The notes below the pieces were generated by a model that saw only the letters and a program-made list of their open reading frames with translations, did no database searches and was not told the DNA's origin. The position numbers were made by a program, and so were the translations under genes. DNA of 34,477 nt from an uncultured Demequina sp. GTDB taxonomy: Bacteria; Actinomycetota; Actinomycetes; Actinomycetales; Demequinaceae. Below, piece by piece: positions 1 through 34,477 of the stretch; position 1 is the stretch's first letter, and the number at the start of each line of letters is the position of its first letter. The stretch is from assembly GCF_913055775.1 (NCBI RefSeq), contig NZ_CAJXJX010000010.1:1-34477 (forward strand), given 5' to 3'.

Positions 1-1
1 C

Positions 2-925
2 CTGCTGGCGCTCGTGATGGTGGCCGGAACCGCGTCGGGCGGCAACCGCAACTGGATCAAGGTGGGCCCGGTCACGTTCCAGCCGTCCGAGGTCGCGAAG
101 TTGGGCCTCGCGCTGTTCCTCGGCGTCGTCCTGGCGACCTTCCGCCGCGAGCTCACGACGCTGCACCGGGTGATGGTCCCCGGCGGCATCGCCGCGCTGA
201 TCGTCCTGGGCCTCGTGCTCGCCGGCAGGGACATGGGAACGGCGCTCGTGATCACTCTCATGGTCGCGGCGGCCTACTGGGTCGCCGGTCTCCCCGTGAG
301 GTTCTTCCTGGGTGGCGGCGTGATCGCGGCCGCCGGGATCGCCTACCTGCTCACGCAGGGCACCACGAGGACCGGCCGTATCCAGCTGTGGCTCAACCCC
401 GAGCTGTGCACGGACCCGCTGGGCGAGTGCCAGCAGACCATCCACGGCACGTGGGCGCTCGCGTCCGGCGGGCTGTGGGGGCTGGGTCCCGGCATGAGCC
501 GCGAGAAGTGGGGATACCTGCCCGTCGCGGACTCGGACTTCATCTTCTCGATCATCGGCGAGGAGTACGGCCTGGTCGGCACGCTCCTGATGCTGGTCGC
601 CTTCGGCATGATCATCGTCGCCGTCAACCGGCTCGTGTCGCGGCACAAGGACCCGTTCGTGCAGATCTCCGCCGCCGCGATCGGGGCATGGATCGTGGGC
701 CAGGCGTGCATCAACATCGCCGTCGTGGTGGGCCTTGCGCCCGTTACCGGCGTGCCGCTGCCGCTCGTGTCCTCGGGCGGGTCGTCCCTCATCGTCTCCC
801 TCGCCGCCATCGGCGTGCTGATGGCCTACGCCCGCCGGGAACCGGGAGCGCCCGAGGCCTTCGCCGCGCGCCCGTCCGTGGTGCGACGGTCCTTCGCCGT
901 GATCGCCCGGAGCCGCCGTGGCTAG
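2..925 (+). CDS. ftsW: Cell division protein FtsW, SEDS-family peptidoglycan glycosyltransferase (5' end outside window)
   Basis: FtsW polymerises lipid II into septal glycan strands together with its class B PBP partner in the inner membrane. The open frame runs from the left edge, so 307 C-terminal residues are present and the N-terminal membrane segments are missing. Visible SEDS features are the NWIKVG...FQPSE motif near the start, the RDMGTA segment, the conserved loop DSDFIFSIIGEEYGLVG and the C-terminal PLPLVSSGGSSLI signature, with several hydrophobic helices between them. The short Arg-rich C-terminal tail is normal for the group. FtsW is preferred over the paralogue RodA because the gene is directly followed by murG, murC, ftsQ and ftsZ. 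Its stop overlaps the murG start by 8 nt, which suggests translational coupling. Confidence 0.95.
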   Translation: MLALVMVAGTASGGNRNWIKVGPVTFQPSEVAKLGLALFLGVVLATFRRELTTLHRVMVPGGIAALIVLGLVLAGRDMGTALVITLMVAAAYWVAGLPVRFFLGGGVIAAAGIAYLLTQGTTRTGRIQLWLNPELCTDPLGECQQTIHGTWALASGGLWGLGPGMSREKWGYLPVADSDFIFSIIGEEYGLVGTLLMLVAFGMIIVAVNRLVSRHKDPFVQISAAAIGAWIVGQACINIAVVVGLAPVTGVPLPLVSSGGSSLIVSLAAIGVLMAYARREPGAPEAFAARPSVVRRSFAVIARSRRG

Positions 926-2033
926 GTCCTTCCTGCTGGCCGGCGGCGGAACCGCCGGCCACGTGAATCCACTGCTCGCGACCGCCGCGGAGCTCGCCTC
1001 GCGCGGTCACGCCGTGGCGGCGCTCGGAACCGAGGAAGGCCTGGAGCACGACCTCGTGCCGCGCGCCGGCGTCGCCCTCCACACGGTGCCCAAGGTGCCG
1101 ATGCCGCGGCGCCCCTCTGGCGATCTGCTCCGCCTGCCGGGGAACCTGCGTGCGGCCGTCGCCGCCGCATCGGCCGCGATCGAGACCACCGGAGCCGATG
1201 CCGTGGTCGGCTTCGGCGGGTATGTGTCGACCCCGGCGTATCTCGCCGCCCGCCGCGCGAAGGTGCCGATCATCGTGCACGAGGCGAACGCACGGCCCGG
1301 GATCGCGAACCGGCTCGGCGCGCGCATGACGCCCCACGTGGCCGTGACCTTCCCGGGCACGCCGCTGCGCGGGGCCACCGTCACGGGCCTGCCTCTGCGC
1401 CCCGAGATCGGAGAGCTCGCGCGCACGCTCGCGGAGGAGTCGAGCGGCGCTGCTGCGCGCGGCGCGGCCCGCGAGGCCGCCGGGTGGTCCTCCGAGGCCC
1501 CGGTGCTGCTCGTGACCGGCGGTTCGCTCGGGGCGGCGAGCCTCAATGCCGCGATGACCGAGGCGGTGCCGCAACTGGTCGAGCACGGCGTGCACGTGTG
1601 GCACCTCACGGGCCGGGGCAAGGCCGACGACGCGTGGCGCGTCCACGGCGACCTGCCGGCAGGCGTGCGCGATCGCTACAAGGTCGAGGAGTACAGCCAC
1701 GACATGGCGTGCGCGCTCGCGGCCGCCGGCGCGGTCGTGTGCCGCGCGGGGGCTGCGACGGTGTGCGAGGTGACCGCCCTGGGGCTGCCCGCGATGTACG
1801 TGCCGCTGCCGCACGGCAATGGCGAGCAGGCCGACAACGCCCGCCCGGCCGCTAACGCGGGCGCGGCGACCATCGTCGACGACGCCGAGCTGACCGGGGA
1901 CGCGATCGTCGCCGGGGCCGAGCGCATGCTGCTCGACCACGAGGCCGCCGCCTCGATGCGCGGCGCGACCGACAGGATCGCGATCCGGGACGGCGCCGCG
2001 CGGCTGGCGGCGATGATCGAGGACGCGCTGTGA
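918..2033 (+). CDS. murG: UDP-GlcNAc:undecaprenyl-PP-MurNAc-pentapeptide GlcNAc transferase MurG
   Basis: MurG adds GlcNAc to lipid I to make lipid II at the cytoplasmic face of the membrane. The 371-residue protein has the normal family length. It carries the N-terminal GGGTAGH loop at residues 9-15 (GT28 N-terminal domain), a second glycine-rich loop GGSLGAASLN in the C-terminal half and the donor-binding stretch CRAGAATVCE. The GTG start at 918 lies inside the end of ftsW, and the encoded MARSFLLAGGGTAGH matches the usual short N-terminus. The next gene, murC, begins 13 nt after the stop, so the two are almost certainly cotranscribed. Confidence 0.96.
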   Translation: MARSFLLAGGGTAGHVNPLLATAAELASRGHAVAALGTEEGLEHDLVPRAGVALHTVPKVPMPRRPSGDLLRLPGNLRAAVAAASAAIETTGADAVVGFGGYVSTPAYLAARRAKVPIIVHEANARPGIANRLGARMTPHVAVTFPGTPLRGATVTGLPLRPEIGELARTLAEESSGAAARGAAREAAGWSSEAPVLLVTGGSLGAASLNAAMTEAVPQLVEHGVHVWHLTGRGKADDAWRVHGDLPAGVRDRYKVEEYSHDMACALAAAGAVVCRAGAATVCEVTALGLPAMYVPLPHGNGEQADNARPAANAGAATIVDDAELTGDAIVAGAERMLLDHEAAASMRGATDRIAIRDGAARLAAMIEDAL

Positions 2034-2046
2034 GCGGGGCGGTGCT

Positions 2047-3450
2047 GTGAGCGGGCGGATGCACTTCATCGGCGTCGGCGGATCCGGCATGTCCGCTGTC
2101 GCGCGGCTCGTGGCCGCCCGCGGCATCGCCGTGACCGGCACCGATCAGCGGGAGTCCGCGTACTTCCTCGCGCTGCGCGACGCAGGCATGGACGTGCGCA
2201 TCGGCCACGACGCCGCGATCGTCGACGGCGCGGACGCGGTGGTGATCTCCACGGCCGTGCGCGCGACCAACCCCGAGCTGGTGCGCGCCCAGGAGCTGGG
2301 GATCCCCGTTCTGCATCGCTCCGAGGCTCTCGTGTACGCACTCGAGAACGACCGGCTCATCGCGGTCGCGGGTTCGCACGGCAAGACGACGACGTCTGCG
2401 ATGGTCGCCCACGTGCTGCACGCGAGCGGCATCGACGCGTCCTTCGCCGTGGGCGCGCGGGTGTTCGGGGTCGAAGGCGCGGTGGCCGGCGGGTACGCGG
2501 GCTCGGCGGGCATCGGCGTCGTGGAGGCCGACGAGTCCGACGGCTCGTTCCTGCGCTACCACCCCGAGGTCGGGATCCTGCTGAACATCGAGCCGGATCA
2601 CCTCGACCACTACGGAGACGTCGACGCGCTCGAGAAGGCGTTCCTCGAGTTTGCCCTCGAGTGCCCGGTGCTCGTCGCGTGCGTCGAGGACGCCACCGTC
2701 GCGCGCATCGCCGAGGAGGCGCGTCGCGCAGGCGTGCGCGTCATCACGTACGGAACGTCCGAGGCGGACGTCATCGTCACCCCGACCGACCTCTCCGTCC
2801 CGAGCGAAATGGGCCCATTTCGCTCGTCTAAGGGCCTAGGCGAGCGCAATGGATCCACTTCGCTCGCGTTGGAGGTGCCGATTCCCGGCGCGCACCAGCG
2901 GCTCAACGCCGCGGCGGCCTGGGCCGCCGCGGTCGCCATGGGTGCGGATCCGGCCGATGCGGCACGCGCCTTCACGACCTTCGCCGGCACGGGCAGAAGG
3001 TACCAGCTGCGCGGCGAGGAGTCGGGCGTGCGGGTCGTGGACGACTACGCGCACCACCCGACGGAGGTGGCGGCCGTCCTCGCGGCGGCGCGTGCGGCGG
3101 GGCAGGAGCACCTCGTGGTGCTGTTCCAGCCCGCCTTGTTCACGCGCACGCAGCTGCACGCCCAGAACTTCGCCGATGCGCTGTCCGTGGAGAACGCGGA
3201 TGTCGTGATCGCGGGCGTCCACGGCGACCGCGAGGACCCCATTCCCGGCGTGACCTCGGACTCGATCCTCGAGCTCATGCACGTGCCCGCCGGGTCCACG
3301 GCCCAGGTGGTCGAGGATCTCGAGCAGGCGGCTGCCGTCGCGGCAGCGCTCGCACGTCCCGGGTCGCAGGTGATGACCGTGGGCTCGGGCACGGTCACGC
3401 TCGCCGCCGACTGGATCCTCGCCGCGCTGCGCGGGGGCGACGATGGCTGA
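2047..3450 (+). CDS. murC: UDP-N-acetylmuramate--L-alanine ligase MurC, carrying an in-frame palindromic insert
   Basis: MurC ligates L-Ala to UDP-MurNAc with ATP, the first step of stem peptide synthesis. The 467-residue protein shows the UDP-binding GVGGSGMS loop (residues 9-16), the ATP-binding GSHGKTTT loop (109-116), the EADESDGSF segment, NIEPDHLDHY, and the C-terminal-domain DDYAHHPTE motif. Start: GTG at 2047, with an alternative ATG at 2059. The odd part is residues 252-273, encoded by a 66-bp double palindrome (2801-2866) whose second copy lies outside genes at 29659. It falls in a loop just before the conserved PGAHQRLNAAAA segment. All catalytic motifs remain and the frame is intact, so the enzyme is inferred to be functional. 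The stop overlaps the ftsQ start. Confidence 0.95.
   Translation: MSGRMHFIGVGGSGMSAVARLVAARGIAVTGTDQRESAYFLALRDAGMDVRIGHDAAIVDGADAVVISTAVRATNPELVRAQELGIPVLHRSEALVYALENDRLIAVAGSHGKTTTSAMVAHVLHASGIDASFAVGARVFGVEGAVAGGYAGSAGIGVVEADESDGSFLRYHPEVGILLNIEPDHLDHYGDVDALEKAFLEFALECPVLVACVEDATVARIAEEARRAGVRVITYGTSEADVIVTPTDLSVPSEMGPFRSSKGLGERNGSTSLALEVPIPGAHQRLNAAAAWAAAVAMGADPADAARAFTTFAGTGRRYQLRGEESGVRVVDDYAHHPTEVAAVLAAARAAGQEHLVVLFQPALFTRTQLHAQNFADALSVENADVVIAGVHGDREDPIPGVTSDSILELMHVPAGSTAQVVEDLEQAAAVAAALARPGSQVMTVGSGTVTLAADWILAALRGGDDG
2801..2866 (+). repeat. Double-palindrome element, copy 1 (in frame inside murC)
   Basis: The left arm, 2801-2826, is a perfect 26-bp palindrome with half-site CGAGCGAAATGGG. 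A 14-bp spacer follows at 2827-2840 (TCTAAGGGCCTAGG). The right arm, 2841-2866, is an imperfect 26-bp palindrome that starts CGAGCGCAATGGA and ends TTCGCTCG. Total length is 66 bp, exactly 22 codons, and the murC frame passes through without a stop. The low-GC halves and the codon choice (AAT, ATG, TTT, CTA) differ from the surrounding gene. The reverse complement aligns end to end with the intergenic copy at 29659-29724, spacer included (one mismatch in the spacer), so the two are copies of one mobile or dispersed element in opposite orientation. Confidence 0.9.
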
Positions 3451-4630
3451 CCGCAGGCCCGCGTCGCCGTCGCGGCCCCCGCGTCCGGCGGCGCCGGCGC
3501 GGAACGCGAGCACGCAGACGACCGATGCGCGCACCCCGCCGCGATCCAGCAAGCACCGCACCACCGGCCGCGGCGCGCCTCGCAGCTCGACCACGCCGAC
3601 CCGTGCCGCGGCGCCCAGGTCCGGGACGACGGGCACCTCGAAGGCGGCCTCGAGACCCGTCTCGAAGCCGGTGTCGAAGGCTGCGTCGAAGCCGTCGTCG
3701 AGGTCGGTCGCTGCATCCACGTCGAAGGCTGCCGCCGCATCGGCGGGCCCCCTGAACCGCGCTCTGGCGACGGTGTCGCGCGGCCGGTGGGGTGCATCGG
3801 CCGCGTCCTCGCCCGCGAAGCCCTCGACTCCTGCGCAGCCGCGCACGGGCACCGTCGCGACTCCGTGGGCGAAGGTGGCCGCGACGCCGTCGACCGTCAC
3901 GACCCGCATGCAGGACCGGCTGCGCGAGCGTCGCAGCGCGAACCGCCGCCTGCTCACCGCGAGGTGGGTCAAGCGTCTGGCGATCGGGGGAGTGGGCCTC
4001 GCGGGCGTGTGGGTGCTGCTGCTGTCGCCGGTCTTCGCGCTCGACCTGGAGAAGGTCGAGGCGTCCGGCTATGGCACTGTGGTGGACCCCGCGGCCATCG
4101 AGGAGATCGTCGCGGAGCACGCCGGGACGTCCGTCGCGCTGCTCAACACCGGCCACGTCGAGCATCAGATCGAGGCGCTCGCGGGGGTGAAGGAGGCGCG
4201 GGTCGAACGCGTGTGGCCGTCGGGTCTGCGCGTGACGCTGACGTCCGCCGAGCCGGTCGCCGCGATTCCGCTCGCGGACGGCACCTACGTCATGCTCGAC
4301 GAGCGCGGGGTCCAGGTCGATGAGGGAGCCGAGGCGCCGGACGACCTGCCGGTGGTCAACGTGCCCCTCGACGCGGAGGACACCCGCATCCTCGACGGCG
4401 TCATCAGCGTGATCGACCAGTTGCCCGTCGCGATGCGCGACCGGGTCCAGGACATCGAGGCGAGCACCGAGGACTCGATTCAGTTCGTGCTGCGCGACGG
4501 CCCGCGCGTGGAGTGGGGGAGCGCGGAGGAATCCGCGCTCAAGGCCGAGGTGCTCGCGGTGCTGCTCCAGGAGGCGGGGGACGCCGAGCTCATCGACGTG
4601 TCCGCGCCCACGCTGCCGACGGTCAGTTGA
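3443..4630 (+). CDS. ftsQ: Cell division protein FtsQ (DivIB)
   Basis: FtsQ is a bitopic divisome protein that links early and late division proteins and sits with FtsB/FtsL. The 395-residue product has a long cytoplasmic N-terminus (about 175 residues) rich in Ala, Pro, Ser, Arg and Lys. One membrane segment follows at about 178-200, then a periplasmic POTRA-like domain (from about 201, FALDLEKVEASGYG onward) and the FtsQ domain with VERVWPSGLRVTLTSAEPVAAI. Residues about 65-100 are a Ser-Lys-Ala/Pro low-complexity repeat. The ATG at 3443 overlaps the murC stop by 8 nt. A 290-nt gap follows before ftsZ. Assignment rests on the topology, the motif and the position between murC and ftsZ. Confidence 0.93.
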   Translation: MADRRPASPSRPPRPAAPARNASTQTTDARTPPRSSKHRTTGRGAPRSSTTPTRAAAPRSGTTGTSKAASRPVSKPVSKAASKPSSRSVAASTSKAAAASAGPLNRALATVSRGRWGASAASSPAKPSTPAQPRTGTVATPWAKVAATPSTVTTRMQDRLRERRSANRRLLTARWVKRLAIGGVGLAGVWVLLLSPVFALDLEKVEASGYGTVVDPAAIEEIVAEHAGTSVALLNTGHVEHQIEALAGVKEARVERVWPSGLRVTLTSAEPVAAIPLADGTYVMLDERGVQVDEGAEAPDDLPVVNVPLDAEDTRILDGVISVIDQLPVAMRDRVQDIEASTEDSIQFVLRDGPRVEWGSAEESALKAEVLAVLLQEAGDAELIDVSAPTLPTVS

Positions 4631-4663
4631 CGGCTTCCCCGGCCCTCGAGACGTGCCTCCGCA

Positions 4664-4745
4664 CACACAGCTGCGGCGCCAGGGGCCAGTGGGGCGCATG
4701 TGACAGCACACGTGTCACACGAGTCACTCGTGCCGCAGCCGTGTG
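4664..4745 (+). other. Nested stem-loop region between ftsQ and ftsZ
   Basis: Outer arms 4664-4676 and 4733-4745 pair over 12 of 13 positions (CACACAGCTGCGG with CCGCAGCCGTGTG). Inside are two perfect hairpins: 4699-4705 with 4713-4719 (TGTGACA/TGTCACA, 7-nt loop), and 4718-4724 with 4726-4732 (CACGAGT/ACTCGTG, 1-nt loop). The two inner hairpins share 2 nt, so they are partly exclusive. No U-tract follows. It could be a leader RNA structure, a factor-binding DNA dyad cluster or an attenuation site; the sequence alone does not decide. Confidence 0.5.
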
Positions 4746-4871
4746 TTGCACTGACCACGGCGACGCGATCATCGGCGCGCACCTCGAACGCGCGCCGAGA
4801 TTATCCGCGCGACACGCGCGCGCCTGACGCGAATTGCTGAGGCGCGGCCGTACCGTCGTGCGTGGAAGAAG

Positions 4872-4904
4872 TTGACATAACTATAACCTTCAAGTTGAAG
4901 GTTA
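4872..4904 (+). promoter_or_regulatory. ftsZ proximal promoter with AT-rich perfect dyad
   Basis: A TTGACA box at 4872-4877 is followed by a perfect dyad at 4884-4904: arms TAACCTTCAA and TTGAAGGTTA around a central G. A TATAAC (4882-4887) overlaps the left arm and could be a -10 box. This is one of the most AT-rich stretches in the window and ends just upstream of the ftsZ ribosome-binding site. MerR-family activators bind dyads of this form, and FtsR is a known MerR-type regulator of ftsZ in Corynebacterium glutamicum. Linking this dyad to an FtsR homologue is inference. Confidence 0.6.
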
Positions 4905-4909
4905 AGGTT

Positions 4910-4918
4910 GGGAGAGGG
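4910..4918 (+). promoter_or_regulatory. Ribosome-binding site that fixes the ftsZ start
   Basis: The purine-rich GGGAGAGGG ends 2 nt before the ATG at 4921. Together with the family N-terminus ([20 protein letters not shown]) it argues for 4921 rather than the in-frame GTG at 4862, whose extra residues would be translated from the promoter dyad. Confidence 0.7.
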
Positions 4919-4920
4919 CT

Positions 4921-6097
4921 CATGGCCGCACCGCAGAACTACATCACCGCCATCAAGGTCGTCGGCGTGGGCGGCGGCGGCGTCAACGCCGTCAACCGCA
5001 TGATCGACGTGGGCCTCAAGGGCGCCGAATTCATCGCGATCAACACCGATGCTCAGGCGCTGCTCATGTCCGACGCGGACGTGAAGCTCGACATCGGTCG
5101 CGAGCTCACGCGCGGCCTGGGCGCCGGCGCGGACCCGGAGGTGGGCCGCCAGGCGGCGGAGGACCACGAGGACGAGATCGCCGAGGGCCTCAAGGGCGCC
5201 GACATGGTCTTCGTCACCGCAGGCGAGGGCGGCGGCACCGGCACCGGCGGCGCGCCGGTCGTCGCGCGCATCGCCCGCGGCCTGGGCGCCCTGACTGTGG
5301 GCGTGGTGACGCGGCCGTTCGGCTTCGAGGGTCGCCGCCGCGCGGACCAGGCCGACGCCGGCATCCAGAAGCTGCGCGAAGAGGTCGACACCCTCATCGT
5401 CATCCCGAACGACCGCCTGCTCGACATCAACGACGCGGAGCTGTCGATCCTCGGCGCGTTCGCGGCGGCCGACCAGGTGCTGCAGGGCGGCGTGCAGGGC
5501 ATCACCGACCTCATCACGACGCCGGGCCTCATCAACGTCGACTTCAATGACGTCAAGTCCGTCATGCAGGGCGCCGGCACGGCGCTCATGGGCGTGAGCT
5601 CGTCGCGAGGCGAGAAGCGCGCGCTCGAGGCCGCGGAGGGCGCGATCTCGTCGCCGCTGCTCGAGGCCTCGATCGAGGGAGCGCACGGCGTGCTGCTGTC
5701 GATCGCCGGCGGTTCGAACCTGGGCATCAAGGAGGTCGAGACGGCCGCTCGCCTGGTGCGCGAGGCCGCGCACGCTGAGGCGAACATCATCTTCGGAACC
5801 GTCATCGACGATTCGCTGGGCGACGAGCTGCGCATCACCGTGATCGCGGCCGGCTTCGACGGCGGCTCTCCCACGGTCCGCAAGCACACCGGCGCGCTGG
5901 GCACCATCGATGGCGCGCGCGACACCCCCGCCGCCGAGGAGAAGGAGCCCATCAAGGCTCCGGTCGAGGCCTCGTCCGCCCCGGTGCCTCAGCCCATCGA
6001 CGTGGACGACGAGCCCGCTCCCCAGACCGACGCGATCGAGGTGACCGCGGTGTCGAAGGAGTCCGACACGCTGGACGTCCCCGAGTTCCTCCGGTAA
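4921..6097 (+). CDS. ftsZ: Cell division GTPase FtsZ
   Basis: FtsZ is the tubulin-like GTPase that forms the cytokinetic ring at midcell. The product is 392 residues. It carries the N-terminal [13 protein letters not shown] motif, the tubulin signature GGGTGTG at residues 103-109, PFGFEGRRR, the T7 synergy loop [11 protein letters not shown] that completes the active site of the next subunit, a variable acidic linker, and the C-terminal peptide LDVPEFLR that docks SepF, FtsW and other partners. ATG at 4921 is chosen from the adjacent ribosome-binding site and family N-terminus. Expression is probably controlled by the dyad at 4884-4904 as well as by read-through from upstream. pgeF starts 7 nt after the stop. 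Confidence 0.97.
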
Positions 6098-6104
6098 CCC
6101 GGCG

Positions 6105-6818
6105 GTGATCGACGCCGGGCTCCGCGTCCGGGCGTTCTTCACCACCCGAGACGGCGGCGTCAGCGAGGCGCCCTACGCGTCGCTGAACGTCGCCGATCAC
6201 GTGGGTGACGCGCCGGAGGCGGTCGCGCTCAACCGTGCGATCGTGTCCGAGCGCGCGGGCACGCCCGTGACGTTCCTGCGCGCGCAGCACGGCATCACCG
6301 TCGCGCGCGTCCACGGCTTCGACCAGGCACCGCCGGCGGCCGATGCGCTGGTCACCAGCGTTCCCGGCGTCGCCGTGGCGGCGATCGCGGCGGACTGCGC
6401 GCCGGTGCTGATGCACGACGAGGCGACCGGCGCCGTCGCGGCCATCCACGCGGGACGGGAAGGGCTCTTCGCGGGCGTCATCGACGCCGCCGTCGCCGAG
6501 CTCCTCGACATCCGCGGCGGATGGCGGACGCCGGGGGAGCTGAGTGCGTCGATTGGCCCGACCATCTGCGGCCAGTGCTACGAGGTGCCCGAGGACCTGC
6601 GCGCGCGGGTCGGCGCGCGCCACCCGAGCGCGATGGCCACCACGCGGCACGGCACGGCCGCGCTGGACATCTCGCGCGCCATCGAGGCGCGGCTCGCCCA
6701 GCTGGGCTTCGACCAGGTCGTGCGCTCCCGGGTGTGCACGGCCGAGGACCCCGAGCTGTTCTCGCATCGCGGCGAAGGCGTGACCGGGCGCTTCGCCGGG
6801 GTGGTCGTGTGCGAGTGA
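6105..6818 (+). CDS. pgeF: Peptidoglycan editing factor PgeF (YfiH/LACC1 family)
   Basis: Members of this zinc-dependent family act on purine nucleosides in vitro, and in Escherichia coli PgeF corrects L-Ser misincorporation into peptidoglycan precursors. The 237-residue protein has the family N-terminal [18 protein letters not shown] and the three metal-site motifs: QHG (His62), ADC (Cys98) and AIHAGREG (His115). [11 protein letters not shown] and the closing [16 protein letters not shown] follow. GTG at 6105 lies 7 nt after the ftsZ stop, so it is cotranscribed with ftsZ. A strong hairpin at 6867-6886 follows. Confidence 0.92.
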
Positions 6819-6846
6819 TGCCACCGACGTGCGCGACCCGGCCCGC

Positions 6847-6854
6847 GCATCGGC
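6847..6854 (+). repeat. GCATCGGC word, intergenic copy upstream of sepF
   Basis: Intergenic copy in the context CCCGCGCATCGGCCCTC, nearly the same context as the copies at 26689 and 28873. It lies between the pgeF stop and the hairpin at 6867. Confidence 0.6.
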
Positions 6855-6866
6855 CCTCTGCAGTGA

Positions 6867-6886
6867 ACGCCGGGCCTGCCCGGCGT
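6867..6886 (+). terminator. GC-rich hairpin after pgeF
   Basis: Perfect 9-bp arms ACGCCGGGC and GCCCGGCGT are separated by 2 nt, 48 nt past the pgeF stop. No U-tract follows, which is common for actinobacterial hairpin terminators. It could equally be a leader structure of sepF. Confidence 0.45.
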
Positions 6887-6957
6887 GTCGCTCCGGCGGT
6901 CCCGGCGCCGGGCAACCTACCGTTGAACCGACAGCGATACCTTCGAAGGAGCTCCCG

Positions 6958-7440
6958 ATGAGCGCGATGCGCAAGGCCATTCAGTACCTCGGCTTCGACG
7001 TGAGCCAGCACGAGGAGTACGACTACGCGGACGACGAGCTCGCGCCCGTCACGAACATCCACGACATGTCGGAGGTTCGCGAGAAGCACGAGGCGCCGTC
7101 CAAGGCCGCGCGTGCCGAGCGGCAGCGCACGCCCGCGGCCCACATGTCCGCGAACGACCTGCGTCGCATCCAGACCATCAAGCCCCGCACCTACAACGAC
7201 GCGCGGCTGATCGGCGAGGCCTTCCGCCAGGGCGTGCCCGTCATCATGAACCTGACCGAGATGTCCGAGGCCGACGCGAAGCGTCTGGTCGACTTCTCGG
7301 CCGGCCTTTCGTTCGGTCTGCACGGCTCGATCGAGCGCGTGACGACCTCGGTGTTCCTGCTGTCGCCGGCGCACGTGGAGATCGGCATGGACGTCGAGAA
7401 GCCGGAGCCGCAGGAGAGCGAGTTCTTCAACGGACGCTAG
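6958..7440 (+). CDS. sepF: Cell division protein SepF
   Basis: SepF binds the FtsZ C-terminal peptide and tethers the ring to the membrane; it is the main FtsZ anchor in actinobacteria, which lack FtsA. The 160-residue protein has an N-terminal amphipathic-like start ([13 protein letters not shown]), an acidic and flexible linker, and the C-terminal SepF core with [19 protein letters not shown] and [21 protein letters not shown] at 6958 is chosen because AAGGAG lies at 6946-6951, even though the frame stays open further upstream. Its partner ftsZ is two genes upstream. Confidence 0.95.
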
Positions 7441-7447
7441 CCTCGGT

Positions 7448-7459
7448 TAGGCTCGCTGC
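7448..7459 (+). promoter_or_regulatory. Leaderless-type -10 box for yggT
   Basis: TAGGCT (7448-7453) is followed after 6 nt by the GTG start at 7460, placing the likely transcript start at or next to the start codon. No ribosome-binding site is visible. Confidence 0.5.
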
Positions 7460-7759
7460 GTGGAGATTGTCATCGGCGCACTGCGCTTCGCGCTGTTCCT
7501 GTTCATGATCGTGCTGTTCGGGCGCGTCATCCTGAGCCTTGTGGTGTCCTTCGCGCGCGACTGGCGCCCGGAAGGCATCGTGCTCGTGCTGACGGAGTCC
7601 GTGTTCAGCATCACGGACCCGCCGCTCAAGGCGCTGCGCAAGGTGATCCCCCCGCTCCAGCTGGGCCAGATCCGGCTCGACATCGCGTTCCTGGTGCTGT
7701 TCTTCGGCTGCTCGCTGCTGTACAGCTTCCTGGGCTACCTGGGGTACATGCTCTCCTGA
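7460..7759 (+). CDS. yggT: YggT family integral membrane protein
   Basis: YggT proteins are small membrane proteins of unclear biochemical role, repeatedly found between sepF and divIVA in Gram-positive division clusters. The 99-residue product has a hydrophobic N-terminal helix (about 3-30), a short loop with the family motif ITDPPLKALRKVIPP, and a second hydrophobic helix (about 72-97, DIAFLVLFFGCSLLYSFLGYL). GTG at 7460 sits 6 nt after a TAGGCT box, so a leaderless transcript is likely. The sepF stop is only 19 nt upstream. Confidence 0.9.
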   Translation: MEIVIGALRFALFLFMIVLFGRVILSLVVSFARDWRPEGIVLVLTESVFSITDPPLKALRKVIPPLQLGQIRLDIAFLVLFFGCSLLYSFLGYLGYMLS

Positions 7760-7769
7760 CGCCGGTCGC

Positions 7770-7798
7770 TTGAGATTTGCTCACGTCGTGCCGATAAC
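7770..7798 (+). promoter_or_regulatory. Candidate divIVA promoter
   Basis: TTGAGA (7770-7775) and GATAAC (7793-7798) are separated by exactly 17 nt, in the 114-nt gap before divIVA. This gives a leader of roughly 70 nt. Confidence 0.5.
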
Positions 7799-7873
7799 GA
7801 CGAATGAGTAGAGTGACCGAATGGACGCGCCGGGTGTGATCCCCGTCGCACGGATACAAGAGGTGGTTCGCAC

Positions 7874-8755
7874 ATGGCACTGCTTTCGGCAGAAGACGTT
7901 CTGAACAAGGCGTTCTCCAAGACCAAGTACCGCGAGGGCTTCGACCAGGACGAGGTCGACGACTTCCTCGATGAGGTTGCGCACACCATTCAGTCGCTCA
8001 CCGCGGAGCGCGACGACCTCGCCCAGCGCCTCGCGCAGGCGCAGGCCGGCGCCCCGGTGACGCCGTCGCAGCCCTCGGCGCCCGAGTCGGAGCCGTCGAT
8101 GGAGGGTGGCCTGCTCGCCGCCGCGACCGACCCGACGCCCCCGAGCGCCACGGGCATGCTCGCCATGGCCCAGAAGCTGCACGACGAGTACGTGCACGCG
8201 GGCGAGGAGGAGCGCGACCGCCTGGTCGAGGAGGCCAAGACCAAGGCCGAGTCGATCGTGGAGCAGGCCGAGACGGACGCGAAGGACCGCATGGACCTGC
8301 TCGCGACGGAGCGCGGCGATCTCGAGCGCAAGATCGACGACCTGCGCCGCTTCGAGCGCGACTACCGTGCGCGCCTCAAGAGCTACCTCGAGAACCTCCT
8401 GGGCGACCTGGACCACGGCGCGAAGGCGGAGCCCGCGGGCGCCGCGGCCCCGGCGTTCGACAGCGGGTTCGGCGGTGCTGACTCCGTCGCCTCGGACGTC
8501 TCGGCGGCGTCCCTGGCCTCCGCGGCATCGGCACAGGAGACGGCCGATGCGGCCGACGCTCCCCAGGCTGCCGACAGCCCCTGGTCTCAGGTGCGTCCGC
8601 AGGACTCGGGCGATGCCGGCGAGGCGGACGAGGCCGCCGAGGAATCGGCCGAGGAGGAGGCTCCCGCACCGTGGGGCCAGTCCGCGTACACGCCTCAGAG
8701 CAACGTCGCTCAGTCCTTCGGCGCCGAGTCCGAGGGCGACGCCGAGCAGCGCTGA
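7874..8755 (+). CDS. divIVA: Polar growth and septum-site protein DivIVA (Wag31)
   Basis: DivIVA/Wag31 is a coiled-coil scaffold that binds negatively curved membrane at poles and septa and directs cell wall growth in actinobacteria. The 293-residue protein starts with the conserved membrane-binding domain (MALLSAEDVLNKAFSKTKYREGFDQDEVDDFLDEV...). A Pro/Ser/Ala-rich linker (about 55-95) follows, then a second heptad-rich coiled-coil block (about 95-180, MAQKLHDEYVHAGEEERDRL to ARLKSYLENLLGDL) and a long acidic Ala/Glu-rich tail. Key membrane-insertion residues of the N-terminal loop (F and K/R in KAFSKTKYREGF) are present. ATG at 7874 is supported by the family start and GAGGTGG upstream. Confidence 0.95.
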   Translation: MALLSAEDVLNKAFSKTKYREGFDQDEVDDFLDEVAHTIQSLTAERDDLAQRLAQAQAGAPVTPSQPSAPESEPSMEGGLLAAATDPTPPSATGMLAMAQKLHDEYVHAGEEERDRLVEEAKTKAESIVEQAETDAKDRMDLLATERGDLERKIDDLRRFERDYRARLKSYLENLLGDLDHGAKAEPAGAAAPAFDSGFGGADSVASDVSAASLASAASAQETADAADAPQAADSPWSQVRPQDSGDAGEADEAAEESAEEEAPAPWGQSAYTPQSNVAQSFGAESEGDAEQR

Positions 8756-8811
8756 CAACGATTCGACCGTGAATGCGCGCCTCCTGGGCGCGTACCAGGT
8801 GGCGTGGCGCT

Positions 8812-8840
8812 TTGCGAAGCAGGCGAAACAGGATTAGTCT
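8812..8840 (+). promoter_or_regulatory. Possible promoter of the dksA/traR-type gene
   Basis: TTGCGA (8812-8817), a 17-nt spacer and TAGTCT (8835-8840), which fits the loose TANNNT consensus, lie 31 nt before the ATG at 8872. Weak evidence. Confidence 0.3.
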
Positions 8841-8871
8841 CACGTCACTACCCAGAAACTGAGGATGTGGC

Positions 8872-9324
8872 ATGACCAGCACAGACGTGACGATCGTGGT
8901 CGTCGACCCGGCGGAGCTCAAGGCGTCCGACGCCAAGCGCCTGCCGGTGCGTGACGGGGACGAGCCGTGGAAGGTCGCGGAGCTCCGCGCGATCGTCAAG
9001 ACGCTGAATTCCGACGTCGAGCGCCTGGTGCAGGAGTTCCACGGCGCCGAGCACGACCTCGACGACCTGCTCCACACTTCGGAGGGTGCGGGCGACGACC
9101 AGGCCGACGCCGGCTCGACCGCTCTCGAGCGCGAGCAGGAGATGTCGATCGTCAACAACACGCGCGACATGCTCGAGCAGAGCGTGGACGCCCTGCGTCG
9201 CGTCAAGAACGGCACCTACGGCAAGTGCCAGGTGTGCAACGAGGGCATCGGCAAGGCGCGCCTCCAGGCGTTCCCCCGCGCGACGCACTGCGTCACCTGC
9301 AAGCAGCGCGAGGAGCGTCGTTGA
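8872..9324 (+). CDS. TraR/DksA family zinc-finger protein
   Basis: Family members bind the RNA polymerase secondary channel or act as small regulators; the actinobacterial versions are poorly characterised. The 150-residue protein has a helical, acidic N-terminal two thirds (coiled-coil-like, residues about 35-110) and a C-terminal C4 zinc finger with Cys119, Cys122, Cys140 and Cys143 in the DksA motif (NGTYGKCQVCNEGIGKARLQ). The DxxDxxxD-type coiled-coil tip of true DksA is not obvious, so a specific ppGpp cofactor role is not claimed. Its TGA overlaps the TTG start of lspA, implying coupled translation. Confidence 0.88.
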   Translation: MTSTDVTIVVVDPAELKASDAKRLPVRDGDEPWKVAELRAIVKTLNSDVERLVQEFHGAEHDLDDLLHTSEGAGDDQADAGSTALEREQEMSIVNNTRDMLEQSVDALRRVKNGTYGKCQVCNEGIGKARLQAFPRATHCVTCKQREERR

Positions 9325-9914
9325 CCTGGCGACCAGCCATCTGGTTGGTCGCCCTCGCCGTGGTGGTGGTCGATCAGGCCACCAAGCAGTGGGCTCTCGA
9401 AGCCCTCGTTCCGTACGAGCAGCACGAGGTGCTGGGCGACTTCCTGTCCATCCAGCTGGTCTTCAACTCGGGCGCGGCGTTCTCGCTCGGTGACGGCTAC
9501 ACCTGGGTGATGACGATCATCGCGCTCGTCGTGACCGTGGGCATCGTCTACTACGCCCGCCGCGCCCAGAGCACCGCCGCCGTGTGGCTGTTCGGCATCG
9601 GTCTGGGCGGCGCGATCGGCAACCTCATCGACCGGCTCTTCCGTGACCCGTCGTTCGGGCAGGGCCACGTGGTCGACATGATCAACTACAACGGCTGGTT
9701 CGTGGGCAACGTCGCGGACATCGCGATCGTGGGCGCTGCGATCGCCGTGCTGATCATGTCGTTCATGCACAAGCCGATCCTGGCGCCCCGGCCTGGTGCC
9801 GGCGGCGACGCGTCTGCCGATGACATGCCGGACCCTCAGGCTGCGACGGATGACCCCGTGACGACGGCTCCCGCGGTGCCGTCGCCCAACTCGGGCGACG
9901 AGCCCCGTGGCTGA
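9321..9914 (+). CDS. lspA: Prolipoprotein signal peptidase LspA (signal peptidase II)
   Basis: LspA is the membrane aspartic protease that removes lipoprotein signal peptides after diacylglyceryl transfer. The 197-residue product has four hydrophobic segments and the family boxes [26 protein letters not shown] with VVDM (catalytic Asp119), and GNVADIAI (catalytic Asp133). A hydrophilic Pro/Ala/Asp tail of about 45 residues after the last helix is longer than in most homologues. The start is inferred as TTG at 9321, inside the TTGA overlap with the preceding stop, with AGGAG at 9311-9315. No ATG or GTG fits as well upstream of the conserved region. rluD overlaps its end by 8 nt. Confidence 0.93.
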
Positions 9915-10824
9915 CACCAGGTATCTGCCCGTTCCCGACGCGGTGGTCGGCGACAGGGCCGATGCGGCACTCGCCCGGGTGCTGGGACTGTCACGAACGA
10001 AGGCCGCCGAGCTGCTGTCCGCGGGGCTGGTGGCGCTCGATGGGCGCGCCCTGGGCAAGTCGGACCGCGTGTCCGACGGGATTCTCGCCGTGGACCTGCC
10101 GGACGAGCGCGAGGCGCCCCCGGAGCCCGAGATCCCTGGCGGGCTGCAGCTGCGCTATGAGGACGAGGACCTCGTGGTGGTGGACAAGCCCGTCGGCGTG
10201 GCCGCGCACCCGTCGCCGGGCTGGACCGGGCCTTCGGTGGTGGGCGGGCTCGCGTCTGCCGGTGTGACCCTCGCCGCGGCGGGGCCAGCAGAGCGCCAGG
10301 GGATCGTGCACCGCCTCGATGTGGGCACCTCCGGCCTCATGGTGGTGGCGAAGTCCGTGCCCGCCTACTCGGCACTCAAGGCGGCGTTCAAGGAGCGCAC
10401 GGTCGAGAAGATCTACCACGCGGTCGCGCAGGGACACCTGGATCCGACGGCGGGCACCATCGACGCGCCCATCGGCCGGCATCCCACATCGGACTGGAAG
10501 TTCGCCGTGACGCAGGACGGCAAGCCGTCGATCACGCACTACGAGACGCTCGAGATGTTCCCGGCGGCCTCGCTGCTCGAGATCCACCTCGAGACGGGTC
10601 GCACCCACCAGATCCGGGTGCACATGGCGGCGATGCGGCACCCGCTCGCGGGCGACCTCACCTATGGCGCGGACCCGACGCTCGCCAAGCGCCTGGGGCT
10701 GTCGCGGCAGTGGCTGCACGCGCACGAGCTGGCCTTCGAACACCCCACCCGCGGCGGCGAGGTGCGGGTGCGGTCTGAGTATCCCGAGGACCTGGCGTCC
10801 GCTCTGGAGCGGCTGCGGGACTAG
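9907..10824 (+). CDS. rluD: RluA-family 23S rRNA pseudouridine synthase (RluD-like)
   Basis: The enzyme isomerises uridines in rRNA to pseudouridine. The 305-residue protein has an N-terminal S4-like RNA-binding region (about 14-65, [20 protein letters not shown]), the [19 protein letters not shown] motif, and the catalytic [10 protein letters not shown] with Asp138. RTHQIRVHM and the closing HELAFEHP motif follow. GTG at 9907 overlaps lspA by 8 nt; the lspA-rluD pairing is common in Gram-positive bacteria. RluD is the likeliest member because the S4 domain is present, but the exact target uridines cannot be read from sequence. Confidence 0.9.
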
Positions 10825-10840
10825 CGCGGCCCGGTCCGGG

Positions 10841-11797
10841 TCAGGGCTCCAGCGCAGCCGCGATCCGGTCCACGAAGGCCACGGCAGCGGCGGAGATCTG
10901 AGAACGCGCCTCGTCGTCGGAGATGAGCGGCTCGCCGTCGCCGGGCTGCGGCCCGTAGTCGCCGAACTGCGCGTGGCTCGCACCCTCGATGACGGTGAAC
11001 TGGGCGTCCTCGGGGAGGTTCGCACGCGATGCCTCGATGTCCTCCGGGGTCGACAGCCCATCGCGGGTGCCGGAAATGGATTCGACGGCGGTCTCCAGAG
11101 TGCCGCTCACATCGCCGGCGGGGTAGGAGCCGAACAGCAGCAGTCCCACCGCAGGGGCCGTGGCGTCGGCGTCGGCAGCGTCTGCGGAGATTGTCGCGAC
11201 CACGCCGCCCAGCGAGTGGCCCCCGGCGACCCACGCGTTCACGTCGGGGTGGGCCTCACGCGCGGAGTCGAAGGCACCGGTCGCGAAGAAGGCGATGCCG
11301 AGCGGTTGTTTGGGGATCACGACCGTGTGGCCACCCTCGGCGAGCGGCCGCAGCACGGCGGCGTAGGCGCGCGCATCGACGAGAGCACCCGGCTGGAAGA
11401 ACACGCCCACCGGTGAGGGGTCGCCGACGGGCTCCAGCACGATGGCCGTCGCGGTCTCGGAGACCGCAACCGCGCCGCCGTCCTCCATCGCCTCGAGAGC
11501 GGGCGAGATCGCGGTGAACGGACGGAGCCACGCCACGGACAGCACCCACAGCAGCCCGAGCACCACCGCGATGCCCCGCAGTCCGCGGCGCCAGCCGGGG
11601 CGACTCCTGCGGCGCATGATCGACAGCACGATGACGGTGACCGCCACGAGAGCCGTGACTGCGAGCATCACCAGATACGCCGGGTGACCGTGGAGGACGC
11701 CCCCGGTCTCGGTGAGGAGCGCCCACGCGACGGCCGCCAGGCCCAGACTCGCGGCCACGATCTCGCTCCAGAAGAGCCACGCGGGGGTGCGCGTCAT
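10841..11797 (-). CDS. Membrane-anchored alpha/beta hydrolase (Abhydrolase_5 type)
   Basis: The 318-residue protein has three predicted N-terminal membrane helices (about 7-28, 39-61 and 74-96). An extracytoplasmic alpha/beta hydrolase domain related to the dienelactone hydrolase-like family PF12695 follows. The nucleophile motif GHSLGG contains Ser195, a likely acid is Asp246 in TRDGLS, and His275 lies in the family motif EGASHAQFGDYG. The substrate is unknown. The ATG overlaps the hrpA TGA by 4 nt (ATGA), so it is translated from the hrpA transcript. It converges with rluD, with only 16 nt between the stops. Confidence 0.85.
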   Translation of the reverse strand: MTRTPAWLFWSEIVAASLGLAAVAWALLTETGGVLHGHPAYLVMLAVTALVAVTVIVLSIMRRRSRPGWRRGLRGIAVVLGLLWVLSVAWLRPFTAISPALEAMEDGGAVAVSETATAIVLEPVGDPSPVGVFFQPGALVDARAYAAVLRPLAEGGHTVVIPKQPLGIAFFATGAFDSAREAHPDVNAWVAGGHSLGGVVATISADAADADATAPAVGLLLFGSYPAGDVSGTLETAVESISGTRDGLSTPEDIEASRANLPEDAQFTVIEGASHAQFGDYGPQPGDGEPLISDDEARSQISAAAVAFVDRIAAALEP

Positions 11798-14700
11798 GCC
11801 AGTTCCTTCCTGATGCGCTGCTCGCTCACGGGCTCCGATGTGCCCCACTGCTGAGCGAACAGCGACACGCGCAGCTCCTCGAGCATCCACCGCGCGTGCT
11901 CGAGCCGGGCCGCGCGATCGGGATCGGGGCGCCCGGCCTCGTAGGCCTCGCGCACCGTCGTGACCTGGTCGGTGATCTCCCGCACCTGCCACAGCTGGGC
12001 GGCGTCGCGGTTCGGATCGGACTGCGCCTTCTCGAGCCGGGCCGATGCGGCACGCAAGTACCGCGGCAGGTGCCCCAGCCGCTCGAGCGGGGTACGGGAC
12101 AGGAAGCCGCCGCCGATGAGCGCATCGGCCTGATGGCGGATGTCCGCGACCACCGCGAGCAGCGCGAGCGAGGTCGAGCCCGACAGCGCGCTGTCGAGGT
12201 CGCGGTACGCCGCCAGCGCATCGGCGACCTGCTCGGCGACACGGAGCGTCTCGTCCTCGATCCCCGACCGCACCCGCGTACGCAACTCCGCGTACGCATC
12301 GGCGTCCCGTGCTTGACCTGCGTCCTCGCCGACCAGCGACCTGACCGCAGTGTGCTGCAGCGCGTCGACCAGCGCCGCGGTGGAGCGATACGGCGATGCG
12401 CTGAGCGTGAGCGCCTGCTGGCCCGACCATCGCGTGGTCACGCGCTTCACCGGGAGCGCGCACTCGTGGGCGAGCAGGCGGGTCACTCCCGCCGCGTGCT
12501 GGGCCGTGCGCGCGGTCGCGTCCGCGAGAACTCTCAGCGCGACGGTGCCCCCCTCATCGACAAGAGACGGGTAGCCGCGCACAGCCGCGCCGCCCACCTC
12601 TCCCGCGACCTCGTCCGGCAGGGCGCCGCCGGGCAGGTCGGGCCACGTGTCGAGGGCGTCCGCCTCGGAGATCGCGTGACTCACGACCGCCACCTGGGAG
12701 TTCGGGTCTGCCGGGGCCGTCGCAGCGCCGGTCTCCGGTCCCGACTGGCGCCGCAGCGCCGGCGTGCGCGCGACCGCACTGGCGACGGCGCTCTGCGAGG
12801 CGGGCGCATGCGTGCGCTGCAGCCGCACGAGGTCCGTGGACTCGTCGAGCGTGGCGCCATCGGCGTCCTCCACGCGGAACGTCACCCTCAGGTGCGACGG
12901 CAGGCGCTCGTCGACGCCGTCCCAGGCCTCGGGCGGGATCTCGACGCCCTTGACCTGCAGCACTGCTCGGGCGAAGGCCTCGCGGTACGGCTCGGCCATG
13001 TCTCCCGCGCGCGCCATGTCCTGCCAGGTGGGGGTCTCGCGATCCAGCCAGGCGATCACGTCGCGCGCGGTGTCCGGGGCGGGCACGAGCAGGCGCCGCA
13101 CCGTCTTGGGCAGAGCACGAATCGTGGCCGTCGCGAGCTCGTCGGCCATGCCAGCCACCATCCAGTCGAAGCCGTCGGGCACCACCCGGGGCAGCACCGC
13201 GATCGGGACGTGGACCGTGATGCCGTCCGCGTCCGTGCCGGGCTCGAACTGGTAGGTCAGCGCCAGCTCGAGGTCGCCCTGCGGCCAGGCCTCGGGGAAC
13301 TGCGACGTGTCGACGTCCTCGTGCTCGGGCGCGACCGTGTCGAGCGAGAGATGGAGGAGCTCGGGTGAGCGGCGGCGCTCGTCCTTCCACCAGCGGTCGA
13401 AGTGACGCTGGGAGACCACCGAGTCCGGGATCCGCTCGTCGTAGAACGCGAACAGCGCCTCGTCATCCGCGAGCAGGCCCCGCGTCCGGGACCGAGCCTC
13501 GAGGTCCTCGGCCTCGGCGATCAGCCGCTGATTGTCCTTCCAGAAGCGGTGATGCGTGTCCCACTCGCCCTCGACCAGCGCGTGCCGGATGAACAGGTCG
13601 CGCGCCTCCTCGGGGCGGATGCGCCCCCACAGCACGGTCCTGTCCGCGACGATCGGCACCCCGTAGAGCAGCACCTTCTCCGTCGCGACGGCGGCGCCAC
13701 GCCGCTTGGACCAGTGCGGATCCGAGTAGGTGCGCTTGGCGAGGTCGCCCGCGAGCTCCTCGGCCCACTCGGGCTTGATCGCGGCGACGTCACGGGCCCA
13801 CAGCCGGCTCGTCTCGACCAGTTCCGCCGCCATGACGAACGCCGGCGGCTTCTTCGACAGGGGAGAGCCGGGGAAGATCGCGAAGCGCGCGCCGCGCGCG
13901 CCCAGGTACTCGTTGCGCGCCTGCTTCTTGGCGCGGCGCATTGCCGCCTCGCGCTGGCCGCCGCGCAGGTGGGAGAACTGGGAGGCCTTGGGCTCTCCCG
14001 CCTCCTGCATGCCCACCTGGGAGAGCAGGCCCGCCAGGACCGAGCGGTGAATCGCGTCCGCGTCCCACACATAGCGATGTGTCTCGCTATCAGGGGACAG
14101 GTCGCCCGAGCGCTGGGCTCGCCTGCGCGCCATCTCGATCCCCAGCGGCTTCGCCGTCTGCCGGATCTGCTCGACCACGTCCTGCCACTCGCGGATGCGC
14201 AGGAAGTTGAGGTGCTCGGCCTTGCACAGGCGTCGAAAGGCGCTGCTGGAGAGCTCGTGACGCTGCTCGCGCACGTACTCCCAGAGGTTGAGGTACGCGA
14301 GCAGGTCCGAGCCCGGATCCGCGAAGCGCCGGTGCAGCGCATCGGCCTTCTCGCGCTCGTCCGCAGGCCGCTCCCGCGGGTCCTGGATGCTGAGGGCCGC
14401 GGCGATGATCGCCACGTCCCGCGCCACCCCGTGACGCTGGCCCTCGACGATCATGCGGGCCTGACGCGGGTCCATCGGCAGCCGCGAGAGCGCCCGACCC
14501 GTCGCCGTCAGCCGGGTGCGGCCATCGCGGACCTCGATCGCGCCCAGTTCCGTGAGGAGCTGCACGCCGTCGCGGATCGCTCGGGTGTCCGGCGGCTCGA
14601 CGAACGGGAAGGCGGCGACGTCGTCCGGGCTCGCGACCACGCCCACGGCGATCATCTGCAGCAGCACCGAGGCCAGCGACGTGCGCAGGATCTCCGGCTC

Positions 14701-16068
14701 GGTGAACGCCGGCCGCCCCTCGAAGTCCTCCTCCGAATACAGCCGGATCGCGATGCCGTCCGCGAGGCGTCCCGCGCGCCCCGAGCGCTGGTTGGCGCTC
14801 GCCTGCGACACCGGCTCGATGGGCAGCCGCTGCACCTTGGTCGCCTTGGAGTAGCGCGAGATGCGCGCGTTGCCCGGGTCCACGACGGCGTGGATCCCCG
14901 GCACGGTCAGCGAGGTCTCGGCGACGTTCGTGGCCAGCACGATGCGGCGGCGCGAGTGGCGCTCGAACACGCGGTGCTGCTCGGCCGCGGACAGCCGGCT
15001 GTAGAGCGGCAGGAGCTCGACGGCCTGCGGGTGGCGCGGGTCGCGGGCGCGCGGGCCCAGGAACGACTCGAGCGCGTCCGCGGCGTCCCGAATGTCGCGC
15101 TCGCCCGCGAGGAACACCAGGATGTCGCCGTCGATGACCTGCAGCAGCTCGTCGCACGCGTCCACGATCGCCGTCGCCTGGTCCTTCTCCTCACCCCGCG
15201 CGTCGCCCTCGAGCGGGCGGTAGACGATCTCGACGGGGTACGTGCGTCCGGTCACCTCAATGACAGGTGCCGTCGGTTCGGCCGATGCGGCGGCCGGGTT
15301 CTCGACGTCCTCGGCTTGCAGCGGTGGCAGGGGTCCGCCCGGCGCGAAGTGCCGCGCGAAGCGCTCGGAGTCGATAGTCGCCGAGGTGATGATCACCTTG
15401 AGGTCGGGCCGCCGCGGCAGCAGGTTCGTGAGGTAGCCGAGCAGGAAGTCGATGTTGAGGCTGCGCTCGTGGGCCTCGTCGATGATCAGGGTGTCGTAGG
15501 CGAGCAGGTCCGGATCGCGCTGAATCTGCGCGAGCAGGATGCCGTCCGTCATGACCTTGACGAGCGTATTCTCGGAACTCTGGTCGGTGAAGCGCACCTG
15601 GTAGCCGACGATCTCGCCCAGAGTGGTGCCGAGTTCCTCCGCAATGCGGTCCGCGACCGAGCGCGCGGCGATGCGGCGAGGCTGCGTGTGGCCGATCTGG
15701 CCTGCTCGCCCTCGCCCCAGCTCCAGGGCGATCTTGGGCAGCTGTGTGGTCTTGCCGGATCCGGTCTCGCCCGCGACGATCACGACCTGGTGGTCGCGAA
15801 CGGCCTCGGCGATGCGGTCGCGGCTCGCGCTGACGGGGAGCTGCGGCGGGTACTCGATGGGCGGCACCTCGACGGCCTCGCGCGATCGGCGCGCCGCCTC
15901 CAGCTCGCGCGTGCTCACCCGGCGGTGAGGGTCGTGGCCCCTGCGCTGCCCGCCGCCCTTGCCCTGCCCATTGCCCTTGCTGCGGCGACGTCCGCGGCTG
16001 CCGCCACGCGCATCGGCGCTGCGCCTGGCGTCGTCAGGGCGGGGGGACGGTGAGCTCACGGGTGCCAT
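11794..16068 (-). CDS. hrpA: ATP-dependent RNA helicase HrpA (DEAH box)
   Basis: HrpA is a DEAH/RHA helicase; in Escherichia coli it helps process mRNA and rescue stalled ribosomes. The 1424-residue length is normal for full-size HrpA. The order is a basic Gly/Arg/Lys-rich N-terminal extension (1-50), Walker A GETGSGKT (100-107), DEAHERSLNIDFLLGYL (motif II), ITSATID (III), ATNVAETSLTVPGI (V), QRSGRAGR (VI), a winged-helix and ratchet region, and the large C-terminal DUF3418 region. ATG at 16068 is used; the frame remains open to 16158, but the extension has no family match. The ribosome-binding site is weak. An Ala/Pro-rich insert near residue 1110 looks like a linker. Confidence 0.94.
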   Translation of the reverse strand: MAPVSSPSPRPDDARRSADARGGSRGRRRSKGNGQGKGGGQRRGHDPHRRVSTRELEAARRSREAVEVPPIEYPPQLPVSASRDRIAEAVRDHQVVIVAGETGSGKTTQLPKIALELGRGRAGQIGHTQPRRIAARSVADRIAEELGTTLGEIVGYQVRFTDQSSENTLVKVMTDGILLAQIQRDPDLLAYDTLIIDEAHERSLNIDFLLGYLTNLLPRRPDLKVIITSATIDSERFARHFAPGGPLPPLQAEDVENPAAASAEPTAPVIEVTGRTYPVEIVYRPLEGDARGEEKDQATAIVDACDELLQVIDGDILVFLAGERDIRDAADALESFLGPRARDPRHPQAVELLPLYSRLSAAEQHRVFERHSRRRIVLATNVAETSLTVPGIHAVVDPGNARISRYSKATKVQRLPIEPVSQASANQRSGRAGRLADGIAIRLYSEEDFEGRPAFTEPEILRTSLASVLLQMIAVGVVASPDDVAAFPFVEPPDTRAIRDGVQLLTELGAIEVRDGRTRLTATGRALSRLPMDPRQARMIVEGQRHGVARDVAIIAAALSIQDPRERPADEREKADALHRRFADPGSDLLAYLNLWEYVREQRHELSSSAFRRLCKAEHLNFLRIREWQDVVEQIRQTAKPLGIEMARRRAQRSGDLSPDSETHRYVWDADAIHRSVLAGLLSQVGMQEAGEPKASQFSHLRGGQREAAMRRAKKQARNEYLGARGARFAIFPGSPLSKKPPAFVMAAELVETSRLWARDVAAIKPEWAEELAGDLAKRTYSDPHWSKRRGAAVATEKVLLYGVPIVADRTVLWGRIRPEEARDLFIRHALVEGEWDTHHRFWKDNQRLIAEAEDLEARSRTRGLLADDEALFAFYDERIPDSVVSQRHFDRWWKDERRRSPELLHLSLDTVAPEHEDVDTSQFPEAWPQGDLELALTYQFEPGTDADGITVHVPIAVLPRVVPDGFDWMVAGMADELATATIRALPKTVRRLLVPAPDTARDVIAWLDRETPTWQDMARAGDMAEPYREAFARAVLQVKGVEIPPEAWDGVDERLPSHLRVTFRVEDADGATLDESTDLVRLQRTHAPASQSAVASAVARTPALRRQSGPETGAATAPADPNSQVAVVSHAISEADALDTWPDLPGGALPDEVAGEVGGAAVRGYPSLVDEGGTVALRVLADATARTAQHAAGVTRLLAHECALPVKRVTTRWSGQQALTLSASPYRSTAALVDALQHTAVRSLVGEDAGQARDADAYAELRTRVRSGIEDETLRVAEQVADALAAYRDLDSALSGSTSLALLAVVADIRHQADALIGGGFLSRTPLERLGHLPRYLRAASARLEKAQSDPNRDAAQLWQVREITDQVTTVREAYEAGRPDPDRAARLEHARWMLEELRVSLFAQQWGTSEPVSEQRIRKELA

Positions 16069-16154
16069 TGTCCCAAGCGTCGCGGCCTCCGCGACACCAC
16101 CCTCGCCCCCTTGACTGCGAACCCGGAAACCGGCGACACGCCGAGCCCGACCGC

Positions 16155-16162
16155 GCATCGGC
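16155..16162 (+). repeat. GCATCGGC word, intergenic copy between hrpA and dnaE
   Basis: Copy of the over-represented word in the 183-nt divergent spacer between hrpA and dnaE. Confidence 0.6.
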
Positions 16163-16238
16163 CGTGGTGTCCCAGCGTGTCGCGAAAAAAGTGGTTCGCA
16201 GTTCAGGGGACCTGGGTCGTGACGTCAGTGGGCGGTCC

Positions 16239-16251
16239 TAGAATCGTGGCC
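16239..16251 (+). promoter_or_regulatory. Leaderless-type -10 box for dnaE
   Basis: TAGAAT (16239-16244) is followed by 7 nt and then the ATG at 16252. The spacing places the transcript start at the ATG. No convincing ribosome-binding site is present. Confidence 0.5.
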
Positions 16252-19200
16252 ATGCCCGGCAGTGACTTCGTCCACCTTCACGTCCACACCGAGTACTCGA
16301 TGCTGGACGGTGCGGCGAGGCTGGACGACCTGTTCACGCACGCGAAGGAGCTGGGGCAGACCGCGCTCGCGACCACGGACCACGGCTACATCTTTGGTGC
16401 CTACGACTTCTGGTCCAAGGGTCAGCAGCACGGCGTGAAGCCCATCGTGGGCGTCGAGGCGTACCTGACGCCGGGCACCGCGCGCCGCGACAAGACGCGC
16501 GTGCGCTGGGGCGAGCGGGGCCAGGAGTCCGACGACGTCTCCGCGGGCGGCGCGTACACCCACATGACCATGTGGGCCGCGAACACCGCGGGCATGCACA
16601 ACCTGTTCCGGATGTCGTCGTACGCGTCCCTCGAGGGGCAGTTCCACAAGCCGCGCATGGACCGCGAGCTGCTGCAGAACTACTCGCAGGGGATCATCGC
16701 GACCACCGGCTGCCCGTCGGGCGAGGTGCAGACCCGCCTGCGGCTGGGCCAATACGACGAGGCCCTCAAGGCGGCCGGCGAGTTCCAGGACATCTTCGGC
16801 GCGGAGAACTTCTACGTCGAGCTCATGGACCACGGCCTGGACCTCGAGAAGCGCGTGCGCGAGGACCTGCTGCGGCTGGCTCATCAGCTGGGCGCGCCGC
16901 TGGTCGCGACGAACGACTCTCACTACGTCAAGAAGGAGGACTCCGTCGCGCATGAGGCGCTGCTGTGCGTGCAGTCGGGGTCCAACCTCAACGAGCCCAC
17001 CTATGAGCAGGGCGGCAAGCGCTTCGCGTTCAACGGCGACGGCTACTACCTGAAGTCGGCCGCAGAGATGCGCGAGCTCTGGCGCGAGCTGCCGGAGGCG
17101 TGCGACTCGACGCTCGAGATCGCGGAGAAGTGCGAGGTCGAGTTCAACACCAAGGCCGACTACATGCCGGTCTACGACGTCCCCGCGGGCGAGGACGAGA
17201 CCTCGTGGTTCATCAAGGAGGTCCAGCGCGGCCTGCACGAGCGCTTTGGGGAGACCATCCCGTCGGAGGTGCAGGAGCGCGCCAACATGGAGATCGAGGT
17301 CATCACCGGGAAGGGCTACCCCGGCTACTTCCTCGTGGTCGCGGACTTCATCAAGTGGTCCAAGGAGCAGGGCATTCGCGTGGGGCCGGGACGTGGCTCC
17401 GGTGCCGGTTCGATGGCCGCGTACGCGATGAAGATCACGGACCTCGACCCGATCGTCCACCAGCTGTACTTCGAGCGCTTCCTCAACCCGGAGCGCGAGT
17501 CCAAGCCCGACTTCGACATCGACTTCGACGAGCGCCGGCGCGGCGAGGTGATCAAGTACGTCACCGACAAGTACGGCGAGGAGAAGGTCGCGATGATCGC
17601 GACCTACGGCACCATCAAGGCCAAGCAGGCCCTGAAGGACGCCGCGCGCGTGCTCGGCAAGCCCTTCGCGGTGGGCGAGCAGCTCACGAAGCTCTACCCC
17701 GAGGCCCAGCAGGGGCGCGACATGCCGCTGTCGGGGATCTTCGACCCCAAGCACGAGCGCTACAACGAGGGCGGCGACTTCCGTCAGCACCTCGAGACCG
17801 ACCCCGAGGCGCAGCAGGTCATGGAGCTCGCGCAGGGGCTCGAGGGCCTGAAGCGCCAGTGGGGCGTGCACGCCGCGGGCGTCATCATGTCGAGCGACCC
17901 GCTGATCGACATCATCCCGATCATGCGCCGCGAGCAGGACGGCGCGGTCATCACGCAGTTCGACTACCCGACCTGCGAGGGTCTGGGCCTGGTCAAGATG
18001 GACTTCCTGGGGCTCAGGAACCTCACGATCCTGGACGATGCGCTCTACAACATCGAGCACAACGGCAAGGCCCCGCTGGTGCTCGAGGAGCTCGAGCTGG
18101 CGGACGAGAAGACGTTCGAGCTGCTGGGGCGCGGCGACACCCTGGGCGTGTTCCAGCTCGACGGCACGGCCATGCGCTCGCTGCTGCGGCAGATGAAGCC
18201 CGACAGCTTCGAGGACATCTCCGCGGTGCTCGCGCTGTACCGCCCGGGCCCCATGGGCATGAACTCCCACACCAACTACGCGGAGCGCAAGAACGGCCGC
18301 CAGCCCATCGCACCCATCCATCCGGAGCTCGACGAGCCGCTCCGGGAGGTCTTGGGGATCACGTACGGCCTGATCGTGTACCAGGAGCAGGTGCAGCGCA
18401 TCGCGCAGATCGTCGCCGGCTACACGCTGGGAGCGGCGGACCTGCTGCGTCGCGCCATGGGCAAGAAGAAGAAGGAGATCCTCGACAAGGAGTTCGAGCC
18501 CTTCGAGGCCGGTATGAAGGCCAACGGCTACTCGGACGGCGCGGTCAAGGCGCTGTGGGACACCATGCTCCCGTTCGCCGACTACGCCTTCAACAAGGCG
18601 CACACCGCTGCCTACGGGGTGCTCTCCTTCTGGACCGCGTACCTCAAGGCGCACTATCCGACCGAGTTCATGGCGGCGCTGCTCACGTCGGTGGGCACGG
18701 ACAAGGACAAGTCCGCGCTGTACCTCGCCGAGTGCCGCCGCATGGGCATCACCGTGCTGCCTCCGGATGTGAACGAGTCGATCGCGTTCTTCAGCGCCGT
18801 GGGCACCGACGTCCGGTTCGGGCTCACCGCGGTGCGCAACGTGGGCTCGAACGTGGTCGCGGAGATCGTCAAGGCCCGCGCGGAGAAGGGCGCGTTCACG
18901 TCCTTCCAGGACTTCCTCGACAAGGTGCCGGCGACGGTGTGCAACAAGCGCACCATCGACTCGCTGATCAAGGCCGGCGCGTTCGACTCGATGGGCTACT
19001 CGCGGAGGGCGCTCAACGCGATCCACGAGCAGGCGATCGATTCCGTCGTGGGCGTCAAGCGTCAAGAGGCGACCGGGCAGTTCGACCTGTTCGGCGGCGA
19101 CGCGGACCTGGGCGGCGGCGTCACGGTCTCGGTGCCCGAGCTCGAGGAGTGGGACAAGAAGACCAAGCTCAACCTCGAGCGCGACATGCTGGGCCTGTAC

Positions 19201-19794
19201 GTCTCCGACCATCCGCTGTCCGGACTCGATCATGTGATCCGCTCCGAGGCCTCGCACCAGATCCTCAACGCGACCCCCGCGAATGGCGTGCGGGAGGGCG
19301 AGCAGGTGGCGTTCGCGGGACTCGTGACGCGCGTGGACCGCCGCGTCGCCAAGTCTGGCAACGCGTACGCGATCGTGGTGCTCGAGGACCTCACGGGCGA
19401 GACCGAGATCTCGTTCTTCGGCAAGACCTACGAGACCTACGCCCGCGACCTGGCCGAGGACGCCGTGCTGACCATTCGCGTGCGCGCCCGCGAGCGCGGC
19501 GATGGCGGGCTGCAGTTCTCCGCGGTCGAGCTGCGCGTGCCGAACCTCAACGTCGTGGACACCTCGCCCGTCGCCATCACGCTGCCGGCGGCACGGGTCA
19601 ACCCGCCCATGGTCGAGGAGATCAAGGGGATCCTGCGGTCTCACCCCGGCTCGGTCGAGGTGCGCATGGTCCTCACCGGCTCCGGTGATCCGGTCACGAT
19701 GCGCCTGGGCGACGAGTTCCGCGTCTCGCGCTCGAGCGCGCTCTACGGCGACCTCAAGGCGGCGTTCGGCCCCAGCTGCCTCGCCGGCGCCTGA
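16252..19794 (+). CDS. dnaE: DNA polymerase III alpha subunit DnaE (DnaE1)
   Basis: This is the replicative DNA polymerase catalytic subunit. The 1180-residue protein has the N-terminal PHP domain with intact metal-binding histidines (His8, His10 and His12 in FVHLHVHTEYS), which in actinobacterial DnaE1 provides proofreading exonuclease activity. The palm motif GPGRGSGAGSMAAY and the catalytic aspartates in PDFDIDFDE (around residue 420) are present. They are followed by the fingers, the beta-binding and helix-hairpin-helix region, and an OB fold near the C-terminus (GEQVAFAGLVTRVDRRVAKSG onward). ATG at 16252 is chosen over the open upstream extension from 16111, because the family begins here and the TAGAAT box is 7 nt upstream. 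Confidence 0.97.
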   Translation: MPGSDFVHLHVHTEYSMLDGAARLDDLFTHAKELGQTALATTDHGYIFGAYDFWSKGQQHGVKPIVGVEAYLTPGTARRDKTRVRWGERGQESDDVSAGGAYTHMTMWAANTAGMHNLFRMSSYASLEGQFHKPRMDRELLQNYSQGIIATTGCPSGEVQTRLRLGQYDEALKAAGEFQDIFGAENFYVELMDHGLDLEKRVREDLLRLAHQLGAPLVATNDSHYVKKEDSVAHEALLCVQSGSNLNEPTYEQGGKRFAFNGDGYYLKSAAEMRELWRELPEACDSTLEIAEKCEVEFNTKADYMPVYDVPAGEDETSWFIKEVQRGLHERFGETIPSEVQERANMEIEVITGKGYPGYFLVVADFIKWSKEQGIRVGPGRGSGAGSMAAYAMKITDLDPIVHQLYFERFLNPERESKPDFDIDFDERRRGEVIKYVTDKYGEEKVAMIATYGTIKAKQALKDAARVLGKPFAVGEQLTKLYPEAQQGRDMPLSGIFDPKHERYNEGGDFRQHLETDPEAQQVMELAQGLEGLKRQWGVHAAGVIMSSDPLIDIIPIMRREQDGAVITQFDYPTCEGLGLVKMDFLGLRNLTILDDALYNIEHNGKAPLVLEELELADEKTFELLGRGDTLGVFQLDGTAMRSLLRQMKPDSFEDISAVLALYRPGPMGMNSHTNYAERKNGRQPIAPIHPELDEPLREVLGITYGLIVYQEQVQRIAQIVAGYTLGAADLLRRAMGKKKKEILDKEFEPFEAGMKANGYSDGAVKALWDTMLPFADYAFNKAHTAAYGVLSFWTAYLKAHYPTEFMAALLTSVGTDKDKSALYLAECRRMGITVLPPDVNESIAFFSAVGTDVRFGLTAVRNVGSNVVAEIVKARAEKGAFTSFQDFLDKVPATVCNKRTIDSLIKAGAFDSMGYSRRALNAIHEQAIDSVVGVKRQEATGQFDLFGGDADLGGGVTVSVPELEEWDKKTKLNLERDMLGLYVSDHPLSGLDHVIRSEASHQILNATPANGVREGEQVAFAGLVTRVDRRVAKSGNAYAIVVLEDLTGETEISFFGKTYETYARDLAEDAVLTIRVRARERGDGGLQFSAVELRVPNLNVVDTSPVAITLPAARVNPPMVEEIKGILRSHPGSVEVRMVLTGSGDPVTMRLGDEFRVSRSSALYGDLKAAFGPSCLAGA

Positions 19795-19800
19795 CGCCCG

Positions 19801-19852
19801 TCCGGCACTCACCGACCCCTGGAGCGCCTCCGCGCGCCCCTTCCGGCACTCA
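19801..19852 (+). repeat. 11-bp direct repeat downstream of dnaE
   Basis: TCCGGCACTCA occurs at 19801-19811 and 19842-19852, 41 bp apart, in the 132-nt spacer between dnaE and the DUF4260 gene. Function unknown. Confidence 0.4.
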
Positions 19853-19913
19853 GTGTCGCTCCGGACCGGCACAGGTCGCTCGCACAGGGGATGCGCCTGA
19901 GCCTCGCCGCCCC

Positions 19914-19926
19914 TAACGTGAGACGC
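19914..19926 (+). promoter_or_regulatory. Leaderless-type -10 box for the DUF4260 gene
   Basis: TAACGT (19914-19919) plus 7 nt precedes the ATG at 19927; no ribosome-binding site is evident. Confidence 0.45.
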
Positions 19927-20313
19927 ATGACCCCCATCCATTGGCAGCGGCTGGAGAACGCGGTGATCGCCGCGGGCGTCATCGTGGCCACGGTGACGCT
20001 CGACTACGCCTGGTGGTGGCTCATCGCGCTCTTCCTGGTCTTCGACCTCAGCGCGCTCGGCTACGTGGCCAGCACCCGGGCGGGCGCGTTCTTCTACAAC
20101 GCGGTCCACTCGTACTGGGCGCCGGCGATCCTCGGGACGATCGCGCTCGTGGCCGACGTCCGGTGGGCTGGCCTCGTGGCTCTCGCGTGGGCCTTCCACG
20201 TCGCGGTGGACCGCGCGATTGGCTACGGACTGAAGCACGCCGATCACTTCGGCCACACCCACTTGGGGTGGATCGGCAAGCACCGGGAGCAGCAGGTGGA
20301 GGAGGTCCCATGA
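19927..20313 (+). CDS. DUF4260 family membrane protein
   Basis: The 128-residue protein matches the pattern of DUF4260: RLENAV near the start, hydrophobic segments, FDLSALGYVASTRAGAFFYNAVHSYW in the middle, and the closing HVAVDRAIGYGLKHADHFGHTHLGWIG. Three or four short membrane helices are likely. The family has no known biochemical function. The ATG at 19927 follows a TAACGT box by 7 nt. Its stop overlaps the start of the next gene (ATGA), so the two form a small operon. Confidence 0.8.
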   Translation: MTPIHWQRLENAVIAAGVIVATVTLDYAWWWLIALFLVFDLSALGYVASTRAGAFFYNAVHSYWAPAILGTIALVADVRWAGLVALAWAFHVAVDRAIGYGLKHADHFGHTHLGWIGKHREQQVEEVP

Positions 20314-20687
20314 CCGGGTGCCCCATCGTCGCGTTCGTGCCCGCCCACGACCCGGAGCGCGCCGCGGAGTTCTACACCGAGGTGATCGGCGCGAGGCCGG
20401 TGCGCGACGACGGCTTCGCGATCGTGTGCGAGTCCGGCGGCACCATGATCCGGATCGTCGCAGCCTCGGCCTTCACGCCGCAGCCCTTCACCATCCTGGG
20501 ATGGGAGGTCGCGGACATCGAGGCCGAGGTCGAGCGCCTGCGAGCCGCCGGAGTCGAGTTCGAGGACTTCGCGCTCGCGGACGAGTCCGGCATCTGGAAC
20601 GCCCCGGGCGGTGATCGTGTCGCGTGGTTCCGCGATACCGAGGGCAACCTGCTGTCGCTCTCGAAGCACGCGCAGCCGGTGACGTAG
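20310..20687 (+). CDS. VOC family protein (glyoxalase/dioxygenase fold)
   Basis: The 125-residue single-domain protein fits the vicinal oxygen chelate fold. It has an N-terminal half with PERAAEFYTEVIGARPV and a C-terminal beta-alpha-beta-beta-beta unit ending in the characteristic FRDTEGNLLSLSKH. The Glu/His metal ligands typical of enzymes are only partly evident, so it may be a metalloenzyme or a binding protein. ATG at 20310 overlaps the DUF4260 stop, with a strong purine-rich site (GGAGGAGG) upstream. Substrate unknown. Confidence 0.82.
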   Translation: MTGCPIVAFVPAHDPERAAEFYTEVIGARPVRDDGFAIVCESGGTMIRIVAASAFTPQPFTILGWEVADIEAEVERLRAAGVEFEDFALADESGIWNAPGGDRVAWFRDTEGNLLSLSKHAQPVT

Positions 20688-20738
20688 GCGCCCGAGCAGA
20701 CCGGGCCGAGTCCTCGAGTTGGCCCCGCTCGACGCCAC

Positions 20739-20751
20739 TAGACTCGACAGC
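20739..20751 (+). promoter_or_regulatory. Leaderless-type -10 box for hisD
   Basis: TAGACT (20739-20744) is followed by 7 nt and GTG at 20752. The immediate context CACTAGACT is identical to that before hisC. Confidence 0.55.
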
Positions 20752-22056
20752 GTGCTGAGCCGAATCGACCTGCGTGACCGCGACCTGACCACCCGCGAGC
20801 TGCTGGGCATCGTGCCCCGAGCGGACGTGGACGTCGCGCATGCGCTGGCGATCGTGCAGCCCATCCTCGATGACGTGCGCTCCCGTGGTGCGCAGGCGCT
20901 GCGCGCGTATGGCGAGCGCTTCGACGGCGTCACCCCCGAGCACCTGCGGGTCCCCGCGGACCGCATCGAGGCGGCCGTCGCCACTCAGGACGACGCCGTG
21001 CTCGACGGCCTCCGCGAGGCGATCTCCCGCGTGCGCACCTTCCACGAGGCGACGGTCCCGCCGCCCGTCTCCGTGGACGTCGCCCCCGGAGCGACCGTGT
21101 CGCAGCGGTGGATCCCGGTAGGCCGCGTGGGCCTGTACGTTCCTGGCGGACTGGCCGTCTATCCGAGCTCGGTGGTCATGAACGTGGTCGCCGCGCAGGC
21201 AGCGGGCGTCCAGTCCATCGCCGTGGCGACGCCGCCCCAGAAGGCGTTCGGCGGCGAGCCGCACCCGACCATCCTCGCGGCGTGCGCGCTGCTGGGCGTC
21301 GACGAGGTCTACGCCGTGGGCGGCGCTCAGGCCATCGGCATGCTCGCGTACGGCGTCGACGGCCTGTGCGACCCCGTGGACGTCATCACCGGCCCGGGCA
21401 ACGTCTACGTGGCCGCGGCGAAGCGCGCGGTCAACGGCGTGGTGGGCATCGACTCCGAGGCGGGCCCCACGGAGATCGCGATCATCGCGGACGACTCCGC
21501 GGACCCGGACTTCGTCGCCGCGGACCTCCTCAGCCAGGCCGAGCACGACCCCATGGCGGGCTCGGTCCTCATCACGGACAGCGAGGACCTCGCGGACGCC
21601 GTCGAGGAGGCGCTGGGCCGCCGCACCGACGCCACCAAGCACCTCGCGCGCACCAAGGAGGCACTCACGGGCCGCCAGAGCGCTGTCATCCTCACCGCGA
21701 ACATCGAGCAGTCGATCCAGGTCGCGGACGCCTACGGCGCCGAGCACCTCGAGATTCACACGCGCGACGCGGCCGCCGTCGCCGAGCGGATCACCTCCGC
21801 CGGCGCGATCTTCGTAGGCCCGTACAGCCCGGTGCCGCTGGGCGACTACCTCGCGGGCTCCAACCACGTCCTGCCCACGGGCGGTACCGCGCGCTTCGCG
21901 AGCGGTCTGGGCACGCACAGCTTCCTCAAGGCGGTCTCGACCATCCACTACACAGCCGATGCGCTGGCTGAGGTGGGGGACAAGGTGGTCGCCCTGGCGA
22001 ACGCGGAGGACCTCCCGGCGCACGGCGAGGCCATCCAGGCGCGCATCCAGCGCTGA
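20752..22056 (+). CDS. hisD: Histidinol dehydrogenase HisD
   Basis: HisD oxidises L-histidinol to L-histidine in two NAD-dependent steps, the last stage of the pathway. The 434-residue protein has the normal length. It shows WIPVGRVGLYVPGG, the GPGNVYVAAAKRAV motif, SEAGPTEIAI, the zinc-site region SQAEHDPMAGS, GAEHLEIHT and NHVLPTGGTARF. GTG at 20752 gives MLSRIDLRDRDL, the usual start. A TTG at 20719 also opens the frame but would lie upstream of the -10 box. The next histidine gene, hisC, is 2.3 kb away because a recQ-like gene on the other strand intervenes. Confidence 0.96.
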   Translation: MLSRIDLRDRDLTTRELLGIVPRADVDVAHALAIVQPILDDVRSRGAQALRAYGERFDGVTPEHLRVPADRIEAAVATQDDAVLDGLREAISRVRTFHEATVPPPVSVDVAPGATVSQRWIPVGRVGLYVPGGLAVYPSSVVMNVVAAQAAGVQSIAVATPPQKAFGGEPHPTILAACALLGVDEVYAVGGAQAIGMLAYGVDGLCDPVDVITGPGNVYVAAAKRAVNGVVGIDSEAGPTEIAIIADDSADPDFVAADLLSQAEHDPMAGSVLITDSEDLADAVEEALGRRTDATKHLARTKEALTGRQSAVILTANIEQSIQVADAYGAEHLEIHTRDAAAVAERITSAGAIFVGPYSPVPLGDYLAGSNHVLPTGGTARFASGLGTHSFLKAVSTIHYTADALAEVGDKVVALANAEDLPAHGEAIQARIQR

Positions 22057-22073
22057 GTCAAGGCCGGTCCCGC

Positions 22074-24272
22074 CTACCGCACCCCAAGCACGAACGGCAG
22101 CACGGCCGAGGCCCCCGCCCGCCGCAGCAGCCGCGAGGCCACCGTGAGCGTCCAGCCCGAGTCGGTGGAGTCGTCCACCAGCAGCACCGCGCGCCCGTCC
22201 AGTGAGGCCCGCACCGACTCCTCGACCTCGAGCCGGCGCGCGACCACCGCAAGGCGCTGAGCCGAGTTCAGGTCATGCCTCCCGGGCTCCTCCGCTCCGG
22301 CACGCGGCCCCACCCATCCCAGGAACGGCAGCTCCAAGTACCGCGCGAGACCGGGCGCGAGGTGGCCGAGCAACTGCGGCCGCGTCACGGACCCCACGCC
22401 CACCACGGCATCGACGGCAGGCGAACGCCCGGACCCGTTGGTCGTGCGCCACAGCTCGTCCCAGTCCTCGAGCACGCGCACTGCAGCGCCACGCAGGGGA
22501 GTGGGCGTCTCGCTGTCGACCGCGCTGCCATCGGCCGAGCGCGCCTCGAGGAGCTCGCGCAGCGACACCGACCAGCCCAAGCCATCGAGACGAGCGATCG
22601 CCCGCCCCGGCGCCGCCTGCTCTTCCGCAGGGATCCGCCCGCGTAGGTCGAGCCCCATCCGGTCGAGCCCGCTGGGCCACTGCCGCCGCGCAGTGATCTC
22701 GACCCCCACCCGGTCCAGGTCCTCCCGCGCCGCCGCCACGGCATCGGCCCCCGGCGCGGCCGGCAGCTCCACGCCGCCGCACGTGTCGCAGCGTCCGCAC
22801 GCCCAGTCATCCGCGAGCTCCGGATCGTCGAGCACGTGACGCAGGAACGCCATGCGACACCCCGTGGTGGCCTCGTAGTCGAGCATGGTCTGCTGCTCGG
22901 CGGCGCGCGTGGCGGCGACCCGGGCGTAGCGCTCCGCGTCGTAGGCCCAGGGCTCGCCGGTCGCGACCCAGCCGCCCTGCACGCGCCGCACCGCGCCGTC
23001 CACGTCGAGCACCTTGAGCATCGACTCGAGGCGGCCGCGCCGCAGGTCCACGGAGGTCTCCAGTGCGGCGACGGACGTGGCCGAAGAGGGAGAGAGAGCA
23101 CCCAGCGCCGCCCGCACCTGATCCTCGGGCGGGAACGCCTGCGACCCGAACCAGTCCCAGATCGCCCGATCCTCGGACCCCGGCAGCAGCACCACCAGCG
23201 CGCGATCCACGCCACGGCCCGCGCGCCCCACCTGCTGGTAGTACGCGATGGGGGAGGACGGCGCGCCCAGGTGCATGACGAACGCGAGGTCCGGCTTGTC
23301 GAACCCCATCCCCAGAGCGGACGTCGCCACGAGCGCCTTCACACGGTTCGACTTGAGATCCTGCTCGAGCTGCTCGCGCTCGGCGGTGTCCGTGCGCCCC
23401 GTGTAGGCGGCGACCTCGAGGCCCGCGGATCGCAGCTGCGACGCGACCTGCTCGGCAGCGGACACGGTGAGGCAGTACACGATCCCCGAGCCCTCGATCT
23501 CCCGCAGCGCGCTCGCGAGCCACGCGACGCGCTCGGCGGGATCGCTCAGGGCCACGACTCCCAGGTGCAGCGACTCGCGATCCAGCCCTCCGCGCAGCAC
23601 CAGCACGTCCTCGTGCTCGAGGCCATCCGCGCCGGTCACGCCCAGCTGGACCGCGACGTCGTCCGTGACGCGCGTATTGGCGGTCGCCGTGGTCGCCAGC
23701 ACCGGGATTCCCGCAGGCAGTTCGGCGAGCAGCGTGCGGATGCGGCGGTAGTCGGGCCTGAAATCGTGCCCCCAGTCGGAGATGCAGTGCGCCTCGTCGA
23801 TCACGACCAACCCGGCATCAGCGGCCAGGCGCGGCAGCACCTCGTCGCGGAACTGCGGATTGTTGAGCCGCTCCGGCGAGCACAGCAGGACGTCGATCTC
23901 CCCGCGCGAGATCGCCGCGTGCACCTCATCCCACTCGGTCACGTTGGCGGAGTTGACGGTGGCCGCCCGGACGCCCGCCCGCGACGCCGCCGCGATCTGA
24001 TCGCGCATGAGGGCCAGCAGTGGCGAGACGATCACGGTGGGCCCGGCACCGCGCGCGCGGAGCAGGGAGGTCGCCACGAAGTACACCGCGGACTTGCCCC
24101 ACCCGGTGCGCTGCACCACGAGCGCCCGCGCGTGACGCGACACGAGGGCGTCGATGGCGAGCCACTGATCGTCACGCAAGCGCGCATCGTCCCTCCCCAC
24201 GAGCGCGCGCAGCGCGCCCTCCGCCTCCTCGCGCAGGGAGAGGGCCGATGCGGGGGTGGCTTCCGTGCTCAT
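22074..24272 (-). CDS. RecQ-like DNA helicase with C-terminal phosphoribosyltransferase-like domain
   Basis: The 732-residue protein has superfamily 2 helicase motifs: Walker A variant RTGWGKS (55-61) in place of the usual RecQ TGGGKS, SPLLALMRDQ, DEAH (159-162) in IDEAHCISDWGHDFRPDYRRI, ATTATAN (III), ALGMGFDKPD and QQVGRAGR (VI). A RecQ-type zinc region follows (CRMAFL...CGRCDTCGG). The C-terminal 120 residues do not look like HRDC. They end in LLVDDSTDSGWTLTVASRLL (about 697-716), which has the form of a PRPP-binding loop of ComF-type phosphoribosyltransferases. The gene lies alone on the minus strand between hisD and hisC. The start is ATG at 24272, 6 nt after a TACGGT box. A repair role is likely but unproven. 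Confidence 0.85.
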   Translation of the reverse strand: MSTEATPASALSLREEAEGALRALVGRDDARLRDDQWLAIDALVSRHARALVVQRTGWGKSAVYFVATSLLRARGAGPTVIVSPLLALMRDQIAAASRAGVRAATVNSANVTEWDEVHAAISRGEIDVLLCSPERLNNPQFRDEVLPRLAADAGLVVIDEAHCISDWGHDFRPDYRRIRTLLAELPAGIPVLATTATANTRVTDDVAVQLGVTGADGLEHEDVLVLRGGLDRESLHLGVVALSDPAERVAWLASALREIEGSGIVYCLTVSAAEQVASQLRSAGLEVAAYTGRTDTAEREQLEQDLKSNRVKALVATSALGMGFDKPDLAFVMHLGAPSSPIAYYQQVGRAGRGVDRALVVLLPGSEDRAIWDWFGSQAFPPEDQVRAALGALSPSSATSVAALETSVDLRRGRLESMLKVLDVDGAVRRVQGGWVATGEPWAYDAERYARVAATRAAEQQTMLDYEATTGCRMAFLRHVLDDPELADDWACGRCDTCGGVELPAAPGADAVAAAREDLDRVGVEITARRQWPSGLDRMGLDLRGRIPAEEQAAPGRAIARLDGLGWSVSLRELLEARSADGSAVDSETPTPLRGAAVRVLEDWDELWRTTNGSGRSPAVDAVVGVGSVTRPQLLGHLAPGLARYLELPFLGWVGPRAGAEEPGRHDLNSAQRLAVVARRLEVEESVRASLDGRAVLLVDDSTDSGWTLTVASRLLRRAGASAVLPFVLGVR
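24244..24251 (-). repeat. GCATCGGC word inside the 5' end of recQ-like gene
   Basis: Reads GCCGATGC on the plus strand, 70 bp from the intergenic copy at 24314 and on the opposite strand, so the pair flanks the recQ/hisC divergent promoters. Confidence 0.5.
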
Positions 24273-24284
24273 GCGACCACCGTA
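24273..24284 (-). promoter_or_regulatory. Leaderless-type -10 box for the recQ-like gene
   Basis: On the minus strand TACGGT (24279-24284) is followed by 6 nt and the ATG at 24272. Confidence 0.4.
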
Positions 24285-24313
24285 GGGCGAGCGTCGGACA
24301 TGGCCCGGCCACC

Positions 24314-24321
24314 GCATCGGC
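24314..24321 (+). repeat. GCATCGGC word at the -35 position of hisC
   Basis: The word ends 16 nt upstream of the TAGACT box of hisC. The copy before hisH ends 17 nt upstream of its TAGACT, so the word occupies the -35 position in both. Confidence 0.55.
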
Positions 24322-24337
24322 TGTCCGTGCCCGCCAC

Positions 24338-24350
24338 TAGACTTCCAGCC
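24338..24350 (+). promoter_or_regulatory. Leaderless-type -10 box for hisC
   Basis: TAGACT (24338-24343) plus 7 nt precedes the ATG at 24351; no ribosome-binding site is present. Confidence 0.55.
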
Positions 24351-25445
24351 ATGACTCTGCCCCTGCGCCCGGAACTGATCGGCCTGGAGCCGTACGGCGC
24401 GCCTCAGCTGGACGTGACCGCGCGCCTCAACGTCAACGAGAACCCGTACGCGCCGCCGCCGTCCGTCGTGGATGCGATCACGCAGGCGGTCCGCAAGGCG
24501 TCGGAGAGCCTCAACCGCTACCCGGATCGCGACTTCACGGGCCTGCGGGCGGATCTCGCTCACTACCTCGAGGTCGAGAGCCGCGTGGACTTCGTCGAGG
24601 TGCGCAACATCTGGGCCGCCAACGGGTCCAACGAGGTGATGCTGCACCTGCACCAGGCCTTCGGCGGCCCGGGCAGGAAGGTGCTGAGCTTCGCGCCCAC
24701 GTACTCGATGTACCCGGAGTACGCGCGCGACACGATCACCGAGTACGTGACGCTGCCGCGGCGCGAGGACTTCCACCTGGACCTGGACGCCGCGCAGGCC
24801 GCGATCCGCGAGATCCAGCCCAGCCTCGTGATCGTCGCGAGCCCCAACAACCCCACCGGTACGGCACTGAGTTTGGACGAGGTGCGCGCGCTGCTCGCCG
24901 CCGCGGATGACGTCGACGGCGGCTGCGTGGTCGTGATCGACGAGGCCTACGCGGAGTTCCGCCGCGCGGGCGTGCCCAGCGCCGCCACGATCATCCCGGA
25001 GCACCCGAACCTCGCGGTGAGTCGCACCATGTCGAAGGCCTTCGCACTCGCGGGCGGGCGGCTGGGCTACCTGGTCGCGCACGAGCCGCTCATCGACGCG
25101 CTGCGTGTGGTGCGCCTGCCGTACCACCTGAGCGACGTGACGCAGGCGGTCGCGCGCGCTGCGCTGGCGCACCACCGGGAGCTGCAGGCGCAGGTGGATG
25201 AGATCCGCGCCGAGCGAGACGACACCGTCGCGTGGCTGCGCGAGCAGGGCTACACGGTCGCGGACACGGACGCCAACTTCGCGCTGTTCGGTCCGTTCGA
25301 GGACCGTGAGAGAGTGTTCGAGGGGCTGCTGTCGCACGGTGTGCTGATCCGTGTCACGGGTCCCGAGGGTTGGCTGCGGGTGTCGATCGGCACGCCGCAG
25401 GAGATGGCGCTGTTCCGCAGCGCGCTAGTGGAGGTCACGGCATGA
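24351..25445 (+). CDS. hisC: Histidinol-phosphate aminotransferase HisC
   Basis: HisC is a PLP enzyme that transaminates imidazole-acetol phosphate to histidinol phosphate using glutamate. The 364-residue protein is a fold-type I aminotransferase. It has the N-terminal [29 protein letters not shown] (163-170), DEAYAEF, and the PLP lysine Lys229 in [21 protein letters not shown] at 24351 is supported by the TAGACT box 7 nt upstream and the family N-terminus. Its stop overlaps hisB by 4 nt (ATGA), so hisC, hisB and the following gene form one translationally coupled operon. Confidence 0.96.
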
Positions 25446-26053
25446 GCGAGGCAGGGGCCCGCACCGGCCGCATCGAGCGGGAGACGAGCGAGTCGAAGGT
25501 GCTGGTCGAGCTCGACCTCGACGGCACCGGTGCCACGGAGATCAGCACGGGCGTGCCGTTCTACGACCACATGCTCACCGCCCTGGGCAAGCACTCGCTC
25601 ATGAACCTCACCGTGCAGGCCACCGGCGACGTGCACATCGACAGCCACCACACGGTCGAGGACGTCGCGATCTGCATCGGCGAGGCTCTCAAGCAGGCGC
25701 TGGGCGACAAGGCCGGCATCTCCCGCTTTGGCGACGCGATGGTGCCGCTCGACGAGGCCCTCGCGCAGTGCGTCGTGGACGTCTCCGGGCGCCCCTACTT
25801 CGTGCACGTCGGCGAGCCGGTGGGTCAGGCGACGCACCTGATCGGCGGCAACTTCGCGGGCTCGCTCACGGGCCATGCGCTCGAGTCGATCGCGCACCAC
25901 GCGGGCATCTGCGTGCACATGCGCGTGCTCGCGGGCCGCGACCCGCACCACATCGTGGAGGCGCAGTTCAAGGCGCTGGCGCGCGCCCTGCGGTCGGCGG
26001 TGGCGGCCGATGCGCGGGTTACCGGGATTCCGTCCACGAAGGGCGCGCTGTGA
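25442..26053 (+). CDS. hisB: Imidazoleglycerol-phosphate dehydratase HisB
   Basis: HisB dehydrates imidazole-glycerol phosphate to imidazole-acetol phosphate with two Mn ions. The 203-residue monofunctional form is normal for actinobacteria. Metal-binding motifs are [14 protein letters not shown], the [13 protein letters not shown] segment and [18 protein letters not shown]. It starts within the hisC stop (ATGA), and its own stop overlaps the start of the next gene (GTGA). Confidence 0.96.
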
Positions 26054-26649
26054 CGCAGGAGAGCAACGACGGGGACTTCGAGGTCCCCGATGACCTGTCC
26101 TCGCTCGCCGACGCGAAGCCGATGGGGGAGTCCGGCCCGCACATCGAGAACGACACCGTCGCGCTGTTCACGCCCATTCAGAACGGCCGGGTGCTCGCCG
26201 CGGTGTGCGCGCTCAACAGCGTGCACGGGCAGGCGCTCGAGACCTCCGCGGGAGCGTTCGTGGTGGTGGACGACACCTCTGCGGGGGCGGTGGACGCCGC
26301 AGCGCAGGCTGTCAGCGGCTTCGTGAAGACGCAGCCCATCCTCGCGATGGAGCGCCGGGCGGGGCAGATCACGATCCACCGGTGGATGGCCGGCACGAAG
26401 GGCGACACGCTGCCGCCGGGGCTCGCCCTCGACCAGGCGCCTGGCGTCATCACGACCCTCATGGCCGGCACCCAGACCATCGACGAGCTCGCCGCGACCC
26501 ACCCCGGGAAGGTCTTCGACGCCCGCATGAGCCGCATGGCCGCGTTCAAGGAGCTGCGCAAGGCCTCGAAGGAGGCCAAGAAGCAGTACAAGGCGATGGA
26601 GAAGAACAAGCGCGACTCGGATCCGGACCCCAGCGGTTCTGAGGGCTGA
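26050..26649 (+). CDS. Conserved-looking protein of unknown function in the his operon
   Basis: The 199-residue soluble protein is read from GTG at 26050, which overlaps the hisB stop (GTGA), so it is translated with the histidine enzymes. I do not recognise a named domain. An acidic N-terminus (1-40) is followed by a mixed alpha/beta region with [19 protein letters not shown] and [18 protein letters not shown] Trp-containing segment [12 protein letters not shown] and a highly charged C-terminal helix (about 165-199, [22 protein letters not shown]) close it. No signal peptide or membrane helix is seen. The coupling suggests a link to histidine synthesis or just cotranscription; no function is claimed. 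Confidence 0.75.
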
Positions 26650-26688
26650 GCCCCTCGCCGGGTGCGGCGAGTGCGCCACCCGACCCCC

Positions 26689-26696
26689 GCATCGGC
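26689..26696 (+). repeat. GCATCGGC word at the -35 position of hisH
   Basis: Intergenic copy in the context CCCGCATCGGCCCTC, ending 17 nt before the TAGACT box of hisH. Confidence 0.6.
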
Positions 26697-26713
26697 CCTC
26701 CTCGCGCCGCCTC

Positions 26714-26725
26714 TAGACTGTCTGC
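26714..26725 (+). promoter_or_regulatory. Leaderless-type -10 box for hisH
   Basis: TAGACT (26714-26719) plus 6 nt precedes the GTG at 26726. This would give hisH its own promoter even though the previous gene ends 76 nt upstream. Confidence 0.55.
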
Positions 26726-27382
26726 GTGACTTTCCCCCTCGTCTGCGTCCTCGATTACGGCTTCGGCAACGTCCGCTCCGCGGTGCGCGCCGCCGAGCAT
26801 GTGGGCGCGCGCGTGGTGCTCACCGACGACCGCACCATCGCGGAGAACTGCGACGGGCTGATCGTGCCCGGCGTGGGCGCGTTCGAGGCCGTGATGACCG
26901 GACTCAAGGGCGTGCGCGGCGAGCAGATCATCGGGCGCCGGCTGTCCGGCGGGCGTCCTGTGCTGGGCATCTGCGTGGGCATGCAGGTGATGTTCGAGCG
27001 CGGCGTCGAGCACGGCGTCGAGTCCGAGGGTCTGGACCAGTGGCCCGGCACCGTCGAGAAGCTGCAGGCGCCCGTGGTGCCCAACATGGGCTGGGCGCCG
27101 GTGGATGTGCCTGAGGGATCGACGCTGTTCGACGGGATCGAGGACGAGCGCTTCTACTTTGTGCACTCGTACGGCGCGCGCGAGTTCCCCCTCGGCACCA
27201 CGGAGGACACCGGTCGCTTCCGCGCGCCGCTCGTGACGTGGTCCGAGGCCGGTTCGGAGGGCAGTGCGGACCGGTTCGTGGCCGCGGTCGAGAACGGGCC
27301 GCTGGCCGCGACTCAGTTCCACCCGGAGAAGTCCGGCGAGGCGGGGCTGCAGCTGCTGCGCAATTGGGTCGCGACCCTGTAG
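26726..27382 (+). CDS. hisH: Imidazole glycerol phosphate synthase, glutaminase subunit HisH
   Basis: HisH hydrolyses glutamine and channels ammonia to HisF. The 218-residue class I amidotransferase has the oxyanion region [11 protein letters not shown], nucleophile Cys83 in [12 protein letters not shown], and the His/Glu pair (His199, Glu201) in [17 protein letters not shown] at 26726 yields [18 protein letters not shown], the usual start. The synthase partner hisF is not in this window. A 275-nt spacer with repeats separates it from the convergent efflux gene. Confidence 0.95.
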
Positions 27383-27436
27383 CACGCCCGACTTCAGGGT
27401 CTCGATACCCCCATCACCGCGTGCTCGACTCGGTTC

Positions 27437-27629
27437 GAGGCAACTCAGGACTTGCTTCTGCGCGATGCGTGCCGCACGAGGCACGTGAGGGTCATTGCGG
27501 CCGGCCAGTCCCGCCTTGCGGGACGGCTCCTCGCACCGGGTGACGCTGGCTCGGCCCACGATGCACCGTGAACCTGAGTTGCCTCGTGACACCGGGTTGG
27601 GCCGGAGGCGTAGACCTCAGTTGCCTAGG
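27437..27629. repeat. Inverted-repeat-bounded intergenic segment
   Basis: A 13-bp perfect inverted repeat pairs GAGGCAACTCAGG (27437-27449) with CCTGAGTTGCCTC (27573-27585). A third, partial copy CCTCAGTTGCC lies at 27615-27625. Between the arms are the hairpin at 27507-27523 and no open frame that looks coding. The size (149 bp end to end) and structure fit a small non-autonomous repeat or the remnant of one, but no flanking target duplication was found by eye. Confidence 0.45.
27507..27523 (+). terminator. Hairpin in the hisH/efflux convergent spacer
   Basis: GTCCCGC and GCGGGAC, perfect 7-bp arms, with a 3-nt loop. It lies between two convergent genes and could serve as a terminator in either direction. 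Confidence 0.4.
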
Positions 27630-27657
27630 AGAGCAGGCAGGGGGTGCGGCGGCGGAG

Positions 27658-28392
27658 CTAGTCGCAGCAGTCGGCGGGTGAGCCCAGATCGACGCGGTGG
27701 CGGTCGGTGGCGCATGAGTCGCAGCACGGCTCCTCGGCCTGAACCTTCCCGCTCAGGAGGGCGCCGGACGTTGCGCAGCACGCGTCGCCCTTCCACGCCT
27801 CGCGGCCCTCGCGCACGGCGAAGCCCGCAATGACCAGCGCAGCGAGCGGATCTGCCCACCACCATCCGAGCGTCGAGTTCAGCACGAGCCCCACCAGCAG
27901 CGCCGCGGACAGGTAGGAGCAGATGATCAGCTGGCGCGAGTCCGCGACGGCGGTGGCGGATCCCAGCTCGCGGCCCGTCCGGCGCTCGAACCACGCCGCC
28001 GTGGGCATGACCGCGAGCGACACCGCCGCGAGGACGATGCCCACGGTGGAGTGCTCGGGCGCCGCCGCGCTCAGCAGCACGCGAACCGCGTCGACGGTGA
28101 CGATCAGCGCGAGCGCGAAGAACGCGCCGGCGATCAGCCGCATGGTGAGGTGCTCCCGCTGGCGGGGGTCCGGCGCGGCGAACTGCCACGCCACGAATGC
28201 GGCGGAGGCGACCTCGACTACGGAGTCGAGCCCGAATCCGATCAGCGCGCTCGAGGATGCCAGGGCGCCCGCGGACAGCGCGATGATCGCCTCGATCACG
28301 TTGTAGGCGATGGTCGCGGTGACGATGATGCGGACGCGGCGACGCAGGACCGCGGTGCGAGCCGCAGTGAGGACGGGAACAGTGGCGGCCAT
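27658..28392 (-). CDS. Cation diffusion facilitator-type metal efflux protein with Cys-rich tail
   Basis: The 244-residue protein has about six hydrophobic segments and resembles the cation efflux family. The intramembrane metal-site motif DSVVE (Asp56, Glu60) lies in the second segment and WWWADPLAAL (Asp181) in the fifth. The usual long cytoplasmic C-terminal domain is replaced by a short tail with cysteine pairs at 205-206, 223-224 and 242-243 plus Cys227. This suggests soft-metal (Zn, Cd or Pb) handling. The ATG overlaps the arsR-type stop (TGATG), so the exporter is coupled to its likely metal-sensing repressor. Confidence 0.85.
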   Translation of the reverse strand: MAATVPVLTAARTAVLRRRVRIIVTATIAYNVIEAIIALSAGALASSSALIGFGLDSVVEVASAAFVAWQFAAPDPRQREHLTMRLIAGAFFALALIVTVDAVRVLLSAAAPEHSTVGIVLAAVSLAVMPTAAWFERRTGRELGSATAVADSRQLIICSYLSAALLVGLVLNSTLGWWWADPLAALVIAGFAVREGREAWKGDACCATSGALLSGKVQAEEPCCDSCATDRHRVDLGSPADCCD

Positions 28393-28754
28393 CAGCAGGT
28401 GCACTCCGGTCCGTCGCAGCACGTGGGGTCCAGCGTCACGGTCATGGCGAGAATGGCCTCGAGTGCGGTCGCAAGCGAGGCGTCGGCCAAGGAGTAGTGC
28501 GCGTGGCGCCCGCGGCGCTCGGCGACGACGAGACCGCAGTCGCGCAGGCACGCGAGGTGGTTCGACATCGACTGGCGACTGACGTCGAGCTCGTCGGCGA
28601 GGTCCGCGGGGCAGTGGCTGCCGTGGCGCAGCGCGAGCACGATCGCGGCGCGCGTGGGGTCCGACAGTGCGTGTGCGACGTGCGCGACCGCGCGGGTGTG
28701 CGAGGGCTCGGCGCACCGGATGTGGTCCGTGGCGTCCGCGGTGATGGTGCTCAT
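28392..28754 (-). CDS. ArsR/SmtB-family metal-responsive repressor, CmtR-like
   Basis: The 120-residue winged-helix protein has the family helix-turn-helix around DLADELDVSRQSMSNHLACLRDCGLV (51-76). In mycobacterial CmtR, two cysteines of the matching CLRDC segment bind Cd or Pb, and here they are Cys69 and Cys73. A C-terminal cysteine cluster (Cys112, 113, 118, 120) could supply the third ligand from the other subunit. Cys14 and Cys48 are additional. ATG at 28754 is 7 nt after a TAATCT box. It is inferred to repress its own operon with the efflux gene until metal binds. Confidence 0.87.
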   Translation of the reverse strand: MSTITADATDHIRCAEPSHTRAVAHVAHALSDPTRAAIVLALRHGSHCPADLADELDVSRQSMSNHLACLRDCGLVVAERRGRHAHYSLADASLATALEAILAMTVTLDPTCCDGPECTC

Positions 28755-28785
28755 GCCGTTCAGATTAGTACACGAAACGATGAAC
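28755..28785 (-). promoter_or_regulatory. arsR promoter and possible operator
   Basis: On the minus strand TAATCT (28762-28767) is followed by 7 nt and the ATG. GTTCA (28758-28762) and TGAAC (28781-28785) form an inverted pair spaced by 18 nt across the promoter; TGAA/TTCA pairs are common in ArsR-family operators, so autoregulation is plausible. The operator assignment is weak. Confidence 0.4.
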
Positions 28786-28872
28786 TATCGACCTGGGCGC
28801 AGTGCCGCGAACGCCCCAACACAGCGGTAGCCTGGGAGCCGCACAGGCGCCGCGCCGGGAGACCTCACCCGC

Positions 28873-28880
28873 GCATCGGC
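28873..28880 (+). repeat. GCATCGGC word, intergenic copy upstream of priA
   Basis: Context CCCGCGCATCGGCCCTC, matching the copy before sepF. It ends 23 nt before the priA ATG. Confidence 0.6.
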
Positions 28881-28903
28881 CCTCCCCACACGAAAGCGAG
28901 ACC

Positions 28904-29641
28904 ATGACCGCCACCCGCCGCCTCGAGCTCCTCCCCGCCGTCGACGTCGCCGACGGCCAGGCCGTCCGCCTCACGCAGGGCGAGGCTGGCACCGAGACCG
29001 GCTACGGCGATCCCCTCGCGGCCGCGCAGGACTGGGTGAACGGCGGCGCGGAGTGGATCCACCTGGTGGACCTGGACGCGGCCTTCGGGCGCGGTTCCAA
29101 CGCGGCGCTGCTCGAGCGCGTGGTGAAGTCCGTGGACATCAAGGTGGAGATGAGCGGCGGCATCCGCGACGACGAGTCGCTCGAGGCCGCGCTCGCGACC
29201 GGGTGCGCGCGCGTGAACATCGGCACCGCCGCGCTCGAGAACCCCGAGTGGACCGCTGCCGCGATCGCCAAGCACGGCGACCGTGTGGCCGTGGGCCTCG
29301 ACGTGCGCGGCACCACGCTCGCCGCCCGCGGCTGGACCCAGGATGGCGGCGACCTGTGGGACGTGCTCGCGCGCCTGGACCGCGAGGGCTGCGCCCGCTA
29401 CGTGGTCACGGACGTCAAGAAGGACGGCATGCTGTCCGGCCCTAACACGGGCCTGCTCATGGACGTGTGCGAGGCGACGGACGCGCCGGTCGTGGCGTCC
29501 GGTGGTGTGTCGAGCCTCGAGGACATCGCCGCGATCCGCGCCATCACCGACTTCGGCGTCGAGGGCGCGATCGTGGGCAAGGCGCTCTACAACGGCAACT
29601 TCACGCTGCCGCAGGCGCTCGACGTCGCCGGCCGCCCCTAG
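28904..29641 (+). CDS. priA: Bifunctional HisA/TrpF isomerase PriA
   Basis: PriA is the actinobacterial (beta/alpha)8-barrel that isomerises both ProFAR (histidine pathway) and PRA (tryptophan pathway). The 245-residue protein has [19 protein letters not shown] with the first catalytic Asp (Asp14), [27 protein letters not shown] (Asp133), [15 protein letters not shown] (Asp170, Asp174) and [11 protein letters not shown], with phosphate-binding loops in both halves. No separate trpF is seen nearby. ATG at 28904 has GAAAGCGAG upstream. It diverges from the arsR-type gene, and a 190-nt repeat-bearing spacer follows. Confidence 0.93.
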
Positions 29642-29658
29642 TCGAAGCCTCTGCTACC

Positions 29659-29724
29659 TGAGCGAAGTGGGCCCTTTTCGCTCGCCTAGGCGCTTAGACG
29701 AGCGAATCGGGCCCACTTCGCTCG
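29659..29724 (-). repeat. Double-palindrome element, copy 2 (intergenic, inverted relative to the murC copy)
   Basis: Arms are 29659-29684 (begins TGAGCGAAGTGGG, imperfect) and 29699-29724 (CGAGCGAATCGGG to CCCACTTCGCTCG, near-perfect), with the 14-bp spacer CCTAGGCGCTTAGA at 29685-29698. The spacer differs at one position from the reverse complement of the murC spacer, and the 66-bp length is identical. Placed 18 nt after the priA stop between convergent genes, it could act as a transcription stop. Both strands are open through the element in one frame and encode similar peptides. Confidence 0.9.
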
Positions 29725-29753
29725 GGAAACTGACGGTGACGGCGCGCCGACGG

Positions 29754-29761
29754 GCCGATGC
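29754..29761 (-). repeat. GCATCGGC word, intergenic copy downstream of priA
   Basis: Reads GGCCGATGCG on the plus strand, between the double palindrome and the terminator hairpin. Confidence 0.55.
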
Positions 29762-29782
29762 GCGGGCCCGCCGACGCGCCGC

Positions 29783-29817
29783 GTGGCGCGCCGCCCCGGG
29801 GGGAGGCGGCGCGCCAC
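29783..29817 (-). terminator. Strong hairpin terminator of the galactanase gene
   Basis: Perfect 13-bp arms (GTGGCGCGCCGCC with GGCGGCGCGCCAC) and a 9-nt loop, 14 nt past the galactanase stop. No U-tract follows. It can also stop priA transcripts coming the other way. Confidence 0.65.
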
Positions 29818-29831
29818 CGGGCGTCCACGCC

Positions 29832-32800
29832 TCAGTCGGCGACGGTGCAGGCACCGCCGTTCAGCGTGAACGCCTCGATGGGCAGGGCGCCCGCGTCACT
29901 GTGCCCGATGAACCCGAACGTCACTGACTGTCCGGGCCGGATGACGGAGTTCCAGATGCGGTTGCTGACCGTCACGTCCGCACCGGTTAGGCTCTCGCGT
30001 CCGCTCCACAACTGCCAGATCTCTTCGTCGCCGGCGAACGACCACTCCAGCTCCCAGCCGCGCACCGTCTCATCCCCGGTGTTGGTGATCCACACCTGGG
30101 AGATGAACGCGCCGCGCCACTGACCGTGGACGGTGTAGTCGATCGCGCACACCGGCGGGTTGACGAGCGTGAGCCCGTCAAGCGCGGCGAGCACCTCTGC
30201 CGTCACCGCGTCGACGGTCTCCTGCGTCGACGCCGATCCGGCGAGCACGATTCCGGCCCTCTCGACCGCCAGGTCGAGAGCTGCGAGGGAGTCGTCGGTG
30301 TACAGGGGCCGGTCGACGGCGCCCGCATCGGCCACGGCGGCCTCGAGGGCAGACATGTCCGCGACCGTCTCCTCGACGCTCACCAGCGAGAAGGCGTCGA
30401 CGAAGCCCCAGTCGCCATCATCCGGCGTTCCGCGCGCTCCGACCACCACCTGCGCACCCTCGGGCACCTCGAGGACGAGGGACTGCTCGTCCCACGTCTG
30501 CCAGCCCGTCAGCGTGAGCGGGACCGTGGTCTCGACCCCGTCGATGCTGGCCACCAGCGAGACCGGAGCGGGATCGCCCACGTCGCTGCCGCCCATCGCC
30601 GCACCCGTGAGCAGGTACGAGCCTGCGGGCAGGTCGACCTCCTGGAGCGCGGTGAAGGTGTAGGGCTGTGCCTGCACGTAGAAGCCGAGCGTGAAGTCAC
30701 CCTCGTCACCGTCGGACCCCGCCGGTCCCCGGACCCAGTAACTGCCGTCATCTCCTGGCCACGGGTCGGCCACGAGTGACCAGGGGGCCACATCGGACAC
30801 CCCGTTCTCGAAGCCGGGGTTGGCGATCCAGTTGCGCTCGACGACCGTGATGGTGGCCACGGCCGGCCAGCCGGACGCGGTCACACCGGCGACCTCGTAC
30901 ACGCCGGGACCCGCGACGAGGTCGAGCACATCGCTCCACGTCACGGACTCGGTCGTGGTCGAGTCGTCGTACGCGACCAGGGTCACCTCGGAGGGCAGCG
31001 CGATCGGGTCGCCATCCACGACGGTGAGCTCGACGGGCTGGACGGTGGGATCGGGGATGGTCCCGTCTCCCTCCTCGAGGCCGTCGATCGCCGCGCGCAG
31101 CGCGTCCGTCGCGGCATCCACCGCGGCCTGGCTCGGCGCGGATGCGCCGAGGATGAACGACGCGCGCGCCATGGCCCGGTCGAAGGCCAGCAGCGACACG
31201 GCCGTCCAGCCATCTCGACTGACGCTCTCGCCCTCGGCGTGCACGGCCTCGAGCGCAGCTGTGTCGGCGTCGATCACCGGGACCACCTCGATGAGCTCGA
31301 ACTCATCGATGGTGCCCCAGGCCTCGCTGGTGAGCTCAAACGTCGCGGAGACCGTGACGGTCTGGCCCTCGGCGACCGTCACGACCGGGGTCCGCGGCTG
31401 CTGCCAGCCCTCGTAGCCCGTGAGCACGAACGGCGCCGATGCGCTCGAGATGCCCGAGGACAGCGTGATCGCCGTGGACTCACCGTCGACAGCCGCGCGA
31501 CCCTGGGCCCACGCGGACAGGCGGTAGTCGCCCGCGGGCACGCCGGTGATCGCCTGCGAGATCGTGAACGAGAACTCGTCCCCGGCGAGGTACCAGTGCG
31601 TGGACCGCGATCCCTCGCGCGGGTCGTCAGGAGCACTGATGGTGTAGCCGGTCCCCGTTCCGGTCCACGGCGAGACGCCGTCCTCGAAGCCCGGGTTCAC
31701 CACCCAGTTCTGTCCATCGGTATCCGAGTCGAGGACGGTCACGACCGCCTCGGCATCGAGTCCCTCGGACGTGGTGCCCGCGACCTCGTAGGTGCCAGCG
31801 CCCTGGATCCATGCGGGCTGGGCCGCCCACGTGACGGTCTGCGTCTCGGTGGTGCCGTCGGTATAGGACACCGCGACATCGGTCGGCAGCGCCCAGGTCT
31901 CGCCGTCGACCACGGTGATGGAGGGCGACTCGACGGCATCGACGTCACGCGGACCGATGGTGCCGTAGCGAACGTAGTCCCATACGCGCAGCGACTCGAG
32001 AGGGTAACCGTCGTGGTCGAACATCGCCTGGTTGTCCCAGCCGGAGCCACCGTAGTTGGCCGCCGCATCGGCGCTGTAGTCGGACGCGTGCGAGGACGCC
32101 CAGCCAGAGCCGAACTCCTCCCACAGCAGCTGGTTGCTCGCCAGCTCCTCGGGCGGGCCTACGGGCAGCCAGGCCGGCTCCCAGTAGAAGACTCCCAGCC
32201 CTGCCTCGCCCACGTTCGCGACCGCCTCGATGACGTCGCGGACCGCCAGCGCCTGCCCCTGAACAGACGTCGAGTACTGGTCGTATGCGGTGCGGATGTT
32301 GTTGGGGTAGCCGTCGCCGTCCTCGAGCGTGTACGCCCACGAGGTCTCCGCGACGATGACCTCCTTGCCGTAGTCCGCGGCGACGCCCGCGAGCTGGCTC
32401 GTGAGGTTCTCGAGCGTGCCATGCCAGTACGCGTAGTACGAGGATGCGAAGACGTCGTAGTCGATGGGCTGCACGCCATCGGTCGCCGGGTCGGTGTCGT
32501 AGGTCGCGAGCTGCTCCGCGAGCCAGCCAAAGTTCTGGCGCTCGGGATTGGTGAAGTGGATCGCGATCTTCACGTCCTCACCCAGAGCGTCGCGCACCCC
32601 GCGCGATGCCGCGTCGAACAGCACGCCGGAGTCAGGCCACGACGTCTCTGCGAGCAGCAGGCCGGAGTTCTCGTTGCCGATCTGCACCATGCCGATGTCG
32701 ACGCCCGCATCCGCCATCCCGGTCAGCGTGGCGACGGTGTAGTCGTACATCGCCTCGGCACGCTCCTCGAGCGTGAGGCCCTCCCATGCCTTGGGGAGCG

Positions 32801-33245
32801 GCTGCTGACCGGGGTGGGCCCAGAAGTCCGAGTAGTGGAAGTCGACGAAGACCCGCATGCCTGCGGCGGTGGACCTCAGGCCGATCTCCGTCGCGCGCTC
32901 GGCGTCGACGGTGCCGCCGCCGTAGCCGTTGCCGTCCGCGTCGTAGGGGTCGTTCCAGACGCGGATGCGCGACCAGTTCACGCCCGCCTCGGCCATCACG
33001 TCGAACACGTCGGCCTCGTTGCCGTCGAAGTCCCGGAAGGTGACGCCGGACTCCTCGAGCGACAGGATTGAAGACGCGTCAACGCCGTTCATGAAGTCGT
33101 CCGCAAGCCCCTCCACCTGCGGAACGGTGATGCCGGCTTCGACCGGCTCGTCGGCTGCCACGGCGGCGGAGCTCAGGCCCGCCACCCCCAGCGCACCGAT
33201 GGCTGTCACGGCTGTGACCGCTCCCAGACTGCTTCGCATTCTCAT
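29832..33245 (-). CDS. Secreted multimodular endo-beta-1,4-galactanase (GH53) with CBM61-like and CBM2 domains
   Basis: The enzyme is inferred to cleave beta-1,4-galactan side chains of pectin outside the cell. The 1137-residue order is: signal peptide (1-30, cut after AVA), GH53 catalytic domain (about 36-430) with acid/base Glu192 in IGNENSG and nucleophile Glu300 in VAETSWA, bacterial Ig-like domain (about 436-505), CBM61-like module beginning NWVVNPGFEDGVSPW, FIVAR-like helices, second Ig-like domain, second CBM61-like module (NWIANPGFENG), second FIVAR-like repeat, and a C-terminal CBM2 (1032-1137) with terminal cysteines 1033 and 1133. The start at 33245 is chosen from AAGGAGG 5 nt upstream; ATG at 33269 is an alternative. 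Probably cotranscribed with the next GH53 gene 63 nt upstream. Confidence 0.9.
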   Translation of the reverse strand: MRMRSSLGAVTAVTAIGALGVAGLSSAAVAADEPVEAGITVPQVEGLADDFMNGVDASSILSLEESGVTFRDFDGNEADVFDVMAEAGVNWSRIRVWNDPYDADGNGYGGGTVDAERATEIGLRSTAAGMRVFVDFHYSDFWAHPGQQPLPKAWEGLTLEERAEAMYDYTVATLTGMADAGVDIGMVQIGNENSGLLLAETSWPDSGVLFDAASRGVRDALGEDVKIAIHFTNPERQNFGWLAEQLATYDTDPATDGVQPIDYDVFASSYYAYWHGTLENLTSQLAGVAADYGKEVIVAETSWAYTLEDGDGYPNNIRTAYDQYSTSVQGQALAVRDVIEAVANVGEAGLGVFYWEPAWLPVGPPEELASNQLLWEEFGSGWASSHASDYSADAAANYGGSGWDNQAMFDHDGYPLESLRVWDYVRYGTIGPRDVDAVESPSITVVDGETWALPTDVAVSYTDGTTETQTVTWAAQPAWIQGAGTYEVAGTTSEGLDAEAVVTVLDSDTDGQNWVVNPGFEDGVSPWTGTGTGYTISAPDDPREGSRSTHWYLAGDEFSFTISQAITGVPAGDYRLSAWAQGRAAVDGESTAITLSSGISSASAPFVLTGYEGWQQPRTPVVTVAEGQTVTVSATFELTSEAWGTIDEFELIEVVPVIDADTAALEAVHAEGESVSRDGWTAVSLLAFDRAMARASFILGASAPSQAAVDAATDALRAAIDGLEEGDGTIPDPTVQPVELTVVDGDPIALPSEVTLVAYDDSTTTESVTWSDVLDLVAGPGVYEVAGVTASGWPAVATITVVERNWIANPGFENGVSDVAPWSLVADPWPGDDGSYWVRGPAGSDGDEGDFTLGFYVQAQPYTFTALQEVDLPAGSYLLTGAAMGGSDVGDPAPVSLVASIDGVETTVPLTLTGWQTWDEQSLVLEVPEGAQVVVGARGTPDDGDWGFVDAFSLVSVEETVADMSALEAAVADAGAVDRPLYTDDSLAALDLAVERAGIVLAGSASTQETVDAVTAEVLAALDGLTLVNPPVCAIDYTVHGQWRGAFISQVWITNTGDETVRGWELEWSFAGDEEIWQLWSGRESLTGADVTVSNRIWNSVIRPGQSVTFGFIGHSDAGALPIEAFTLNGGACTVAD

Positions 33246-33256
33246 GCGATCCTCCT
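33246..33256 (-). promoter_or_regulatory. Strong ribosome-binding site of the galactanase gene
   Basis: On the minus strand AAGGAGG is followed by 5 nt and then ATG at 33245. It decides this start over the ATG 24 nt upstream. Confidence 0.7.
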
Positions 33257-33308
33257 TGTTGATCACCATCGATCTCCCCCACGCCGCCGGATGCGGCGCA
33301 CGGTCCTG

Positions 33309-34475
<1,167 letters not shown>

Positions 34476-34477
34476 GT

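Follow-up and report, generated by a model that had tools for sequence, protein, structure and literature searches.

We describe a REPIN-like hairpin family in Demequina, its anatomy and position bias, a palindrome-framed nuclease gene that co-occurs with it, and a shared site at which its sequence has changed between species. Together these suggest that the nuclease spreads and rewrites the hairpins, and we think it likely that they form a REPIN/RAYT-like system in which a Vsr-type protein, a putative nuclease, replaces the tyrosine transposase. The 64-nt repeat studied here, in a 34,477-nt stretch of DNA analyzed as a whole (the window) from a genome of 2.71 Mb in 208 contigs (G000), is one member of a short, non-autonomous hairpin population (A-B-A, 64 nt, extended in 40-nt steps) placed mostly at gene 3' ends.

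Repeat anatomy and genomic context

The repeat proper spans positions 29660-29723 (64 nt), one base less at each end than the 29659-29724 of an earlier note on this DNA. Two 24-nt palindromes, A (GAGCGAARTGGGCCCAYTTCGCTC), flank a 16-nt palindrome-like spacer, B (GCCTAGGCGCTTAGAC): unit 1 lies at 29660-29683 (one mismatch to the consensus), the spacer at 29684-29699 and unit 2 at 29700-29723, which is predicted to pair with unit 1. The predicted fold of this array (copy 2), as RNA or as DNA, is one long hairpin far more stable than those of shuffled sequences (z = -9.2 and -8.4, respectively, with 0 of 200 shuffles folding as well in each case). A second A-B-A array in the window (copy 1, 2802-2865) lies in frame inside murC (UDP-N-acetylmuramate--L-alanine ligase; 2047-3450, plus strand; TIGR01082, 369 bits, cut-off 335), with A units at 2802-2825 and 2842-2865 (the latter with three mismatches) around a spacer at 2826-2841; units and spacers of both copies are assigned no strand. 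The two copies are 88% identical in inverted and 81% in direct orientation, and the label 'inverted' for copy 2 means little because the unit almost equals its own reverse complement. Half-motif matches with up to three mismatches number 12 in the window vs 4.0 expected, and the repeat structure of copy 2 is far beyond chance.

As the earlier note had stated, copy 2 lies between convergent genes. These are hisA-trpF (priA; 28904-29641, plus strand; TIGR01919, 379 bits, cut-off 306), whose 3' end is 18 nt from the array, and a minus-strand ORF of 1145 aa (29832-33269) named galactanase-like by eye, with no family match carrying that name. A scan of the copy 2 region (29400-30100) for intrinsic terminators (a GC stem followed by a T run) found none, no Rfam family matched the window at gathering scores, and the exact 24-mer occurred in 0 stretches of the named genome and viral collections, from which the genome of the window may itself be left out. 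Within 260 nt 3' of hisA, none of 12 other species has an array of this kind, and a different gene follows; two of the 12 have a weak hairpin there (score 13 to 13.5, vs 22.5 in G000). Among the 13 species compared, the copy 2 site is private.

A second repeated motif, CGCATCGGCCCTC / GGGCCGATGCG, occurs in the window at 6842-6858, 26684-26700, 28868-28884 and 29750-29765, and was also seen next to many arrays and in the central part of the longer elements of a related genome (G016, below). Direct repeats of 73-85% identity at 32211-32434 and 34248-34477 suggest two neighbouring paralogous genes.

A two-way peptide from palindrome symmetry

Translation confirmed that copy 2 yields nearly the same stop-free peptide on both strands (frame +1, SEVGPFRSPRRLDERIGPTSL; frame -1, SEVGPIRSSKRLGERKGPTSL) and that the murC copy (2802-2865 of the ORF 2047-3450) yields a similar one (SEMGPFRSSKGLGERNGSTSL), all three fitting the pattern GPxRSxxxLxERxGxTSL. 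The earlier note had offered two origins for this. A by-product of near-perfect symmetry proved right, because in such a palindrome translation of either strand gives almost identical peptides when the frames match. The other, selection for protein compatibility, found no support and was rejected on array lengths, open frames and placement relative to genes. Among 30 arrays with at least two recognized units, 25 are 64 nt long, four 104 nt and one 144 nt, leaving remainders of 1, 2 and 0, respectively, on division by three; their open frames average 2.67 of six, fewer than in dinucleotide shuffles (3.36), and each copy in the window has only two of six (frames +1 and -1 in copy 2); placement inside genes is rare. 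Both strands are open in 28 of the 30 arrays, compared to 26.4 expected. Being open in both directions is therefore ordinary for DNA of this kind, and the two-way peptide in frame is incidental. Copies of variable length confined to intergenic DNA were to have made the murC case an accident: lengths do vary and most copies are intergenic, but a simple accident does not describe murC, where an in-frame array is kept at the same place in six species.

Hairpin arrays favour gene 3' ends and convergent gaps

Genome-wide, G000 contains 138 half-motif matches with up to two mismatches, vs 6 for a reversed control pattern. There are at least 50 sites among the places listed by this and one further search, and the total may exceed this; each site holds one to four units, and neighbouring recognized units are 40 nt apart throughout. 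A further unit, C (GAGCGAGAATCGACCGCCAG and relatives), terminates many sites, the commonest layouts being A-A (16 of 50) and C-A-C (10 of 50).

Placed with a simple codon-bias gene caller, 20 of these 50 sites are convergent, 18 tandem and five divergent, one is wholly inside a gene (murC), two overlap doubtful gene calls and four are at contig ends. Convergent gaps are enriched, with 20 of 43 classifiable sites vs 19 of 129 array-free gene pairs (p = 5e-5) or vs 3 of 50 such pairs with gaps of at least 60 nt (p = 6e-6), and 16 of the 18 tandem sites are nearer the stop codon (p = 0.0013). The G000 arrays are a REPIN-like hairpin family of gene 3' ends and convergent gaps. By eye, their flanks are mostly C/T-rich before the array and G/A-rich after it.

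In 17 clean two-unit arrays of G000, pairing between the A units reaches 0.877 vs 0.820 when halves are swapped, with 0 of 500 as high. Long-stem pairing in the pooled set (56 pairs, including single-unit sites) is no better than in swapped pairs (0.699 vs 0.692), and neither spacer B nor the 12-nt flanks pair in a site-specific way. GTAG stands at the unit end in at most 5 of 86 A units at any one offset, and CGTC occupies a minority of unit ends (right-end CGTC in 12 of 86 and left-end GACG in 19 of 86 A units, or 31 of 172 ends). A RAYT was considered as the mover in G000 and rejected, the Y1 transposase (RAYT, Y1_Tnp, PF01797) being absent from all 25 Demequina genomes searched (G000 to G024).

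The murC insert and the pheA-linked nuclease

Five of 30 aligned murC orthologues (G000, G016, G031, G033 and G015) carry an in-frame 24-16-24 array at the same place with differing sequences, and the other 25 lack the insert; 11 further genomes, among them G027, which is split, were judged by match length only. D. litorisediminis is a sixth species with an array at this place. Long-stem pairing within a species is 20-28 of 32 (mean 25.3), compared to a mean of 19.3 (range 13-27) when halves are swapped between species. On the tree the insert requires at least two changes, which would be two gains at one site or one gain with losses.

A gene for an AbiEi/DUF559 protein of ~305 aa with a Vsr/homing-endonuclease-like domain (the nuclease) adjoins pheA in eight species. 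Palindromes frame it on both sides in seven of them: G016, G033, G015, G031, G036, G008 and, judged by eye, Demequina sp. B12. In the seven species other than G000 its neighbours are pheA on one side and a diacylglycerol-kinase-like gene on the other. Only the pheA side of the locus is readable in G000; a framing A unit stands on that side of the nuclease, and the contig-end side is without an outer A unit. Relative to pheA, the G015 nuclease (L231 / L259) has the opposite orientation to that in the other species, as though the segment within its framing repeats had inverted. The murC array of G031 is a hybrid, one unit resembling that genome's own nuclease ends and the other the palindrome type of G000.

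The close nuclease clade (54-59% identity to P0002, the protein of G016 described below, plus the genome of P0002 itself) occurs in five of 41 genomes, and these are the same five that carry the murC insert; the earlier note had not anticipated a link to a nuclease. In D. litorisediminis a nuclease relative (54%) was found first, in a scan of named genomes, and the murC insert was looked up afterwards and was present; the nuclease reading frame breaks early in that assembly. G036 and G008 have more distant relatives of the nuclease (48% and 44%, respectively), framing palindromes and dispersed families, and despite these are without the murC insert.

Position and persistence bear on the reading that the arrays are bidirectional terminators or 3'-end RNA hairpins under selection on expression, which the nuclease merely borrows. 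The earlier note had raised termination in both directions for copy 2, and copy 2, whose place fits, may have such a role; across the family, convergent and 3'-end placement, a very stable hairpin and the C/T-to-G/A polarity of most flanks agree with it. However, our scan, whose scope was U-tract terminators, found none at copy 2, one copy sits inside murC, where the array is kept in six species, and terminator function predicts neither a differing family in each species nor a framed nuclease gene. We consider this reading of the arrays improbable.

Species-specific families in other Demequina genomes

All four relatives searched (G016, G015, G036 and G008) have other families, of the same plan and with differing sequences. 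The murC insert of G016 gave 61 BLAST matches at about 20 places in its own genome and that of G015 gave 50, the places being fewer than the matches because both strands of each palindrome are counted. Among the matches listed for the G036 nuclease end (40 candidates scored per genome), 52 fell in G036 and 56 in G008, with none in G034, G014 and G021 and one weak match in G031. In genomes without the nuclease clade, queries from G016, G015 and G036 found nothing or weak matches, each query finding its own family only; one place in G024 matched the G016 query (E = 0.003). G031 and G033, which have the clade, gave no match to the G016 query, a palindrome other than their own.

The 19 core places in G016 comprise five short hairpins, 11 longer elements (about 145-260 nt), two single-ended elements and one that bears a gene and encodes P0002, an AbiEi/DUF559-type protein. 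The longer elements have conserved inner arms like GAGGAAG...CTTCCTC and variable middles. Elements of this size, such as the one at 2003-2200 of L179, could be deletion derivatives of the gene-bearing element. At five of the 19 sites, murC among them, the genes on either side are orthologous to those around a G000 site, where by rough reckoning chance would give one or two, and the nuclease locus and two more sites match a G000 site on one side. With these sites shared and the copy 2 site private, both new gain and rewriting at old sites have therefore probably taken place. One G016 copy (L190) lies inside a called gene, the G000 orthologue of which ends just before an array.

Predicted architecture of the nuclease

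We modelled the D. activiva nuclease with AlphaFold2 (pLDDT 92). Within Foldseek's list, residues 199-305 of the model match NGO0050 (Z 12.2), I-Bth0305I (Z 12.0) and Vsr (Z 10.0), and residues 8-196 match an AbiEi antitoxin (Z 10.9, rmsd 7.0 A). PADLOC AbiEi models match the N-terminal half as well (best E 4e-7 to 3e-10 in three proteins), and a search of solved structures by sequence with the nuclease profile returned nothing at E up to 1. Residues E204, D236, E247, D249, H254 and D257 are invariant in 12 sequences and, in our own reading, would be the EDxHD residues. The model thus predicts an AbiEi-like N-terminus joined to a Vsr/EDxHD-like PD-(D/E)XK C-terminus, with putative nuclease action.

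AbiEi antitoxins bind inverted repeats, and a protein whose N-terminal half resembles them could have the palindromes as scattered binding sites. These would make up a regulon or a self-mark of the AbiEi-like, DNA-binding nuclease and would have spread by ordinary mutation and selection without any copying. We hold this to be very unlikely. The 40-nt period and similar spacers of multi-unit arrays suggest copying rather than evolution in place, as do the conserved inner arms of the ~145-260-nt G016 relatives, and the sites are at 3' ends, not promoters.

Framing repeats around related nuclease genes

Framing was defined as a best inverted repeat between 450-nt flanks scoring over 18, control genes (n = 173) and random windows (n = 300) both having a maximum of 18.0. 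By this measure 28 of 52 unique Demequina loci of the AbiEi/DUF559 kind are framed vs 0 of 173 control genes, and 24 have no framing repeat above threshold. For other Actinobacteriota, 22 of 29 loci were scored, of which 15 are full length (the short-protein match L306 not counted); five of these 15 are framed and ten have no framing repeat above threshold. The scoring of loci left out L233 (contig end) and the truncated or startless L220, L228, L299, L300, L301, L311, L314, L318 and L322. The framing sequences differ from gene to gene, and their dispersal was assessed for the pheA-linked group alone. The idea that another, unlinked transposase moves the family, with the nuclease a passenger caught in one copy, would suit the frequency of related DUF559-type genes without framing repeats (24 of 52) and is nonetheless highly doubtful, since framing of the pheA-linked gene is two-sided in seven of eight species, the dispersed families found agree with the framing ends or the murC insert of their own species, distant members are framed by different repeats of their own, and a search for the Y1 family alone found no such transposase in G000 or 24 other Demequina genomes.

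Discussion

In the REPIN/RAYT-like system that we favour, the hairpins, which resemble the framing ends of the pheA-linked nuclease gene, probably derive from them. The nuclease most likely recognizes the palindrome of its own species and most likely cuts or nicks copies or targets, after which repair would copy the element to new places or rewrite old copies. Were enzyme and palindrome to drift together, old sites such as murC would be rewritten in each lineage's own sequence; homing-type conversion would explain both the species-specific sequences and the rewriting at shared sites. Binding, cutting, copying and conversion by the nuclease are our inference. The framed nuclease also bears on how a cell-wall gene can keep a hairpin in frame while the sequence of that hairpin is rewritten. 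Template-switch correction can also maintain perfect palindromes and needs no dedicated enzyme.

For the wider class we lean slightly towards the view that AbiEi/DUF559-type Vsr-fold nucleases are dedicated makers and rewriters of palindromic repeats, an Actinobacteriota-wide counterpart of REPIN/RAYT, with enzyme and palindrome evolving jointly and old copies at fixed sites being converted to the new sequence. A nuclease gene framed by the same palindromes as the family would point to a function for a large, uncharacterised family of proteins, and its enzyme-palindrome pairs form a natural series in which specificity and concerted evolution could be studied. Among the matches listed in open-licence papers, no title joined DUF559 or Vsr-like nucleases to palindromic repeats, and 'DUF559' together with 'inverted repeat' was unmatched in such papers. 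No maker has been known for REP-like repeats that have no tyrosine transposase, to go by the available part of PMC3733652 on CGTC repeats, and the framed nuclease is a testable candidate.

Several known systems share parts of this plan. REPIN/RAYT systems are described, in the available parts of PMC3116915, PMC8049555 and PMC3733652, as pairs of REPs that fold into hairpins and are accompanied by a REP-associated tyrosine transposase. In the Demequina arrays, likewise, two inverted palindromic units with a spacer between them form a single long hairpin; there are many extragenic copies, placed outside genes and at 3' ends, with compensatory changes, and the repeat frames a gene that stays at one place. 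They differ in that the framed gene is for a Vsr/DUF559-type nuclease, no Y1/HUH transposase being found in G000, and in the GTAG tag, which no offset shows in more than 5 of 86 units. CGTC REPs and Rickettsia palindromic elements (RPE) resemble them as palindromes of which some lie in frame inside genes. Two Xanthomonas species carry different REPs at about the same recB site, and CGTC repeats are apparently without a dedicated transposase, according to the available part of PMC3733652; in contrast, a dedicated nuclease is proposed in Demequina, and CGTC stands at only 31 of 172 unit ends.

Relative to AbiEi antitoxins, the likeness is confined to the N-terminal half (PADLOC models; structure Z 10.9), and the Demequina protein has in addition a C-terminal nuclease domain. 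With Vsr and the EDxHD homing endonucleases such as I-Bth0305I it shares, by prediction, the same C-terminal fold, and the fold match comes with conserved acidic and His residues. Unlike those endonucleases, the Demequina nuclease was not seen in an intron or intein; its gene is framed by palindromes, and many short copies exist without the gene. I-Bth0305I dimerizes on a target of nearly 60 bp, according to the available part of a review (PMC3943268), a size close to that of the 64-nt Demequina array.
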